Part shown: positions 1 through 64,000 of the stretch, piece by piece
Layout: each line of letters starts with the position of its first letter
Position numbering within the stretch: position 1 is the first letter of the stretch
Source of the DNA: Hymenobacter gelipurpurascens
Lineage (GTDB): Bacteria; Bacteroidota; Bacteroidia; Cytophagales; Hymenobacteraceae
Length of the DNA stretch: 64,000 nucleotides
Direction of reading: 5' to 3'
Assembly (NCBI RefSeq): GCF_900187375.1
Contig: NZ_FYEW01000002.1
Location: forward strand, 434,001 to 498,000
Translations under genes and position numbers: made by a program
Notes under the pieces: generated by a model
Database searches by the model: none
Told to the model about the DNA's origin: nothing
The model's input: only the letters and a program-made list of their open reading frames with translations

Positions 1-1182
1 CCGGTAGAGGGCCCCACCCCGGCCGGTGCGCCGCGTGATGCCGCCGGCCACGTAGGCTTCTAGGCCACTCGCGGGGGCCAGGGTGTAGGCCGCGTTCAGG
101 AAGCCGCCGTAGGTGCGCGTATCAGAAGCACCCACCCGAATATCGCGGCGGTTGAAGCCGTTTTGCGCAATCAGCGCGTCGTCCTGGGCTTTGAGGGCGA
201 GCTTCTGGTCGTTGGAAAGGCCACCGGGGTAGTTGCCACCGCTGGTGCCTTTGTAGATGAGCGGGGCCGTGTCGCGGCCGCTGCGGTCGAAGTAGCTGCG
301 GTTGCTAAACTGCCCGCTCACATCCACAAAACCGCGGCCGCCTAGCCCGAAACCGGCATTGGCATCGGCCTGAAATAGCTCGCCGTCGCCTTCTACCGTC
401 TGGCCTACGGTGCTGCTGGCGTTTACGCCCGTCGTGTCATCCTTCAGTTGAATATTGATAACGCCCGCAATGGCATCGGAGCCGTATTGGGCCGCTGCGC
501 CTTCGCGCAGCACTTCAATACGCTTGATGGCCGCCGGCGGAATCACGTTCATATCGGTACCCACCGAGCCCCGGCCGGGGGTGCCGTTGATGTTCACCAG
601 GGCTGAAGTATGGCGGCGCTTGCCGTTCACCAGCACCAGCACTTGATCGGGACCTAGGCCTCTTAGCGTTGCCGGGTCCACGAAGTCGGTGCCGTCCGTT
701 ACGGTTTGGCGCGTGCTCTGGAAGGAAGGCGCGATGTACGTCAGAATCTGCGTGACATCGGTTTGGGCGTAGGCCTTGATTTCGCGGGCCGAAATAACAT
801 CGACGGGCGAGGTGGTCAGGATATTGGAGCGGCCTTCCGTGGCGCGTGAGCCGGTTACAACCACCTCATTCAGCGTCGTTTCATTATCAGCCAGGCGTAC
901 ATCCAGGTTGGTGCGGCCGTTCACCGGAATTTGCTGCGTGGTGGAGCCAATAGCCGATACCGTGAGCGTAGCCGTCGGCGAAACGCTTAGGCTGAAGCGG
1001 CCATCCGCATCGGTGCTGGTGCCGTTGGTGGTGCCACGCTCCAGCACCGTTACGCCGGGCTGAGCCTGGCCAGCGGTATTCATAACGCGACCCGTTACGG
1101 TCACGTTTTGGGCTACTGCCACAAAGCTGGTCAGCGACAAGGCTGTAACCAGCCCTAATTGGGCGGAGAACAAGTTTTTCAT
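1..1182 (-). CDS. TonB-dependent receptor, N-terminal part (runs off the left edge)
   Basis: The frame is open from the ATG at 1182 to base 1, giving the first 394 residues; the C-terminal barrel lies outside the window. A signal peptide (MKNLFSAQLGLVTALSLTS..., ending near AVAQ) is followed by a carboxypeptidase-regulatory-like domain (about residues 25-105, ending in LNEVVVTGSR, the TonB-box region). A plug domain comes next (about 115-250), with the typical LVLVNGKRRH, NVIPPAAIKRIEVLREGAAAQYG and IAGVINIQ blocks. The beginning of the barrel follows. The family imports large substrates across the outer membrane using TonB energy. The substrate cannot be told from this part, and no SusD partner is visible on this side. 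Confidence 0.93.
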   Translation of the reverse strand, partial: MKNLFSAQLGLVTALSLTSFVAVAQNVTVTGRVMNTAGQAQPGVTVLERGTTNGTSTDADGRFSLSVSPTATLTVSAIGSTTQQIPVNGRTNLDVRLADNETTLNEVVVTGSRATEGRSNILTTSPVDVISAREIKAYAQTDVTQILTYIAPSFQSTRQTVTDGTDFVDPATLRGLGPDQVLVLVNGKRRHTSALVNINGTPGRGSVGTDMNVIPPAAIKRIEVLREGAAAQYGSDAIAGVINIQLKDDTTGVNASSTVGQTVEGDGELFQADANAGFGLGGRGFVDVSGQFSNRSYFDRSGRDTAPLIYKGTSGGNYPGGLSNDQKLALKAQDDALIAQNGFNRRDIRVGASDTRTYGGFLNAAYTLAPASGLEAYVAGGITRRTGRGGALYR

Positions 1183-1694
1183 ATCAAAAGCAAAAAAGAA
1201 ACGACTACGCAAGTCACTAGGCCACTCTAGACTGGCCTAGCAATAGAAGATGAATTTTCAAGACTGTTTTAATCTCCTCTTCCCACATCAGCAGCGCTGC
1301 ACCTGCCTACTCTGCAAGTGTCATCCCGGAGTTCCACAACTAGTTTAGTGGCACATACGCACAGCAGCCCATAAAAGCTGACAGCATCTAGCTTGTTGAT
1401 GGCACCCCGGAAAGAAGAGAATACATGGCGTGTTTACGCCCTTGCTGCGCATCGGCAGCCCATCACACTAGCAACAACAACACCCAGCCACCGCTGCGCA
1501 AGAAAGCGCCAACTGAGCAGTACTGAGAGGAAAAAAGCAGGTAGCATTCAGCCGGCGTTTCTGCGCGTAGCAGGCGGCTGAGGAAGTATTTTTCACGCGG
1601 CAAAAGTAAAGTAACCCGTTCCGAAGAAGCACACGGCGTTTCTTCGGAACGGGTTATCAACTACAGATAAGCTAACAATTTGTTTTGCAGTATT
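1183..1694. other. Intergenic spacer between the receptor and the MBL-fold gene
   Basis: About 510 bases without a convincing gene. It presumably holds the promoter of the receptor, but I see no clear TAnnTTTG element. It also holds the hairpin listed at 1613-1655. Short open frames here have no recognisable product. Confidence 0.5.
1613..1655 (-). terminator. Perfect 16-bp inverted repeat downstream of the MBL-fold gene
   Basis: Arms 1613-1628 and 1640-1655 are perfectly complementary around an 11-nt loop, about 40 bases after the stop of the gene ending at 1695. On the minus strand the stem is followed by a T-rich stretch rather than a clean T run. A terminator is the likeliest reading. 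Confidence 0.65.
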
Positions 1695-2726
1695 TCACCG
1701 AGCTGCGAATACCCCTGCCGCAGGAGCACTTGTTGCTACTCCACGGTAGGCCTCCCACCACCTTCCCGGCAGCACGCCATCGGCCACATTCACCCGTTGC
1801 CCGGGGGCTGGCAGCAGCAGTGTTGTGCCAGGGTCTGCCTCGGCCACCAAGCGGTCGGCGGGCTCGTGCCAGCTGTGGAAAGCTAGGTTGAAGGTGGCCC
1901 AGTGCAGGGGCAGCAATGCTCCGCCGCCGAGGGCTTTGTGCGCGGCCAGGGCATGGCTAGGGCCCATATGAATATCGGCCCATTGGTCGTCGTAGGCCCC
2001 TATTTCCAGCATCACCACATCAAAGGGTCCGTAGGCCTCTCCTATCTCACGGAAGCCGGTTTCATAGGGACCAGAGTCGCCGCCGAAGAAGGCGCGGTGC
2101 TTGGGCCCGAGGATGCACCAGGAGGCCCAGAGCATGTTGTCGCGGGTGAGGCCGCGGCCGGTGAAGTGGCGGGCCGGCGTGGCCGCCAGCCGGTGCGAGT
2201 GGCCTACAGGCACTTCCTGCCACCAGTCGAGTTCCGTAATTTGCGCAGTTGCCACGCCCCAGCGGCGCAGGTGCCCGCCCACGCCCAAGGGGCAAAAAAA
2301 CGGCACGCCCGTGCGGGCCAGTTCTCGAATGGCGTCTTTATCGAGGTGGTCGTAGTGGTCGTGAGAAAGGATGACGCCATCGAGCTTCGGTAATTCTGCC
2401 AAGGGTAAAGGCGGCGCGAAGAACCGCTTCGGGCCCAGCGCTACCGGCGAGGCACGCAGGCGCCACACGGGGTCTGTAAGGAAGCGCAGGCCATCTAGTT
2501 CGATGAGCGTGGAAGAATGGCCGAACCACGTAACGCGCAACGCCTCAGCTGGCACGGGCTCTTGCAACGCGGCCGCATCAGCCCGGAAGGGGCCTAGTGG
2601 CCTACGGGGCTCGCGCTCTTCTTTGCCCGTCAGCCAACGGCGCAGCATCAGCCCATAGTCTCCCGACATGCTGGTGGGAACAGTGTTCAGGTATTTTTTG
2701 CCGTCGAAGCGGGAAGGAGTTTTCAT
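1695..2726 (-). CDS. MBL-fold metal-dependent hydrolase (NAPE-PLD/UlaG-like)
   Basis: A 343-residue protein of the metallo-beta-lactamase superfamily. The metal-binding motif HDHYDH is at residues 122-127, preceded by FGHSSTLIELDG (about 69-79) and LTDPVW, which is the order seen in the NAPE-hydrolysing phospholipase D/UlaG/RomA branch. Further metal ligands are expected in HFTGRG, GGDSGP and the late LHWATFNLAFH segment. There is no signal peptide, so it is probably cytoplasmic. Homologues are phospho- or lactone hydrolases, but the substrate here cannot be read from the sequence. It starts at the ATG at 2726. Confidence 0.9.
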   Translation of the reverse strand: MKTPSRFDGKKYLNTVPTSMSGDYGLMLRRWLTGKEEREPRRPLGPFRADAAALQEPVPAEALRVTWFGHSSTLIELDGLRFLTDPVWRLRASPVALGPKRFFAPPLPLAELPKLDGVILSHDHYDHLDKDAIRELARTGVPFFCPLGVGGHLRRWGVATAQITELDWWQEVPVGHSHRLAATPARHFTGRGLTRDNMLWASWCILGPKHRAFFGGDSGPYETGFREIGEAYGPFDVVMLEIGAYDDQWADIHMGPSHALAAHKALGGGALLPLHWATFNLAFHSWHEPADRLVAEADPGTTLLLPAPGQRVNVADGVLPGRWWEAYRGVATSAPAAGVFAAR

Positions 2727-2781
2727 GATATAGGAAGGCGAGCCTGTGCCGCGCTCTATGGCAGACGTTCTGGCGGGCCGT

Positions 2782-3495
2782 TTACTTTAGCAGCAGTCGC
2801 ACAACGGGCAAAACTCGCTCGGCCCACTGCTGCATGTGCTTGCCGGAATAATGCAGACCGTCGGGGGCAAACTGGGTGCCATCGTTGGCCGCGGCCCGCG
2901 TGAGGTCCGTGATATCGATGTAGGCCACTCCCGCCTGCGTGCATTCCTGTTTGGCAACGGCATTGAACTGATCTATCTCGCTGGAAATCTGGGTGCGGCT
3001 AAAGCTTACGCCGTACGGCGACTGACCCCAATCGGGAATAGACAGCACGAACACGCGCCCCGGCCGGTTGCCAGCGTACCGGACAGAAGTCTGCAGCAAC
3101 TCCCGAAACTCCGTGCGGTACACTATGAGAGGCTGTCCCCGGAATTGGTTGTTCACGCCAATCATCAGCGACACCAGCTCGTAGGTTTTCTGGTTGTTGC
3201 TGGTTTTGATGGCCTGCTGCAGCTCGGCCGTAGTCCAGCCGGTTTGGGCAATGATATCGGGCTTCTGCAAGCCATCTTGCTGGCCCAGGCGAGCCAGCTG
3301 CACGCTCCAGCGGTCGGCCTCGCTTATACTTTGCCCAATGGTATAGGAGTCGCCGAGGGATAAAATACTGACGGTGGCAGCCGCAGGGGTTGGCGCGGGA
3401 GCCGGCGTAGTCGGGCTACTTTTCGGAGTCGGATCATCAGAAGGCTGCGCGCAGCCAAAGCTCAGCAGCAGGGAAAGAAAAAGGAGAATCCGCAT
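2782..3495 (-). CDS. SGNH/GDSL-family hydrolase lipoprotein
   Basis: I place the start at the ATG at 3495 (MRILLFLSLLLSFGC), which gives a lipoprotein signal peptide with lipobox SFGC; an upstream in-frame start at 3528 would add 11 unhelpful residues. A Pro/Thr-rich linker is followed by the SGNH core: LSLGDSYTIGQS (nucleophile Ser, block I), the Gly-containing QTGWTT block, MIGVNNQFRG (block III Asn), and a C-terminal APDGLHYSGKH with the catalytic Asp and His. This is an envelope-anchored esterase or acyl-hydrolase of unknown substrate. It lies just upstream of the MBL-fold gene on the same strand. Confidence 0.88.
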   Translation of the reverse strand: MRILLFLSLLLSFGCAQPSDDPTPKSSPTTPAPAPTPAAATVSILSLGDSYTIGQSISEADRWSVQLARLGQQDGLQKPDIIAQTGWTTAELQQAIKTSNNQKTYELVSLMIGVNNQFRGQPLIVYRTEFRELLQTSVRYAGNRPGRVFVLSIPDWGQSPYGVSFSRTQISSEIDQFNAVAKQECTQAGVAYIDITDLTRAAANDGTQFAPDGLHYSGKHMQQWAERVLPVVRLLLK

Positions 3496-3617
3496 TCGAA
3501 AACAAACAGAAAGAAGAGAGGCCAGCATCTACGGGATAGAGCCGTAACACAGATTGCCTCGCACGCATTCCTTCTGCGCTAGGCCACTTTTAGCGTACAT
3601 GCCTGCCCTTATAACAG

Positions 3618-3645
3618 AACCGCCCGACCATCTGGCCGGGCGGTT
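3618..3645 (-). terminator. Hairpin downstream of the trans-sulfuration gene
   Basis: Nine-base GC-rich arms at 3618-3626 and 3637-3645 close a 10-nt loop, 21 bases beyond the stop of the gene ending at 3667. The following minus-strand bases are only moderately T-rich. Confidence 0.6.
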
Positions 3646-3666
3646 ACAAATTTTATTGCCAGTGGC

Positions 3667-4806
3667 CTAGCCAATAGCCTGCTTCAGGTCTTCGATCAAA
3701 TCCTCCACATCCTCAATGCCCACGCTTAGGCGAATCAGCGAATCGGAGAGGCCGGCTTTGCGGCGTTCTTCGGCCGGAATGCTGGCGTGCGTCATGGTGG
3801 CGGGGTGGCCCGAGAGGCTTTCTACGCCGCCGAGGCTTTCGGCCAGCGAGAACAGCTCAAATTTTTCCAGCACCGCAATGGCATCCTCTTTCCGGTCGCC
3901 TTCCAGCACAAAGGAAATCATGCCGCCGAAGCCCCGCATCTGCTTGGCCGCAATGTCGTGGTTCGGATGATCGGAGAAGCCAGGCCAGTACACTTTGCCC
4001 ACTTTCGGGTGGTTTTTCAGGAACTCAGCTACGGCGCGGCCGTTTTCGCAGTGGCGCTGCATGCGTACGTGCAGGGTTTTGAGGCCGCGCAGCACCAGGA
4101 AGCAGTCCTGGGGGCCGGGCGTGCCACCGCAGGCGTTCTGGTAGAAACTCAGGCGCTGGTGCAGCTCGTCATCGTTCACAATCACGGCGCCCATCACGGT
4201 ATCGGAGTGGCCGGCCATGTATTTGGTGAGCGAGTACATCACCATATCGGCGCCCAGCTCCAGCGGGGTTTGGAGGTAAGGCGTCGCGAAGGTGTTATCG
4301 ACAACCAGCAGGGCGCCGGCTTTCTTGGCCACGGCCGAGGCGGCGGCAATGTCAATCACGTTCAGCAGCGGATTGGTAGGCGTTTCTACCCAGATCAGCT
4401 TGGTGCGCTCCGTCACGGCAGCTTCTACGGCCGACATATCGTGCATCGGCACAAAGTGAAATTTGATGCCGTAGGCCGCGTACACTTTCGTGAAGAGGCG
4501 ATACGAGCCGCCGTACAGGTCGTTGGTCGAAATCACCTCGTCGCCGGGCTGCAGCAGCTTCACAATGCAATCAATAGCCGCCATGCCCGTGGCGAAGGCC
4601 AAGCCGTGCTTGCCATTGTCGAGGGCTGCCAGCGCGTCCTGCAGTTGCGAGCGAGTGGGGTTATGGGTGCGGGAATATTCAAAGCCTTTGTGGTCGCCGG
4701 GCGAGCGTTGCACATAGGTTGAAGTCTGGTAAATAGGCGTCATGATGGCCCCGGTAGTAGGGTCAGGATGCACACCGGCATGAATTGCTTTGGTTCCGAA
4801 TTTCAT
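3667..4806 (-). CDS. Cystathionine gamma-synthase/lyase family PLP enzyme
   Basis: A 379-residue Cys/Met-metabolism PLP enzyme. The start at 4806 (MKFGTKAIHAG) matches the usual family N-terminus. Visible features are the substrate/PLP loop FEYSRTHNPTR (about 42-52), the PLP-ring contact Asp170 in VVDNTFATPY, and the Schiff-base lysine K195 in YSLTKYMAGHSD. The C-terminus has the family LIRLSVGIEDVEDL block. It acts in the cytoplasm in methionine or cysteine trans-sulfuration. Gamma-synthase (MetB), gamma-lyase and beta-lyase (MetC) cannot be separated by eye. A TAnnTTTG promoter element lies 43 bases upstream. Confidence 0.93.
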   Translation of the reverse strand: MKFGTKAIHAGVHPDPTTGAIMTPIYQTSTYVQRSPGDHKGFEYSRTHNPTRSQLQDALAALDNGKHGLAFATGMAAIDCIVKLLQPGDEVISTNDLYGGSYRLFTKVYAAYGIKFHFVPMHDMSAVEAAVTERTKLIWVETPTNPLLNVIDIAAASAVAKKAGALLVVDNTFATPYLQTPLELGADMVMYSLTKYMAGHSDTVMGAVIVNDDELHQRLSFYQNACGGTPGPQDCFLVLRGLKTLHVRMQRHCENGRAVAEFLKNHPKVGKVYWPGFSDHPNHDIAAKQMRGFGGMISFVLEGDRKEDAIAVLEKFELFSLAESLGGVESLSGHPATMTHASIPAEERRKAGLSDSLIRLSVGIEDVEDLIEDLKQAIG

Positions 4807-4848
4807 AGGGCAGGATACGGAGAGGTTAACGTCTCGAAAACACTGGCG

Positions 4849-4856
4849 CAAAGGTA
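4849..4856 (-). promoter_or_regulatory. Bacteroidota -7 element upstream of the trans-sulfuration gene
   Basis: On the minus strand this reads TACCTTTG, an exact TAnnTTTG match. A clear -33 TTG at the right spacing is not visible. Confidence 0.55.
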
Positions 4857-4991
4857 GGAATGTACGGCATGTGCGCGGCGCTGTACAGCTAGTGACCTAG
4901 GCCACTCTCATAATGTAGCCTTCCGGAGCCATCTTACGTTCTTACCTTCGGGCCGGCTGCACAAAGCCGGCCCGATTCTTTTTTATTGCCT

Positions 4992-5702
4992 ATGGCGTTT
5001 CTCAAAGAGCTTTTTCAGAAGAATACCTCCACCCTGCTTTCCATGTTTCTGCTGGTGGCGCTGCCGGTGCTGGGAAGCTCCTCGCTGAGCCTGCTGCTCT
5101 ACAACAACCGCGAGCTGCTGGAGCACCTGACGCCTCTACAGAGCATTTTCTACTTTGTAGTCATTGCCTTTACCATGGCCTTTGCCTTCACGCCCACCAC
5201 CTTTGTGGCCCTCGTGACGGGCTTTTATCTGGGGTGGAGTGGCCTTCCGGGCATGGTAGTGGCCTACGGACTGGCAGCCCTAATTGGGTACCGAATTGCC
5301 GCCTCCCTCGACCACGGCAAGATGCTGCACTTCCTGCACCATTTCCCGAAGGCCGATGCCGTGATGCAGGAGCTGAAAACGCAAAGCTGGCAGCTCATCA
5401 TCCTGACGCGTATCTCGCCGGTGCTGCCGTTTGCCCTCATGACGTTTGTATTGGCCGTGATGCGCGTGGATAAGCGGCGCTTTCTGATAGCTTCCATCAT
5501 CGGGATGCTGCCGCGCAGCCTATTCTTCTATTGGCTCGGCACCAAAGCGCAGGACGTATTTTCTCTGCTCCAGGACCCCGATACGGGTACGACGGGCAAG
5601 CTACTGGTCATTGGTCTGGTCGCCGTTTCGTTGTTTGGCCTTTATTACCTTTTCAACCGTGCTTTGCAGCGTGCACTCAACAAAGGCGTAGGAAAAGGCT
5701 AA
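4992..5702 (+). CDS. TVP38/TMEM64 (VTT/DedA-like) membrane protein
   Basis: A 236-residue polytopic inner-membrane protein; I use the ATG at 4992, since a TTG two codons upstream is the only alternative. The SNARE-associated/VTT domain covers about residues 45-200. It includes FTPTTFVALVTGFYLGWSGLPG, a re-entrant glycine-rich loop, followed by LTRISPVLPFALMTFVLAV with the conserved arginine of the DedA/VTT family, and terminal membrane helices. Members act as lipid or undecaprenyl-phosphate transporters, but the role of this one is not known. It is a single gene on the plus strand, divergent from the trans-sulfuration gene. Confidence 0.88.
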   Translation: MAFLKELFQKNTSTLLSMFLLVALPVLGSSSLSLLLYNNRELLEHLTPLQSIFYFVVIAFTMAFAFTPTTFVALVTGFYLGWSGLPGMVVAYGLAALIGYRIAASLDHGKMLHFLHHFPKADAVMQELKTQSWQLIILTRISPVLPFALMTFVLAVMRVDKRRFLIASIIGMLPRSLFFYWLGTKAQDVFSLLQDPDTGTTGKLLVIGLVAVSLFGLYYLFNRALQRALNKGVGKG

Positions 5703-5773
5703 AAAAATTTCCCTGAATTTCAGCACCTTGCAGTCTTTTCCAGAAAAATTGAGGGCTAAATACTGGCCCATAC

Positions 5774-5805
5774 TTGCACAGCCAGAAATTTACCCGCTAT
5801 CTTTG
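5774..5805 (+). promoter_or_regulatory. Promoter of tRNA-Arg (TTG, 21 bp, TATCTTTG)
   Basis: A -33 TTG at 5774-5776 and an exact -7 TATCTTTG at 5798-5805 are separated by 21 bases, the arrangement described for the primary sigma factor of Bacteroidota. The tRNA begins 42 bases after the -7 element. Confidence 0.8.
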
Positions 5806-5846
5806 CACAACCAAAACGAAGAAACGCTCCTCGAATTGGCGAAAAT

Positions 5847-5923
5847 GGTTGTGTAGCTCAATTGGATAGAGCATCTGACTACGAATCAGAAGGTTTAAGG
5901 TTCGACTCCTTACACGACCACCA
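5847..5923 (+). tRNA. tRNA-Arg (anticodon ACG)
   Basis: A complete cloverleaf is visible. The acceptor stem pairs 5847-5853 with 5913-5919 (one G-T pair). The D arm is GCTC/GAGC, the anticodon stem 5874-5878/5886-5890 surrounds loop 5879-5885 with anticodon ACG at 5881-5883, and the T arm contains TTCGACT. The discriminator A5920 is followed by an encoded CCA at 5921-5923. The ACG anticodon (read as ICG) decodes CGU/CGC/CGA arginine codons. Confidence 0.96.
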
Positions 5924-5924
5924 A

Positions 5925-5952
5925 AAAGCCCTTAGCTTCTGCTAAGGGCTTT
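5925..5952 (+). terminator. Rho-independent terminator of tRNA-Arg
   Basis: Twelve-base arms 5925-5936 and 5941-5952 with a 4-nt loop, ending in a run of seven or more T, start two bases after the encoded CCA. Confidence 0.92.
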
Positions 5953-6110
5953 TTTTATATCTAATACTATCTGCGTTCGTGCACAGAACTGTCTGCAGAT
6001 AGCTTAGCCTAGGCCACTGCCGTTTCGTGTTGCAGATTTTCCCGGCTTGGGACTTATTTCCCAATATGTGTGTTAGCCTGAACCTGTTCTGTTTCTGAGG
6101 CTACCTTCAC

Positions 6111-6518
6111 ATGCACCTTATTGCTTACCGATCTGAATACCGGCTTTATTTTGACGAGTCCCGAAATATGCTCTTGTATGAGCGCCTGGAGGAGTTGACG
6201 TTTGCCACCGAACTACCCTACTATCTACTTGACTGGCAACGGGCTCTGACGAAAGTACGTCCGGGCTTTACGGTCCTCTGTGATGTCCGCCTAACGTTGG
6301 GCCCGAACACCACAGTATTGCCCACTTTTCTACGCGCCTACGAGTTGATGCTGGCAGCGGGCATAGCGGTAATGGCCGAAGTATATCCCGATGGGCCAAC
6401 GCGGATGGCTGTGAGCCAGAAGCTGCGGCAATTGTCGCCGCTGCCCACTCGCCAGTTCACCGATCTGGCCGACGCTGAGGGTTTTCTGCAGAGTTACAGC
6501 ACTACAGCGGCATCTTAG
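6111..6518 (+). CDS. Conserved hypothetical protein, possibly STAS-like
   Basis: A 135-residue cytoplasmic protein with no signal peptide or membrane helix. The pattern of a beta-strand start (YRLYFDESRNMLLYERLEEL), a helix, a strand (FTVLCDVRLTLGPNT) and a helix-strand repeat (AAGIAVMAEVYPDG) resembles the STAS/SpoIIAA-like fold used in small regulatory or antagonist proteins. I do not recognise a specific family. It is monocistronic, between tRNA-Arg and the ferredoxin-reductase gene. Confidence 0.72.
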   Translation: MHLIAYRSEYRLYFDESRNMLLYERLEELTFATELPYYLLDWQRALTKVRPGFTVLCDVRLTLGPNTTVLPTFLRAYELMLAAGIAVMAEVYPDGPTRMAVSQKLRQLSPLPTRQFTDLADAEGFLQSYSTTAAS

Positions 6519-6562
6519 CTAGCATATATACTTCGGAGCGTGTGCCACTGGCGCCGGGTGCC

Positions 6563-6570
6563 TATCTTTG
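6563..6570 (+). promoter_or_regulatory. Bacteroidota -7 element upstream of the ferredoxin reductase
   Basis: Exact TATCTTTG match 97 bases before the ATG at 6667. No TTG at the usual -33 distance. Confidence 0.5.
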
Positions 6571-6666
6571 CGCCCGCGTAGGCGTATAGGCCCAACGATT
6601 TAGGCCGGTTAGCTGTTATCTGCCTACTAGGCCGTGCGGCCGTTTGTTTGTTTTCACTTTTTGCTG

Positions 6667-7680
6667 ATGAATTCCATTTCCACCGATATCTGCATTATCG
6701 GGGCCGGCCCGGTGGGGCTGTTCGCCGTATTCGAAGCCGGATTGCTGAAGCTGCGCTGCCACGTGGTAGATGCACTGCCCCAGGTAGGCGGTCAGCTCTC
6801 CGAGATATATCCTAAGAAGCCTATCTACGATATTCCGGGGTTCCCGGAGGTGCTGGCCGGCGACCTGGTGCAGAACCTGATGCGCCAGATTGAGCCTTTC
6901 CACCCCACGTTTACGCTTGGTGAGCGGGTGGAGCGCTTTGCCAAACTCGAAGACGGCTCTTTCCAGCTGTTCACGACCGATGGCACCGAGATTCTGTGTA
7001 AGGCTATTGCCATCGCGGGTGGCCTAGGCTCGTTTGAGCCGCGTAAGCCGGCTATCGAAAGCCTAGAAAGCTACGAAAGCGGCAAAGGCGTGTACTACAT
7101 GGTGCGCGACCCCGAAACGTTCCGCGATAAGCGCCTGGTTATTGCCGGTGGTGGCGACTCGGCCCTCGACTGGACTATTTTCCTGGCTGATGTGGCCAAA
7201 GAAGTAACGCTGGTACACCGCGGCACCACGTTCCGGGGCGCCGCCGACTCGGCCGAGAAAGTGAAAAACCTGCACGATGCCGGCAAGGTACGCCTGGTGC
7301 TATCCTCGAACGTGACCCATGTGCACGGCCCCGACAACCTAGAGGCCGTGACCATTACGCCAAATAGCGGAGAGCCCGAAACCCTGCACGTCGATTCGTT
7401 TATTCCGCTGTTCGGCCTCACGCCGAAGCTGGGGCCTATCGGCGAATGGGGCCTGGAGCTGGAAGATGATGCGGTGAAGGTGAATACCATGGATTACTCC
7501 ACCTCGGAGCCCGGTATCTTCGCCATCGGCGACATCAACACGTATCCCGGCAAGCTCAAGCTCATCCTTTGCGGTTTCCATGAGGCCGCGCTGATGTGCC
7601 AGGGTGCCTTCAAATACATCAATCCCGATAAGAAGTACGTGCTCAAGTACACCACCGTAAACGGGGTTCCTACGCTGTAA
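6667..7680 (+). CDS. Ferredoxin--NAD(P)+ reductase, thioredoxin-reductase-like type
   Basis: A 337-residue flavoprotein; I choose the ATG at 6667 over the GTG at 6634 because the FAD motif should lie close to the N-terminus. The FAD-binding IIGAGPVGLFAVFEAG is at about residues 10-25 and the NAD(P)-binding VIAGGGDSALDWT at about 157-169. The late GIFAIGDINTYPGK block carries the FAD-contacting Asp. There is no CxxC redox disulfide, which separates this from true thioredoxin reductases and fits the YumC-type ferredoxin-NADP reductase. The 2Fe-2S ferredoxin gene 90 bases downstream is its obvious electron partner. Confidence 0.92.
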   Translation: MNSISTDICIIGAGPVGLFAVFEAGLLKLRCHVVDALPQVGGQLSEIYPKKPIYDIPGFPEVLAGDLVQNLMRQIEPFHPTFTLGERVERFAKLEDGSFQLFTTDGTEILCKAIAIAGGLGSFEPRKPAIESLESYESGKGVYYMVRDPETFRDKRLVIAGGGDSALDWTIFLADVAKEVTLVHRGTTFRGAADSAEKVKNLHDAGKVRLVLSSNVTHVHGPDNLEAVTITPNSGEPETLHVDSFIPLFGLTPKLGPIGEWGLELEDDAVKVNTMDYSTSEPGIFAIGDINTYPGKLKLILCGFHEAALMCQGAFKYINPDKKYVLKYTTVNGVPTL

Positions 7681-7688
7681 TTCTGTTA

Positions 7689-7743
7689 CCAGTTATGGGT
7701 TGCCAGTTGCCAGTAAGAACAATCACTGGCAACCCATAACTGG
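7689..7743 (+). repeat. 19-bp perfect inverted repeat between reductase and ferredoxin genes
   Basis: Arms 7689-7707 and 7725-7743 are perfect complements around a 17-nt loop, with some further imperfect pairing outside. It begins 8 bases after the reductase stop and ends 27 bases before the ferredoxin start. No T run follows, so it looks more like an mRNA-stability or attenuation hairpin than a plain terminator. Confidence 0.75.
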
Positions 7744-7770
7744 CTACTGATAACAGGCAATTAAAAATAT

Positions 7771-8097
7771 ATGACCGACGAAGTACGCATCTATGTGGAA
7801 GAGTCGCCCGGCCACCGGCGCGAAGTAGTGGCCCCCACCGATATGGGCCTGAGCCTGATGGAAGTTCTGAAAGCCTCTGGCTACGATATTCAGGCTACCT
7901 GCGGCGGTATGGCTTTGTGCGGCACCTGCCACATTGAGGTTCTGGCGGGCCCAGCCCTAGACGAGCCTTCCGATGAAGAGCTGTACATGCTGGAAAGCCT
8001 GCCAGTAATGAGCCAGGGCAGCCGCCTTTCCTGCCAGGTGCGCGTAACGCCCCGCCTCGATGGCTTGGTGCTGCGCCTGATGCCCCAACTGGCCTAG
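7771..8097 (+). CDS. 2Fe-2S ferredoxin (adrenodoxin type)
   Basis: A 108-residue ferredoxin. The four cluster ligands follow the adrenodoxin/Isc-ferredoxin pattern: Cys44, Cys50 and Cys53 in ATCGGMALCGTCHIEV, and Cys88 in RLSCQVRV. The acidic surface stretch LDEPSDEELYML between them is where partners usually dock. It is a soluble electron carrier, most simply reduced by the flavoprotein encoded just upstream. The stop codon TAG is part of a TAGGCCACT motif. Confidence 0.95.
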   Translation: MTDEVRIYVEESPGHRREVVAPTDMGLSLMEVLKASGYDIQATCGGMALCGTCHIEVLAGPALDEPSDEELYMLESLPVMSQGSRLSCQVRVTPRLDGLVLRLMPQLA

Positions 8098-8128
8098 GCC
8101 ACTGCTGCTTCCGCAAGCAGCCTAAGCG

Positions 8129-8172
8129 AAAAGCCCCGGCCCAAACCTTAACTGGTTTGGGCCGGGGCTTTT
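8129..8172 (+). terminator. Rho-independent terminator of the reductase-ferredoxin unit
   Basis: Perfect 19-bp arms 8129-8147 and 8154-8172 with a 6-nt loop, GC-rich core and a T run starting inside the second arm. Confidence 0.92.
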
Positions 8173-8269
8173 TTATTTAATCTTACTAAAGTGACCGTAC
8201 AGTATCTGTAGCGGCACCAAGCCTAGCTAATTACGCTGCCACTATACTGTAGGCCAGTGGCAGGCTTTT

Positions 8270-8722
8270 CTAACGCCGTCGATGGTGAGTAGATTTCTTC
8301 TTGGAGGAAGTGGTCTTCCGCTTGCTCGTTGTCTTGTGGCTGGAGCTGCTCCGGTGCGTGGTACGATGGCGCGAGGAAGACGAAGTGCTCCGGCGGTGAT
8401 ACGTGGGGGAAGCGGCAGTCTTTTCCTCAACTTCGGGCTTAGGGGCAGTAGCTTCTTCCAGGGTCCGGACCACTGCTTCCAGCGCAGGCTGGGTGGTACC
8501 TTCTTCCTGCGAACGGGTGCGCAACGCCGCCGCCTGTTTGCGCCGCACCGGCATCAGAAAATCGCGCTCCGCTCTTTCCTGAGCAGATAATCTTTCTTCA
8601 CCCGGCAGGGCAGTAGGCGTTACGGTAGCAGAAACCGAAGACTGTTTTTCACCTTGCGCCAGAACCGGCGCGCTTCCCAACAGCAGGCCTACCAGCAACA
8701 CATATAGCTTACGCATCATCAT
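8270..8722 (-). CDS. Small secreted protein with a basic Ser/Thr/Lys/His-rich tail
   Basis: I do not recognise the family. With the start at the first of three consecutive ATGs (8722) the product has 150 residues. A signal peptide (MMMRKLYVLLVGLLLGSAPVLAQ) is followed by a charged helical middle containing RLSAQERAERDFLMPVRRKQAAAL. The last 45 residues are almost wholly Ser, Thr, Lys, Arg and His and end in KKKSTHHRRR. The tail is probably disordered and could bind polyanions such as LPS, DNA or peptidoglycan. It has its own well-formed promoter. Confidence 0.72.
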   Translation of the reverse strand: MMMRKLYVLLVGLLLGSAPVLAQGEKQSSVSATVTPTALPGEERLSAQERAERDFLMPVRRKQAAALRTRSQEEGTTQPALEAVVRTLEEATAPKPEVEEKTAASPTYHRRSTSSSSRHRTTHRSSSSHKTTSKRKTTSSKKKSTHHRRR

Positions 8723-8746
8723 CTTTCTAAGCAGTAAAACGGGCTG

Positions 8747-8777
8747 CAAAGGTACAAGCTGTTGGGCTCAGACTCAA
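8747..8777 (-). promoter_or_regulatory. Promoter of the small basic secreted protein
   Basis: Read on the minus strand there is a TTG at 8777-8775 and an exact TACCTTTG at 8754-8747, with a 20-bp spacer. The start codon lies 25 bases beyond the -7 element. Confidence 0.72.
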
Positions 8778-8844
8778 CCCTAAAAAACATTTGACGTCCA
8801 TAAACCTCTATTGGACAGCTGCAAACGGCATTTCGACAGCAAAA

Positions 8845-8876
8845 AAGCGGAACCCGCCCCGAGGCAGGTCCCGCTT
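8845..8876 (-). terminator. Terminator of the alpha-2-macroglobulin gene
   Basis: An imperfect GC-rich hairpin between 8845 and 8876, 63 bases past the stop of the gene ending at 8939, followed on the minus strand by six T. Confidence 0.8.
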
Positions 8877-8938
8877 GTTACAATTTATAAAAGCAATAAT
8901 TCTACTTACCAGCCAGCTCTTTCCGGCCGACGTACTTC

Positions 8939-11900
8939 TTATGGTTGCGAGGCAATTTGTACGCGCGTGCCGGCGGAGTGGGCCGTAAACTCGGGGGCAT
9001 AGAGGCACTGCAACTGCGAGAGGCCACCGCTGAATTTTCCGCTCTGGGCAGCCCGCAGTCGGTACTCAAAGGTGTGCGTGCCTTTGGGGAAATAGCTCAT
9101 GAAAAAGTTGGTGGCCGCGTCGCGGGGGCTTTCGTAGTAGCCTAGGCCACTCTGGTAATGATAGCCCGATGTTTGACTGATGAGCTCCAGGCCAGCGGCG
9201 CGCTGGTCTTTCAGGTGCACATATTCCAGGTCGCGGTCGGAGCGCAACACGAGGCGCACCACCAGCACATCACCCACCCGTAGCGGGGTGGCGGCCGTAA
9301 GGCGCTCCAGCACGGGGCCGCCGGCGGTGCGCTGCTCACGGTAGAGCTGGCGCTCCAGGTTAAGGGGCGTGGCGGCGGGCGTTATCTTATCAATCTGCTC
9401 GAAATACTGCCAGTAAAGCGCGCCCCAGGCCACTCCCGCATCGGTTTTCTGCAACGTTACCTTGCCCTGGGCGGGCTTGACGTCGGCAGCAGTCCAGGTG
9501 GTTTTGAAGTAGCCGGTGCCAGCCTGCTGGGCGGTCGGCACCACTGCCGACTGGCCTACGGTTACCTGAATGGGCTGCGTGGGCTGGAGCCAGTCGGAGC
9601 CGCGCAGCAGCAGGGCGTAGCAGGCATCGGCGGTGGCGCGGGTGCTTTCCCAGTTTTGGGTTTGCTTCTGCTTCAGGAGCCACAGCTTCATTTCATCCAC
9701 CGACTTTTGGTCCTGCTGAATTTCGTCGTAGGCCTCTATGAGGGTGGCCTGGGTTTCGGTGGGCGCCTCGCGCCAGTAGTAGCCGCCGCGCACTTCCTTC
9801 CAATACATGCCCAGCTCTGCGGAGTGCAAGGCGTTTTCGCTGAGTGCCTGCAGAATGGTGCGTACTGCGACGGGCTGGGTTTTCTGCCGATGCAGGCCTA
9901 GCGCAATTTGGGCCTGGAGGTAGCGGGTCTGGTCTTTCCAATAGGTGGCGGCTTGCTGCTGGTAGTAGGCCAGGGCAGGCTGCGTGGCTTTGGGCACGGC
10001 TTGCTCCAACCAGAAGCTGCGCGCATACAAAGCCTGAATCTGCAGATCCGATAGATGCTGCTGTTTCAGATCAACTTTCGGCTGCTTGCGCAGATTGGTG
10101 TAGTCACGCGCCAGCTCCCCATCAAGGTAACCGAGAGCTTTCCGCAAAATTTCCTGAGCCGAGGCGTTTTGCTTCAGGTTCAGCGCGCCCAGCTTCTGCA
10201 GCTTACCGAAGCCGGCCAAGATGAGTTGGGTGATATACCGGTCGTCGGGCATACGTTCGAACCACGGGAAGGCACCGTTTGGCTGCTGCATTTTGGCCAG
10301 CTTGGTGAGTGCGCGGGCCGTTTCGGCCTCGAGACGGGGCGCATCAAATAGCTCCGTTAGGCGACGCATCTGTTCGGTTTCTGATTGGGCATCCCGCACC
10401 CAAGGCGTTTCTTGAAGCAGCAGGTTTTTGAGCTCCTGATTTTGCTCCAGCTTGCTGGTTAGGGCCGTTTTGTCGCCGGCCTGGGCGGCGCGCTGCCACT
10501 CAGCCAGCATGGTTTTGAGGCGCGGGTTACTCTGCAGAATTTTGGCGGCCAGCAGGTTGGCGTAGAGACGACTGAACACCTGCTCCGAGCACTCATAGGG
10601 GTACTCTGTGAGGTAGGGCAGCGCCTGCACGGCATACCAGGCCGGGTTTTGGGTCATTTCCAGCGTGAGCGAGTAGTTACGGCGCGTGGCCGAGGTGGTG
10701 CTCGTCAGCTTCTTTAGTTCGAACTCCCGCGTAGTTGGACCCACAATGGGCAACGGCAGGCTTTCGGTAATAAGAATCCGGTTGGGCAGCACGGGCAGCG
10801 TGTTCTCCTCACCGTCAGAAAACACTTCAATAGGTGCTGCTTTGGCTTTGCGACGCTGCTTTTTCGGCGCATCCGTTTGCGCTACCACGCGGTAGGTTAT
10901 AGCTTCCAGCGGCACTTGTCCTTCGGCAGTTTCCGGTATCGCAATATCCCATCCTAGGCCACTGCTCTGGTTGGCCTTAAGGTCAAACTTAACCTGACCG
11001 GCGCTTTTCAGCAGTTTGCTATCCAGCGGCTGTTGGGTGCGGGCATCGAAGAGGAAGAGCTGAGCCGTGCCGCTCATGGGTTGCGCGGTGAGGTTGCTGA
11101 GCTTGGCCGTGAGGCGCAGTTGGTCGCCTTCGCGGAAGAAGCGCGGGGCGTTGGGCGTTACCTGCAACTGCTTCTGCGTTACTAACTCCCTGGCCAGTAG
11201 GCCACTGTGCAGCTGTTGGTCGTGGCCTAGGGCCAGCAGCTGCCAGCGCGTCACGGCCTCGGGCATCTGGAATTCCAGCACGGTTTCCCCCTGGGCATTG
11301 GTGCGTAGCGCGGGCATCCAGAAAGCCGTTTCGCGGAAATCCGAGCGGGCCTGCACGGCGGAGAGGTCAGGTTGGGCTTGCTTTTCCGTTGCAACGCTTC
11401 CTGTTATAGTCTGGCGCTGTTGTGTATTGTTGCCTACTACTACTACCTCGCTCAGGCTTGAGTCAGCCATCTTCATGGCGGCAGGGGCCGCTACACTTCT
11501 GCTGCCCCGAAGTGTTACTCGCGTACCGGCCGTTGATTCTTCGTCCCTTTTAATAATAGGAGGCGTAAATTTTATGCTCGTGTTTTTGGGGAGTAGCTTA
11601 TAGTCATTCTGGCTTTCCCCATCTCCAAGTGAATATCCCCACCAATTCAAATGAGGGTAAAGCATTTCACTATCTGGGTCAGACAGAGTTGTTCCAAACA
11701 ACTCATTCGATTCCTCTGTCCCGAAGCGCCCCTGCCAGGCGAGCACAGCCGGGTAATACGGTTTCGCGAAATCCAGACCCGTGAAAGAATGTGGCCGGAA
11801 AACATCCAACGACTTATCATACAGCGTGGCCAGCAGTTCCGCTTGGGCAGGCTTGCCGCCGGTTTGGTGAATGGTAACGCGCCAGGTTTCCTTCTGGCCG

Positions 11901-14900
11901 GGCTGAAGCTTGTCTCGAAAGGTAGCAATGCTGAGCACCAGCGGCGCGGGCGGCGTGGCCACCTGCACGGTGGCCGAGTGCAGGTACAGGCGGTTGTCGC
12001 GCACCTGCGTGAGGTGAACGTAGAGATGGGTACCATCTAGAGCGGCTGGAACGGGAATTTCCACTACGCGCTGCTCCCCGGCAGCCAGCGTGAGCCACTC
12101 CTGGCGCAATGTTTCGCCTTTGGCTTCGGCCTGTAGCAGTACGCGGGCCCCAGCTTCGGAGCTACCCACCAAGAATCGCGCCGGCTGGCCGGGCAGTACA
12201 CTATCCTGCAGGCTCACAAACCAGTCGGGCGTGGGTACTGGCAGCTGCCTGCTGGTAGCTGAGTATAGCGTAAACCGCGCTTCCGCCGTAACCAGCGGCG
12301 CGCTCCCGGCTGCCGGGGCGGTGGCTTCCAGCACGTAGCGACCGGGCTGCTGCTGGCCTAGCGCAGTTTGTAGGCCAAGTAGCGCGGTGGTTTTCTCAGT
12401 ATCGAAGGCCTGTTCCAGCACCAGCGTGCGGGTCCAGGTGCTGTCATTGTCTTCCTGCCCATAAGCATCGAGCGGAAACTGACGCTTGAATTCGGCGCTG
12501 CTGAGGGCTTCCCGCTCGGGCCGTTCCCAGACGCGGGAACGTAGGCCAGTAGCGGGCGGCGTGAGGCGGTAAAGCTTTAGCTGGCCGCGGGCGGGCAGGG
12601 CTTCGCCGGTAGCATTGGTGCTGAGCAACCGCAGCGTAGGCACTTGCTCACGGTTAAGCAGTTGCGGCAGCTCCAGATGCAGGGTCAGGGCGTTGGTGCC
12701 GAGGCTGATGTGCTGCAGGCCGGTGCGGGTTTCTCCGGCCGCGTCGGTTACATCGGCCGTCACCTCAAACACGTAGCCGGGCAGCCACGGCCCGCGCTTC
12801 GACTGGCCTAGCGCCTCCCCTTTCGCCATAAAGGTGATGTTGAAGCCGCCCACGGAATCCGTTTGGGCGGTGCCGTTGAGGATTTCCACTTCAGGCTGCC
12901 CACCGCCGTAGCCGCGCCCGAACATAGGCCAGAAGGTGCGGCGCACCACGCGGTATTGCACCGTAGCCCCATCTACAGGCTGGCCAGCGTAGGCCACTGC
13001 CTTGCCTCGTACCGTCACGGACTGGCCTAGCACGGGCGTGCCCTTCACGGGCTCAAACGTAACCTGGAACGTGGGGCGCTTGTAGTCTTCCACCGCGAAG
13101 CTCGCGCTGCCGTCGTCCGTTTGCAGGCTCATTTCGCCATTCAGTAGACCAGTCGGGAGCAGCAGAGAGCCGTGGAAGGAGCCAAAATCGGAAGTGGTGA
13201 AAGGCAGCGTCTGGACCGTCTGACCATTCACGTCCACGAGGCGAACCGATACAGACTGCTTCCGGAGCAGCTCCGACTTGCCGGCGCGGGTTTCGGTCAG
13301 GATGCCTTTGAAGTACAGCGTTTGGCCGGGCCGGTAGATGGCTCGGTCGGTGTAGAGAAACGTGCGGCGCTGGGGCTGCTCCTGGTCGCGGTTGGACTGG
13401 CGCGAGCCGTAATACCCGCCGCCTTCGCTGAGCAACGAGTCCTGGCCCAGGGTAAGTAGTACCGCCCGCAGCATGGTATTCTGGCCCGAGGTCAGGCCTA
13501 CCGGAATCTGCACCTGGCCTTCTGCGGTAGTGGTCAGGAGCTTACCGCGCCGTTGCTCGTAGCTGCGCGAGGTTTGGTTATAATACTGAAAAAAGGGCAG
13601 CACCCGCACGCTAGAGAGCGGCTGCCCGCTTTGCCTATGCAACACGAGCAGCTCAGGGCCATCGGTAGCTGCAGCATTGCGCCGCACTTGGCTTAGCTCA
13701 CTCACCGCCAACCGAGTGTAGGCCGTTGTGAGGTCAGGCTGTTCTTTAGTGGGGTTGTCATTTGAGGTGCTCAGCACTATCAGATAGTGGCCTAGCGGCA
13801 GCGCAGGACCTGCCTGTTGCACCGCGTGCGTCTTGTAATCGGGGGGGCCGGGTACAGCCAGGGTCCAGGAAGCCACGGGAGCGGCGGCCAGGGCGCGGGC
13901 GTAGGTTTTGCGGAAGCTGGCCGCCGTACCATCTGTTTCACGAGGGCTTTCAAGCTGGCGCACAGCCTGGGCCGTGGTCAGGCGATAGGCTTTAGCGTAA
14001 AGCTTCGGCGCGTTGCGCACTTCCAGCTTTAGGAGCCACGGCTGGTTGGGCAGCACAACCTCCTCGGTAGTAAAGCTGAGGGCTACTTGCTCAAGGCGCC
14101 GCCGCAAAGTAGCGGCCTGCTGGCCACCGCGCGATTTGGGGAAGCGCCTTTCGGCTTCCAGCGCCAGCTCGCGGGCTTTTGCAGGTTGGCTTGCTTCCCA
14201 GGTTACGGCTTCTTCCACTACAAACTCAGCACTGATGGGCAGCGCCCGGAACGTTTCGGCGGAGCGGGCCAGCGCCCGGCGGTAAAGCGAATCGGCGTTG
14301 GCAAAGCGACTGTGTTGCCGCACGAACCGCAGGCGCTGCAGCTCCACATCGGCCAGGGCGGCTTGGTTCTTAGCATCCGGCAGCCGAAATTGGGTGAGCT
14401 GCTGCAATATTTGCAGCGCATGAAACTGGCCATTCAGCGAATCGGCTTGGGGAGCGGTGAGCTTGAGGCGTGCAAATTCCTCGGCAGGCCCGAACAAGGC
14501 AGGGCGCGTCAGCTCGAACTGCTCTGCCGGACGCGTGACATAGAATTCCTCATTCTGCAGGCCGTCGGCGGCGCGGTGCGCCAGCAAATCGTAGAGCGTG
14601 GGGCGCAGGGCAAGGCCTTCGGCATCGCCGCCCCGCACGGCGTAACCCAGCGCGGCCAGCTTGAGTTGCTGCTGGCGCTGGGGTTCTTCTTGGAGAGAGG
14701 CGCGGAAGTGTTGCACCACGGCGCTGCCGAGGCGCGCGGCATCCCAGGTGCGGATGTCGGCGGTGCTGGCATCGTCGGGGTCAGGTGCGGCGGCGCGGGT
14801 GCGGTCGTAGAGCTGGTAGCGGTGCTGCTGATAATACTGCGCGTAGAGCTGGCCTAGCAGGCTGTGCAGGATAGGCCTAGCCGGAAATTTGGCCGTTTTC

Positions 14901-15202
14901 AGATCAGCTTCGACCAAGGCAATGGCTTTTTCGTCGGCTTCCTCTTCCTTGGCCTCCAGCAGCCGCAGCTTGTAGAGCAGTGCCCGCAGGTATTCCGGCG
15001 TATCCTGGCGCTGGCGGGCCACCTGGTAGATGGGTTCCAGCAGTTTGGCAGCCGAGGCCGTTTGATCTTTGGCCAGAAGCAGATCAATCTTCTTCCAGGT
15101 AGCCGCGTGGTTGCCCTTTCCGTCGCCGGGTGGGGTGTTTTGAGAGGAGCCGGAGGAGAACAACATCAGCAGGAGCAGTAAGCTGAACAGGAAGGAGCGC
15201 AT
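8939..15202 (-). CDS. Alpha-2-macroglobulin family protein with thioester motif
   Basis: A very large secreted protein (2,087 residues from the ATG at 15202, MRSFLFSLLLLLMLFSSG...). A helical N-terminal part (about 25-400) is followed by a string of macroglobulin beta-sandwich domains. One carries the MG2-like block RTFLYTDRAIYRPGQTLYF. The A2M core RETAFWMPALRTNAQGETVLEF follows, then the thioester motif CSEQ with Cys1538 in YPYECSEQ, the alpha-toroid thioester domain, and a receptor-binding-like end. Bacterial homologues trap attacking proteases in the envelope. Unusually, the segment just before the A2M core (about residues 1247-1270) reads LSEVVVVGNNTQQRQTITGS, like the plug signature of SusC receptors. 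Family length is normal for Bacteroidota. It has no penicillin-binding-protein (PbpC) neighbour. Confidence 0.93.
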   Translation of the reverse strand: MRSFLFSLLLLLMLFSSGSSQNTPPGDGKGNHAATWKKIDLLLAKDQTASAAKLLEPIYQVARQRQDTPEYLRALLYKLRLLEAKEEEADEKAIALVEADLKTAKFPARPILHSLLGQLYAQYYQQHRYQLYDRTRAAAPDPDDASTADIRTWDAARLGSAVVQHFRASLQEEPQRQQQLKLAALGYAVRGGDAEGLALRPTLYDLLAHRAADGLQNEEFYVTRPAEQFELTRPALFGPAEEFARLKLTAPQADSLNGQFHALQILQQLTQFRLPDAKNQAALADVELQRLRFVRQHSRFANADSLYRRALARSAETFRALPISAEFVVEEAVTWEASQPAKARELALEAERRFPKSRGGQQAATLRRRLEQVALSFTTEEVVLPNQPWLLKLEVRNAPKLYAKAYRLTTAQAVRQLESPRETDGTAASFRKTYARALAAAPVASWTLAVPGPPDYKTHAVQQAGPALPLGHYLIVLSTSNDNPTKEQPDLTTAYTRLAVSELSQVRRNAAATDGPELLVLHRQSGQPLSSVRVLPFFQYYNQTSRSYEQRRGKLLTTTAEGQVQIPVGLTSGQNTMLRAVLLTLGQDSLLSEGGGYYGSRQSNRDQEQPQRRTFLYTDRAIYRPGQTLYFKGILTETRAGKSELLRKQSVSVRLVDVNGQTVQTLPFTTSDFGSFHGSLLLPTGLLNGEMSLQTDDGSASFAVEDYKRPTFQVTFEPVKGTPVLGQSVTVRGKAVAYAGQPVDGATVQYRVVRRTFWPMFGRGYGGGQPEVEILNGTAQTDSVGGFNITFMAKGEALGQSKRGPWLPGYVFEVTADVTDAAGETRTGLQHISLGTNALTLHLELPQLLNREQVPTLRLLSTNATGEALPARGQLKLYRLTPPATGLRSRVWERPEREALSSAEFKRQFPLDAYGQEDNDSTWTRTLVLEQAFDTEKTTALLGLQTALGQQQPGRYVLEATAPAAGSAPLVTAEARFTLYSATSRQLPVPTPDWFVSLQDSVLPGQPARFLVGSSEAGARVLLQAEAKGETLRQEWLTLAAGEQRVVEIPVPAALDGTHLYVHLTQVRDNRLYLHSATVQVATPPAPLVLSIATFRDKLQPGQKETWRVTIHQTGGKPAQAELLATLYDKSLDVFRPHSFTGLDFAKPYYPAVLAWQGRFGTEESNELFGTTLSDPDSEMLYPHLNWWGYSLGDGESQNDYKLLPKNTSIKFTPPIIKRDEESTAGTRVTLRGSRSVAAPAAMKMADSSLSEVVVVGNNTQQRQTITGSVATEKQAQPDLSAVQARSDFRETAFWMPALRTNAQGETVLEFQMPEAVTRWQLLALGHDQQLHSGLLARELVTQKQLQVTPNAPRFFREGDQLRLTAKLSNLTAQPMSGTAQLFLFDARTQQPLDSKLLKSAGQVKFDLKANQSSGLGWDIAIPETAEGQVPLEAITYRVVAQTDAPKKQRRKAKAAPIEVFSDGEENTLPVLPNRILITESLPLPIVGPTTREFELKKLTSTTSATRRNYSLTLEMTQNPAWYAVQALPYLTEYPYECSEQVFSRLYANLLAAKILQSNPRLKTMLAEWQRAAQAGDKTALTSKLEQNQELKNLLLQETPWVRDAQSETEQMRRLTELFDAPRLEAETARALTKLAKMQQPNGAFPWFERMPDDRYITQLILAGFGKLQKLGALNLKQNASAQEILRKALGYLDGELARDYTNLRKQPKVDLKQQHLSDLQIQALYARSFWLEQAVPKATQPALAYYQQQAATYWKDQTRYLQAQIALGLHRQKTQPVAVRTILQALSENALHSAELGMYWKEVRGGYYWREAPTETQATLIEAYDEIQQDQKSVDEMKLWLLKQKQTQNWESTRATADACYALLLRGSDWLQPTQPIQVTVGQSAVVPTAQQAGTGYFKTTWTAADVKPAQGKVTLQKTDAGVAWGALYWQYFEQIDKITPAATPLNLERQLYREQRTAGGPVLERLTAATPLRVGDVLVVRLVLRSDRDLEYVHLKDQRAAGLELISQTSGYHYQSGLGYYESPRDAATNFFMSYFPKGTHTFEYRLRAAQSGKFSGGLSQLQCLYAPEFTAHSAGTRVQIASQP

Positions 15203-15509
15203 AGCGTGGAGAGGATGATGGGAGCAAGTTGGTAAAAACATAGATGCTTTACCCTGCCCGATTCCACACGCTAGCTCCTGAAAAATAGTATAGCCTCCTG
15301 CTAGTCAAGGCTAAAATCGGCTTTATGGCTTGGCTTATCACCGAGGCAGTAGTACCTTTCTTGGCTACTAATTTCTGGGTAGTCCTATACTTTTGCGAAA
15401 TCTTCTTACCTATAGCCAAGTGCACCTGAAGAGCGCCAACGAAGCGCTTGTGGCGCACGTGCCACAACCACCGCGGCATCCGGGAAAGGCCCTGCCGCGC
15501 GCCGCTGCT
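15203..15509. other. Divergent spacer between A2M and DoxX-like genes
   Basis: About 300 bases. It holds the -7 element at 15388-15395 for the plus-strand gene; the rest shows no feature I can name. Confidence 0.4.
15388..15395 (+). promoter_or_regulatory. Bacteroidota -7 element of the DoxX-like gene
   Basis: Exact TACTTTTG (TAnnTTTG). A possible TTG at 15361-15363 is 24 bp upstream, a little far. The element overlaps the furthest upstream TTG start, which argues for a later start codon. Confidence 0.5.
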
Positions 15510-15893
15510 ATGCGGTTGGCTCTCACGCAACGGCTGATGCGCCTGGTGCTAGGCCTATGCTGGATCTATCAGGGCGTAGTGCCCAAGCTGCTGTTTCCAG
15601 ACACTGGTGAGTTGCGGATGGTACAGAGCCTGGGATTTTCACCAGCCGCCACTCACCACGTTGCGCTTGCAGTAGGAATAGGCGAAATACTCTTTGGCCT
15701 ACTATTCTGGGTGCTGCCGCGAGGTGGCCTACAAGTGGCCTATTGGTTGAATATAGTGGGCTTACTGGGCTTAGGTATAGGAGTGCTGGTTAGTCAGCCG
15801 GCAGTGTTTTCGGCCCCTTTCAACCCGTTCTCGCTCAACCTTTCGATGATGGCGCTGGCCGCCGTAGGCCTGCTCACGATTCCGGATGAATAA
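15510..15893 (+). CDS. DoxX-like small membrane protein
   Basis: A 127-residue inner-membrane protein with about four predicted helices: RLVLGLCWIYQGVVPKLLF, HHVALAVGIGEILFGLLFWVL, QVAYWLNIVGLLGLGIGVLV and LNLSMMALAAVGLLTI. The sequence resembles the DoxX_3/DoxX-like group, often found beside or fused to epimerases; no function is established here. The open frame reaches back to a TTG at 15393, but that codon overlaps a promoter element and would add a proline-rich leader, so I use the ATG at 15510. GTG codons near 15450 are other options. Confidence 0.75.
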   Translation: MRLALTQRLMRLVLGLCWIYQGVVPKLLFPDTGELRMVQSLGFSPAATHHVALAVGIGEILFGLLFWVLPRGGLQVAYWLNIVGLLGLGIGVLVSQPAVFSAPFNPFSLNLSMMALAAVGLLTIPDE

Positions 15894-15960
15894 CCAGGAC
15901 TGAGCTGTGGTCAGCGTCAGACACTTCCATAATCTATCGATCTTTTTTAACACTATCCGG

Positions 15961-16728
15961 ATGAAAAGCACTGCCATATCGGCTCATTTACAGCTTACGC
16001 CCAGCCAGCGCTACGTGGAGCTGGCGCGCCCCTGGGTACTGGCCGCCCTCTATATAGGCCTGGCCATGGTCGGCTGGTGGTGGCTGGCCGTGCCGGTGGC
16101 GGTGGCCGTGTGCCTGGCGGCTTTTGTGCAGATGCACGATGCCATGCACAATGCGCTAGGCCTATCCAAGCCCATTAATGAGCGCATCCTGACGATGAGC
16201 GGCCTGCTCATTCTGAAAAGCGGCCACGCCCTGCAGGTCACGCACCTGCGCCACCACGGCCGCTGCCTCACCGAAGATGACCCCGAAGGCGCCCCGGCCA
16301 CCTGGAAATTCTCGCGGGTGCTGTGGCAGGGCCCTTGGCATATTCTCATGCTCCGCCGAGAATCATTGCGCATTGCGCCCAACACCCGCCGAATTCAATT
16401 GCTGGAAACCGCCTTCACGGTGCTGCTACTGGCGGCGTTCGTGGCGCTGTATTTCCTGACGGGCTCGTTGGCTGGCCTGGTTTATTGGGGCGTAGCTTTC
16501 TTTATGAGCGCCACTATGCCCGTTTGGGCCTCTTATATTCCGCACCACGTAGCTTCGCGCAACCCCGCGGCGCGCGCCGCCGCCGCCGTTGCCCAGCTCT
16601 GGACGCCGGTGGTGTCATCGTTTGCCTTTCACCACGTGCACCACCACTACCCCCGTGTGCCTACTGCCTTATTGTACCGCGCAGCTGCCGAGCTTCCGGC
16701 GCCCCCGGAGAAATTGCATCACCACTAA
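15961..16728 (+). CDS. Fatty-acid desaturase/carotenoid-oxygenase-like membrane di-iron protein
   Basis: A 255-residue membrane protein with the three histidine boxes of the fatty-acid-desaturase superfamily: HDAMH (about 58-62), HLRHH (about 96-100) and a terminal HHVHHHYP (about 227-234). Hydrophobic pairs of helices separate the boxes. These eight or more histidines bind the oxygen-activating di-iron centre. The short length and the terminal box fit the beta-carotene hydroxylase/ketolase or short desaturase branches, which would suit a pigmented Hymenobacter, but the substrate is an inference. It follows the DoxX-like gene at 67 bp. Confidence 0.85.
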   Translation: MKSTAISAHLQLTPSQRYVELARPWVLAALYIGLAMVGWWWLAVPVAVAVCLAAFVQMHDAMHNALGLSKPINERILTMSGLLILKSGHALQVTHLRHHGRCLTEDDPEGAPATWKFSRVLWQGPWHILMLRRESLRIAPNTRRIQLLETAFTVLLLAAFVALYFLTGSLAGLVYWGVAFFMSATMPVWASYIPHHVASRNPAARAAAAVAQLWTPVVSSFAFHHVHHHYPRVPTALLYRAAAELPAPPEKLHHH

Positions 16729-16753
16729 TCAGCAACCAATAGTCTACAATGCA

Positions 16754-16796
16754 GTAGGCCACCTTGCTGGGTTTTAAACCCAATAAGGTGGCCTAC
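16754..16796. terminator. Bidirectional terminator between convergent genes
   Basis: Twelve-base perfect outer arms 16754-16765 and 16785-16796 enclose an inner GGGTT/AACCC stem. The stem lies between the stops at 16728 (plus) and 16814 (minus). Both arms contain the TAGGCC/GGCCTA hexamer. Confidence 0.8.
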
Positions 16797-16813
16797 GATA
16801 CCTTTAGGGTGGT

Positions 16814-17407
16814 TTATTCGGCTACGTTCTTCAGAGCTCCTTGCCCTTCCAGCACCCGCTCGGCCTGGACAATATGGCGCTGCATGTGTACTACCAACAG
16901 CTCCAGCGCATCGGTGAGGCGCGGCAGCAACAGCGGAATTATGGGGTTCGGAATCCTGATGGTGTTGGCATTGACGCTGCGCGTCTGCTCAATGAGGCCT
17001 TCCAGCTCATCCAGCTGGCGGCCGAAAACCTCCAGCACGGTGCGGGGCAGGCGCATACCGCTGGGCGCATATTGCTGCGGCGCTTTTACGGCTTTTTCAG
17101 AGGCCGGCACCCGCATGGCTTCTGTCATCTTTTTGCCAAAGTAGCCATGTACCACGGTTTCAGCAGGCGCGGAGCCGCGCTCCTTCGCGGCCTTTATTTT
17201 CTTGCTCATCACGGGCAGATACAAGCCCCCAATGATGTTGAGATGCTCCAGGCACTGGCCTACGCTCCACTTGCCGGGCCCGGGCCCACGGTTGAGCTGG
17301 TCGTCGGTGAGAGGCCGGAAGCGCTGGTCTACCGTTTCGCGCACCTGGCGCAAATCAGCAACCAGAGAATCCAGAAACTCGGTAGTACGGCGGGCGGGTG
17401 CAGACAT
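16814..17407 (-). CDS. DinB-family protein
   Basis: A 197-residue soluble protein from the ATG at 17407 (MSAPARRTTEFLDSL). The four-helix DinB/YfiT fold is suggested by the characteristic GKWSVGQCLEHLNI segment (about 60-73), whose His is a likely metal ligand, and by the closing HMQRHIVQAERVL helix with two more histidines. Members are metal-dependent thiol transferases or uncharacterised stress proteins. An in-frame start at 17476 would add 23 residues with no family match. Confidence 0.82.
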   Translation of the reverse strand: MSAPARRTTEFLDSLVADLRQVRETVDQRFRPLTDDQLNRGPGPGKWSVGQCLEHLNIIGGLYLPVMSKKIKAAKERGSAPAETVVHGYFGKKMTEAMRVPASEKAVKAPQQYAPSGMRLPRTVLEVFGRQLDELEGLIEQTRSVNANTIRIPNPIIPLLLPRLTDALELLVVHMQRHIVQAERVLEGQGALKNVAE

Positions 17408-17775
17408 GGCAAGGATGGGAGTAAGTCGGATTGCAGATGTAATGATACGCCGATAGCGCCGTTTAGCCAACGCCACCTGCCGTTAGACTATATAAATAGG
17501 CCAGTACAGCGCCTCTCATTCACCTAAGCTTTCTGGGCAGTCGGCCTAGACAGAACCTTTCGACAACAGCCTGAATGAGGCGCTAGGCCACTTGACTAGC
17601 TACTGTGGTACTCTTACGAGGCACTGGTAAAAATCGAAGAAACAAGCAGGCGTTATCACCTTATATTCCTGCTTTTCTCCTTATACTTAACCCCTTATTT
17701 CTGCCCTTTACTGAAGAAGCAGAACAGTATTGCCTCGGTCCATATCCTTTATTTCTATTTATCCGCTTTCCCCTG

Positions 17776-18825
17776 ATGGTCGCGCCCCGCACTACCCGTC
17801 CGAAGCCTGCCACACCTCCTGCGGGCAACTCTTCGCTGCTGGCGTCTTTTCAACGGGCTATGCGCCGCCGGTTTGGCTTCTCGCGCCGCGAAACGTCGGG
17901 CTTTGTTCTCCTGCTTCTGCTGATGGTGATATGGTTGTGGCTGCCTACGTTGCTGCGTCCGGCCCTGCCCCACTACGACCCCGCCCCCGACCAAGCCCGC
18001 CTCGACGCCCTGGCGGCGGAGCTGGCGGCCCAGCGGCAGCCGCGCACTTATGCCTCGCGCTACCCCCGCCGGCCCTATGCGGCCCGGCCTAGCGTGCCTC
18101 AGATAGCCCTGGCCCCTTTCAACCCAAATGCGCTTACTGAACTGGACTGGCAGGCACGTGGCCTACCAGCGTACGTGGCGCGCCGCATTGTGCACTATGG
18201 CACCGTAATCGGCGGCTTCAAAGCTAAGGAGCAAATACGCCGCACGTATGGCCTAGAGGACTCCGTGTATGCGCGTTTGGCGCCTTACATCCAGTTGCCC
18301 GACCAACTGCCGCCCCGCGAAGCTAGGCAATATGCCAACTCTAATTCTCGTTTTCCGGCCCGCAGACCCTTTGAGGAAACCGGCCCTGGGCACTTTGCCC
18401 GCAAGCCCACGCATCTGGCCTCTTTCGACCTGAACCGGGCCGATACGACGCAGCTCATGCAGATTCGGGGCATTGGGCGCGGCTATGCGCGGCGCGTAGT
18501 AGAGTACCGACAGCGGCTGGGTGGCTTCCTGCGTGAAGTTCAGTTGGCCGAAATCTACAGCTTCCGCGATGCCCCTGACCTGGTAGATAGCCTGCGCAAA
18601 TACACGTTTGTGGGACCGGCCTTTGCTCCCGCCACCATCAATATAAACTCGGAGCCCTTTGAGGTGCTGCAGGCGCACCCGTACATGGGCAAGCGGCTGG
18701 CCCGCGTGGTAGTGGCCTACCGCCAGCAGCACGGTCCTTTCAAGCAAGCCAACGACTTACGGCAGATCAGAATCATGGATGAGGCTACCGTGGAAAAGCT
18801 CCGCCCCTATCTGCGGTTCGACTAG
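17776..18825 (+). CDS. Helix-hairpin-helix (ComEA-like) protein
   Basis: A 349-residue protein beginning at the ATG at 17776; the open frame extends further upstream but has no homology-like content there. One membrane helix (GFVLLLLLMVIWLWLPTLL, about 44-62) is followed by three helix-hairpin-helix units: FNPNALTELDWQARGLPAYVA, FDLNRADTTQLMQIRGIGR and ININSEPFEVLQAHPYMGK. These repeats bind DNA non-specifically in ComEA and related proteins. A role in DNA uptake or envelope-associated DNA binding is possible. The stop TAG is part of TAGGCCACT. Confidence 0.85.
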   Translation: MVAPRTTRPKPATPPAGNSSLLASFQRAMRRRFGFSRRETSGFVLLLLLMVIWLWLPTLLRPALPHYDPAPDQARLDALAAELAAQRQPRTYASRYPRRPYAARPSVPQIALAPFNPNALTELDWQARGLPAYVARRIVHYGTVIGGFKAKEQIRRTYGLEDSVYARLAPYIQLPDQLPPREARQYANSNSRFPARRPFEETGPGHFARKPTHLASFDLNRADTTQLMQIRGIGRGYARRVVEYRQRLGGFLREVQLAEIYSFRDAPDLVDSLRKYTFVGPAFAPATININSEPFEVLQAHPYMGKRLARVVVAYRQQHGPFKQANDLRQIRIMDEATVEKLRPYLRFD

Positions 18826-18836
18826 GCCACTCCTGC

Positions 18837-19643
18837 TCAGATATTCTTAACCGCCAGGGCGAAACCTACCGCGCCGCCCGGTGCGTAGGTGGGCACCAGC
18901 AGCAGCTTCTGACCTACGCGGCCCGGCAGCAAACGGGCTACGGCCGGGTACAGCCGCCAAACGGCTTCGGCGGAAAGTGCGCCAATGCTGGCTCCGGCCA
19001 GCACATCCGTAACCCAATGGCGGTTATTAAGCATCCGCATGGCGCCGGTGGCCGTGGCAATGGTGTAGCCGCCCACCGCCAGCCAAGGGCGCGTGCGCCC
19101 GAACTGCTCATACAACAAGGTCGCCGTCATGAAGGCCTCTGCCGTATGCGCCGAGGGAAATGAGCTGAAGTCTTGGGCATTATCGGGGCGCTTGGTGTGG
19201 CTGGTGCTTTTCAGCTGGCTCACTACGCCCGTGCTCAGCGCATGCGACAACCCGTAGATGATAGTGAAAGGCACTACGCCTCGCTCGCCCTTCATGCCGC
19301 CGGCGTAGAGCCCGTAGGCCACTACGATGGGCAGGTGGCGGCTGTAATCGTCGAGGGAAGTATGGAAGCGGGGGAAGTTTTCGGTGGTTTCCTCGCGCAT
19401 CATTTCCTTGGCCTCGTCCAGCACATTTTCATTGCGGCTGAGGTAGCCTAGGCCTATCAGCCCCACTGGAACGGCCGTGTGCCACACTACTGGCCGCTTC
19501 AGCCACGTACCCAGCCGGTGCGCAGGCACGGAGCCAGCTGTTCCTGTGCTGTCTGTTGGGGTGGCCGGGGAAAGCAGTTGTTGAGCAAAAACAGACTGCC
19601 CCGACAAGGAGGCTAGCAGGATGAAGCAAAAGACAAAACGCAT
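18837..19643 (-). CDS. PAP2-family membrane phosphatase
   Basis: A 268-residue protein from the ATG at 19643 with a signal peptide (MRFVFCFILLASLSGQSVFAQ). All three phosphatase motifs are present: KSTSHTKRP (KX6RP), FPSAH (PSGH with Ala for Gly) and RMLNNRHWVTD (RX5HX3D). The family removes phosphate from lipids such as undecaprenyl diphosphate or phosphatidic acid at the periplasmic face. It is convergent with the helix-hairpin-helix gene, only 11 bases apart. Confidence 0.9.
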   Translation of the reverse strand: MRFVFCFILLASLSGQSVFAQQLLSPATPTDSTGTAGSVPAHRLGTWLKRPVVWHTAVPVGLIGLGYLSRNENVLDEAKEMMREETTENFPRFHTSLDDYSRHLPIVVAYGLYAGGMKGERGVVPFTIIYGLSHALSTGVVSQLKSTSHTKRPDNAQDFSSFPSAHTAEAFMTATLLYEQFGRTRPWLAVGGYTIATATGAMRMLNNRHWVTDVLAGASIGALSAEAVWRLYPAVARLLPGRVGQKLLLVPTYAPGGAVGFALAVKNI

Positions 19644-19810
19644 TTCCAGGAAATAAAGTAGCCTAGCTGACCAATAACAAGATAGTAGGTTTACAGAGGC
19701 TTTGGTCTGCCGTTCCGGCAAAAAGCCCGTATTTGCTGTCGGCAATGCTCTTTCACTCGGTACACAACCATCTTCTCCGTTGATCTGAAGCAGCGGCCAC
19801 CCATCTGCCT

Positions 19811-20677
19811 ATGTTATTTCTGCTGCGCGATAAGCTGTTCCCGATCCTCGTCTTTCTGCAGTCCGTCATCTGTGGCTGTAGCTCCGATCAGGGCCGGGGT
19901 GAGTTTCGGCAGGTGCAGAAGGAGTACAAGGTGGAGCAGGTAGGGCGCCTAGACCGCGAAAAGGTGGTGGAAAACTCGGGTCTGGAGCTGGCCGATGCCG
20001 AAGGCGACCTATGGACCCACGGCGACGGCGGCAATACGGCCCGCCTCTACAAAGTCACGCCCCAGGGCGACCTGCTGCAAACGCTGGAACTTTCGCCGCT
20101 GGTGAATATCGACTGGGAAGATATTGCGCAGGATGATGAACAACGGCTGTACATCGGCGACTTTGGCAACAACCAGAACAAGCGCCGCAACCTCTGCATC
20201 TACCGTCTAAGCGGGCCCGATTTGCGACAGGTAGATACCATTCGCTTCGACTACCCGGATCAGCGGGCCTTTCCGCCACGCAAAGCAGACCGCAATTTCG
20301 ACTGTGAGGCGTTCTATTATTACCAGGACAGCCTGTACCTGTTCACGAAAAATCGCAGCAAAAGTCACTGGGTAAAGCAGTACGTGCTACCAGCTCAACC
20401 CGGCCGCCATACCGCCCGCCTCGCAGATAGCCTGAAAATAAATACCTGGATTACCGCAGCCGATATCAGCCCCGATGGCCGCCAGGTAGCGCTGCTGGGC
20501 TATGGGCACGTGTACCTGTTTCAGCGCCTGCCCGGCCGCCGCCTCTTCGATGGCCTGAAAACGTGCTTGCCCACTGCTACCACAGGCCAGGCCGAGGCGT
20601 TGGTTTTCGTCAATAACCAGGACTTCATCTTCAGCAATGAGAAAGGGCGCCTCTACCGCGCTACCAAAAAGAAGTAG
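19811..20677 (+). CDS. Lipoprotein of unknown function, probable beta-propeller
   Basis: A 288-residue protein with a lipoprotein signal (lipobox VICGC, Cys about residue 22). Repeating strand-turn blocks such as GDLWTHGDGGNTARLYKVTPQGDL and RLYIGDFGNNQNKRRNLCIYRL suggest a propeller. The LELADAEGDLW start resembles proteins annotated in Bacteroidota as SdiA-regulated-like or YncE-like. No catalytic motif is evident. It is a single gene with a strong terminator. Confidence 0.75.
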   Translation: MLFLLRDKLFPILVFLQSVICGCSSDQGRGEFRQVQKEYKVEQVGRLDREKVVENSGLELADAEGDLWTHGDGGNTARLYKVTPQGDLLQTLELSPLVNIDWEDIAQDDEQRLYIGDFGNNQNKRRNLCIYRLSGPDLRQVDTIRFDYPDQRAFPPRKADRNFDCEAFYYYQDSLYLFTKNRSKSHWVKQYVLPAQPGRHTARLADSLKINTWITAADISPDGRQVALLGYGHVYLFQRLPGRRLFDGLKTCLPTATTGQAEALVFVNNQDFIFSNEKGRLYRATKKK

Positions 20678-20700
20678 TGGCCTAGAAAGCCTGAGCACAT

Positions 20701-20740
20701 AAAAAAGGCCCTTCGCTGGTATAAGCGAAGGGCCTTTTTT
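20701..20740. terminator. Bidirectional rho-independent terminator
   Basis: Perfect 17-bp arms 20701-20717 and 20724-20740 with six A at one end and six T at the other serve both the lipoprotein gene (stop 20677) and the minus gene (stop 20755). Confidence 0.92.
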
Positions 20741-20754
20741 ATTAGCCTGAGTGA

Positions 20755-21771
20755 TTACTCCGGCCGATCTTCTCCGCCGGTATGCGATTCGGCACGGCGC
20801 GGGGCGGCGCCGTAGTCTGGCGAGTCGGGGTTGTCCGTTCGGTCGCTGGCAGCGCCGCCGTAGTTCTGGGCGGCATCCTGCTTGTCATAGTCACCGCGGG
20901 AGGGCGAGCCTGCTTGTGCCGCATCGTTAGCCGAGTCGTACTCATCATTATAGGAGCCGCCTTTGGTGCCGAAACCTTTTTGCTCGCTGCCCTGGGCGCT
21001 GTTGCCGGTGGCATTGTAGCCGCTGCGGTTGCCTTGGGTTTCGCTGGTGCCCGCCTCCTGCTCTCCGGTAGCCGGGCCGCTGGCTCCTAGGCCAGTGTGT
21101 AGGCCACCGGGGCCACCCTCGGGGTGCCCTGGAGTGTAGTCTTCACGCTGATTACGATGATGCGCCTCGGGCTGTGCTTCTGCGCTAGAGGCCCCGGCTC
21201 CACCCAACGACGACGTGCCGTAATTCTCGCTGTAGCCTGAATCAGGGCCTTTGGGGGCGGCATTATCATTGGCAAACCCCGAACTCACGGAGGAAGGCTT
21301 CTGGGTTTCCGAAGATGGTAACTCCGAACCGTAGCGGCTGCCCATCGGCTCCACAAAACCCGCTGGTTTCTGCTCCCGCTCCCCATCATAACCCGTGGTA
21401 GCAGCCGGCGTGTTCAGGGCTCCGGCATAGGATTCGGGGCCGCGGCTGCGCTCGTTGCCGTAGCCGCCCTGCGTGTAGCCTTGGCCCGACTGGCGGCCAA
21501 ACTCACCACGGCTCGGGCCTTGCAGTTCGTTTTCATCGTGGTTGAAATCGTTGGCGAAAGGCTGCTGCGCTACGGTGTTGGCCGGCGTCTGCAGATTATG
21601 AGGAGCCGCTTCCTGGTCTGGCTGCTCTTCCGGCGCCTGGTTATGAGGGAGTTCCTGTCTCATCTCCGACTCGTCCACAAACTGACCGGAAGCGGCCGGG
21701 GCCGAAGCGGGCTTTTGCGGGTCAGTATCGGGCGCAGAATTCTGGTTGGGGGAAGTAGGTTGCTCTGGCAT
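20755..21771 (-). CDS. Disordered hydrophilic Gly/Ser/Asn/Gln/Glu-rich protein
   Basis: A 338-residue protein with no signal peptide, membrane helix or recognised domain. Its composition is dominated by Gly, Ser, Asn, Gln, Glu, Pro and Ala, with loosely repeated YGGAASDRTDN/GYSENYGTSS-like segments and hardly any long hydrophobic run or cysteine. This is the profile of an intrinsically disordered, hydrophilin-like protein. Such proteins are often protective under drying or cold, which is an inference here. It is divergent from the cold-shock gene at 146 bp, so the two may share regulation. Long frames on the other strand are composition shadows. Confidence 0.65.
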   Translation of the reverse strand: MPEQPTSPNQNSAPDTDPQKPASAPAASGQFVDESEMRQELPHNQAPEEQPDQEAAPHNLQTPANTVAQQPFANDFNHDENELQGPSRGEFGRQSGQGYTQGGYGNERSRGPESYAGALNTPAATTGYDGEREQKPAGFVEPMGSRYGSELPSSETQKPSSVSSGFANDNAAPKGPDSGYSENYGTSSLGGAGASSAEAQPEAHHRNQREDYTPGHPEGGPGGLHTGLGASGPATGEQEAGTSETQGNRSGYNATGNSAQGSEQKGFGTKGGSYNDEYDSANDAAQAGSPSRGDYDKQDAAQNYGGAASDRTDNPDSPDYGAAPRRAESHTGGEDRPE

Positions 21772-21917
21772 GGATAGTAGGCATTAGAATGGGATGCTTA
21801 AATTCATACGCACTGCCGCGCGCCATGTTCCTTTCTACCAAGTGCCAGGTTTCCAAAGTTTGGAAATAGGCGTTAGTTTTACCGTATTCTTTCACCCTAC
21901 AACTATCAACACCTGCT

Positions 21918-22109
21918 ATGAAAACTGGCAAAGTGAAATTTTTCAATGAATCCAAAGGCTACGGTTTCATCGTGCAGGATGAGAATGGTCAGGAAATCTT
22001 CGTGCACCAAACCGGCCTGATTCACGAAATCCGTGAGAATGATAATGTATCATTCGAAATTATTGACGGCAAAAAAGGCCAAAACGCTGTTAAAGTAGAG
22101 CGTATCTAG
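21918..22109 (+). CDS. Cold-shock domain protein
   Basis: A 63-residue CspA-type OB-fold protein that binds single-stranded nucleic acid and melts RNA structure. RNP1 is KGYGFI (about 13-18) and RNP2 is IFVHQ (about 28-32). The length is normal for the Bacteroidota form. It is monocistronic with its own terminator. Confidence 0.95.
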   Translation: MKTGKVKFFNESKGYGFIVQDENGQEIFVHQTGLIHEIRENDNVSFEIIDGKKGQNAVKVERI

Positions 22110-22138
22110 CTTTTCCACTCTGCATCCGCCTATTGTTC

Positions 22139-22177
22139 GCTCCATCTCGAAACTGTACCCCAGTTTCAGGATGGAGC
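22139..22177 (+). terminator. Terminator of the cold-shock gene
   Basis: Eight-base arms 22139-22146 and 22170-22177 enclose an inner 6-bp stem (22150-22155/22161-22166) and are followed by a T-rich tail. Confidence 0.8.
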
Positions 22178-22319
22178 TTTCTTTTTGAGTGGCCTAGGCC
22201 ACCTCTACGGCCGTTCTTATTGTGTGAGACGGGGTTAGGATTATCGGCGCAGAACAAGGAAAGACCGTAGCCAACCCGGCCTGTCAGACCTAGTTTCCTT
22301 CGGGCATACCAGAATAGAA

Positions 22320-22366
22320 AACGCCGGTGGCAGCCCGCATCCGAAGATACTGCTGGCACCGGCGTT
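22320..22366 (-). terminator. Terminator of the ricT-gldH unit
   Basis: Ten-base GC-rich arms 22320-22329 and 22357-22366, 31 bases past the gldH stop at 22397, with TTTT on the minus-strand 3' side. Confidence 0.65.
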
Positions 22367-22396
22367 CAAATGGGGCACTGCTGCTATATTCTAGGC

Positions 22397-22903
22397 CTAT
22401 TTACTGGCGCCTTCGTGCTTGGAAACCCGCACCCCAACGGCCATGATGCCCGGCAGCTGATCCTGGCGCATATACTGCTCCAGCATAATTTTATAGGTGC
22501 CAGTCTGGCTGAAATGCTGATTCGGTAGGGCCAGAAACTGATGGTCGTATATGTCGCCGGTGCCTTGGCCGCGCGGCTCTCCGGTTTTAGGGTCCATCAG
22601 GAGCATCTCGTGCAGAAGCCGCGAAATGGGTTTCCCATCGGGGCCCGTGAGCGTATGCTTCACATACAAGTTGTAGTACTCATAGGCAGAAGCATTGCGC
22701 ACGTTGAAATATACATCGTAGCGCTGCGTGGTGTCCGGAATATCAAACTCAAACGTGGGTTTTTCCTGCACAGCCCACACGTAGGCCTCACCAGACGGCG
22801 ATTTTAGGTCGGTGTTTTTTTCATACACCTGCCCGGAGTCGCAGGCCGTGAGCAACAGGCCTAGCAGGCCTGCTACCGGCAGAAAGCGGAATACGGCGCG
22901 CAT
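22397..22903 (-). CDS. gldH: Gliding-motility lipoprotein GldH
   Basis: A 168-residue lipoprotein with lipobox LLTAC (Cys21) after MRAVFRFLPVAGLLG. The body matches the GldH family: FDIPDTTQRYDVYFNVRNASAYEYYNLYV in the middle, then TGDIYDHQFLALPN and a final TYKIMLEQYMRQDQLPGI. GldH is an outer-membrane lipoprotein needed for gliding in Flavobacterium and tied to type IX secretion. It is encoded 3 bases after ricT on the same strand, an arrangement common in this phylum. Confidence 0.9.
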   Translation of the reverse strand: MRAVFRFLPVAGLLGLLLTACDSGQVYEKNTDLKSPSGEAYVWAVQEKPTFEFDIPDTTQRYDVYFNVRNASAYEYYNLYVKHTLTGPDGKPISRLLHEMLLMDPKTGEPRGQGTGDIYDHQFLALPNQHFSQTGTYKIMLEQYMRQDQLPGIMAVGVRVSKHEGASK

Positions 22904-22906
22904 AGG

Positions 22907-24466
22907 CTAAGAAGCAGGGGTTGGAGGAGTGGCCCCACCCGCTGGCCCGCCGGAGCGGGAGCCCCCGCGCCGGGAGTTACGCCCGCCACGCCGCTCACCA
23001 CCCGGCTCGCCGGTGCCCTTAGCGGCATCGGAGCCTGGAGCAGCATTGCGCGGTGGGCGGCCTTCGCTGTTGCGAGGTGGCCTAGCGTCGCCGGCTGGTG
23101 CTTCGCCTTCCGCCCGGGGGGCGTCGTTGCGTTTGCCTTCTCCCCGACCGCGGCCGCGGCGGTTCAGGGGGCGAGCTGCGGCACCACGCGGGCGCCGGGT
23201 TTCGCCGCTGCTGCCTTCGGCCGCTTCACCCGCTTCCGACGAAACCGATTCATCCGGCTCGGCAGTAGTGGCTTTAGGAGTTGCAGGACGCGGGGCCTTG
23301 GTGCCCGCTGGAGCGGCGGCCGAAGCGACAGGCTTCTCCTTGGTCTTTTTGCGCTTGGTACGCTTCGAACCCTTTATTTTATCGTCGAGACGCTCTAATG
23401 AACCTTCCACAATGGCGGTTACTTCGGGCGCCTTCTCCTCCTCGCGCACCGGCGCCAAGAGGTTATCGGGCTTTTCGCCGCGCTTGTTCATCTCCTGTAC
23501 TTCGCGCACGCGCTCGGTCGGGAGGACCACCCAGTTGTTGTCGCCGCGCACGGCAAACCACATTTTGCGCTTGAAGATATCGGTCTTCTGCAGTACGTAG
23601 TCGCCTTTCTCCGTGAGCAAGGGGCGCTGCACCTGCGGAATGTCCTTGAGGGCATCGAGGTATGTATCCAGCTCGTAGTTGAGGCAGCACTTGAGGCGGC
23701 CGCACTGTCCCGAGAGCTTGGCGGGGTTCAGGCTCAGGTTCTGGTAGCGAGCCGCAGTAGTGCTTACGCTCTTGAAATCGGTGAGCCAGGTGGAGCAGCA
23801 CAGTTCCCGCCCGCAGGAGCCGATACCGCCCAGGCGGCCGGCCTCGTGGCGCAGGGAGATCTGACGCATCTCTACGCGCACCCGAAACTCATCGGCCAGG
23901 CGCTTGATCAGGTCCCGGAAATCCACCCGGTCTTCGGCAGAATAGAAGAAAGTAGCGCGGGTACGGTCAGCCTGATACTCCACATCGGAGAGCTTCATTT
24001 TGAGGCGCAGCTCATCTACCACGGAGCGGGCCCGGAACATGGTGCCCGTTTCCAGGTCGCGGACGGCGTTCCAGCGCTCCACATCTTGGTCGGTGGCCAC
24101 GCGCAGAATGCCTTTGATGTCCTTGGAATCAAGGGGCACCTTCTTCTTCTTCATCTGCAGGCGCACCAGCTCGCCTTTCAGCGAAACATGGCCTAAGTGC
24201 CAGCCATTGCTGGCAGCCTCCACCACCACGGCATCGCCAGTGATGAGGGGCAGGCGGCTGGTATTGCGGAAGAAGTCTTTGCGGCCGCCTTTGAAGCGGA
24301 TCTCGACGATGTCGAATTCTTTAAAGTCGCTGGGCAGGTCGAGGTCCTGAAGCCAGTCGAATACATTGAGGCGGGTACAGCCGCTACTACAGCTGCCTTT
24401 CGAGCCGCAGCCCGAAGCAGAAGTAGTGGAGCAGCCTCCACCGGAGGAGCAGGATGTGCAAGCCAC
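22907..24466 (-). CDS. ricT: PSP1-domain protein (RicT/YaaT-like)
   Basis: A 519-residue cytoplasmic protein. A cysteine-rich N-terminus (about ten Cys in the first 31 residues) precedes the PSP1 core. The core includes FDIVEIRFKGGRKDFF, TRATFFYSAEDRVDFRDLIKRLADEF, the cysteine motif GSCGRELCCSTW and GQCGRLKCCLNYE, which coordinate an Fe-S cluster in the B. subtilis RicAFT complex. The last 170 residues are a disordered Lys/Pro/Arg/Gly-rich tail, much longer than in Firmicutes. RicT influences RNA maturation in Bacillus; its role in Bacteroidota is not established. A TAnnTTTG element lies 61 bases upstream. Confidence 0.88.
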   Translation of the reverse strand: MACTSCSSGGGCSTTSASGCGSKGSCSSGCTRLNVFDWLQDLDLPSDFKEFDIVEIRFKGGRKDFFRNTSRLPLITGDAVVVEAASNGWHLGHVSLKGELVRLQMKKKKVPLDSKDIKGILRVATDQDVERWNAVRDLETGTMFRARSVVDELRLKMKLSDVEYQADRTRATFFYSAEDRVDFRDLIKRLADEFRVRVEMRQISLRHEAGRLGGIGSCGRELCCSTWLTDFKSVSTTAARYQNLSLNPAKLSGQCGRLKCCLNYELDTYLDALKDIPQVQRPLLTEKGDYVLQKTDIFKRKMWFAVRGDNNWVVLPTERVREVQEMNKRGEKPDNLLAPVREEEKAPEVTAIVEGSLERLDDKIKGSKRTKRKKTKEKPVASAAAPAGTKAPRPATPKATTAEPDESVSSEAGEAAEGSSGETRRPRGAAARPLNRRGRGRGEGKRNDAPRAEGEAPAGDARPPRNSEGRPPRNAAPGSDAAKGTGEPGGERRGGRNSRRGGSRSGGPAGGATPPTPAS

Positions 24467-24526
24467 GGCTTGTAGAATCTATAGGTAAGGCGGAGGAAAG
24501 GGATTCCGCACGGAAAGGGTCTTGTA

Positions 24527-24534
24527 CAAAGATA
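24527..24534 (-). promoter_or_regulatory. Bacteroidota -7 element of ricT-gldH
   Basis: Exact TATCTTTG on the minus strand. The nearest TTG is only 15 bp upstream, so the -33 element is uncertain. Confidence 0.5.
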
Positions 24535-24754
24535 CAGAATTAGGCGGCGCAAGGCCGACTGCTCTTTATAGAGGCATTTCTACTTACAGAAGGAACATGC
24601 GGCCGGCTCACCTCTCCAAAATACAGCGGCCTTAAACGGAAATAATATGGGCTATGGTTTCACTTTTTCGAATTTTTCTCAAAACGGAAAAATTCAATAT
24701 CCCAGAATGACTCAACCCATCTTTATCTCCTACCTGCCTTTAAATATTAGTATA

Positions 24755-24762
24755 TAATTTTG
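24755..24762 (+). promoter_or_regulatory. Bacteroidota -7 element of the M57 peptidase gene
   Basis: Exact TAATTTTG, 85 bases before the ATG at 24847. No clear -33 TTG. Confidence 0.45.
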
Positions 24763-24846
24763 GCAAAATAACCTCAGCCATTTTGATGATTCAACAATAA
24801 ATACCTACCTTTTCATCGATCTTTTCACTAACCACAACCAAAACAC

Positions 24847-25650
24847 ATGAAAACCACAAGACTACTCGCCCCCCTCGCGATGTTTGCCGTCGCGGCACTC
24901 TCGCTTTCCTCCTGCCAGGAAAAAGCCAATGTTGAAGTAAAGAACGAAGTATCAGAATCGACCGTCAGCCAGATTAAGGCGCTAGGTTTCTCGGCCACAG
25001 AAGCCAAGAAGGTAGAGGGCGGTGTACTAGTAGAAGGTGACATCATGCTCACCGACGAAATGCTCGCCAGCACCCCCGATTACAAGATGATGCGCGTTGG
25101 TGAAGATGAGCAGTACCGCACCACGAACCTAGTAACTGGCTTGCCCCGTACCATCACGGTTCGTGTATCGACTACCTTGCCTTCGGCGTACGTTACCGCC
25201 GCCGACGAGGCTATTCGCCGCTACAACGCTGAAAACCTCCGTATCAAGTTCTCTCGGGTAACTTCTGGTGGCAGCATCGTCCTGACAAAATCTCCATCAG
25301 GCGCTAGCTACCTGGCATCGGCTGGCTTCCCATCGGGTGGCAATCCTTACAACCAGGTATTGGTAAACTCTGATGCTTTGGGCACCAGCTACGCTACTAC
25401 TACTATCGCCTCGGTACTGGCCCACGAAATCGGTCACTGCATCGGCTTCCGCCACACCGACTACATGAGCCGTCAGTATAGCTGCGGTGGCTCGGCAGTA
25501 AACGAAGGTGCCAGCACGGTTGGCGCTATCCTGGTCCCCGGTACTCCTTCCGGTCCTGACCCGAACTCCTGGATGCTGGCTTGCATCGGTACGGGTGTAA
25601 ACCGTCCGTTCAACACCAACGACCGTACGGCTCTCAACTACCTGTACTAA
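24847..25650 (+). CDS. M57-family (HEIGH) metallopeptidase lipoprotein
   Basis: A 267-residue lipoprotein (lipobox SLSSC, Cys23). The zinc site is HEIGHCIGFRHTD: His193, Glu194, His197 and His203, the metzincin-type pattern HExxHxxGFxH of the dual-action HEIGH peptidases (M57). The approximately 90 residues before the catalytic domain could act as a propeptide. The codon use is cleaner and the promoter region more AT-rich than for neighbours, as in highly expressed genes. Expected location is the cell surface or periplasm, with protein as substrate. Confidence 0.9.
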   Translation: MKTTRLLAPLAMFAVAALSLSSCQEKANVEVKNEVSESTVSQIKALGFSATEAKKVEGGVLVEGDIMLTDEMLASTPDYKMMRVGEDEQYRTTNLVTGLPRTITVRVSTTLPSAYVTAADEAIRRYNAENLRIKFSRVTSGGSIVLTKSPSGASYLASAGFPSGGNPYNQVLVNSDALGTSYATTTIASVLAHEIGHCIGFRHTDYMSRQYSCGGSAVNEGASTVGAILVPGTPSGPDPNSWMLACIGTGVNRPFNTNDRTALNYLY

Positions 25651-26004
25651 GCCCTAGGCCACTTGGCCCACTGCTTACCCAAAGCCCCGCCTCAGCTGAG
25701 GCGGGGCTTTTTGTTGTGCCTTATACTCGTGGGCCTGCGGGCTGATGGGCCGTATCTGCCAAAGCTGGAGGGGCTTGTAGGCCTATTATTTATGTCTTTT
25801 ACTTCAGACAAGCAAGAAAACCATCATGCTGAACGCAGCCGAAGCATCTGGCCAGAAACTAGCCAGCTGACCACAGAACGCCAGCACGCAAGAAGCATCG
25901 GCAAGCTCCGCATGATATTAACCGTGGACTTATGGCCCGTTCTAAACCGCATCAGTGGCAGGCCTGACTTACCTTCCGCCGTCTCGCACCAAGTATAGAG
26001 TGGC
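25651..26004. other. Spacer between convergent peptidase genes
   Basis: About 350 bases. It contains the terminator at 25681-25710 and a TAGGCCACT motif near 25655. Nothing else is recognisable. Confidence 0.45.
25681..25710 (+). terminator. Rho-independent terminator of the M57 peptidase gene
   Basis: A 30-base perfect palindrome (arms 25681-25695/25696-25710), GC-rich, ending in five T. Confidence 0.92.
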
Positions 26005-28638
26005 CTACAGCACTAGGATGCGGCGCGTTTGCTCGGGGCCATTGCCCGCGCTTATCCGGAGCAGGAAAGTTCCTTTGCCGAGTATGGGCAGCACCACCGA
26101 ATTAATGGTCCCGTCGGCCTTCACTTCGCCCCGAAGGCGGCCTAGCATATCAAACACGCGCACGCGCAAAGCCTTGTCTTTGGGGCCTACCACCGTGAGC
26201 GGGGCGCCTTGCGCGGCCGGCACAGGGTACACTAGCACATCATTGGGGCGCACGAAGAACACCTCCTCTACGGCACTATAGTACACGCGGCCTCCATCGG
26301 CCTCCAGCTTAGCGCGGTATTCAGCCCGCCCAGGTACCGGGGAAGCATCGGTGAGGGTTTGGGCAAGGGCAGCGGGCACAGTCTGGACGGTGCGGAACGT
26401 GCCATCAGCTTCGCGGCGCTGCAGCTGCGTGGTTTTCAGCCGGAAAGTAGTGCCCAGCTGCAATTGCAATCGAACGGTATCGGACACCAGCTGCTGTGGA
26501 ATGAAGGACCGGATATAGCAGCCATAGGCTTCCTGCCGGATATTGGGCGTGCTGCCACGCTCTCCCACTAGGCCTTGCACCACGGGTGCCACAGCGTAGT
26601 AGCCGCGGGCCACCTCGCCGGGTGTCAGGAAGAGCACCGTGTCTGGCAAGGTTCGGAAAGGCTCCAGTTGGGTTTCCCCCAGCACATATACCTGGTAGTG
26701 CGTGGCGCCGGGCACACGGGCCCAGGTCAGGAGCGTTTCTTCGGGGCAGTTGTAGCCGACCTGCAGGGCCAGCGGCCGGGCCACAAAGAACGTATCCGAC
26801 TCATAAGAGGCCGCCCCGGTGAGTAGCCGAACCTGCATGGGAGCCGTCGTATCGGGCGTAGACCACCTGAAGTATTGTTTCGCCAGATCTATAGACGGGC
26901 TGAGCACCTGCCACTGGCGCTGGCCTATCGGCCGATACTCCAGTCGGGCGGCCGTGGCCGGGCCGGCCCACTGCCAGCGGAGCAAGGCAATAGAGGCAGC
27001 GGGCAGGTTACGCGCCGAGGTGGGCTGCGTCCAGGAAAAGAGTTGCCCAAACTCGTAGGCCACACTGAAAGACTGTGGGCCCTGCGGCACTTGGTTGCCA
27101 CCCACGTGCAACTCATAAATTCCGGGGCCCGGCACGTCCAGCGTGATTTGCTCGGCGTTATTGAGATGGTCGGGACGGCGGCGGGCCGGTAGGCGCAACG
27201 AATCTGGGTGCGCATAGCTGCTCAGCGTCCAGGGGAGCCAGCGCTGCCCATCAGTGGGGCGCACGAGGGTAAGGTCGAGGTCGTTGAGCAGGGCGCGTGA
27301 GGCATTGGCCGCAGCTGCGGGGTCAGCCCATGCCAGCGTAACTTTCAGGTGCTGCGTGCCCGCTGGCACCGTTATCTGCAACACCTGCTCCTGCCCCTGG
27401 CCTACGCTGCCTTGCATAAACCGATTTTCCAGCATGGTTTGCACGGCTCCCAGCGCATCGGCCTGTCCGTAGCCAGACTCAAAATCAACGGCCGGGCGGC
27501 CAGCATCATCGGCACTGTTCAGGAGTACGGCTTTCACCAGCGCGGCGGGCGGCACGCTGCCCTGCTTCTCGCGGTAGGCCTGCTGCACCAGGAGGCTGAT
27601 GCCCGATACTAAGGCCGCCGCTTCCGAGGAGCCACCATCGCCGTAGGCCACCAGCTCCGGCTTTATGCGGCCATCATACGCCGGACCCCGAGAACTAAGG
27701 GGCGAGACCTGGCCTAGCGCATCGGTAGCCCCTACCAGCAGCACGTTTTTGGCCATCTTAAACTGCCCCGTCAGGTTGGCCACGGCAGCTAGGCCACTGT
27801 AGGGGCCACTGGAGCTGGTTTGATTGCCGGAGTTGCCGGACGAAAAAACATGCAGCAGCGCCGGATACTGCCGGGTTTGCTCGTCGTAGGCCTGGGCTTC
27901 TAGACCATAATAATTTTCGATGCCGACTCCGTAGGAGTGATTTTGTACCGTTACGCCCTGTTGCGCCAGCACAGCGCCATCATCAGGCAACAGATTGCTG
28001 TAGTCTGATTGCGCGATGCGGGCCTGCCAGGCGGCTCCCTTGCCATCCGGAGAGGAATTGCCGCCACCAGCAATCAGGGTAGCCATAATGGTGGAGTGCG
28101 ACGACTGCATAGCGGCCTTCGGGTCGGGGTTCAGTAACCGCCCTTTAAAGTCAATATCCTGGATATCGAGGGGGTTTTCCTTTATTGAAACCGCTAGGCC
28201 ACTGCCCGTTAGGCTGGGGTAGCGGCTATGCACGGGGCTCACCTTATTGAGACCAAAATCGGAGCCACTGAGCCGGATTTCGTCGTGAGCCTGCCGGCTG
28301 GCTTTGTCCACAAAAGTTATCCAGGGGCAGGCGGCTAATACTGACGGGCTCGCACCCTGCACCCGCAACAGGGCCGGATGATGCGGTTCAGCGGTTACCG
28401 TGGCTTCGGGTTTCTCACGGGCCAGCCACTGCCGAAACGCGGCTGCGTCAGATACGCTTACCCGTACTGTGTGGGGCGCTCGTCCGGCCAACATTCCTGG
28501 GGCTATGCGGCGGCTTATCGGCGGCGTGGGGGTAGTTTGGGCTTTGCTGATGCCGGGCCAGGAGCTCACGGCAATACTGCAAACCACTGCAACCAGAATA
28601 CGACGAAAAGCCCGGCAAGCCGGAAAAGCAGCAGACAT
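26005..28638 (-). CDS. Subtilisin-like (S8) serine protease with T9SS sorting domain
   Basis: An 877-residue secreted protein. An N-terminal signal (about 1-33, ending SKAQ) and a short prodomain precede a subtilase domain (about 140-400). His181 is in SSHSTIMATLIAGGGN, the oxyanion Asn269 in SSGNSG and Ser338 in GDGGSSEAAALVSG. At the position of the catalytic Asp (normally DTG) the sequence is KENPLDIQDIDFKG, placing Glu154 there. Beta-sandwich domains follow, and the last 80 residues (NDVLVYPVPAAQG to RRILVL) are a type A T9SS C-terminal sorting domain. It should be exported through type IX secretion and anchored or released at the surface. Confidence 0.9.
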   Translation of the reverse strand: MSAAFPACRAFRRILVAVVCSIAVSSWPGISKAQTTPTPPISRRIAPGMLAGRAPHTVRVSVSDAAAFRQWLAREKPEATVTAEPHHPALLRVQGASPSVLAACPWITFVDKASRQAHDEIRLSGSDFGLNKVSPVHSRYPSLTGSGLAVSIKENPLDIQDIDFKGRLLNPDPKAAMQSSHSTIMATLIAGGGNSSPDGKGAAWQARIAQSDYSNLLPDDGAVLAQQGVTVQNHSYGVGIENYYGLEAQAYDEQTRQYPALLHVFSSGNSGNQTSSSGPYSGLAAVANLTGQFKMAKNVLLVGATDALGQVSPLSSRGPAYDGRIKPELVAYGDGGSSEAAALVSGISLLVQQAYREKQGSVPPAALVKAVLLNSADDAGRPAVDFESGYGQADALGAVQTMLENRFMQGSVGQGQEQVLQITVPAGTQHLKVTLAWADPAAAANASRALLNDLDLTLVRPTDGQRWLPWTLSSYAHPDSLRLPARRRPDHLNNAEQITLDVPGPGIYELHVGGNQVPQGPQSFSVAYEFGQLFSWTQPTSARNLPAASIALLRWQWAGPATAARLEYRPIGQRQWQVLSPSIDLAKQYFRWSTPDTTAPMQVRLLTGAASYESDTFFVARPLALQVGYNCPEETLLTWARVPGATHYQVYVLGETQLEPFRTLPDTVLFLTPGEVARGYYAVAPVVQGLVGERGSTPNIRQEAYGCYIRSFIPQQLVSDTVRLQLQLGTTFRLKTTQLQRREADGTFRTVQTVPAALAQTLTDASPVPGRAEYRAKLEADGGRVYYSAVEEVFFVRPNDVLVYPVPAAQGAPLTVVGPKDKALRVRVFDMLGRLRGEVKADGTINSVVLPILGKGTFLLRISAGNGPEQTRRILVL

Positions 28639-28694
28639 AGCAGGAGTTTAGTTGTGGCAAGGACAGGGCGGCAGATGACCCAAGGTCATCCTTT

Positions 28695-28702
28695 CAAATA
28701 TA
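28695..28702 (-). promoter_or_regulatory. Bacteroidota -7 element of the S8 protease gene
   Basis: Exact TATATTTG on the minus strand, 57 bases before the start codon. No matching TTG seen. Confidence 0.45.
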
Positions 28703-28748
28703 GACATAATTGCCCTTCGGCGCAGATGCCGCTTCTCGGCCACACAAC

Positions 28749-28791
28749 AAAAAAGGCTGACTAAAAAGCCAGCCCTTTTTGCACGGAGTCA
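28749..28791 (-). terminator. Probable terminator of the lutC-lpxH-propeller operon
   Basis: A short GGCTG/CAGCC stem with A/T-rich flanks and six T on the minus-strand 3' side. It is weaker than other hairpins in the window and about 185 bases past the stop. Confidence 0.5.
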
Positions 28792-28975
28792 AGCCCTTAC
28801 TCACGGCTTCAACTCCACTTTTACCTGAATATATTTATCAGCTATTGAGCCCTTGCAGGCTTACCCCCTAACGGCCCAAGCCGGGTCTGGGTTACTGCAC
28901 AACTGCCTTTTGGGCGTAATATTCGAGCCTGACTTAGTTTTTCCGAAGATGGAGCCGGGCTCTAAACCGGTTATT

Positions 28976-29971
28976 TTATAAATGATACACCTGTAGGCCA
29001 CTGCCCGTGAAGACATAGGCATACTGCTCGCCCATCAGCACCTGCCGGATACTGCCGGGCTGTGCTGCCGGCAACGCTACGGTGCGCTCCGTGAGGTTGT
29101 AGAGGTGAAAGAAGTGCATGCCGTCGTTGGCCAGAAAATACAGCTCGTCGCCGCGGAAGCCGATGGTGCTGAGGCCGGAAAAAGGCAGCTTCTTGCGGTA
29201 ATTACCAAGGTTATCGAACACATAGATCCCGTTGTTATGATCGACGAGATAGAGGTTGTTCTGGTATTCGCGCAGAAATCGAAAGTCGGGGCGGCTGCGC
29301 CCGATAAGAATATCGAGCGGCGTGGTGATGGTGAAGCGCCCCACCGAGGCATCTAACTGGCGCAGTGTCAGGTCCGATTCGTTGAGGAGCCAGTACCGGT
29401 CGTCGGGGGCCAGGGTGGCGGCGCGCACCATGCCATCGAAAAAATCGAGCAGCGTGAGCTTCGTGATGGGCGCCATAAACCTATCGAGCAGCACTAGCTC
29501 CTGCCGGTCGTCATAAAACACCAGCACCTTGGTGGTATTCCAGGCCTCTACCTGCGCCGTGTGGCCCGGTAGCGGTGGCGAGAAGGTGTTCAGGGTCTGC
29601 CCATCGGGGCCGTATTGATGGAGGTTGTTTTGCCCATCGGTTACGTAAAGGTTGCCGCGCCGGTCCAGGGAGGCGGGGCCAGGCTGGGCCAGGGCCACAG
29701 TGCGCACCAGCTGCCAGGCGCCAGGCTGGGCGGCCTTGGTATCGGCGGGAACCGTCAGGACCGGCGAGGCCTGCGCAGCCGGCGCCACCGAGCCGGCCGC
29801 GGGAGCTGTGGTTTGGGCTAGGCCACTAACGGACACCGTTAGCAAGCCAGCCGCCAGGGCCAAACGCAGGACGCGGTCTGTAGGCCACTGGCTTAGGCGG
29901 CGGAACTTGCGCTTATCCGTTCTCTTTATCGAAATGCCGCAGAACCAGTTCAGAACCATCATAGACACCAT
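28976..29971 (-). CDS. Secreted beta-propeller-like protein of unknown function
   Basis: 331 residues if started at 29971; ATGs at 29962 and 29959 are equally possible, and all overlap the end of lpxH by 47-59 bases. A long basic n-region (RTDKRKFRRLSQW) leads into a signal helix LALAAGLLTVSVSGLAQ. The mature part has repeated blades, for example SLDRRGNLYVTDGQNNLHQYGPDGQTL and NLYLVDHNNGIYVFDNLGNYRK, as in NHL/6-bladed propellers. I see no active site. The overlap suggests translation coupled to lpxH. Confidence 0.75.
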   Translation of the reverse strand: MVSMMVLNWFCGISIKRTDKRKFRRLSQWPTDRVLRLALAAGLLTVSVSGLAQTTAPAAGSVAPAAQASPVLTVPADTKAAQPGAWQLVRTVALAQPGPASLDRRGNLYVTDGQNNLHQYGPDGQTLNTFSPPLPGHTAQVEAWNTTKVLVFYDDRQELVLLDRFMAPITKLTLLDFFDGMVRAATLAPDDRYWLLNESDLTLRQLDASVGRFTITTPLDILIGRSRPDFRFLREYQNNLYLVDHNNGIYVFDNLGNYRKKLPFSGLSTIGFRGDELYFLANDGMHFFHLYNLTERTVALPAAQPGSIRQVLMGEQYAYVFTGSGLQVYHL

Positions 29972-30704
29972 AGGAGCAATAATTGACCCACTCGCCTAGG
30001 TTGATGTAGCGGCTGCCGGGGGCCACCGATACATCAAGCGGCAGGTGCCGATGGCCGAAGATATAATACTCGTGGTGGTAGGCCTGCTCTATCTCCCGGC
30101 AATAGGTCAGCAGCCACTCGTCTTCCCCGAAATAGGTGCTGTCGGCTGCTCCATTTTGCAGGCGGCTGTGGCGGCTCCAGCGGTTGGCTATCCCAATACC
30201 TACGTTGGGGTGTATTCGCGCAAACAGCCACTGCGCCACCGGCGAGGTGAACACGCGCTTCAGCAGCTTGTAGGTATGGTCGCCGGGGCCCAGGCCGTCT
30301 CCGTGCCCGATGTGGAATAAGTGGCCCCCAATCCGCTGGCTGATGGGGTTGCGCAGAATCGGAATGCCGAGCTCCTTCGTGAAGTAATCGAACATCCACA
30401 TGTCGTGGTTGCCGGTGAAGAAGATAACCGGAATGCCAGCGTCGGTGAGTTCGGCCAGCTTGCCCTGCAACCGGATAAAGCCGCGCGGAATAGCGTGCCG
30501 GTACTCAAACCAAAAGTCGAAAATATCGCCCAGCAGGTAAATGGCGGCGGCATCTTTGGCCGCTTCGGTTAGCCAGCGCACAATGCGCCGCTCCCGCTCC
30601 AGGGAGCGGGCGGCATCGGGGGCGCCTAAGTGAAAGTCGGAAGCGAAATACACTTTGCGGCCGGGCGGCAGCGCAAGATCAGGTAGTTGCGGCGGGCGCG
30701 TCAT
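29913..30704 (-). CDS. lpxH: UDP-2,3-diacylglucosamine diphosphatase (LpxH-like)
   Basis: A 263-residue calcineurin-like phosphoesterase from the ATG at 30704. Metal-binding motifs in order are ASDFHLG (about 22-28), LLGDIFDFWFE (about 58-68), FTGNHDMWM (about 97-105) and IGHGDGLGPGD (about 131-141), closing with FGHRHLP. LpxH cleaves UDP-2,3-diacylglucosamine to lipid X in lipid A synthesis at the inner membrane. The pattern fits LpxH better than generic phosphoesterases. The start codon lies inside the 3' end of the lutC-like gene (26-base overlap). Confidence 0.88.
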   Translation of the reverse strand: MTRPPQLPDLALPPGRKVYFASDFHLGAPDAARSLERERRIVRWLTEAAKDAAAIYLLGDIFDFWFEYRHAIPRGFIRLQGKLAELTDAGIPVIFFTGNHDMWMFDYFTKELGIPILRNPISQRIGGHLFHIGHGDGLGPGDHTYKLLKRVFTSPVAQWLFARIHPNVGIGIANRWSRHSRLQNGAADSTYFGEDEWLLTYCREIEQAYHHEYYIFGHRHLPLDVSVAPGSRYINLGEWVNYCSYGVYDGSELVLRHFDKENG

Positions 30705-31341
30705 CCAGCAAAAACAACACAATGCTGCGCGGGCCGTGGGCTCCGAGTACCAGCGTTTTTTCAATATCGGCCGTCCTGCTCGGCCCCGTAGTCAGGGAAA
30801 TCATAGAAGGCAGGTGGTCGGCCCCATACTTCTGCTGCACCAGCTTCAGCGCGTCCCCAATGTCGGCCACTACCTGGGAAGTTCGGGCCAGCACCAGGTG
30901 CTGATCGGGGTAGATGCTGAGGCGGCGGCCGCTACTGCTGGCGGCACTTACCAGCACGCTGCCAGTGCGCGCCACCAGGGCTTCGCAGGAAGTCAGGCCG
31001 GCGTCGGCGTGAGCCAGAAATTCCGTTTCATCACCCTGAAATACTAAGTCTCCTGCGTGCAGCAGCTTTTTCAGCTCCGGCTCCCACACAAATAACCGCT
31101 CCAGGCCTTTCTCCTTTTTATAGGTGAACAGTTGGTCGTAGAAGTGCTCTTCTGACTCGCAGAAGTAGAACACACCCCCTACCCGCACGAAGCTTTGGGC
31201 GAAGGCAATGGCCAGATCATCCTCGGGGCCTGGCCTAGGATGCAGGGGCGCGCTGAAATCGGGGCGGGCAGGTTGCTCCGCCGGCTTCTGCAACGACTCG
31301 CGGATGCGGCGCAGGATGATGTCGCGGGAGGTATCGGCCAT
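30679..31341 (-). CDS. LUD-domain protein (LutC/YkgG-like)
   Basis: A 220-residue cytoplasmic protein. The start MADTSRDIILRRIRESL and the LUD core with SCEALVARTGSVLVSAAS (about 118-135), LSIYPDQHLVLARTSQVV and the final GAHGPRSIVLFLLDD match LutC, one of three proteins of an iron-sulfur lactate oxidase. LutA and LutB are not encoded in the window, so lactate use cannot be concluded. It is the first gene of a three-gene overlapping unit with lpxH and the propeller gene. Confidence 0.87.
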   Translation of the reverse strand: MADTSRDIILRRIRESLQKPAEQPARPDFSAPLHPRPGPEDDLAIAFAQSFVRVGGVFYFCESEEHFYDQLFTYKKEKGLERLFVWEPELKKLLHAGDLVFQGDETEFLAHADAGLTSCEALVARTGSVLVSAASSSGRRLSIYPDQHLVLARTSQVVADIGDALKLVQQKYGADHLPSMISLTTGPSRTADIEKTLVLGAHGPRSIVLFLLDDAPAATT

Positions 31342-31345
31342 GGCG

Positions 31346-31353
31346 CAAAGGTA
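31346..31353 (-). promoter_or_regulatory. -7 element almost touching the LUD start codon
   Basis: Exact TACCTTTG on the minus strand; only four bases separate it from the ATG at 31341. Since transcription in this phylum starts about 5-7 bases beyond the element, the mRNA may be leaderless. Confidence 0.55.
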
Positions 31354-31444
31354 GCAGTTGGCAGGAAGAAGCCGCGGTGGTTGCAGCATTAGTCTTAGTA
31401 AGGGTTGGTTTGCTTATCTTCGACAAACTTTCCTTTCTTATTCC

Positions 31445-31888
31445 ATGCTACTACAGCGGTTATATCCTCTGGCCTTTCTAGGCCTCCTTGCCTTTAGCTT
31501 TACGGGTTGCGACGACAACTCTCCTACTCCTACCCCGGTTGTACAGGCCACGCAAAATGTTATTGTGAGCTTCTCGATGAAGGGGTTTGCACAGTCCAGC
31601 ACCATTGGCAGCTTTGGAGTAGCCAAAACGCAGGCAGAAGCGGAAGCCAAAACCGGCAGTGAGCTGACGGGCACTATCACGTGGGCCGAAACAGGCGGCG
31701 GCAAAGAGCCCAAAACATTTCAGTTGCTGAACCGAGTTAAAGGTGAGAAGCTTTGGGTGTACGTAACAGCCGATAAGCCCCTGACCACGGGCCAGTCCTT
31801 AACGCTTACTGCTCCCGTCACGCAGTCGGCTACGCTCAATCCTGATACGCCTAATGGAGTAATTGTAAGCCAGATTACGATCAACTAA
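31445..31888 (+). CDS. Small lipoprotein of unknown function
   Basis: A 147-residue lipoprotein from the ATG at 31445. The lipobox SFTGC follows the helix LLQRLYPLAFLGLLAF, then a Pro/Thr linker. The mature part is predicted all-beta (QNVIVSFSMKGFAQSS, SELTGTITWAET, EKLWVYVTADKPLTTGQSLTLTAPV), like a single Ig-like or lipocalin-like sandwich. No family is recognised. A weaker TATCTTCG element occurs near 31415. Confidence 0.72.
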   Translation: MLLQRLYPLAFLGLLAFSFTGCDDNSPTPTPVVQATQNVIVSFSMKGFAQSSTIGSFGVAKTQAEAEAKTGSELTGTITWAETGGGKEPKTFQLLNRVKGEKLWVYVTADKPLTTGQSLTLTAPVTQSATLNPDTPNGVIVSQITIN

Positions 31889-31958
31889 GTGGCCTAGGCT
31901 TATAAGCAGAAGGGCCGCCCAACTTTGGGTGGCCCTTCTGCTTATAAGCCTAGGCTAC
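31889..31958 (+). terminator. Long hairpin terminator (30-bp arms)
   Basis: Arms 31892-31921 and 31926-31955 pair over 30 bases with a single G-T wobble and a 4-nt loop, starting right after the stop at 31888. It is unusually long and lacks a T run, and its outer end carries the GGCCTAGG motif. Confidence 0.75.
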
Positions 31959-32046
31959 CCGGAAAGCATCCAGGAAATTATATATTTTTTATTGTATATT
32001 TAATAACACCTGATAGCAGCCACTGCTTTCTATTCCGCTCAGTCTC

Positions 32047-33039
32047 ATGCCATTCTTCGCACCCTTCGGGCGGCGGGGCCGCCTCTTCTCTGGCACCGGC
32101 AGGCGGCAGTATGTCTGGGGCTTGTGGCTGTTGCTGCTGTTTTCATTTTCGCCAGCCCCACCTGATGCCCCTAAAAAAGGCCTCAAGACGCGCAACGTTA
32201 TCATTGTTGTTATTGATGGGCCGCGGTTTTCCGAAACCTGGGACAGTATACCGGGGCTTATTCCAAATATGGCCACCCGGTTGAGGCCTAGAGGGGTTTT
32301 TCTGCCTAACTTCTTCAACAACGGGTTTACGTATACCAACTCCGGCCATGCGGCCATCACTACGGGTATCAATCAGCCCATCGATAATTTTGGCCAGGAG
32401 TTGCCGCAGCAGCCGTCCATCTTCCAGTGCTGGCGCAAAGCTACCGGCAAGCCCGCCACGGCGGCCTGGCTTATTACCAGCAAAGACAAGCTGCATATTC
32501 TGGCCAATACCCTGAACCCGGAGTGGAAAGACCAGTACATGCCTTCCATTGATTGTGGCATTAGCGGTCCTGGCAGCGGCTACCGCTCCGACTCCCTGAC
32601 GCTAATAGCTGTCAAGCGCATCCTGACGGAGCACAAACCCAACTTAGTCCTGATCAATTTCATGGAGCCCGATGGCTTTGCCCATGCCGGCAACTGGCCG
32701 TTTTATCTGCGCGGCATTGCGCGCGATGATCGGTACGTGATGGAGCTCTACAACTTCCTGCGCCGGAGCAAGACCTACCGAAACAACACCACCCTACTTA
32801 TTACCAACGACCATGGCCGCCACCTCAATGGCATCGACTCGGGCTACATGGAGCACGGCGACGACTGCCTGGGCTGCCGGCATATTAGCCTCCTGGCCCT
32901 GGGCCCCGATTTCAGGAGTGGCCTCACGCTGGCAGAACAGCATACATTGGTAGACTTGGCTCCTACCGTGGCCTACCTACTGGGTTTTCCGTTTGAGCAA
33001 AGCCAAGGAAAGCCAATGCAGAGCCTGATGAAGCGCTAA
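32047..33039 (+). CDS. Alkaline-phosphatase-superfamily (sulfatase/phosphodiesterase-like) exported protein
   Basis: A 330-residue protein with an N-terminal membrane or signal helix (about 23-36). The catalytic core begins VIIVVIDGPRFSETW (metal Asp), then FTYTNSGHAAITTG, where a Ser or Thr is the expected nucleophile. NFMEPDGFAHAGNW and LLITNDHGRH follow (metal Asp/His, about 252-260), and a last His probably in GCRHISL. The order is that of type I phosphodiesterase/sulfatase/phosphoglycerate-mutase-like enzymes. The substrate is unknown. It sits 105 bp upstream of an unrecognised secreted protein on the same strand, perhaps as a pair. Confidence 0.83.
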   Translation: MPFFAPFGRRGRLFSGTGRRQYVWGLWLLLLFSFSPAPPDAPKKGLKTRNVIIVVIDGPRFSETWDSIPGLIPNMATRLRPRGVFLPNFFNNGFTYTNSGHAAITTGINQPIDNFGQELPQQPSIFQCWRKATGKPATAAWLITSKDKLHILANTLNPEWKDQYMPSIDCGISGPGSGYRSDSLTLIAVKRILTEHKPNLVLINFMEPDGFAHAGNWPFYLRGIARDDRYVMELYNFLRRSKTYRNNTTLLITNDHGRHLNGIDSGYMEHGDDCLGCRHISLLALGPDFRSGLTLAEQHTLVDLAPTVAYLLGFPFEQSQGKPMQSLMKR

Positions 33040-33144
33040 CCCTTTTAGCCTCGCGCCCGGAGAAGGCGGAGTTGCATGTGCGGCACCCAGCGTGGTGCGC
33101 CGAAAGACTATCTGCTCAAAGGCAACTTCTTTACTTCTCTTGTC

Positions 33145-34254
33145 ATGACAAGGGTGCTCTACTCTGCATTTCGCCTTGGCTTTCTGCTTTGGCTGTTCTG
33201 GCTGCCTGGGCCAGTCCGGGCTACTATGCAGAGTGCGCCTGCCCAAGGTACTCTGGCCCAGGAACTCGCCGGCGAAAATCCTTTTTTCACCAGCGAGCAA
33301 GAGTTCCGTTTCACGCTCGTGCTTCCGATAGATGATATTCTGCGTGACCGGGGAGCCAATCCTGCATTGCACGCTGCTACACTCCTGTATCAGGACGAAA
33401 CCGGTAAAAAGACCTCGCTACCCGTGCAGGTTCGGGTTCGAGGAAACCGAAGAAAAGACCCTACCGTCTGCGATTTTCCACCACTACTCATCAGCTTTCC
33501 AAAAGCCTTTAGTGCCTCCACTCCTTTCGGGAAAGTGCAGGAGCTCAAAATGACGACCCACTGCCTGGAGGACAGCTATGTGCTGCGGGAGTACCTGGTG
33601 TATAAGCTCTACAATGCGCTTACTACCATGAGTTTCCGGGCCAGGCTATGCCGGGTTACCTACCAGGATGCCAACGGCAAGCGCAAATCTGCGGAGCATC
33701 AATCATTTTTACTGGAAGAGGCCTCGGCTATGGCTCTGCGCAACAAGGCGACTATCATTCCCAAGCTCTTCTTTATTGGCATGCAGCACACCGACCAGCG
33801 CAAGATGGCAATGGTAGCCTTCTTCCAATATATGATCGGGAATACAGACTGGTCGGTACCTTATAGGCATAATATCCGACTGCTCTCCCCCGATAAAAAT
33901 GCTACCTGCATTCCGGTACCTTACGATTTTGACTATTGTGGCCTAGTGATGACGCCCTACGCCGAGCCTCCACCGCAACTCGGTATCACGTCGGTGCGGC
34001 AGCGGCTTTTTCGGGGCTATGGTTTCTCAGAAGAGATTTACAAAGAAACGCGCACACTGTTCAATGATCATCAAAAGGCCTTTTACAACATATATGAGCT
34101 GTGTCCTTATCTAAGCAAGGATGAAAAGCTATTTGCTTCCCGGTTTCTGGAAGATTTCTACAAGACTCTGAATGATCCGAAAGATTTTGAGCGCAACATA
34201 GTGCGAGTGGGGCGCCGGAACGAGAAACAGTACACCAACATCAAAGGGCTTTAG
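33145..34254 (+). CDS. Secreted protein of unknown function, faintly CotH-like
   Basis: A 369-residue protein from the ATG at 33145, which gives a clean signal peptide (MTRVLYSAFRLGFLLWLFWLPG). The open frame reaches back to 33076. The sequence LPVQVRVRGNRRKDPTVCDFPPL, the helix LREYLVYKLYNALTTMSFRARL and the late PVPYDFDYCGLV block resemble the layout of CotH-type secreted kinase-like proteins. In those a DxD-like motif binds metal, and DFD could fill that place. The similarity is weak and I do not assign a function. It is convergent with ftsH. Confidence 0.7.
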   Translation: MTRVLYSAFRLGFLLWLFWLPGPVRATMQSAPAQGTLAQELAGENPFFTSEQEFRFTLVLPIDDILRDRGANPALHAATLLYQDETGKKTSLPVQVRVRGNRRKDPTVCDFPPLLISFPKAFSASTPFGKVQELKMTTHCLEDSYVLREYLVYKLYNALTTMSFRARLCRVTYQDANGKRKSAEHQSFLLEEASAMALRNKATIIPKLFFIGMQHTDQRKMAMVAFFQYMIGNTDWSVPYRHNIRLLSPDKNATCIPVPYDFDYCGLVMTPYAEPPPQLGITSVRQRLFRGYGFSEEIYKETRTLFNDHQKAFYNIYELCPYLSKDEKLFASRFLEDFYKTLNDPKDFERNIVRVGRRNEKQYTNIKGL

Positions 34255-34281
34255 TAAGTAGTTAGAACATATGGCATAAAA

Positions 34282-34307
34282 AAAGCCAGCCCATAAGGGC
34301 TGGCTTT
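34282..34307. terminator. Bidirectional terminator shared with ftsH
   Basis: Perfect 11-bp arms 34282-34292 and 34297-34307 with a 4-nt loop. On the minus strand the stem is followed by seven T, a strong terminator for ftsH. Confidence 0.9.
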
Positions 34308-34328
34308 CAATTTCTATAAGCGGAGCAG

Positions 34329-36449
34329 CTATACTGGCGTTACGGCACTGCCGCTTGGCTCCGTAGGTGCATTCGAGGCTCCTTGCTGTCCGTTATCAAC
34401 CCCGGGCAGGTTCAGCTCCGGCAGGTCGTTGCCAAGGGGCAGCGGGTGCTCCTGCTTCAGCTCGCTGAGGGTTTCGCTACGGTCAGTACCGGCCATGTGG
34501 GCCTGGTAAGTCGTTTGGCTATCGAAAGGACGAGGACCTACTAGGCGAACCAAGTCATCCTGTTGCAGAATCTCTTTCTCCAGCAACTCCTTGGCAATTA
34601 CTTCCAATTCATGACGGCGCTCCGTGAGAAGCTCCTTCGTGCGGATGTAAGCGCCTTCGATGATACCACGTACTTCCTCATCAATCATCTGCGAGGTAGC
34701 TTCCGAATACGGCTTCGAGAAACCGTACTCATTCTGCCCCTTAGAGTCGTAATAAGAGATATTGCCGAGCTTGTTGTTCATGCCGTACATCGTCACGATG
34801 CTGTAGGCCATCTTTGTGATACGCTCCAGGTCACTTAGGGCACCAGTCGAGATTTTACCGAACACCAGCTCCTCGGCAGCGCGGCCACCCAGCGTCATGC
34901 ACATTTCGTCCATGAGCTGCTCGGTGTTGTATAGGAACTGTTCACGGGGCAGATACTGGGCGTAACCCAGTGCCGCCACGCCGCGTGGCACAATGCTCAC
35001 TTTCACCAACGGGTCAGCGTGCTCCAAGAACCAGCCAGCAATAGCGTGACCAGCTTCGTGGTAGGCCACTATGCGTTTCTCGCCAGGGCTGATAATCTTA
35101 TTTTTCTTCTCTAGGCCACCAATGACACGGTCAACAGCGTCCGTGAAGTCCAGCATAGTCACCATCTTCTTGTCGCGGCGGGCGGCAATCAGGGCAGCTT
35201 CGTTGCAGACGTTGGCAATTTCGGCACCGGCAAAACCAGGCGTTTGAGCGGCCAGCTTCTTAGCTTCCACATCGGGGCCCAGCGTCAGTGGCTTCAGGTG
35301 CACGTTGAAAATCTCCGTGCGGCCATTAATATCCGGCTTGTCAATAGAAATCTGACGGTCGAAACGACCAGGACGCAGCAGGGCCGAGTCCAGCGTATCG
35401 GGGCGGTTGGTAGCGGCCAGGATGATAACACCCGAGTCGGTACCGAAACCGTCCATTTCCACCAGTAGCGAGTTCAGCGTGTTTTCGCGCTCATCGTTGC
35501 CACCGGGTACGTTGCCACGTGAGCGGCTCCGACCAATAGCATCAATCTCATCGATGAAGATGATACAAGGCGCCTTGGCCTTGGCCTGCTTGAACAGGTC
35601 GCGGACACGGGCAGCACCCACACCTACGAACATCTCTACGAAGTCAGAACCCGAAAGCGAGAAGAACGGAACATCAGCTTCACCGGCTACAGCTTTCGCT
35701 AGCAATGTTTTACCCGTGCCGGGAGGGCCTACCAGCAGCGCACCCTTCGGGATTTTACCGCCGAGGATGGTAAACTTGGCTGGGTGCTTCAGAAACTCTA
35801 CAATCTCTTGTACTTCTTCCTTGGCTTCCTCTAGGCCAGCTACATCTTTGAAAGTGATTTTCACCTTGTCGCCGCCTTCAAAAAGCGCAGCACGCGACTT
35901 ACCGATGTTGAAGATCTGGCCGCCAGGTCCGCCCGCACCGCTCATGCGGCGCATCAGGAACCAGAAACCCACGAACAGCAGAATCATGAACCCCCACGTG
36001 GTCACGTAGTCACCATAGCTGGTTTCATCGGCCACGCGTAGGCCTACCTGGCGGTCGGCGGGAAGTGTTGCCTGTAGCTTGTCGAGGTCGGCCTTGAAGG
36101 TTTTACCGTCCACCACCCGGAAGCTGAACTGAGGACCGGGCTCGTTAGGAACTGTTAGGGGGCTACGGGGTGCCAGCTTCTGCTTGTACTCCGGCTTGGT
36201 GAGGGCCTCGCGCTTAAGCGAGACTTTCACCTGCCGGTCGTTCACCAACGAAACGTCAGAAACGTCGCCGGCCACCAACATCTGTTCAAAATCCCGCTGC
36301 TTAATTTCAGTTAGGGTATTGCTGCGGTTCAGGTAGATCATCCCGAGGATGAATACTACCAGCCCCGTCAGCACCCATAGCTGCATCCCCGGTTTAGGCG
36401 CCGGGTTGGGCAGCATAGGCTTTTTCTTTTTGGGAGTCGTATCAGACAT
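34329..36449 (-). CDS. ftsH: ATP-dependent zinc metalloprotease FtsH
   Basis: A 706-residue membrane AAA+ protease. Two transmembrane helices (about 22-40 and 151-168) flank a periplasmic domain. The AAA domain has Walker A GPPGTGKT at 241-248, Walker B IIFIDE at 296-301 and the arginine-finger region [10 protein letters not shown] at about 356-365. The zinc site HEAGH is at 464-468. It degrades damaged membrane proteins and short-lived regulators. The length is slightly above the E. coli form because of N- and C-terminal Pro/Ser-rich tails, common in this phylum. The neighbouring rsfS and birA genes give a familiar Bacteroidota housekeeping block. Confidence 0.98.
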
Positions 36450-36549
36450 GAATAGTAGTTACTAAGACGAGAAACAAAAGCGGAACACGCCACATGTGCG
36501 TTTGTTGGCGTAGATCCCTCTCAGCTACCAAGACGCAACCAGCCGACGT

Positions 36550-36942
36550 TTACTTTACGGCAACCGCAGTTTCTTCTGCCACGTGCGTAATTTCGGCATC
36601 ACCCCACAGCTCTTCGAGCGAGTAGAATTGCCGACGGTCGCGCAGGAATACGTGCACTACTACATCTACGTAGTCGAGCAGCACCCACTCACGGTTCATT
36701 CGGCCTTCAGTCTGCCAGGGGTTCTGGCCGGTAAGCTTTTCAACTTCTTCTTCTACTGAGCGCGCAATAGCGTCCAGCTGTGTATCTGAGGATGCAGAGC
36801 AGATAACAAAATAATCCGCCACAGCATTTTTTAGCTCCTTTAGATTGAGTACTACGATATCGACTGCCTTCTTCTCTTGCATGCCGCGTACTACTACATC
36901 TGCCAACTTGTCCGAATCCTGCCGAACCAGGGTACTTTTCAT
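36550..36942 (-). CDS. rsfS: Ribosomal silencing factor RsfS
   Basis: A 130-residue protein of the Iojap/RsfS family. The signature runs AVDIVVLNLKELKNAVADYFVICSASSDTQLDAIA and WVLLDYVDVVVHVFLRDRRQFYSLEELWGDA. It binds ribosomal protein uL14 and blocks joining of the subunits when nutrients are short. It is encoded upstream of ftsH on the same strand and diverges from birA with only about 15 bases between start codons. Confidence 0.96.
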   Translation of the reverse strand: MKSTLVRQDSDKLADVVVRGMQEKKAVDIVVLNLKELKNAVADYFVICSASSDTQLDAIARSVEEEVEKLTGQNPWQTEGRMNREWVLLDYVDVVVHVFLRDRRQFYSLEELWGDAEITHVAEETAVAVK

Positions 36943-36957
36943 GGGGTATTGTTAGGT

Positions 36958-37746
36958 TTGAACGTCACAAAGTACGAAAATCAGGTGGACGCTATATCCC
37001 CCCAAACTCTCTTCACGGGCCAACAGCTTGTCTGGTTGCCCGAATGTGCCTCTACAAACACGGAGGCACAGATGTTAATTGGCCAAAACCGGGCCACGGA
37101 TGGCTGCTGCGTCATAACCGACAAACAGACCGCCGGCCGGGGCCAACGCGGCAACCAATGGGAAGCCGCACCCGGCGAAAACCTGACGATGTCAGTGGTT
37201 TGGCAGCCTTCCTTTCTGCCAGCTCCCGACCAGTTTCAACTCAGCCAAGCCGTAGCGCTGGCCGTGCACGATTGGGCCACAGCGCTGCTAGGTCCGGATC
37301 CGGTCCTGCGTATTAAGTGGCCGAACGATATTTTTTTCGGCACGCAAAAGCTGGGCGGCATCCTGATTGAGAACACACTTAACGGCCCGAAGATTCAGTA
37401 TAGCATCGTCGGAATAGGATTAAATATCAACCAGCAAGAGTTTGGCGTGCCAACCGCTACCTCAATGGCGCAGCTTACGGGCCGCAAATATTCGCTCCCG
37501 GCCTTGGTGGCGAGACTGTTGGAAAGCCTAGAACGGCGCTATCTGCAACTGCGAGCGGGCAAGGTGGGGACGCTCCGCTTTGACTACCTACAGGCCTTAT
37601 ATCGGTACCAAGAAGAGCACGACTATGAGGTAGATGGCCGCCGCGTGCGGGGCATAATCTTGGGCGTAGATGATGCCGGTCGCCTGGCTGTTCAGATTGC
37701 GGGGCAGCTACGCCATTTCGATTTGAAAGAAATCCGTTATTTATAA
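36958..37746 (+). CDS. birA: Biotin--[acetyl-CoA-carboxylase] ligase
   Basis: A biotin protein ligase of about 262 residues without the N-terminal DNA-binding domain of E. coli BirA, so it is an enzyme and not a repressor. The biotinoyl-AMP loop is GRGQRGNQW (about 60-68), followed by LRIKWPNDIFFGTQKLGGILIEN with the catalytic Lys. The C-terminal SH3-like domain begins near HDYEVDGRRVRG. No ATG lies close to the expected start. TTG at 36958 fits the length and the divergent rsfS start at 36942; TTG at 36949 and GTG at 36985 are alternatives. Confidence 0.93.
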   Translation: MNVTKYENQVDAISPQTLFTGQQLVWLPECASTNTEAQMLIGQNRATDGCCVITDKQTAGRGQRGNQWEAAPGENLTMSVVWQPSFLPAPDQFQLSQAVALAVHDWATALLGPDPVLRIKWPNDIFFGTQKLGGILIENTLNGPKIQYSIVGIGLNINQQEFGVPTATSMAQLTGRKYSLPALVARLLESLERRYLQLRAGKVGTLRFDYLQALYRYQEEHDYEVDGRRVRGIILGVDDAGRLAVQIAGQLRHFDLKEIRYL

Positions 37747-38033
37747 CCCATTGATTAATCAGCACTTGCCCTCGACCTATTCGGCTCAACAACAAGATTT
37801 TATCTATATATTTGTTCAACGATCCTTACTGCCGCTCGTACTGCTTTAAACCTTCGGGCAACTTTCTGCTCTAAATAGGTATCTGTAGCGCAATACGGGG
37901 CTAATTGACTTCCTAAAACGGGCATGGTGCTTGCGTTATGGAGTGTAGAGTGGCCTAGCTGCCATTTTTAAAGTAATTTGCCTTTCCATAACGGCCTGTC
38001 TTTCTCATGGCCCGCTTTTCCTGACTTAATGCC

Positions 38034-38558
38034 ATGAACATATTTACTCGTTTACTTTCTCTGGCCTTGCTGCTACTCCTGCAGTTTCCGATGGTGGCTG
38101 CCACCGTCAGGTTACAGCAGGGGGGCGTTGCCTCCTGGCACAAGAAGCAGACTACTACCTTTTTAACTACTGGCCTAGACCGTAACTGGTACTCATTTTC
38201 GGCTTATGGCATGCCTCGCTTTACTTCTTTCCTGAATGTAGAGCAGGGTGTAGGAGCGGCCTCGGCTACGGTAGCGCCTACTGCAGCGACTCGCTCCCTT
38301 TCTCCGGTTCTTTCAGTATATCCTAACCCGGCTCGTGGCTTGGTTACGGTTTCGCTAGGCCAGAAATTCACTGCCGACTATAAGCTGCGCCTCAACAACA
38401 TCATTGGCCGGGAAGTGCGCACCATCTCGCTGCGCCCCGAAGCCGCTGATGGTGGCATGGCCCTCAATCTTTCCGATTTACCCGCAGGTATGTACTTCTA
38501 CAGCCTGGTGCTCGATAACAAAGTCATGAGCACCCGCCGCCTGGTGCTCCAGAACTAG
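38034..38558 (+). CDS. Small secreted protein with T9SS type A sorting domain
   Basis: A 174-residue protein with a signal peptide (MNIFTRLLSLALLLLLQFPMVAA). A short mature part of about 65 residues contains no known domain. It is followed by a complete type IX secretion C-terminal domain: VLSVYPNPARGLVTVSLGQ, YKLRLNNIIGREV, LPAGMYFYSLVLDNKVMSTRRLVLQN. So most of the mature protein is export signal, and the cargo is a small peptide-like domain. The stop TAG is part of TAGGCC. Confidence 0.88.
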   Translation: MNIFTRLLSLALLLLLQFPMVAATVRLQQGGVASWHKKQTTTFLTTGLDRNWYSFSAYGMPRFTSFLNVEQGVGAASATVAPTAATRSLSPVLSVYPNPARGLVTVSLGQKFTADYKLRLNNIIGREVRTISLRPEAADGGMALNLSDLPAGMYFYSLVLDNKVMSTRRLVLQN

Positions 38559-38586
38559 GCCTAGGCCACTTCCTGATTTGCTTTCG

Positions 38587-38615
38587 AAAAGCAGCTCCAT
38601 CCTGGGGCTGCTTTT
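38587..38615 (+). terminator. Rho-independent terminator
   Basis: Twelve-base arms 38587-38598 and 38604-38615 (one wobble) end in six T, 28 bases after the T9SS cargo gene. Confidence 0.88.
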
Positions 38616-38858
38616 TTCTTGTAACTGGTTATCAATTACTTGTTTTCATCAAGAGGCAGACCAGCGCAGCGTATGCCACGCCAGTTGGTTGAGGAAGTTC
38701 AATGGGTTGGTTGAAAGCGTTTGCTGCGTTGGTTGATTAGATAGGAGTTGTCTAGCTACTTATTGTCTACTTTTGGTCTTTCACTGGTTTCTTATCTCTG
38801 ACTTAAAAACCCGTCGTGCTACGACGGGCGGACCTCGCCCCGCCCCACCTCAATCCTT

Positions 38859-41846
38859 ATGCGGAGTTACAAAAGCCTGAATAACCTAGTCGGCTGGTTG
38901 GTATTTGCCCTTGCCACCATCACCTACATCCTCACACTGGAGCCCACGGCCTCGTTCTGGGACTGCGGCGAGTTTATCGCCTGCTCTTACAAGCTACTGG
39001 TGCCTCACCCTCCTGGGGCTCCTACGTTTCTGCTGTTAGGCCGCCTGTTCTCGTTGCTTTCGTTTGGGGATGTAACCAAAGTATCAGTGCTGGTGAACAT
39101 GCTCTCGGCCCTGAGCTCGTCCTTCACCGTCTTGTTCCTGTTCTGGATCATCACCATGATGGGCAAGAAGCTGGTGCTGCACCGCCCCGGCATGAACGAC
39201 GACCGCAACCTGGAGCCTACCACCGGCCAAACCTGGCTGATACTGGGCGCTGGCGCCGTAGGCGCCCTAGCCTACGCCTTCTCCGATTCGTTCTGGTTCA
39301 ACGCCGTTGAGGCAGAAGTGTACGCCATGTCGTCGTTGTGTACGGCGGCCGTGGTGTGGCTGATGCTGAAGTGGGAAAACCGCGCCGACGAGGCCGATTC
39401 TGACCGCTGGCTGGTACTCATTGCCTACGTTATTGGTCTGAGCATAGGGGTTCACTTATTGAACCTGCTGGCTATTCCAGCGCTGGGTTTCATCTACTAC
39501 TATCGTCGCACGAAAAACCCTACGCTTACGGGCGGTATTGCCACGCTGGCCATTAGCAGCGTGATTGTAGGCCTGATTCTGGCCGGCATCATTCCGGGCC
39601 TGCCCACGCTGGCCGGTAGCTTCGAGGTGTTCTTTGTGAACACGGTAGGCCTGCCCTTCAACTGGGGCCTCGTGATTTTCCTGGTGGTGTTTGTAGGCCT
39701 AATCTGGTTTGGTTTCCGCCAATCGTTCCAGCGCCGCAGCCGCCTGCTGAACACGGCCATGTTGGCCTTTGTGTTCATCCTGATTGGCTACTCTTCCTAC
39801 CTCATCGTTCCTATCCGGAGCAGCTACCACCCCACCATCAACGAAAACGATCCGGAGGATGTCCTGTCTTTCGTAAGCTACCTGAAGCGGGAGCAGTACG
39901 GCGACCGGCCGCTACTCTACGGCCCGCAGTTCAATGCGCAGCCCGTGGCCCAGAATGAAGGCGCCCCGCGTTACGTGCGCAAAGGCGACAAATACGTGGT
40001 GGCCGAGTACCGCCCCGAGCTGGAGTACCGCGCCGAGGACAAGATGCTGCTACCCCGCCTCTACAGCAGCGACCCGATGCACATGGCCTACTACAAAAAG
40101 TGGGTGGATATTCAGGAAGGCGTGAAGCCGACGATGGGCCAGAACCTCTCGTTCCTGACGCGCTACCAGATGGGCCACATGTTCTGGCGCTACTTCCTGT
40201 GGAACTACGTGGGCCGCGAAAGTGACATTCAACAAGCCGGTATTCTGTGGCCCGGTGCCAGCAGCACCGGTCTGCCCGAGCGGATGGCCGATAGCGAGGC
40301 CCGCAACAGCTTCTTCGCTCTGCCCCTGATTCTGGGCATCCTGGGCCTGTTCTATCAGGTACGCCGCGATGGCCGCAACGCCTTCATCGTAGGCCTGCTG
40401 TTCCTGTTCACGGGTTTGGCCATTGTACTCTACCTGAACCAGCCGCCCATCGAGCCCCGCGAGCGGGACTATACCTTTGCCGGCGCCACGTTTGCCTTCG
40501 CCATCTGGATCGGCCTCGGCGTACTGGCCCTGGCGGATCTGCTCAAGAACGTACTCAAAACCGATACCTCCCGGGCGGCCGTCGCTACGCTGCTGGGCCT
40601 GGTGGTACCGGGCATCATGGTGGCGCAGGGCTGGGACGACCACGACCGTTCCGACCGCTACAACTCCGTCGATTCGGCCAAAAACCTGCTGAACTCCTGC
40701 GCCCCGAACGCTATTCTGTTCACCAACGGCGACAACGACACGTTCCCGCTTTGGTATGCCCAGGAAGTAGAAGGCATCCGGACCGACGTGCGCGTGGCGG
40801 TACTCAGCTACCTGAACACCGACTGGTACATCGACCAGATGAAGCGCCGCGCTTACAAGTCGCAGCCGCTGCCCATCTCGATGGAAAATGCCAACTACGC
40901 GCAGGGCACCAACGATTACCTGCCCTACGCTGAAAACCCGGCGGTAAAGGAAATTGATGTGCGTCAGTTCATGCAGCTGGTAAACCAAAACAGCGACCTG
41001 CTGAAAGTATCGTACGGCGACGGCTCGAAGTCTCTCTTGTCCTTTCCTTCCCGCAAATTCTACCTGCCAATTGACACGGCTGCCGTAGAAAAAATGGGTA
41101 TTATTCCGGCTGAGCGCCGCAAGCAGCTGGTGCCGCGCATGGAGTGGGATGTAAGCAAGGGCGCCATCGAGAAGAAAAGCCTCGTGATTCTGGACATTCT
41201 GGCCACCAATAACTGGCAGCGCCCGGTGTACTTCTCCAGCACCGTCGATTCGCGCGACTTTATGGGTCTGCAGCCCTACTTCCAGCTAGAAGGCATGGCC
41301 TACCGCATTCTGCCCGCCAAAGACCCCAACTACGAGGAGCGTGGCGAAGAAGGCTACGTGACCAACGACCTGATGTACGAGAAGCTAATGAAAACTTTCG
41401 CCTACCGTGGGCTGAATGACCCCAACATCTTCTACGACGAAAACAACCTGCGCTTCCCGGCCAACTACCGCGACAAGTTCTCGCGCCTAGCAAATTCCCT
41501 ACTGGCTTCCGGCGACAAAGCTCGCGCCAAGCAGGTGATTGACAAGTGCTTCGAAGTGATGCCTGACAAGGCCGTGCCTTACGATTACTATGTGCCGCAG
41601 TTCATCCCGGCCCTGGTTGAAGTAGGAGAAAAGCAGCGCGCCAACGAAATCATGGACACCATGACAGGCCGCGCGGAGCAGGCACTGGCCTACTACAGCA
41701 CCCACAACAGCTCCATGTTCGATCAGGAATTCCAGACCTATTTGCTTTCCCTCAACAGCGTAGGCCGCGCCGCCCAACAAATCGGTGACCAGCAACGCGC
41801 TACTAAAGCGCTAGGCCTATTGCAGCAGTATATGCCGCAGCGCTAG
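38859..41846 (+). CDS. DUF2723 (GT117-like) polytopic membrane protein
   Basis: A 995-residue protein. The first 560 residues carry about a dozen membrane helices and begin with the DUF2723 signature LEPTASFWDCGEFIACSYKL...HPPGAPTFLLLGR, where Asp and Glu in the first luminal loop are the likely catalytic acid pair of GT-C enzymes. A second conserved block, NQPPIEPRERDYTFAGA, sits near residue 530. The soluble C-terminal 400 residues end in TPR-like helices. The family is classed as GT117 and thought to glycosylate proteins, including T9SS-exported ones, in Bacteroidota; donor and acceptor are not shown here. The stop TAG belongs to TAGGCCACT. Confidence 0.93.
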   Translation: MRSYKSLNNLVGWLVFALATITYILTLEPTASFWDCGEFIACSYKLLVPHPPGAPTFLLLGRLFSLLSFGDVTKVSVLVNMLSALSSSFTVLFLFWIITMMGKKLVLHRPGMNDDRNLEPTTGQTWLILGAGAVGALAYAFSDSFWFNAVEAEVYAMSSLCTAAVVWLMLKWENRADEADSDRWLVLIAYVIGLSIGVHLLNLLAIPALGFIYYYRRTKNPTLTGGIATLAISSVIVGLILAGIIPGLPTLAGSFEVFFVNTVGLPFNWGLVIFLVVFVGLIWFGFRQSFQRRSRLLNTAMLAFVFILIGYSSYLIVPIRSSYHPTINENDPEDVLSFVSYLKREQYGDRPLLYGPQFNAQPVAQNEGAPRYVRKGDKYVVAEYRPELEYRAEDKMLLPRLYSSDPMHMAYYKKWVDIQEGVKPTMGQNLSFLTRYQMGHMFWRYFLWNYVGRESDIQQAGILWPGASSTGLPERMADSEARNSFFALPLILGILGLFYQVRRDGRNAFIVGLLFLFTGLAIVLYLNQPPIEPRERDYTFAGATFAFAIWIGLGVLALADLLKNVLKTDTSRAAVATLLGLVVPGIMVAQGWDDHDRSDRYNSVDSAKNLLNSCAPNAILFTNGDNDTFPLWYAQEVEGIRTDVRVAVLSYLNTDWYIDQMKRRAYKSQPLPISMENANYAQGTNDYLPYAENPAVKEIDVRQFMQLVNQNSDLLKVSYGDGSKSLLSFPSRKFYLPIDTAAVEKMGIIPAERRKQLVPRMEWDVSKGAIEKKSLVILDILATNNWQRPVYFSSTVDSRDFMGLQPYFQLEGMAYRILPAKDPNYEERGEEGYVTNDLMYEKLMKTFAYRGLNDPNIFYDENNLRFPANYRDKFSRLANSLLASGDKARAKQVIDKCFEVMPDKAVPYDYYVPQFIPALVEVGEKQRANEIMDTMTGRAEQALAYYSTHNSSMFDQEFQTYLLSLNSVGRAAQQIGDQQRATKALGLLQQYMPQR

Positions 41847-41875
41847 GCCACTCGCCTGCTTACTGATCAACTCTA

Positions 41876-41909
41876 AAACGCCAGCTCTAAATTCGGAGCT
41901 GGCGTTTTT
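41876..41909 (+). terminator. Rho-independent terminator
   Basis: Perfect 13-bp arms 41876-41888 and 41897-41909 with an 8-nt loop and a T run, 29 bases after the DUF2723 gene. Confidence 0.92.
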
Positions 41910-42113
41910 GCGTTTTAGCCGGCGGCAGCCTGGCGTAGCTAAAGCGTAGCAGGAAAGCCTTTTCCTTTCCGGATTACGGGAGTTCTAGGCCAGTCTTTCT
42001 TACTTCTAAACACCCTGATGTGATAACCAGTGTACAATTAGCCTTCTGCCTGTACATTGCCCCTCAACTCCGTGATTCCGTATCTTGGGTATCGGCCCTT
42101 TCCTCTCCCGCCT

Positions 42114-43376
42114 GTGAAATCTACTTGCCTTTTTCTGGTCCTGTTGCTGACTCTATGCGGCCGATATGGTGCTGATGCCGCGCCGCGCCGCGACTTTGCA
42201 GAGCAGTATCGGGCTGGTCGACAGATTCTGGTTGATACCCGCCGGGAAGGCGACAGTCTGCGGTTTTTTCTGCGGTTTCCGGGCCGCGCTTTTCAACCGG
42301 GCCAGCTACTATACGTGGCTTCCTGGACCAATTATGCAGCCAAGCGCCCTAATTGGCAGCTGCCGGTGCGGCTCCGGCCGGGCCACTTCCGCCAGCAAAC
42401 GGACGGCGCCTGGGTAGATATTGCCGTGCTGAGCAGCCGCTTGCCCGCCGGGCAACTCATCAGCATTCAGCCCAGCACCATTCTGGCTTCTGCCGCCGGC
42501 ACAAAGTCAGACGGTCCTCCCCTTTTACCCCCACCTTCTTCTGATTATACGGATGGCGCCTTGTGGCTACAAATCACAACAGCCCGGCTTCAACAGCCTT
42601 ACATCCTGACCGATTCGCTCGGCCAGCCTTTGTTGCGCCGGTTTGTGCGGGCAAATGAAGTATTTGGGGTGGCCAGCTACGGCACTGATCAGCCGGTACA
42701 GGTCCGCCGCTACCCCCTCAGCTCCCAGCCGTCCCTACCGCCCATGTCGAACCCAGCGGCGCGGACCCAGCCCCGCACGCTAGGCCTGTTAGACTCTGCC
42801 ACCTACGAGGCGGGGCAGCTCCTGCGCCTGACATCCGGCTTGTATTTATTGCGGGCCGGCAGTACAGCGGTTTGGAGTGGCCTACTGGTTGAGGAAAACC
42901 AGTTTCCGGAACTCACCAGCGCCGATGAGCTGATTGCCCCGCTTACGTTCCTGACTACATCAGCCGAGCGCAAAAAGCTGTTTGAGGCCCCTGACCCGAA
43001 GAAGGCCGTGGATAAATTCTGGCTCGATCTGGCCGGCGGCAACCAACCGATAGCGCGTAACCTGATCCGCACGTATTATGATCGGGTGATGGAAGCCAAC
43101 CGCCTTTTCTCCGCCCACAAAGCCGGCTGGCTCACAGATCGGGGCTTGATTTATCTGGTGATGGGGCCGCCGGAATCAGTATACCGCGCGGCCGGCGAGG
43201 AGCAATGGGTGTATCGCAGCGACCCAGACCGCGCAGCCACGTATACGTTCCGCGCTAAACCCAGTACCTTTGCTCCCGAACACTATGAATTGGTGCGCCG
43301 CCCCGAGTACGAACGTCTCTGGTATGCCGCCGTCGAGCAATGGAGAAAAGGAATAACCGTCCGGACCGGCCGCTAA
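42114..43376 (+). CDS. GWxTD-domain secreted protein
   Basis: About 420 residues from the GTG at 42114 (reading VKSTCLFLVLLLTLCGRYGADA, a signal peptide). The frame extends to a TTG at 42057, but a promoter-like TATCTTGG at 42081-42088 argues against it. A beta-rich N-terminal half is followed by the GWxTD domain (about 290-420). This contains DKFWLDLAGGNQPIARNLIRTYYDRV and the family-naming stretch GWLTDRGLIYLVMGPPESVY. The domain is widespread in Bacteroidota and its function is unknown. The 3' end overlaps rlmB by 37 bases. Confidence 0.85.
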   Translation: MKSTCLFLVLLLTLCGRYGADAAPRRDFAEQYRAGRQILVDTRREGDSLRFFLRFPGRAFQPGQLLYVASWTNYAAKRPNWQLPVRLRPGHFRQQTDGAWVDIAVLSSRLPAGQLISIQPSTILASAAGTKSDGPPLLPPPSSDYTDGALWLQITTARLQQPYILTDSLGQPLLRRFVRANEVFGVASYGTDQPVQVRRYPLSSQPSLPPMSNPAARTQPRTLGLLDSATYEAGQLLRLTSGLYLLRAGSTAVWSGLLVEENQFPELTSADELIAPLTFLTTSAERKKLFEAPDPKKAVDKFWLDLAGGNQPIARNLIRTYYDRVMEANRLFSAHKAGWLTDRGLIYLVMGPPESVYRAAGEEQWVYRSDPDRAATYTFRAKPSTFAPEHYELVRRPEYERLWYAAVEQWRKGITVRTGR

Positions 43377-44299
43377 ATGAGCGTCGCCAATTTTTTGATT
43401 CCGAAAATCGGCCCGTAACGCCGCGCCGTCCCGCTCGCGAGGGCGAGTCGCGGGAGGAACGTGCAGAACGCCGCGACGACCGGCCCGAGCGCCGCGAGGA
43501 AGGCAGCCGCCGCGACGACCGTCCGCGCTACCCCCACCGCCCGGCTGCCGACCGCAGCATTGATATGATTTTTGGTCTGCGCCCGATTTTGGAAGCCTTG
43601 AACGCGGGTCGGACGTTGGATAAGATTTTCCTGCTGCGCGGCACGAAGAACTCCATGACCCAGGACATTCAGGTGCTGGCCAAAGCGGCCAACATTCCTA
43701 TGTCGATGGTGCCCGTGGAAAAGCTCGACGGTATCACGAAGAAAAACCACCAGGGGGCAGTGGCCTACGTCTCGCCCATCGATTACATGCCGCTGGACAG
43801 CATTCTGGCCGGTCTGTATGAGGAAGGCAAAACCCCGCTGCTGCTGGTCTTGGACCGCATCACGGACGTGCGCAACTTTGGTTCAATTGCCCGGAATGCG
43901 GAGTGCTTAGGCGTGCATGCTATTGTGGTGCCCAGTAACGGAGCAGCCCAAATCAACGGCGACGCGCTCAAAACCTCGGCTGGTGCTCTTAACTTGATTC
44001 CAGTGTGCCGCGAGGCCAATCTGAAAGACACGCTCACGTTTCTCCGCGAATCGGGGGTGCAGGTGGTGGCTTGTACCGAAAAAACAGATACCAGCCTGGA
44101 AACCGGTTCAGTAGACCTCACTGGCCCGCTTGCCATCCTGATGGGCAGCGAAGAAGATGGCATCAGCCCCGAGTACCTACGCCTCGCCGACCACAAGCTG
44201 CGCATTCCAATGGCCGGCCAGATCAGCTCCCTCAACGTATCCGTAGCCAGCGGCATTATGCTCTACGAGGTACTGCGTCAGCGGCTGGTAAAAAGCTAA
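43340..44299 (+). CDS. rlmB: 23S rRNA (guanosine-2'-O)-methyltransferase RlmB
   Basis: A 319-residue SPOUT methyltransferase of the TrmH family. The first 70 residues are an Arg/Asp/Glu-rich disordered extension typical of Bacteroidota. Then come the substrate-binding domain (IFGLRPILEALNAGRTLDKIFLL) and the knotted catalytic domain with VLDRITDVRNFGSIARNAECLG, VPVCREAN-like motif 2 and the closing ILMGSEEDGISPEYLRL...IPMAGQISSLNVSVASGI. RlmB methylates the 2'-OH of G2251 in the ribosomal P loop. Its start codon lies inside the GWxTD gene, suggesting coupled translation. Confidence 0.93.
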   Translation: MEKRNNRPDRPLNERRQFFDSENRPVTPRRPAREGESREERAERRDDRPERREEGSRRDDRPRYPHRPAADRSIDMIFGLRPILEALNAGRTLDKIFLLRGTKNSMTQDIQVLAKAANIPMSMVPVEKLDGITKKNHQGAVAYVSPIDYMPLDSILAGLYEEGKTPLLLVLDRITDVRNFGSIARNAECLGVHAIVVPSNGAAQINGDALKTSAGALNLIPVCREANLKDTLTFLRESGVQVVACTEKTDTSLETGSVDLTGPLAILMGSEEDGISPEYLRLADHKLRIPMAGQISSLNVSVASGIMLYEVLRQRLVKS

Positions 44300-44317
44300 C
44301 TGGTCTTATTGTCCGAT

Positions 44318-44396
44318 TTTCTGGCCTAGGCCTATAAAGAAAGCCCCTACCTCCTGTGTGGAAGTAGGGGCTTTCTTTACAGGCCTAGGCCAGAAA
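44318..44396. terminator. Long bidirectional hairpin between rlmB and manC
   Basis: Arms 44318-44350 and 44364-44396 pair over 33 bases with one wobble. It begins 19 bases after the rlmB stop (44299) and ends 22 bases before the manC stop (44418). The inner GC-rich part and flanking A/T runs could terminate both ways. The outer part is the GGCCTAGGCC motif. Confidence 0.85.
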
Positions 44397-44417
44397 TAGG
44401 CTGCTGCGTGCTACCAG

Positions 44418-45545
44418 TTAATTGTATCCCAGGCCTTTCTTTGATTTGACATCGGCCACGAAATCCTTCACACGCTGCTCTTCCGTGCGTTTGCAGATGA
44501 GCAGCACGTTGTCGTACTCGGCCACAATGTAGCCTTCCAGCCCCTGCACTACCACCAGCCGCTCCGATGGAGTTTTGATAACGCATTCTTTCGTGTCGTA
44601 GAGCAGGGCGTTACCGTCCACTACGTTCTCGTCGGCATCGTGCTGGCCCATGCGGTGCAGGGAGTCCCATGTACCCAGATCGCTCCAGCCAAAGTCGGCG
44701 GGCAGTACATACACGTTGTCGGCCTTTTCCATCACCCCATAATCAATGCTGATGTTGCGGCAGCGGGTGTAGGCCTTCGTGATAAATCCTTCTTCCAGGT
44801 CTGTGCCTAGTTCCTTGTATCCTTCATCAAATACCTCGGCAATATCGCTGAGATAGTGGTGGAAAGCATTGATAATGGCATCGGCCCGCCAAACAAACAG
44901 ACCAGAGTTCCAGAGGAAATCACCACTGGCTACAAACATCTTGGCGAGTTCAAGATTGGGCTTCTCCGTGAAGGTTTTCACTTTGAACAAGCTGTTTGGA
45001 AAGTCGCTGGGCTCGTTTCCGGCCGCCATTTTCACATTCTGCGGCTTTATATCTTCATCGATATATTGAATGTAGCCGTAGCCCGTGTCAGGGCGAGAGG
45101 GTTGGATTCCGAGCGTAATGAGGACATCATGCTTGCTGGCCGCGCCAATAGCCGTGCGAATTGCTTCACGGAAAGTTTCCTCATGCATTACCGCATGATC
45201 GGCGGGCGTTACGACTATCACGGCCTCTGGGTCGCGCTGCGCAATACGGTAGCTGGCATACGCAATACAGGGAGCCGTATTGCGCCCAATTGGCTCGCCC
45301 AAAATCTGATTTTCCGGCAGTTCCGGCAGATGCTGCTGGACCAGATCGGTATAGTCGCGGTTGGTTACCACAAATACATTTTCGGGCGGGCAAATCCCCC
45401 GGAACCGATCGACTGTGAGTTGCAGCATAGACCGGCCCATCCCAAGCACATCATGAAACTGCTTGGGATGATGTGTGCGGCTAAATGGCCAGAACCGGCT
45501 ACCGATACCGCCTGCCATCACCACTAAATATGTATGCTGTTCCAT
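44418..45545 (-). CDS. manC: Mannose-1-phosphate guanylyltransferase
   Basis: A 375-residue nucleotidyltransferase that makes GDP-mannose from GTP and mannose-1-phosphate for surface polysaccharides. The signature LVVMAGGIGSRFWPFSRTHHPKQF starts at residue 7; it includes the GGxGxR loop and the catalytic Lys. VTPADHAVM (about 97-105), the metal/substrate block and FLWNSGLFVWRAD (about 213-225) follow. It lacks the C-terminal isomerase domain of bifunctional enzymes. It is followed upstream on the same strand by kdsD, so both feed cell-envelope sugar synthesis. Confidence 0.95.
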   Translation of the reverse strand: MEQHTYLVVMAGGIGSRFWPFSRTHHPKQFHDVLGMGRSMLQLTVDRFRGICPPENVFVVTNRDYTDLVQQHLPELPENQILGEPIGRNTAPCIAYASYRIAQRDPEAVIVVTPADHAVMHEETFREAIRTAIGAASKHDVLITLGIQPSRPDTGYGYIQYIDEDIKPQNVKMAAGNEPSDFPNSLFKVKTFTEKPNLELAKMFVASGDFLWNSGLFVWRADAIINAFHHYLSDIAEVFDEGYKELGTDLEEGFITKAYTRCRNISIDYGVMEKADNVYVLPADFGWSDLGTWDSLHRMGQHDADENVVDGNALLYDTKECVIKTPSERLVVVQGLEGYIVAEYDNVLLICKRTEEQRVKDFVADVKSKKGLGYN

Positions 45546-45717
45546 TAGGAGAATAGACGCGAGGCCCTACAGAGTTGGAGAGAAATATAGAGTACTACTG
45601 AGATAAAAGGCATCAGCACCTGGTATTACAAGTTAAACCCGAAACCTGACCCAATTCCACTTACCGTAATAAGTAACAATAAATGTAAAATAATCAATAT
45701 TAACTATTAAATTTTCA

Positions 45718-46695
45718 TTAAACCAGACCTTCCCGTAGTAAATCGTGCAGATGAATGAAGCCGCTGAAGCGCTCTGCATTTGTTACTACCAGCTGGGTAA
45801 TGTTGCGCGCTTGCATACGTGCTAACGCTTCTACTGCAAAGTCATCTTCATCAATGGTAACCGGAGCTGGGGTTAGAATATCCCGTGCCGTTACCCTGTC
45901 CAGCCGGCCCTCAAACGTAGTCAGCATGCGGCGCAAATCCCCATCGGTGATGATGCCAATAAGTTGCCCGGCCGCATTGAGCACGGCAGTAGCACCCAGG
46001 CGTTTTCCGGATATTTCCAGAATTATATCCTTCAGCGGAGCATCGTCGGCTACCTGGGGTTGCTGATTTTGGCGGCTCAGGTCGCCTACTTTCAGGTAGA
46101 GCTCCTTGCCCAACGTGCCTCCTGGGTGCAGCTGCGCAAAATCCTGGCGGCTAAAGGCCCGGCTTTCCAGCAAGCATACCGCTAAGGCGTCGCCCAGGGC
46201 CAGTGCTACCGTGGTGCTGGTGGTTGGGGCCAGGTTATGGGGGCAGGCTTCGCGCGTTACAGGAGCATGCAGCACGTAATCGGCTTGCACAGCTAGGTAA
46301 GAATCGGCATTGCTGACCAGTGCTGCCAGCGGTACCCCTTTGCGCTTGAGCAGCGGAACCAGCACTTTTATCTCGGGAGTGTCGCCGCTCTTGCTGATGG
46401 CAATGACAAAATCTTCCGGCTGAATCATGCCCAAGTCGCCATGAATAGCGTCGGCAGCATGCATGAAAAGCGCCGGAGTACCGGTTGAGTTAAGAGTAGC
46501 CACAATTTTGTTAGCGATGTGGGCGCTCTTGCCGATGCCTGTAACTACTACCCTACCCCGTAAAGAGAGTATAGCAGCTATGCATAGTGCAAAATCGGGA
46601 GTATTACCGAGACCATCGGCTACCCCCTGAATAGCCTCAGCTTCTTGCTGAAGCACTTTTTTTGCAATCAGGATGGGGTCGTTCTGCTGTTTCAA
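45718..46695 (-). CDS. kdsD: D-arabinose-5-phosphate isomerase (KpsF/GutQ family)
   Basis: A 325-residue protein. The SIS sugar-isomerase domain (about 35-190) has VVVTGIGKSAHIANKIVATLNSTGTPALFMHAADAIHGDLGM, then AISKSGDTPEIKVLVPLLK. Two CBS domains follow (about 210-320), ending at LHDLLREGLV. The enzyme converts ribulose-5-phosphate to arabinose-5-phosphate, the first step of Kdo synthesis for LPS. The 172-base AT-rich spacer towards manC separates the two genes, so they may be transcribed separately. Confidence 0.94.
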   Translation of the reverse strand: MKQQNDPILIAKKVLQQEAEAIQGVADGLGNTPDFALCIAAILSLRGRVVVTGIGKSAHIANKIVATLNSTGTPALFMHAADAIHGDLGMIQPEDFVIAISKSGDTPEIKVLVPLLKRKGVPLAALVSNADSYLAVQADYVLHAPVTREACPHNLAPTTSTTVALALGDALAVCLLESRAFSRQDFAQLHPGGTLGKELYLKVGDLSRQNQQPQVADDAPLKDIILEISGKRLGATAVLNAAGQLIGIITDGDLRRMLTTFEGRLDRVTARDILTPAPVTIDEDDFAVEALARMQARNITQLVVTNAERFSGFIHLHDLLREGLV

Positions 46696-46855
46696 TCTAA
46701 ATTTGATATCAAATAGACAGCGGAGAGAAGCAAGCAGGAAGCATTTGGTATTATCTCGCGCTACTCTGTACTATCTATCTTAAATTTGTCTAGATTAGGA
46801 ATGCACCTCCCAGAGTGTGTGCTCCAGTCTGCAACCCCAATCAGCGTAAGTGAGG

Positions 46856-49060
46856 ATGTCTATGCCAGCCGTGAAAAATCAAGTGAAGCAAGGGGCTGAT
46901 CTGAAAGGCAAGTTAAAGGAAGTTTTCGGGTACGGTCAGTTTCGGGGCGTGCAGGAGGACATTATCCAGAACGTCATTCAGGGGCATAACACCTTTGTCA
47001 TTATGCCTACAGGCGCGGGCAAAAGCCTGTGCTACCAGCTCCCGGCACTTGTGCTGCCAGGCACTGCCATTGTAATCTCGCCCCTTATTGCCCTGATGAA
47101 AAATCAGGTGGATCAGCTGAACGCCTTTGGGGTAAATGCTCAGTTTCTGAACTCGACCTTATCGAAGTCGGAGATGAACCGAGTAAAGAAGGACGTAATC
47201 AGCGGCGAAGTGAAGCTGCTCTATGTGGCGCCTGAGTCCTTGACCAAAGAAGAAACCATCGAGTTTCTCAATAAAGCAACTATCAGCTTCGTGGCTATTG
47301 ATGAGGCGCACTGCATCTCGGAATGGGGCCACGACTTCCGGCCGGAGTATCGTAAGATCCGCAGCATTATTGATGGCCTAGGCGTGCAGGTGCCTGTTAT
47401 TGCCCTCACGGCTACCGCCACCCCCAAAGTGCAGCAGGATATCCAGAAGAACCTGCAGATGGACGACGCCTCGGTGTTCAAGACGTCGTTTAACCGCACT
47501 AATCTTTACTACGAGGTTCGGCCAAAGCACAACACCAAGAAGCAGCTGATCCAGTACGTGAAGCAGCGTAAGGGCCTGGCGGGCATTGTGTATTGCCTCA
47601 GTCGCAAGAAGGTGGAGGAAATAGCCGAGCTGCTGCGCGTAAACGATGTGCGCGCCCTGCCCTACCACGCCGGCCTGGACCCGCACGTGCGCATGGCCAA
47701 CCAGGATGCTTTCCTGAATGAGGACTGCGACGTAATTGTGGCCACCATCGCCTTCGGCATGGGCATCGATAAGCCCGATGTGCGCTTTGTGATTCACTTT
47801 GATACGCCCAAGAGTATTGAAGGCTACTACCAGGAAACCGGCCGCGGCGGTCGGGATGGCCTAGAAGGTGACTGTCTGATGTTCTACAGCTACGATGACA
47901 TCGTGAAGCTGGAGAAATTCAACAAAGACAAGCCGGTTACGGAGCGCGACAACTCCAAGCAGTTGCTGCAGGAAATGGCCAACTACGCCGACTCGGCTGT
48001 GTGCCGCCGCAAGCAGTTGCTCCATTATTTTGGTGAGCGGTATCCTACTGATTGCGGATTCTGTGACAACTGCAAGCACCCGAAGGAGCGGTTCGAGGCA
48101 AAGAATGAAGTGCTCATGGCCCTCAAGGCTGTGGTGCAAACGGAAGAGCGCTTTGGCCTAGACCACATCGGGACGGTGCTGATGGGCATGAACAACCCGC
48201 ACGTGGAAAGCTACGGCCATGATAAGCTTACAGTGTATGGCCAAGGCAAAGACCACGACGCCCAATTCTGGCATTCTTTGTTGCGCCAAACTTTATTGGC
48301 GGGTTATCTTGAGAAGGATATTGAAAATTTTGGCGTAATTAAAATCGCGCAAAAGGGAATCGATTTTATCGAGGCTCCGCATTCAATAAAGCTCACCAAG
48401 GACCACAACTACGAGGAAGAGGTGAAAGAGGAACAGGAACAAGAGGAAGTACAGCAAGCCGCCGGTCACGACGAAGCGCTGTTCGAGATGCTGAAGGGCC
48501 TGCGCAAGAAAATTGCTCAGCAGAAAAACCTGCCGCCCTACGTGCTTTTCCAGGACCCGTCGCTGAAGGAAATGGCGACCACCTTCCCCGTGAAGATGGA
48601 CGACCTCTCCCATGTGGGTGGCGTAGGACAGGGCAAAGCGCAGAAGTTTGGGGCGCCCTTCCTGGCCCTCATTCAGAAGTACGTTGAGGATAACGACATT
48701 ATAACGGCTGCCGATGTGGTAGTAAAATCGGCCGTTAACAAGTCAAAAATCAAGATTTACATCATTCAGCAGATCGATAAGAAGATGGATCTGGAAGAAA
48801 TTGCTTCTTCCAAGGGCATTGACATGCGGGAGCTAATGGAGGAGATTGAGCACATCTGCTACTCCGGCACCAAGCTCAACCTCGACTATTACATCGATGG
48901 TGTTCTGGACCAGGACCGCCAGGAAGAAATTACGGACTACTTCCTGCAGGCCAGCACCGACAACATTGCGGTAGCCTTAAAAGAGCTGGGCGCCGATGAG
49001 TACACGGAGGAAGACTTGCGCCTTATGCGCATCAAGTTCCTGAGCGAATACGCCAACTAA
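46856..49060 (+). CDS. recQ: ATP-dependent DNA helicase RecQ
   Basis: A 734-residue superfamily 2 helicase from the ATG at 46856; a GTG two codons upstream and an ATG at 46862 are alternatives. Walker A PTGAGKS is at about 51-57 and the DEAH box [13 protein letters not shown] at about 149. The motif VI region [11 protein letters not shown], the zinc-binding Cys cluster ([12 protein letters not shown]...[11 protein letters not shown]), a winged-helix domain and a C-terminal HRDC-like segment (about 490-570) follow. The remaining C-terminus is the helical extension found in Bacteroidota RecQ. It unwinds recombination and replication intermediates. Confidence 0.96.
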
Positions 49061-49066
49061 CCGCTG

Positions 49067-49141
49067 CTACTGGCCTAGACGTAAAAGAAAAGCCCTTCCT
49101 GACCTGCAGGAAGGGCTTTTCTTTTACGTCTAGGCCAGTAG
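49067..49141. terminator. Very long perfect bidirectional hairpin (35-bp arms)
   Basis: Arms 49067-49101 and 49107-49141 are perfect complements over 35 bases with a 5-nt loop. It fills almost the whole space between the recQ stop (49060) and the GNAT stop (49143). The stem contains A/T runs that serve as the U tract in each direction and a GGCCTAG motif. Confidence 0.9.
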
Positions 49142-49142
49142 G

Positions 49143-49859
49143 CTAGAGCCAAAAGTGATACACCACTTCTTCATGCTCCAGTCGAAAGCCTTCCTTTTGA
49201 TAAAACTGGAAGGCTTCCTGATTTGCACGCTGCGTAACCACCTGCAGTTGCGGCAGTTGCAAGGCGCGAGCGTAATGCCGGGCCGCCTGTACCAGTTGCC
49301 TCCCGATGCCTTGGCGACGGGCGGAGCTATGCACGGCCAGCAAGCCAATGTCGGCGCGCCCAGGGCGTACTTCCAGCGTTACTAGGCCAGTAGCTTCAGC
49401 ATCGGGAGCGGCCGGGTGCTGTAGTACCAGGCGCGCCTTTTCGCCGCTGAGGCTGTTGCGGAGCCATTGCTCATATAGCTGCTCATACACGCCAGGAGCG
49501 AAACCGGGGTCGAGGCGAAAGCGCGACTGGTGGCCACTTTGCCAGGCCAGCTCCAGCAGGCGCGGAGTAAGGGTTTGGGCGGGTACAATGGTGGGAGGCA
49601 AGGGTTGGGGCCGGAGGAGCACGTCCTGCACAAAGCGCACCTTCCGATCGGCAAGAAAGGCCTTGGTGGCTCGGGCGCTGCGGTTAGAAATACTATCGTC
49701 GGGGTCCACGGACCAGTAGAGCAGCCGCCAGCCCTCTTGCTGGGCCCCACACAGAATAGGGCGCAACTCTGTTTCCGACAACCGGAAACCCACTAAGCGG
49801 CCCACCGGAAAGCCCATCAGCTTACTATCCCACGCCTGATGTTCAATCACAAAACTCAT
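49143..49859 (-). CDS. GNAT-family N-acetyltransferase (WecD/RffC-like)
   Basis: A 238-residue protein. The N-terminal half with WDSKLMGFPVGRL resembles the TDP-fucosamine acetyltransferase branch, where this part binds the nucleotide sugar. The GNAT acetyl-CoA site is the motif A segment IGLLAVHSSARRQGIGRQLVQAARHYA (about 172-198), with RRQGIG as the pyrophosphate loop, followed by motif B NQEAFQFYQKEGFRLEH. An acetyl transfer to an amino-sugar or small molecule is likely; the substrate is unproven. Confidence 0.85.
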   Translation of the reverse strand: MSFVIEHQAWDSKLMGFPVGRLVGFRLSETELRPILCGAQQEGWRLLYWSVDPDDSISNRSARATKAFLADRKVRFVQDVLLRPQPLPPTIVPAQTLTPRLLELAWQSGHQSRFRLDPGFAPGVYEQLYEQWLRNSLSGEKARLVLQHPAAPDAEATGLVTLEVRPGRADIGLLAVHSSARRQGIGRQLVQAARHYARALQLPQLQVVTQRANQEAFQFYQKEGFRLEHEEVVYHFWL

Positions 49860-49913
49860 AACACATGTATCGGCTATCCAGCATAATTGCAGAAAAGCAA
49901 GGTACAGAAAGCA

Positions 49914-49952
49914 AGAAAGCCAGCCATAACGAATCGTTATGGCTGGCTTTCT
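49914..49952 (-). terminator. Terminator of the bacilliredoxin gene
   Basis: Perfect 19-bp arms 49914-49932 and 49934-49952, 40 bases past the stop at 49992; T-rich 3' end on the minus strand. Confidence 0.85.
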
Positions 49953-49991
49953 GAGCTAGAGCCAGTGGCCTAGGCCACTTACTTTCACAAC

Positions 49992-50414
49992 TTAGCAGTA
50001 CTCTTCGAAAGCGCCCTGCAAGTTATTAGCAATGCGCATCAGGTCATTGCCTTCAATGTGGTAGCGCTCAATCATGTGCACCAGCTCACCGTCTTTGAAC
50101 AGGGCGATGCAGGGGCTGCTAGGCGGATAGGGCAGCAAATGCTCGCGCACCTTTGCTACGGCTTCCGTTTCCATGCCGGCAAATACCGTCACGAGCTTAT
50201 TGGGCTTTTTGTCGGAGCTGGAAACGGCCATTTTAAGGGCTGGGCGGGCTTTGCCAGCGGCGCAGCCACACACCGAGTTCACGGCTACCAGTACGGTGCC
50301 GCTCTGCTCATTGAGCACGGCATCTACTTCTTCGGGGGTCATCAGTTGCTCGAAACCGGCCTCTACGAGGTCTTGGCGAATCGGCGCTACCATGTATTCT
50401 GGGTACGTGGCCAT
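49992..50414 (-). CDS. Bacilliredoxin (BrxA/BrxB, YphP/YqiW family)
   Basis: A 140-residue thioredoxin-fold protein. The family CGC motif is present (Cys49-Gly-Cys51 in NSVCGCAAGKARP), followed by LPYPPSSPCIALFKDGELVHMIERYHIEG, which contains the conserved cis-Pro region. Bacilliredoxins reduce mixed disulfides of bacillithiol on proteins; some Bacteroidota make bacillithiol. A TAnnTTTG element lies 61 bases upstream. Confidence 0.93.
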   Translation of the reverse strand: MATYPEYMVAPIRQDLVEAGFEQLMTPEEVDAVLNEQSGTVLVAVNSVCGCAAGKARPALKMAVSSSDKKPNKLVTVFAGMETEAVAKVREHLLPYPPSSPCIALFKDGELVHMIERYHIEGNDLMRIANNLQGAFEEYC

Positions 50415-50474
50415 AGGAGAAAGCTAGGCTTTGAATGAAAAACGAGGGCTAGATAGCTAGGCCTGTCGGAAGTG

Positions 50475-50482
50475 CAAAATTA
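50475..50482 (-). promoter_or_regulatory. Bacteroidota -7 element of the bacilliredoxin gene
   Basis: Exact TAATTTTG on the minus strand. No TTG at the expected -33 spacing. Confidence 0.45.
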
Positions 50483-50708
50483 CGCAAATCCTGCTGCCCA
50501 ACCATCAGTCAGCCCATCAACCTTAAGTTGCGGCCGGAAGTTTGCGGTTGGCCTCTTTTTTCAAGCGAAGCATTACGCTCAGACCTAATTGGTTTGCCTT
50601 TCGACTGGCCTAGATACCTGATTTTCTGCCAATAGCGAATGGCCAGCAACCATTAACTTTCGTAAAAATGGTGTAGCTGGCAGCCTCTTACTCTTTAGTT
50701 TTTATTCC

Positions 50709-51002
50709 ATGACCTATTCTGAGTTTCTTGCTTCCCAGACCCAGCCACAAGCTCCGGCCGGACTTTCGCCGCTATTGGAGGCGCTGTGGTATGCCGGCCG
50801 CGACGAGTGGCACCACGCCCACGCCATTGCGCAGGACAATGACCACGACCCGCTACATAATTGGCTGCACGCGTTTCTGCATCGCCAGGAAGGTGATGCC
50901 GGCAATGCCGCGTATTGGTATCGGCGGGCGGGCCAGCCGGTGCACACGGGTGGCCTACGCGAGGAATGGCAGGCCATGGTCAGGTCTCAGTTTGCAGGCT
51001 AA
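50709..51002 (+). CDS. Small conserved hypothetical protein
   Basis: A 97-residue soluble, helical protein with no signal peptide. It is rich in His and Trp: GRDEWHHAHAIAQDNDHDPLHNWLHAFLHRQEGD, then NAAYWYRRAGQPVHTGGLREEW. The helix pairs look like one and a half TPR-like units. I have seen such stand-alone proteins in this phylum but cannot give a function. The His pairs could bind metal. A near-consensus TAACTTTC precedes it at about 50653. Confidence 0.75.
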   Translation: MTYSEFLASQTQPQAPAGLSPLLEALWYAGRDEWHHAHAIAQDNDHDPLHNWLHAFLHRQEGDAGNAAYWYRRAGQPVHTGGLREEWQAMVRSQFAG

Positions 51003-51147
51003 GCCTTGAGGAAGCAACTCAGCAGCTTGCAGTAGGCCTATTCCAAATTAGTATAATCCAACTATATAATAATTAATAGATTAATCAGTCGGGTATCGCT
51101 CAATTAAAATTATATTTAAACCGCGTCAATGAAACTGGCGTGTTATC

Positions 51148-52212
51148 ATGTATAAAACCTTACTATTGGCTACGGCCCTGGGCCTTACTGCCGCATCTGC
51201 CCAGGCACAGGTTGATACTGTCCGGGCCTCTACATTGCCGCCGGCTCAGTTGGCGGAGAAGCTGTACAATAGCGGGGTGGCGAAGTACAACCAAAAAAGC
51301 TACCGAGCTGCCATTCTGGACTTTGATAAAGCCTTGGCGGCAAAGCCTGATTTTGCCAAAGCCTATTACAACCGGGCCACCACCCGCTACGAGCTGAAAG
51401 ACTATCAGCCAGCCGTGCAGGACTACGACCAGGCCATCAAGCTCGACCCCGCCACCTTCGGGCCATATTTTGGGCGGGCGCAGGCTAAAGAGGCGCTAGG
51501 CCAGTCGGCGGAGGCAGAGCAGGACTATGGTAAAGCGGCCGAGCTGAAGACCGATTATGCGCCTTCGTGGTACTACCGCGGAGCACTGCGCTTCGAAAAG
51601 GGAGATTATCAGGCGGCTAAAACAGATTTCGATCAGGCCATTAAGGCCGACCCGGCTTATGCGTATGCCTGGCACGACCGCGCCAGTGCTCAGCGCCAGC
51701 TCAATAATCTGCCGGCCGCTATTCAGGATTACACCAAAGCCCTGAGCCTACAGCCGGAATTGCTGCCCGCGCTCCTAAACCGCGCCGCCACGAAGCGCCG
51801 CGCCGGCGACCTAAAAGGCGCCCTACAGGACTACAGCGACTATCTGAGCAAAAAGCAGGACAACGCCCTGGCCTACACCAACCGCGGCAGCACCCGTTTC
51901 GAGCAGGGAGATTATAAAGGTGCCGTAGAGGATTTCTCGAAGGCAGTTGCCCTGAAAGCGGATTACGCTTTTGCCTGGAACAACCGGGCCGCGGCGTACC
52001 TCAAGTTAGAAGACTATGCCAAAGCGGAAGCCGATGCCTCCAAAGCTATTGGCCTGAATGCGCAGTATGCTGAGGCTTATCTCAACCGGGGCCACGCCCG
52101 CGAAATGCTGCGCCACCCAGACCAGGCTTGCCAGGACTGGCGCAAAGCCGCCGAGCTAGGCCTGGAAGTAGGCACCACTTACGCGGCCAACTCGGGCTGC
52201 GGCGCCGAATAG
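51148..52212 (+). CDS. Exported TPR-repeat protein
   Basis: A 354-residue protein with a signal peptide (MYKTLLLATALGLTAASAQAQ) and about eight tetratricopeptide repeats filling the rest. The repeats show the YxxAixDFdkAi...aYyNRgxxr pattern, for example YNQKSYRAAILDFDKALAAKPDFAKAYYNRA. The C-terminal unit ends HPDQACQDWRKAAELG. It is presumably periplasmic and used for protein-protein contact. It is 79 bp upstream of the PorE-like gene on the same strand with no terminator between, so the two may work together. Confidence 0.88.
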   Translation: MYKTLLLATALGLTAASAQAQVDTVRASTLPPAQLAEKLYNSGVAKYNQKSYRAAILDFDKALAAKPDFAKAYYNRATTRYELKDYQPAVQDYDQAIKLDPATFGPYFGRAQAKEALGQSAEAEQDYGKAAELKTDYAPSWYYRGALRFEKGDYQAAKTDFDQAIKADPAYAYAWHDRASAQRQLNNLPAAIQDYTKALSLQPELLPALLNRAATKRRAGDLKGALQDYSDYLSKKQDNALAYTNRGSTRFEQGDYKGAVEDFSKAVALKADYAFAWNNRAAAYLKLEDYAKAEADASKAIGLNAQYAEAYLNRGHAREMLRHPDQACQDWRKAAELGLEVGTTYAANSGCGAE

Positions 52213-52291
52213 CCGACAGGCACAGCATACGTCTCTGGGCCCGCTCTTCCCCGAGCTGGCCCGGTAGCATCAACTTCAGATTGACCGGTAC

Positions 52292-54328
52292 ATGTATAAA
52301 TACCTACTCGCTTTTCTACTCCTGGCTTCTGCTACGCAGGCCCAGAATGTTGAGTTCAGCAAAGACCGATTTGGCAACGACAAGGACGGACTGAAAGCCG
52401 CTCTTAAGGAAATAAAGGCTGGTGATGAGTGGTACGAGATGGACCCACCGCGCTATGAGCAGGCGCTAGGCCACTACCTCGCGGCGCAGAAGTTCAACCC
52501 CAATAATGCCGAGCTCAACCTGCGCATCGGCGACAGCTACCTGCACTCCGGCTTTAAGCCACGCGCGCTGGAGTATTTGCAGAAGGCCTACCAACTCAAC
52601 CCCGATGTAGACCCGCGCATTCATTACCTGTTGGGCCGTGGCCTACACCTGAATGCCAAGTGGACCGAGGCCATTGCGGAATACAAGCGCGCTACTCCGG
52701 CCAGCGGCTCCAAAAACACGGCAGCTTTCACCACTGATATTCAAAAGAAAATAAGGGAGTGTGAAAACGGCAAGAAACTGGCGGCTAAGCCCAGCCGCGT
52801 GTTTATTGATAACGCCGGACCTGGGGTAAACTCGCCTTATCCCGATTACGGCCCGGTTATTACGGCCGATGAATCGGTGATTCTGTTTACCTCGCGGCGC
52901 GACAACTCTACCGGTGGCCAGCATGACCCCGAAACGGGTGGCTTCTTCGAGGACATCTACCAGAGCAGCCGCAACAGCCAAGGCGAGTGGTCGGCGGCGC
53001 GCAACCTCGGCGACCCAGTGAATACCGATGGCCACGACGCCACCGTGGGCCTCGCTCCGGATGGGCAGCGCATGCTGGTGTACATGGAAGACAACGGCGG
53101 CGACCTGCACGAGGCCGACTTGCGTGGCGTGCAATGGCGCAAACCGCAGAAACTGGGTTCCCGCATCAACAGCCGCTCCCACGAGTCGTCGGCGGCCTAC
53201 ACGCCCGATGGGCGCAGTCTGTACTTCGTCACGGACAAGGAAGGTGGCCTAGGCTCGCGCGACATCTATAAAATTGAGATTGATGGCCGTGGGCAAGCCG
53301 TAAACCTGGGCTCCACCATCAACACCCAGTACGGCGAGGAAGGCGTTTTTCTGCATCCCGATGGCAAAACGATGTACTTCTCCTCGGAGGGCCATAACTC
53401 GATGGGCGGCTACGATATCTTTAAATCGGTATACGAAAACGGCAAATGGAGTGCCCCCGAAAACCTGGGGTGGCCTATCAATACGCCCGATGATGACGTG
53501 TTCTTCGTGATTTCGGCTTCGGGCCGGCATGGCTATTATTCCTCGTTTCGGGATGATGGCCTAGGCTCCAAGGATATCTACCAGATTACTTTCCTGGGAG
53601 CGGAGAAACAGCCTTTATTAAGCCAGGAAGACCAGTTATTGGCATCGCGGGTGCAGCCCGTGAAGGAGACGCTGTTGGCGCCGCCGGTAGCCATTGCTTC
53701 CGCCCAGGTAACCATTCTGAAAGGCACCGTAACGGACGATAAAACCAAGGAGCCGCTGGAGGCCACCATTGATGTAATTGATAACTCCCGCAATCAGGTA
53801 ATTGCCTCCTTCCGGGCCAATGCACAGTCGGGCCGCTATCTGGTGTCGTTGCCTTCCGGTATCAACTACGGCATTGTGGTGCGGCAGGAAGGCTACTTGT
53901 TCCACTCCGAAAACTTTGACCTACCAGCCGGCGCTGCCTACTCCGAGGTAGTGAAAGACATTGCGTTGAAGAAGCTGGATGTGGGCGTGAAAGTGGTGTT
54001 GAACAACATTTTCTTCGATTTCGATAAGGCTACTCTGCGCAAGGAAAGCACCAGTGAGCTAGAGCGCCTGCAGAAACTCCTGACGGAAACTCCGGCTCTG
54101 CGCCTGGAGATTTCGGGCCACACTGATAACGTCGGTAACGCTGCCTACAACAAAGACCTGAGCCAGCGGCGAGCCAAAGCGGTAGTGGATTATCTGGTGC
54201 AAAATGGCATCAGTAAAGACCGCCTGACTTTTGCGGGCTACGGCGACACGCAGCCTGTCGCACCAAATACTACCAAAGCCGGACGGCAGCTTAACCGTCG
54301 CACCGAGTTCAAAGTGACCGGCAAATAG
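52292..54328 (+). CDS. OmpA-family protein with TPR, PD40 propeller and CRD (PorE-like)
   Basis: A 678-residue envelope protein with a signal peptide (MYKYLLAFLLLASATQAQ). TPR-like helices (about 30-150) come first, then a beta-propeller of PD40 repeats (about 165-430; YTPDGRSLYFVTDKEGGLGSRDIYKIEIDGRG, HPDGKTMYFSSEGHNSMGGYDIF). A carboxypeptidase-regulatory-like domain (about 465-550) follows, and an OmpA peptidoglycan-binding domain (about 565-678, FFDFDKATLRKES, ISGHTDNVGN, RAKAVVDYLV, GYGDTQP). This domain order is that of PorE, a peptidoglycan-associated part of the type IX secretion system. Similar OmpA proteins are numerous in Bacteroidota, so the PorE identity is probable rather than certain. 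Confidence 0.88.
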   Translation: MYKYLLAFLLLASATQAQNVEFSKDRFGNDKDGLKAALKEIKAGDEWYEMDPPRYEQALGHYLAAQKFNPNNAELNLRIGDSYLHSGFKPRALEYLQKAYQLNPDVDPRIHYLLGRGLHLNAKWTEAIAEYKRATPASGSKNTAAFTTDIQKKIRECENGKKLAAKPSRVFIDNAGPGVNSPYPDYGPVITADESVILFTSRRDNSTGGQHDPETGGFFEDIYQSSRNSQGEWSAARNLGDPVNTDGHDATVGLAPDGQRMLVYMEDNGGDLHEADLRGVQWRKPQKLGSRINSRSHESSAAYTPDGRSLYFVTDKEGGLGSRDIYKIEIDGRGQAVNLGSTINTQYGEEGVFLHPDGKTMYFSSEGHNSMGGYDIFKSVYENGKWSAPENLGWPINTPDDDVFFVISASGRHGYYSSFRDDGLGSKDIYQITFLGAEKQPLLSQEDQLLASRVQPVKETLLAPPVAIASAQVTILKGTVTDDKTKEPLEATIDVIDNSRNQVIASFRANAQSGRYLVSLPSGINYGIVVRQEGYLFHSENFDLPAGAAYSEVVKDIALKKLDVGVKVVLNNIFFDFDKATLRKESTSELERLQKLLTETPALRLEISGHTDNVGNAAYNKDLSQRRAKAVVDYLVQNGISKDRLTFAGYGDTQPVAPNTTKAGRQLNRRTEFKVTGK

Positions 54329-54349
54329 GCCTAGGGAAGATTTAGCACT

Positions 54350-54403
54350 GCACAAGAGGCGGCCGCACAAGGAAAACGATTCCTGTGCGGCCGCCTCTTG
54401 TGC
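54350..54403 (+). terminator. Terminator of the PorE-like gene
   Basis: Twenty-base perfect arms 54350-54369 and 54384-54403, plus a short inner stem after a one-base bulge, followed by TTTTT. Confidence 0.9.
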
Positions 54404-54555
54404 GTTTTTACATACCTCAGAAAGCCACTTTTCATTGGTTGAACATATAGCAGGATATTTATAGCAATTTCAATAATATAGTATTTAACATACAATATTT
54501 TGTTTTACATTCGCCTATTCATTCTCCCCTCATAAACAAAATCCTGTTGCTGCTC

Positions 54556-54936
54556 ATGAAAAAGCTCTCTGTTGCTCTGGTTACGATGGTTGTCTTAGGC
54601 TGCACGCACACTGCGCTAGCCCAGCAAAGCCCTGCCACGCTAAAAAGCCAAGCAATGGAAGCTACCCAAAAGCTTGCCGCCCGCATTTCGCTGGATGATG
54701 CGCGTACCATGCAAGTGCGCCGCCTGACGTTGGAACGCCTAACGCAGGAAAGTGACTTGCAGCAGCTGTACGCCAACGACCCCAGCATGCTCCAAAACAA
54801 GGCGCGCGTGCTGGAACAGGAATACAGCGAAAAGCTTAAGTCTGTCCTTACAGATTCGCAGTATCAGCGCTACTTAGCCCAGCTGGCTGTGGCTCCCGAA
54901 AACCAGGCTCTGGTATCAGGAAACACTCGTCCCTAA
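54556..54936 (+). CDS. Small periplasmic helical protein
   Basis: A 126-residue protein from the ATG at 54556 with signal MKKLSVALVTMVVLGCTHTALAQ; the LGC could also be a lipobox. The mature part is all-helical and charged, with KLAARISLDDARTMQVRRLTLERLTQES and a closing YSEKLKSVLTDSQYQRYLAQL. That last block resembles the end of Spy/CpxP-like periplasmic chaperones and DUF4890-type proteins (LTDxQyxxY). Function unknown. Confidence 0.75.
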   Translation: MKKLSVALVTMVVLGCTHTALAQQSPATLKSQAMEATQKLAARISLDDARTMQVRRLTLERLTQESDLQQLYANDPSMLQNKARVLEQEYSEKLKSVLTDSQYQRYLAQLAVAPENQALVSGNTRP

Positions 54937-54940
54937 GCAC

Positions 54941-55035
54941 CGGCAAACCGCCCTAAACGCCCAGAGGACCTGGCCTAGAAACTGCACGCAAGCGGTTCTA
55001 GGCCAGGTCCTCTGGGCGTTTAGGGCGGTTTGCTG
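54941..55035. terminator. Longest perfect hairpin in the window (38-bp arms), stop to stop
   Basis: Arms 54943-54980 and 54996-55033 are perfect over 38 bases around a 15-nt loop, and pairing continues to 54941/55035 through a wobble. It starts 5 bases after the plus-strand stop (54936) and ends at the minus-strand stop codon (55036). The inner part of the arms contains GGCCTAG. No T run is visible. Confidence 0.85.
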
Positions 55036-56577
55036 TTAGCCTACATGGTTGCGCTGAGCCTGTTCGGCGGCTTGCTGCTCCGCTTCCAGCTTGCGCAGAA
55101 TGCCCAAAGCAAACTGCCACAGATTTTCGTAGGGAATGATCTCAATCTCGCCGTAGGCCTCTCCTGGCTGCGGTGCCACTTTCAGGCGCTCCAGCAAGGG
55201 CATAGCCTTTTGCTCGCAGGTACCCGAAACAAAGTTTTCTTTTACCGTGAGCAGCAGCATCCGGAAGAACAATTGGCTGCGCAAGGTTGCGGGGTTGCGC
55301 AAATGCCGCTGCTCGTATTTGCGCAAACCCTCCAGGCGCGCCAGGAGACCCTCAATATCTCGGCGCTGCAGAAAATACAGAAACTGAAGAATCAGGATGG
55401 CGACGTTGTAGCCCTGTTTGTCGCGGCTGTAGTCTGGTACGGTTTGCACCAATTGGGCAAAGTGGCGCATTTTCACCGGCGACTGTTCCGGCTGCATCAG
55501 CTGCAGATAGGCCTCATATAACTCCCAGCGCTGCTGAGCCGCAGGGCGCTGCTTGCGGTAATAGGGGTTGCGGCGCGCCTGCTGCAGCAAGTCGTAGGCC
55601 TGTCCATACTGCGCGGCGTGCATAGCCAGCAGCAGATAAATCTCCAGGTAATAGAACCAGTTGCCGGAAGAGTAATGAAAATCCTTGAAGTATTCTTCGG
55701 CTAGTTGCAGACCTTTTTGGGCGCGGCGGCACTGCAGGTGTGCATACACGCTCATGTAGTTATTGAAACGCTTATCGAAACGCTTTTCGTTGATTTTTCC
55801 AGCTTTACGGGCCTTTTCGGTGGCCGTCGTGAGCCGGATAATCTCTTCGTAGTTACCCGTTAGCTCTTCCCTGGACATTTTGGTCACGTACAGGAAGTAA
55901 AATGTATTGTAGCTCTTGGCCTTTTTGTGCAGCTCCTCCAGCCGCTCCAGATAGCTGGGCAATTGCTTTAGAATAAACTGGCGCCACCGCACTTTGTGCT
56001 GAGAGAATACTTTTATCTCGTAGTACAGCTGTTCGGCCTCGTCTTCCAGAGCCAGTAGCTTCTGCCATTCGTCCAGCTGCTTGTTCATCACCTTGAACCG
56101 CGCCGGATTTCGCATTTCGGCATACAGAATGCGTAGGGTTCGGGCACACATTACGGCATATTGCGTCAGCTCGGCCTCAGTAGCCACCGTCAGCGCTTTT
56201 CTATAGAGCTTCTCCGCCAGCTTATATTCCGCTTCGCCGCTTAGAATTTTGGCCTGATGCAACAGGCCTAGGCAGTGCTGCTCATGGCGCCGGGATACCA
56301 CATGGCGCTCATCCGTGTGATCAAGGAAGTATAAGTGGTTCAGTAACTTCTGCTGTACCCTGGATTTTAGCTTTCGAAAAGTGGTTTGGCTTTTCGCTTC
56401 TGTGCTACCATATAAGGTTTTGACTATCTTGTTCTGCGTAATGTTTGGGTCACCCTCCAACAGACGCACCAACTGCAGGTCCTTGCTGGTCGCATTGCGG
56501 TCAGAAAAATCCAGAAATGGTAACACCGCCAGTCGGCGATCTGTCACAATTTTCACCAATGTAGTCAGTTCATCCAT
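55036..56577 (-). CDS. Large helical-repeat protein of unknown function
   Basis: A 513-residue soluble protein, no signal peptide. Residues 1-90 contain LVRLLEGDPNITQNKIVKTLYGS followed by TTFRKLKSRVQQKLLNHLYFL, an arrangement like a small DNA- or RNA-binding helix-turn-helix unit. Residues 95-490 are regularly spaced amphipathic helices with TPR-like features (AEYKLAEKLYRKALTVATEAEL, YGQAYDLLQQARRNPYYRKQ). I do not recognise the family. It is divergently transcribed from the tandem-repeat peptide gene across a 369-base spacer, which allows but does not prove a regulatory link. Confidence 0.78.
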   Translation of the reverse strand: MDELTTLVKIVTDRRLAVLPFLDFSDRNATSKDLQLVRLLEGDPNITQNKIVKTLYGSTEAKSQTTFRKLKSRVQQKLLNHLYFLDHTDERHVVSRRHEQHCLGLLHQAKILSGEAEYKLAEKLYRKALTVATEAELTQYAVMCARTLRILYAEMRNPARFKVMNKQLDEWQKLLALEDEAEQLYYEIKVFSQHKVRWRQFILKQLPSYLERLEELHKKAKSYNTFYFLYVTKMSREELTGNYEEIIRLTTATEKARKAGKINEKRFDKRFNNYMSVYAHLQCRRAQKGLQLAEEYFKDFHYSSGNWFYYLEIYLLLAMHAAQYGQAYDLLQQARRNPYYRKQRPAAQQRWELYEAYLQLMQPEQSPVKMRHFAQLVQTVPDYSRDKQGYNVAILILQFLYFLQRRDIEGLLARLEGLRKYEQRHLRNPATLRSQLFFRMLLLTVKENFVSGTCEQKAMPLLERLKVAPQPGEAYGEIEIIPYENLWQFALGILRKLEAEQQAAEQAQRNHVG

Positions 56578-56946
56578 CTAATAATGGCCTTTTTGAGGTA
56601 TTTAAGCCCATTATACTAATATCTGCCGACTTAATATCTATGTCACAAAAACGAGACGAATATCCTTTACCTCTTCTTTCTCATGGCCCATCTTTGTAAA
56701 CGATAAATTATAATTATTTAGGTTCTATTATGTCACAATATTGCTATAAAACGACCTGTATTTCCTCCGCTCTCGAGCGCATAAATGGCATTTTCTGCTA
56801 TTAGATGACATTTCATCCAAAGAGTTTCCTGGGAAACAGGGCGCTTTTTCACGTCACGTTTACCCGGTTTCTTTCCTTTACGCCGGCTGGTTTGGTCCCC
56901 ACATTTGTGTCAGTCAATCACTTGAACCACAAATATTTCCCATACC
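56578..56946. other. AT-rich divergent spacer between helical-repeat and tandem-repeat genes
   Basis: About 370 bases, clearly more AT-rich than the surrounding genes, so probably a control region for both. A near-consensus CATCTTTG occurs at about 56691. No small gene or strong inverted repeat is evident. Confidence 0.5.
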
Positions 56947-57333
56947 ATGTTAAACTTCATCGCCATTGCTCTGCTGCAAGTTTCCAGCCTGACTATTTCT
57001 GTTGCTACTATTGAAACCGCTATTGAGAAGCAGGCACCCAAGCAGGCCCTATCTACTGCCGACCACGGCACGAGCGGCTGGGGTGATGGTTACCTGGCGG
57101 CCGCAGACCACGGCACCAGCGGTTGGGGCGACGGTTACTTAACGGCAGTTGTAGAGCATGGCACGAGTGGTTGGGGTGATGGCTACCTGGCAGCCACAGA
57201 CCACGGCACCAGCGGCTGGGGTGATGGATATTTGGCAGCCGCAGACCACGGTACGAGTGGTTGGGGCGATGGGTATTTGGCAGCCGCAGAGCATGGCACG
57301 AGCGGCTGGGGCGATGGATATTTGACGGCCTAA
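56947..57333 (+). CDS. Small secreted protein of six tandem 15-residue repeats
   Basis: A 128-residue protein with no family I recognise. Residues 1-20 (MLNFIAIALLQVSSLTISVA) look like a signal peptide or hydrophobic leader, and residues 21-38 form a short charged linker. From residue 39 to the end there are six copies of a 15-residue unit (the second has 16). Each has the invariant core HGTSGWGDGYL, preceded by D or E and followed by A/T and small residues. The repeats end exactly at the stop. At DNA level the copies differ at many silent positions, so the peptide, not the DNA, is conserved. Possible readings are a multi-copy peptide precursor, a RiPP-like substrate or a repetitive surface protein. 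No modifying enzyme or sorting domain is seen. Confidence 0.8.
   Translation: MLNFIAIALLQVSSLTISVATIETAIEKQAPKQALSTADHGTSGWGDGYLAAADHGTSGWGDGYLTAVVEHGTSGWGDGYLAATDHGTSGWGDGYLAAADHGTSGWGDGYLAAAEHGTSGWGDGYLTA
57061..57333 (+). repeat. Six tandem 45-bp coding repeats (one of 48 bp)
   Basis: Units at 57061-57105, 57106-57153, 57154-57198, 57199-57243, 57244-57288 and 57289-57333 (the last includes the stop codon). They are in frame and each encodes (D/E)HGTSGWGDGYL plus small residues. Third-position differences such as GGT/GGC/GGA and TAC/TAT separate the copies. Confidence 0.95.
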
Positions 57334-57442
57334 TATGATCCTCTGGCAGCCGTATGAAAGCGCCACTTTTATTCCAACTCAACTATCTAGTATCAAAACG
57401 TGGTAACTTGCCTGGTAGCAATGCCTGTGCAGTTGTCCGTTC

Positions 57443-59158
57443 ATGAATCGAATCCAATCTGGTCTTTTTTTACTACTGTGGAGCGCTTTAGCTGCTTGCT
57501 CCGCATCGGTATCATCGGCTCCGGATGCCGTGCGCATCCGGTGGGCCCGAGATCCGGAAAACTTAGACCCTCTTATTGTTAAAACTTCCGGCTCGCTTGA
57601 GATCAACAATCTGCTGCATTGCAGTTTGTTGCGAGCCGATGAGCAGAAGGGCGACTTTACGCCTTGGCTGGCAGAAGCACTTCCAGGCGTAACGCGCATC
57701 GGCGACTCGCTTATGCTGGTTTCCTACCGCATTCGGCCAGAGGCTACCTGGGACAATGGCGCCCCTGTGCTGGCCCGCGACGTGGCCTTCACCCTGAAAA
57801 CGATGCATTGCGCGGGCTTGCCGACCGAAATGGCGCAGGCTCGCTTTGGCTTTGTGCTCGATCTGCGGCCCGATTCCACTGATCCGCGCCGTTTTTCCCT
57901 GCTGTGTCGCGGCCAGTCCATCGATTTTGTGCGCAGCTCCGGCGACTTCAGTATTCTGCCCGAATACGTACTGGACCCCCAGGCCACTTTGCGGGGCTTG
58001 GCCGTAGCCGATATGGGCAAAAATTTGCCCGTAGTTCAGCAATTTGCGCAGCGCTACCTGGCCGCGCAGCTGGCCCGACACCCCGAGCGCGTGCCTGGTT
58101 GTAGCGCGTACCAGCTACAAAGCTGGCAACCGGGCCGGCAGCTTACGCTTGTGCGCAAACCCAATTGGTGGGCTGATAAACTGCTTACGCCACCACCCGC
58201 TCTGCGCGCTTTCCCGCGTCGCATCAACTTCCAGATAATTCCTGATGCTGCTACCGCCGTACTGGCGTTGCGTCGCGGTGATATCGACTTGTATAGCTTG
58301 ATGCCGGCGCCGGAATTTGCCCGTCTGCAACAGTCACCAACAGATCGTGAGCAGCTGCGCTTTTCCACCGCCGACTCTTACGAGTGCCTTACGGCAAACT
58401 TCAACACCCGCAAGCCCCAGCTGCAAGACCGCTTAACCCGGCAGGCACTTACTTATTTGTTTGATGTCTCGGCCCTCATTAAAGCTACGCAGCTAGGCCA
58501 GGCAACACCAAGCATAGGCCTCATCAGTCCGCGCATCAAGCGCTATTACAACGACAGCCTCCCTCCCCTGACCTATAGCCCAGCACAGGCCACCCGATTG
58601 CTCAAGCAAGCTGGCTGGCAACAGTCGGAGCAAGGCTGGACCCGGGCTTCTGGAGGCAGCACGCAGCAACTGCGCCTGAGTATCAGTTACCGCGCCGGAG
58701 AGCCCGCTTTCGAAACCACTGCTTTGCAATTTCGGTCGGCCGCTGCTTTGTTGGGTATTCCTATTGAGCTGCGCCCAACGGAAGCTTCGCTGCTCAGTCG
58801 GCAGCTCTTGCAGGGCGAAACCGAAATCAGCCTGCGCAATATGAATGGCCAGCCGTTTGCCTACGACTTCACACCCATTCTGCACTCGGGCAGCACCAAG
58901 CTGTACAACACCACGGGGTTTGGCACTCCTGCCAGCGACCATCTGATTGAGGCCATTGCTCAGGAAAACAACCTGACCAAGAAAGCCAAGCTGCTGCGGC
59001 AGTTTCAGCGGGTGCTGTATGTGGAGAGGCCATTGGCCGTGCTGTATTTCCTGCAATACCGCATTGCAGCGGCCCGCCGGCTGGGTACTGTTCCCGTATC
59101 GGGGCTTATGCCGGGGTATATTGTTACGGATATTCGACCTACTCCTGTCAAGCCCTGA
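57443..59158 (+). CDS. Oligopeptide ABC transporter substrate-binding lipoprotein
   Basis: A 571-residue SBP_bac_5 family protein with a lipoprotein signal (lipobox LAAC, Cys about 19). Family features are VRIRWARDPENLDPLIVKTSG at the start, YRIRPEATWDNGAPVLARDVAFTLKTM (about 94-120), and WWADKL and RRINFQIIPDAATAVLALRRGDIDLYSLMP in the middle. The family binds oligopeptides, nickel or sugars outside the inner membrane; peptides are likeliest with OppB/OppC-type permeases downstream. It starts 110 bases after the tandem-repeat gene on the same strand and shares a base with the next gene (TGATG). Confidence 0.88.
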   Translation: MNRIQSGLFLLLWSALAACSASVSSAPDAVRIRWARDPENLDPLIVKTSGSLEINNLLHCSLLRADEQKGDFTPWLAEALPGVTRIGDSLMLVSYRIRPEATWDNGAPVLARDVAFTLKTMHCAGLPTEMAQARFGFVLDLRPDSTDPRRFSLLCRGQSIDFVRSSGDFSILPEYVLDPQATLRGLAVADMGKNLPVVQQFAQRYLAAQLARHPERVPGCSAYQLQSWQPGRQLTLVRKPNWWADKLLTPPPALRAFPRRINFQIIPDAATAVLALRRGDIDLYSLMPAPEFARLQQSPTDREQLRFSTADSYECLTANFNTRKPQLQDRLTRQALTYLFDVSALIKATQLGQATPSIGLISPRIKRYYNDSLPPLTYSPAQATRLLKQAGWQQSEQGWTRASGGSTQQLRLSISYRAGEPAFETTALQFRSAAALLGIPIELRPTEASLLSRQLLQGETEISLRNMNGQPFAYDFTPILHSGSTKLYNTTGFGTPASDHLIEAIAQENNLTKKAKLLRQFQRVLYVERPLAVLYFLQYRIAAARRLGTVPVSGLMPGYIVTDIRPTPVKP

Positions 59159-60222
59159 TGCAGTGGAGCCGATACCTCCTGCTACGGCTGGCGCTCGTGG
59201 GGCTGGCGGCCTGGGCCATTCTGTCCTGCATCTTCTTACTATCCCGCCTGACCTCCCAGGACGATGTGGTTCGTGCAGCCTTCGACGGAAGCACCTTTAG
59301 CCCCACTATCTCAGCCACCGAGAAGGCGCAGGCAGAAAACCGGCTTCGGCAACGCTATGGCCTGGATGTGCCGCTGTTCTACTTTTCCATTTCGCCTGCC
59401 CACGGCCAGATTCCACCGGCTTGGCAATGGCATGGCACTCCCAATCAGTACCACCGCTGGCTGACCAACCTGCTTCGGGGAGATTTGGGCACGTCCTACC
59501 GCGAAGACGCACCCGTGACTGGCCTACTGGCCGCTGCCCTGCAGTATACCCTGCCTCTTACTGCGCTGGCCGCATTTTTTTCGCTTCTTATCACGTTGGA
59601 ATTAAGCATTTGGTTGGGCTATCATCCGCGTTGGCGACAGCCGGTTTTGGCCTTTCTGCACGCGATACAGTCGTTGCCGCTGTTCGTTATTGCGCTAGGC
59701 CTGCTTCTGTTGCTGGCCAACCCCGATGTGCTGGCGTGGTTTCCGGCCTACGGGCTGGGTAATGATGAGGCGGCCAGCCCGTGGGCACATGACCTAGGCC
59801 AGTACCTGTATCACGTGGCGCTGCCTCTGTTCAGTTTGGTGCTGGTGAGTATTCCGGGCCTGATTATCCAGCTGGATGCTTCTATTCAGCAGGAGTTGCC
59901 GTCCCTGTATGTGGCCACCGCTCGGGCCAAGGGCGCACCTCCTCGGGTCGTCATCAGAAAGCATATTGTGCGCAATGCCCTGCTGCCAGTGTTGCCGTTG
60001 CTTACGGAGCTCCTCCCCAATATGGTGGCCGGCTCGGTAGTGGTAGAGATGATTTATGCGCTGCCCGGTATGGGGCGCCTGTTGGCAGAAGCCGCCTCTA
60101 CCCAGGATTTTCCCGTGCTGCTGGGCGCCGTGCTGCTGGTTGCGCTGGTCCGCCTACTTAGCCAATTGCTTACCGATTTGCTGTACCAATGGGCCGATCC
60201 ACGCATTCGGCTTTCCGTATGA
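59158..60222 (+). CDS. ABC transporter permease (OppB/DppB-like)
   Basis: A 354-residue inner-membrane protein with six predicted helices. The N-terminal helix is followed by a periplasmic loop with LRQRYGLDVPLFYFS and LLRGDLGTSYREDAPV, typical of OppB. The EAA loop for contact with the ATPase reads ATARAKGAPPRVVIRKHIVRNALLPVLP (about 256-283). The end ALVRLLSQLLTDLLYQWADPRIRL is the family C-terminus. Its start overlaps the stop of the binding-protein gene, and its end overlaps the next permease by ATGA. Confidence 0.92.
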   Translation: MQWSRYLLLRLALVGLAAWAILSCIFLLSRLTSQDDVVRAAFDGSTFSPTISATEKAQAENRLRQRYGLDVPLFYFSISPAHGQIPPAWQWHGTPNQYHRWLTNLLRGDLGTSYREDAPVTGLLAAALQYTLPLTALAAFFSLLITLELSIWLGYHPRWRQPVLAFLHAIQSLPLFVIALGLLLLLANPDVLAWFPAYGLGNDEAASPWAHDLGQYLYHVALPLFSLVLVSIPGLIIQLDASIQQELPSLYVATARAKGAPPRVVIRKHIVRNALLPVLPLLTELLPNMVAGSVVVEMIYALPGMGRLLAEAASTQDFPVLLGAVLLVALVRLLSQLLTDLLYQWADPRIRLSV

Positions 60223-61211
60223 GCTGGAAGCGCTCCGTTGGTTTTTTCCTTGCAGTATGCTGGCTGCTTCTGGTGCTCCTGGCTGCCTTTTTGGCTCCTA
60301 CTACCCTTCCCTCACCCAATTTGCTGCAAACCACCACTCCGCCATTCCAGGCAGAACACTGGCTCGGCACCGATCCGGTAGGCTACGATGTACTGACGAG
60401 CCTGCTTAGTGGTGCCCGTTCGGCCATCTTTATTAGTCTGCCGGCTGCTTTGTGCGCTAACCTACTAGGTGGCCTACTAGGCGTTTTGGCAGGTTTTTTC
60501 GGAAACACTCGCATCCGGATACTCCGGGGCTGGGTAGTAGCCGCGCTTCTATCGGTGGTAGCGGCCGGAAGTTTTGTAGGCCACTTCTGGGCTTCCCCTG
60601 GCTTAGGGGTAGCGGCACTTTTGCTCCTGGGGGCTTTGCTGGGCCGCCTGCTAGGCCACTTGCGGTGGGGCCAAAAACCTGTATTCTTTCCCTTAGATGA
60701 CGTGGTGCAGGCGCTTATTGGCCTACTAGACTCTGTGCCGCTGCTGGTCCTGGTCCTGACGGTAGCAGCTATTCAGCGGCCCTCCCCTCTTGGGTTGGTG
60801 GTTCTGCTCACGGCTACCTGCTGGACTACGCCCGCCCGCGTGCTTCGTGCCGCCACCCTGCGCGTAGTGCCACTGCCTTTCATAGCGGCGGCCGAGGCAA
60901 TTGGGCTTCCTCCGCTCCGCATTGTGCGCAGGCATGTGTGGCCCATGGTTTGGCCGGTGCTGCTGGTCCGGATTCCCCTTAGCATTGCCCTTATTATCGG
61001 CTTGGAAACCACCCTGTCTTTCCTCGGTATAGGCATGCCGCCTGAAACTCCCAGCTGGGGGCGGCTGCTTGCTTCTTCGCGGCTGGCTCCTACGGCCTGG
61101 TGGCTGGTTGTATGCCCCGGAACCACTCTATTCCTCACTATATGGAGTTTGCAACGGCTGGCTCAGGAAAATAAAGTGCGGAGTATGACTAGAGATAATG
61201 TCACAAAATGA
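60219..61211 (+). CDS. ABC transporter permease (OppC/DppC-like)
   Basis: A 330-residue inner-membrane protein from the ATG at 60219, which overlaps the previous stop in ATGA. Features of OppC are FQAEHWLGTDPVGYDVLTSLLSGARSAIFISL near the N-terminus, the EAA loop AAAEAIGLPPLRIVRRHVWPMVWPVLLV, and the end ETTLSFLGIGMPPETPSWGRLLASS. A stretch at about 100-170 is an extra hydrophobic region. No OppD/OppF ATPase gene follows, so the importer needs an ATPase encoded elsewhere. Confidence 0.92.
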   Translation: MSWKRSVGFFLAVCWLLLVLLAAFLAPTTLPSPNLLQTTTPPFQAEHWLGTDPVGYDVLTSLLSGARSAIFISLPAALCANLLGGLLGVLAGFFGNTRIRILRGWVVAALLSVVAAGSFVGHFWASPGLGVAALLLLGALLGRLLGHLRWGQKPVFFPLDDVVQALIGLLDSVPLLVLVLTVAAIQRPSPLGLVVLLTATCWTTPARVLRAATLRVVPLPFIAAAEAIGLPPLRIVRRHVWPMVWPVLLVRIPLSIALIIGLETTLSFLGIGMPPETPSWGRLLASSRLAPTAWWLVVCPGTTLFLTIWSLQRLAQENKVRSMTRDNVTK

Positions 61212-61485
61212 GCACTTTTTTCACAGGCAACTTAGTAGCAAACGCTTCCCCAGCCGGCAACTCTTCTCTCTAGATTCCTGATTAAAAGCGGATGAAACTG
61301 AACAGAAGAATTTAAGTCAGTTTTAAGCTTCAATTATTTTATACAGTATATCGGATTAATACAAGTCACAATTTAGAGCAAAGTGTCCTTTACAACGCCT
61401 TATTAGGGTGCTAATATTGATATGTGGAACGGCACATAGGAGAAGAGAACCCGTTTTAAACAGCTGCTTGTCAGGTGCGTTGAGT

Positions 61486-61707
61486 ATGGCTTCCCTTTTT
61501 TTACAGCGTCGTCGAACGCAGGCTTTTCGAGCTTTAATGCTAGAAGTAGCCTTTCATCAAACAGTTGCGGTAGCAGAAAGCTACACGACTATAGATGGAG
61601 AAGTCGTATCGTATGTGGCTGGTGAAGCTGCCATCCGCAACGGAACGGCGGTGCTAATTGGTGGACTGCTCGTCGGAGCGGTTCTGTCGCAAGACGTAAT
61701 AGATTAA
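61486..61707 (+). CDS. Doubtful small ORF, possible small protein
   Basis: A 73-residue frame from the ATG at 61486 (MASLFLQRRRTQAF...). An amphipathic beginning is followed by a glycine-rich hydrophobic end (NGTAVLIGGLLVGAVLSQ). No homology-like motif or promoter element supports it apart from its place between the transporter and a terminator-like hairpin. It could be a small membrane or bacteriocin-like peptide, or chance. Confidence 0.35.
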   Translation: MASLFLQRRRTQAFRALMLEVAFHQTVAVAESYTTIDGEVVSYVAGEAAIRNGTAVLIGGLLVGAVLSQDVID

Positions 61708-61790
61708 CATAGAAATTTTGATTCGGTGCCCCTGCAGCTGCTCGTGGTGCGGCCCGAATCTACAGGTTGTTGCAATAGGTGTGTGAAAAT

Positions 61791-61818
61791 CCCGTGGGCA
61801 TTGTCTACGGGTTTTTTT
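61791..61818 (+). terminator. Terminator-like hairpin
   Basis: A seven-base stem (61791-61797/61805-61811, one wobble) followed by seven T, before the convergent reductase gene. Confidence 0.6.
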
Positions 61819-61859
61819 ATGCTTTTATGCGGGCGTCTACCTCAACCCTCAGCAGTAGC

Positions 61860-62768
61860 CTAGGCCACTCCTTCCGTCTGCTGGGCCAGCAACGCAATTC
61901 CTTCCGAAAAAGAATGGGGACTGTAGGCCAGTTCCTCTTCGGCTTTGCTGATGATAAAGCCAGTGCGGGCCGGCCGTTTAGCTGGCTGCGTGAAGGTGCT
62001 GGCATCTACCTTCTCAATCAGGCCGCTATCCAACCCAAAGTAATCGGCCACCTGCAGGGCCATCTGGTAGGGCGTCAGCAGTTCGCGGCCACTGATGTGG
62101 TAGATGCCGGTGGCGTGCTTTTGGGCGGCCAGCCAGCACCCTTGGGCAAGATCCTCGGCCAGGGTTGGCGTCCGAAGCTGGTCATCTACCACTTTGATAG
62201 GCCTACCGGCGCGGAGCGAGTCGCGCACCCAGAGCACAATGTTGGTACGGCCGTAGTCGTGGGCAGTGCCATATACTAGCACCGTGCGCAGAATGGCCCA
62301 GGGCACACGGCAGGCCTGCACGGCTTTCTCAGCGGCCAGCTTGCTTTCCCCGTAAAAGTTAATGGGCCCTGGCAAGGCATCTTCGGCCAGAGGGCCGTGC
62401 TCGCCACTAAAGATAAAATCGGTGCTGAGGTGGAGCAGATGAACGGCATTCTGCTCGCAGGCTTCCACCAGATATTCTGTAGCCGTCACGTTCTGCTGCG
62501 AGCAAGCCTCCTGGTTAAGTTGGCACTCGTCCACGTTGGTCATGGCGGCGGTATGGATGAGGTGCGTAGGCCGCTGCTGTGCCACTACCTGCTGCACGTG
62601 GGCGCGGTCTGTCACATCCAGGGGCACAAACTGCACCTCTGGATAGAGCGCCGCCAGCTTGTTTTCGCCGCGCGACGTGGCTACCAGCTGCACGCCGGGC
62701 TCCTTGCGCAGTAGTGCCACCAGCTTTTGGCCCAGCAGCCCGTTGGAGCCAGTCAGAAGGATTTTCAT
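61860..62768 (-). CDS. RmlD-like sugar-nucleotide reductase (extended SDR)
   Basis: A 302-residue short-chain dehydrogenase/reductase. The NAD(P) motif GSNGLLGQKL (about 7-16) opens a Rossmann fold. Then come HTAAMTNVDECQ (about 72-83), HLSTDFIFSGEHGPLAEDALPGPINFYGESKLAAE with catalytic Tyr-x3-Lys (YGESK), and the family block GIYHISGRELLTPYQMA. It matches dTDP-4-dehydrorhamnose reductase (RmlD) and its SDR relatives. The other rml genes are not nearby, so the exact substrate is open. Confidence 0.86.
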   Translation of the reverse strand: MKILLTGSNGLLGQKLVALLRKEPGVQLVATSRGENKLAALYPEVQFVPLDVTDRAHVQQVVAQQRPTHLIHTAAMTNVDECQLNQEACSQQNVTATEYLVEACEQNAVHLLHLSTDFIFSGEHGPLAEDALPGPINFYGESKLAAEKAVQACRVPWAILRTVLVYGTAHDYGRTNIVLWVRDSLRAGRPIKVVDDQLRTPTLAEDLAQGCWLAAQKHATGIYHISGRELLTPYQMALQVADYFGLDSGLIEKVDASTFTQPAKRPARTGFIISKAEEELAYSPHSFSEGIALLAQQTEGVA

Positions 62769-62786
62769 GGAGTGTAGGCCTATCGG

Positions 62787-63428
62787 TTATGGATACTGGT
62801 AGCCATATAGCTCCGTGATTTTCTTTTTCTTCAGCTTCTCCACTTTCACCGTCATCCTGATGTCGGTAGTCGGTCGGTTGCGGTCAGCTACGGGCTGTTG
62901 AGCAATTTTATCCACTACCTCCAAGCCACTGATTACCTGCCCGAACACAGTATAGGCGCCGTTTAGGTGCGGAGTGCCGTTGTGGTTTTGCACAATGTAG
63001 AACTGGGAGGCGCTACTGGCTCGCTCGGGATTCACCATGTCGCCGCTGCGGGCGGCGGCTAGGGCTCCGTACTTGTGGAGTAGCTCGGGCCGAATTTCGG
63101 CCGGAATCATCTTTTGATCGGGCGAGCCGGCGCCATCGTTGTTCGGGTCCGCATCTTTGGAGTTGGCATCGCCGCCCTGAATCATGAAGTTGGGGATGAT
63201 GCGGTGAAACGTAGTGCTGTTATAAAAGCCACTTTCCGCCAGCTTCAGAAAATTGGCCTTGTGCCGGGGCGTTTGGTCAAACAGGATCAGACGGATATCA
63301 CCTTGGGGTGTACTGATGGTAACGAGCTGATCTTTTTTGCTTTTCCGAGGGCCTTTGGCGGCTTGTAGGCCAGGGGCGAAAAGCAGCAAAGCCCACACCA
63401 CCAGCGTGAGGCGAGATAATACCTTCAT
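62787..63428 (-). CDS. Exported cyclophilin-type peptidylprolyl isomerase
   Basis: A 213-residue protein with a signal peptide (MKVLSRLTLVVWALLLFAPGLQA). The cyclophilin domain covers about 33-205: TPQGDIRLILFDQTPRHKANFLKLAESGFYNSTTFHRIIPNFMIQGGD, with the catalytic Arg in FHR, then ASSASQFYIVQNHNGTPHLNGAYTVFGQVISGLEVVDKI. It speeds proline isomerisation in periplasmic protein folding. It lies just before the reductase gene on the same strand, 18 bases apart. Confidence 0.94.
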   Translation of the reverse strand: MKVLSRLTLVVWALLLFAPGLQAAKGPRKSKKDQLVTISTPQGDIRLILFDQTPRHKANFLKLAESGFYNSTTFHRIIPNFMIQGGDANSKDADPNNDGAGSPDQKMIPAEIRPELLHKYGALAAARSGDMVNPERASSASQFYIVQNHNGTPHLNGAYTVFGQVISGLEVVDKIAQQPVADRNRPTTDIRMTVKVEKLKKKKITELYGYQYP

Positions 63429-63464
63429 GCAAAAACAGGATTGAAAACGGATGTGAAAGCGAAG

Positions 63465-64000
63465 TTACGTGGTTTCGGGGGCTAAGGATAGGTAGTCGGC
63501 GCGCAACAGGGCGTATTGGTCCAGGTCGTGGAGGCGACCATCGGCGCCACGGTAATCCTGGCGGAAGCAGCCTTCGTGTCGGAAACCGGCGCGCTGCACC
63601 AAGCGGGCACTGCGCCGGTTTTCGGGGCGCAGCTGGCAATAAATGCGGGTAAGCCCCACTTCTTTAAAGGCCCACTCCAGCATTTCCTGCAAGGCCTCCT
63701 GCATCAGGCCCTGCCCTTCTACTTCGGCATCGAGCAGGTAGGCCAGCTCCGCTTTCGGGATTTCCCAGGCCACATTGCGCAAACTTACCAGGCCTAGCAA
63801 CTGCTGCGTTTCGGGGTGCCAGAGGCCTAGCTGGAAAGCATGCCGCTGCTGCCACTCGCGCTGCCGCTCCCGAATAAAGCTGGCGGTATCTTCCAGGGTA
63901 CGGTTGGCCGCCAATGTTTTCGGGAAGTTGAGGCGCAGCCGCTCGTGGTTTTTCTGCAGCAGCACATGCAGCGGTAGGGCATCAGGAGCACGCCAGGTGC
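63465..64000 (-). CDS. GNAT acetyltransferase, RimJ/RimL type (5' end beyond the window)
   Basis: The frame is open to the right edge; upstream of the in-frame GTG at 63965 it reads on through HLPLADPARWT in reverse, in keeping with the family N-terminus, so the true start lies outside. Visible features are LLQKNHERLRLNFP, LGLVSLRNVAWEIPKAELAYLLDAEVEGQGLMQEALQEMLEWAF with the acetyl-CoA loop (EGQGLM), and RIYCQLRPENRRSARLVQRAGFRHEG. RimJ/RimL enzymes acetylate ribosomal protein N-termini, but many relatives act on small molecules or other proteins. Confidence 0.87.
   Translation of the reverse strand, partial: TWRAPDALPLHVLLQKNHERLRLNFPKTLAANRTLEDTASFIRERQREWQQRHAFQLGLWHPETQQLLGLVSLRNVAWEIPKAELAYLLDAEVEGQGLMQEALQEMLEWAFKEVGLTRIYCQLRPENRRSARLVQRAGFRHEGCFRQDYRGADGRLHDLDQYALLRADYLSLAPETT

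Follow-up and report, generated by a model that had tools for sequence, protein, structure and literature searches.

A Putative RRNPPA-like Peptide Signaling Module with a Polyprotein Pheromone Precursor in Hymenobacter

The small repeat gene of Hymenobacter gelipurpurascens described here probably belongs to an RRNPPA-like peptide signaling module of Bacteroidota, in which it would encode a pheromone precursor of polyprotein type within an autoregulatory circuit. This interpretation draws on features that were established by computation, namely the repeat, the selection on its core, synteny and co-occurrence with a receptor gene, the persistence of this pairing beyond the genus, the fold similarity of the receptor, co-divergence, and a common cis motif. 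The window, i.e., the whole stretch of DNA that was analyzed, comprises 64,000 nucleotides, and its features are listed in Table 1.

Table 1. Positions and strands of the features discussed, numbered from the first nucleotide of the window.
Feature	Position	Strand	Basis or remark
Proposed receptor or regulator, 513 aa, divergent from the peptide gene	55036..56577	-	Predicted helical N-domain and TPR superhelix like Rap/NprR
GTCAC-N16-TCCTTT-N24-TTTG, distal copy, proposed operator and promoter	56642..56696	+	Intergenic alignment, motif scan
Third conserved intergenic GTCAC	56732..56736	+	Intergenic alignment
GTCAC-N16-TCCTTT-N24-TTTG, proximal copy	56853..56907	+	Ends about 40 bp upstream of the peptide start codon
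128-aa proposed pheromone precursor with hydrophobic leader, linker, and six HGTSGWGDGYL units	56947..57333	+	ATG start
Leader MLNFIAIALLQVSSLTISVA	56947..57006	+	18-row alignment: no variation at L9 and Q11
Six tandem units, the proposed mature peptide cores	57061..57324	+	TRF: period 45, 5.8 copies
Extracellular solute-binding protein family 5 (oligopeptide/nickel type), SBP_bac_5	57443..59158	+	PF00496, E 4.5e-47
ABC permease, OppB/DppB type, BPD_transp_1	59158..60222	+	PF00528, E 3.6e-31; Opp/Nik B models below cut-off
ABC permease, OppC/DppC type, BPD_transp_1	60189..61211	+	PF00528, E 4.3e-17; Opp/Nik C models below cut-off
GTCAC-N16-TCCTTT upstream of the 73-aa gene	61365..61391	+	Motif before the homologous gene in 47/74 genus loci
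Conserved 73-aa protein, proposed co-regulated target	61486..61707	+	Family in 79/120 loci

Data Sets and Searches

Members of the repeat family were searched for at the DNA level over 99 genomes and then with an 18-row alignment against 120 genomes of the genus. The alignment matched 107 of the 120 at E ≤ 1, the weak profile matches in G020, G005, and G047 being confirmed by reading (loci L158, L173, and L174), and five more genomes were found to carry the peptide when the sequence beside the receptor gene was read (G127, G033, G044, G051, and G152). Scripts were used to read 105 of the 107 genus loci, L081 having been left out though it matched at E 5e-23. Since these scripts were anchored on tryptophan, they account in part for the constancy of this residue over the 129 members.

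The distant set consisted of 60 receptor stretches (40, of which four were from the genus and one was useless, and 20 from the class level) together with 12 loci of the wider family. A peptide gene was recognized in this set by the following rule: a divergent ATG open reading frame of 38-130 aa, located 60-520 bp upstream, whose product begins with a hydrophobic segment lacking K, R, and P and is hydrophilic from there on.

The Repeat Gene and Its Leader

The core HGTSGWGDGYL occurs at residues 40, 55, 71, 86, 101, and 116 of the 128-aa protein, behind a region that is hydrophobic over about residues 1-20 and a linker spanning roughly residues 21-38, which is the order of leader, 18-residue linker, and array given by a sequence-only reading of the window. 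The same reading had described six near-identical 15-residue units; the six units and their identical core were confirmed, while the spacing is 15 residues with one exception of 16. All 11 core residues are invariant over the six units and the DNA of the units differs only silently. Over the seven codons from W-4 to W+2 the synonymous differences per site (pS) were 0.63 and the non-synonymous differences per site (pN) were 0, in agreement with the earlier proposal that selection acts on the peptide. The ATG start is backed by relatives in which the same leader opens at the same place (three of the 20 relatives read first start with GTG), and the gene is single copy in its own 5.06 Mb genome.

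No match above cut-off was obtained for the repeat protein in Pfam or NCBIfam, and the assertion that no described family has this repeat therefore holds for these two databases at their cut-offs. A Pfam match to Pax7 below cut-off (E 1.9e-4) was discounted as reflecting composition. The Rfam scan of positions 54000-60000 of the window gave no match.

In 121 of 129 members a Q stands somewhere between residues 9 and 13 of the leader, and its residues 2-12 include D or E in 77/129 and K or R in 2/129. Because it is nearly free of K and R and often acidic, export may bypass the ordinary signal-peptide route. By its residues the leader appears unlike a textbook Sec signal peptide, and the former description as a small secreted protein is thus retained for the 128-aa, six-unit reading frame and qualified for the word secreted.

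Distribution and Variation in Hymenobacter

The repeat gene is no orphan. A search for the core with a record of copy number and neighbors had been proposed beforehand; of the 120 Hymenobacter genomes, 112 proved to carry the peptide gene, with between 1 and 20 units per gene and with conserved neighbors. In the wider family (204 genomes) 117 genomes matched at E ≤ 0.1, spread over five of six genera. A search of 5.8 billion predicted proteins, which finds only proteins of similar length with common short exact words, returned three relatives at E ≤ 10; copy number varies, since all three have three units by sequence. One counted Trp was present in 42 of the 129 members and two or more in 87, and the longest array had 20 units (L088). 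Assembly breaks at the repeats probably account for four loci (L105, L119, L128, and L146) whose contigs stop within the peptide gene or shortly behind it.

Units are near-identical within a gene and differ between species (e.g., HGTSGWGDGYL, GGASGWGDGH, HGNGGWTGID, GGTGGWGGDIA, and IGSSGWGND), and the identity of the 7-residue core is 97.6% within genes versus 57.8% between genes (first units). A Gly stands four residues before Trp in 123 of 126 first units; one locus has the odd core GDDKWTGQ (L177). For the 87 genes with at least two units, mean pS was 0.356 and mean pN 0.0076, with pN smaller than pS in 76 genes, equal in 11, and larger in none. The spacers vary (between units, residues W-9 to W-7 share 47.6% identity), unit spacing is uneven in 33 of the 73 genes that have at least three units, and single-unit forms have their core near the C-terminus, e.g., TNIGTSGWDDRN or QGGGGWGGD. 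These three properties fit a peptide that is cut out rather than a regular structural repeat. Another route to several peptide copies is seen at locus L164, where three successive one-unit genes on the minus strand (beginning near 5924, 6184, and 6426 when counted on the reverse complement) have different linkers and all end in GGTGSWDDNN.

The Divergent TPR Protein

The predicted fold of the 513-aa protein is a TPR superhelix of RRNPPA shape, for which phi3T Rap structures were the best structural matches. With Foldseek against the PDB there was no match at E ≤ 0.001 and no RRNPPA receptor among the 50 matches listed; the sequence search against the PDB gave no match and Pfam gave weak TPR models only. 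Since RRNPPA subfamilies diverge strongly, the lack of a sequence match does not amount to exclusion.

The receptor gene and the peptide gene occur in the same 112 of the 120 genus genomes, and neither was found in the other eight (G099, G016, G030, G128, G138, G027, G036, and G004); as neighboring genes can be lost together, this co-occurrence supports a unit and is no proof of function. Of 471 receptor relatives, the best 80, which carry titles, were from Hymenobacter apart from one from Solirubrum and one from a Hymenobacteraceae MAG. A small propeptide gene with a hydrophobic leader lies beside the receptor gene in 79 of 80 titled loci, and in the 79 titled loci with both genes the start codons are 348-385 bp apart. 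In Hymenobacter arizonensis two receptors were found, at L302 and L328, each paired with a different peptide, as would be expected for two private channels. Hymenobacter piscis has a second receptor without a peptide gene (L270).

Pairing of Receptor and Peptide beyond the Genus

Of 291 order-level genomes, 75 contain a receptor relative, 33 of them belonging to the genus; for the class the count is 32 of 395 sampled genomes, four in the genus and 28 further. The peptide rule, whose criteria were set after the first examples had been read, identified a candidate at 32 of 71 receptors outside the genus versus three of 200 other genes in the same loci (Fisher p 1.5e-18), with one of 71 on the receptor strand and six of 355 in shuffled upstream regions; eight of the 32 came from the class-level stretches (20 receptors), which were taken after the first examples. 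Two of the three control matches (L354 and L355) also lie in receptor loci and resemble leaders, and one of the counted rule matches (L223) is probably due to chance. This control replaces an earlier count (13/43 distant receptors versus 16/553 other genes), because several of its 16 control matches look like the reverse strand of a peptide gene. The strict rule failed at 39 of 71 receptors, including paralogs beside GatA-like genes and second members of tandem pairs.

Examples of distant peptides are MVELLIALLLQLG...YGGTGTWDNKD, MGLLVAIYLAVG...RPGDGDSW, and MELIIAILIALG...VVVVTGVGV. Not every one of them has a Trp (the small reading frames at L338, L342, L346, and L349 are without it), and the likeness of the leader across the class, roughly M-x-L-[LI]-I-A-x-L-[LI], was read by eye. 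The pairing with the receptor thus outlasts the sequence conservation of the peptide.

Several further arrangements were noted in these loci. Tandem receptor pairs with one divergent peptide gene before the first were seen at L218, L220, L221, and L244. Receptor paralogs at L213, L215, L230, L245, and L246 lie beside genes that by eye are GatA-like, some also beside a TatA-like gene, and have no recognizable peptide gene. At L223 and L224 the receptor relative is directly followed by an ABC ATPase of about 640 aa that by eye looks like a DppD/DppF-type fusion, possibly another link to peptide import.

The divergence of the unit was compared with that of its neighbors over 88 loci. Unit distance correlated with the distance of the receptor (r = 0.579), the binding protein (0.535), the permease (0.533), and an RmlD-like protein (0.365). 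When RmlD was controlled for, the receptor kept 0.487 (permutation p 0.001), and RmlD controlled for the receptor gave -0.066. The receptor retained 0.270 when the binding protein was controlled for and 0.299 with the permease; with the receptor controlled for, these two retained 0.065 and 0.134, respectively. Because linked genes share their history, we take this co-divergence as support and not as proof.

The Importer Operon, Cis Motifs, and the 73-aa Gene

The ABC genes matched NCBIfam models of oligopeptide, dipeptide, and nickel importers, all below the respective cut-offs. Among the 84 loci analyzed first, most of which spanned about 12 kb, 83 had the gene of about 510 aa as a neighbor and 79 the binding protein; the two permeases were neighbors in 71 and 72. 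Over 120 locus stretches relatives of the binding protein were present in 113 and of the permeases in 111 and 107.

The alignment of 103 intergenic regions contained conserved blocks. In its own genome the full motif is present as two intergenic copies and one elsewhere (G000:C1:843719-843773, L249); no convincing protein gene follows the latter on its own strand, and it is perhaps a chance occurrence or a small RNA. The pattern GTCAC-N15..17-YCCTTT was found in the 420 bp before the peptide gene at 71 of 105 genus loci, and all 89 motif matches before the peptide have a spacer of 16, with none on the other strand and a background of 0.0035 per 420 bp. The full pattern occurs somewhere in 82 of 120 genomes versus seven for the pattern read backwards. 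The TCCTTT/TTTG pair may be a -33/-7 promoter of the Bacteroidota type. A minus-strand sigma-70 match toward the receptor (GTGACA-N18-TATAAT) was dropped and is not claimed as a promoter, because its TATAAT is not conserved.

A recurrent motif site about 4.5 kb downstream led to the 73-aa gene after the permeases, and the motif stands before the family gene in 50 of 79 loci. The 73-aa protein had no match in Pfam or NCBIfam and three relatives in the protein collection.

Proposed Mechanism

Export, processing, import, peptide binding, DNA binding, and the sensing of a population are steps that we infer. The repeat protein would be the polyprotein precursor of a short signal peptide of about 8-12 residues around G-x-[GS]-G-W, which the hydrophobic leader would bring to or across the inner membrane. 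Proteases would cut the variable spacers and release the mature peptide, which would re-enter the cytoplasm via the ABC oligopeptide importer encoded just downstream and there bind the TPR superhelix of the divergent protein of about 510 aa, a putative RRNPPA-like receptor. The receptor, or a regulator under its control, would act through the GTCAC-N16-TCCTTT promoters and tune both the 73-aa gene and the operon of peptide and importer, thereby closing an autoregulatory loop in which the 73-aa protein may be a small output protein under the same regulatory motif. Tandem amplification would raise the peptide dose per precursor.

We judge the chances to be slightly in favor of a wider peptide quorum-sensing superfamily of Bacteroidota, with TPR receptors of RRNPPA shape, many with a divergent precursor, a leader that would be class-wide, and a signal part that would have diverged beyond recognition, and, in Hymenobacter, a polyprotein of up to 20 copies, an importer of its own, a 73-aa output, and one cis motif.

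Alternative Explanations

The multi-copy peptide precursor suggested by the sequence-only reading is well supported, and of the kinds it named the pheromone analogy fits best, given the C-terminal unit in single-unit relatives, the adjoining Rap/NprR-like TPR protein and importer operon, and the unit divergence that tracks the receptor. A leader followed by tandem cores would also suit a multi-core precursor of a secreted antimicrobial or RiPP, with the TPR protein as regulator or immunity factor and the ABC genes for uptake or resistance, and NCBIfam gave a weak match to the thiovarsolin family of multi-core RiPPs (E 0.031, 14.5 bits against a cut-off of 35). We consider this unlikely, as no RiPP enzyme was detected by Pfam in the 12 neighboring ORFs scanned (49995-63965; conserved neighbors at other loci were judged by eye), the ABC genes include a binding protein and are of the importer type, and the peptide gene is near-universal in the genus at one fixed locus, whereas natural-product clusters are typically patchy in distribution. 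Modification, cross-linking, or metal binding of the unit, which had been thought conceivable, is further disfavored in that no more than 45 of 129 members have a His six residues or fewer from the first counted Trp. The same count argues against a metallophore or nutrient scavenger, i.e., a secreted His/Asp/Tyr peptide that binds a metal such as nickel, is taken up by a Nik/Opp-like importer, and is regulated through the TPR protein. The importer does adjoin the peptide gene and the top NCBIfam model of the binding protein is nickel_nikA (E 8.5e-27, far below its cut-off), but the receptor pairing persists at loci without an adjacent importer, and this explanation seems to us highly improbable.

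Long arrays of up to 20 Gly-rich units, homogeneous within a gene, could be those of a structural repeat protein (amyloid, adhesin, or surface fiber) whose units are kept alike by gene conversion and whose neighbors are bystanders. A repetitive surface protein had also been named in the sequence-only reading; we hold it to be quite unlikely, because of the members with one counted Trp (42/129), which keep the same neighbors, the unequal spacing (33/73), the three one-unit genes in a row at L164, and the strict co-occurrence with the 510-aa gene. Rather unlikely, in our view, is a peptide that is a TPR ligand and stays within the cell envelope, serving intracellular or periplasmic self-sensing or signaling membrane status instead of cell-cell communication. 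It would agree with a leader that has no positive charge, is often acidic, and is not a standard Sec signal, and the two-membrane envelope would make re-import of a free peptide harder; against it stand the importer-type operon with a binding protein that adjoins in most genus loci and the species-specific units, as expected for pherotypes.

Comparison with Known Systems and Implications

By analogy, the proposed signaling module resembles the RRNPPA systems of the Bacillota (Rap-Phr, NprR-NprX, PlcR-PapR, Rgg-SHP, ComR-ComS, PrgX, and AimR) in its working principle, kinship by descent being a separate matter. Common to both are a TPR superhelix receptor of similar overall shape, a small leader-bearing precursor gene beside the receptor, a signal region close to the C-terminus in single-unit precursors, a link to an oligopeptide permease, and, in some RRNPPA systems, multi-copy precursors. 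The Hymenobacter system differs by its occurrence in Bacteroidota, the lack of detectable sequence similarity, a receptor of about 510 aa, the fixed divergent arrangement, a leader nearly without basic residues, and the presence of importer genes and the 73-aa gene at the same locus. Fungal alpha-factor-type pheromone precursors likewise have a leader followed by like peptide units with variable spacers; their receptor is a surface GPCR, whereas the one proposed here is a soluble TPR protein. The precursors of thiovarsolin and other multi-core RiPPs also combine a leader with repeated cores and differ in that no RiPP enzyme was found among the Hymenobacter neighbors scanned.

Two sources describe RRNPPA pheromones as cleavage products of a secreted propeptide that an oligopeptide permease carries back into the cell, where the receptor binds them (PMC11343458; PMC9765709). 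The tandem Phr propeptides of the phages phi3T and phi105, from which several pheromone copies are proteolysed (PMC11343458, available text), are alike in this respect; their duplication is inside Bacillus Rap systems, whereas Hymenobacter amplifies a longer Gly-Trp core in most of the genus. The available part of PMC9765709 describes seven RRNPPA profiles applied to 13,513 complete bacterial genomes, with systems reported in genera of Firmicutes and propeptides holding the mature peptide at most six times, compared with up to 20 copies in Hymenobacter. On that part of the source, the Hymenobacter proteins are either not RRNPPA or beyond those profiles. For the detector of PMC10075063 genomes of Firmicutes and viruses were used, and PMC12700828 speaks of Bacillota for such systems, both as far as the available text goes. 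A literature search for RRNPP/RRNPPA in Bacteroidetes or Bacteroidota, with most subscription papers outside its scope, found no such system. The proposed superfamily, if real, would to our knowledge be the first case in Gram-negative bacteria of such peptide signaling through an intracellular receptor.

Such precursors seem to be missed by gene callers, as is suggested by the three relatives returned from the predicted proteins under the length and word limits of that search. The unit peptides can be synthesized for testing. If the proposed reading is true, peptide communication via cytoplasmic TPR receptors, so far described for the Gram-positive Bacillota, would extend to a Gram-negative phylum, and the passage of such peptides through two membranes would call for an explanation.
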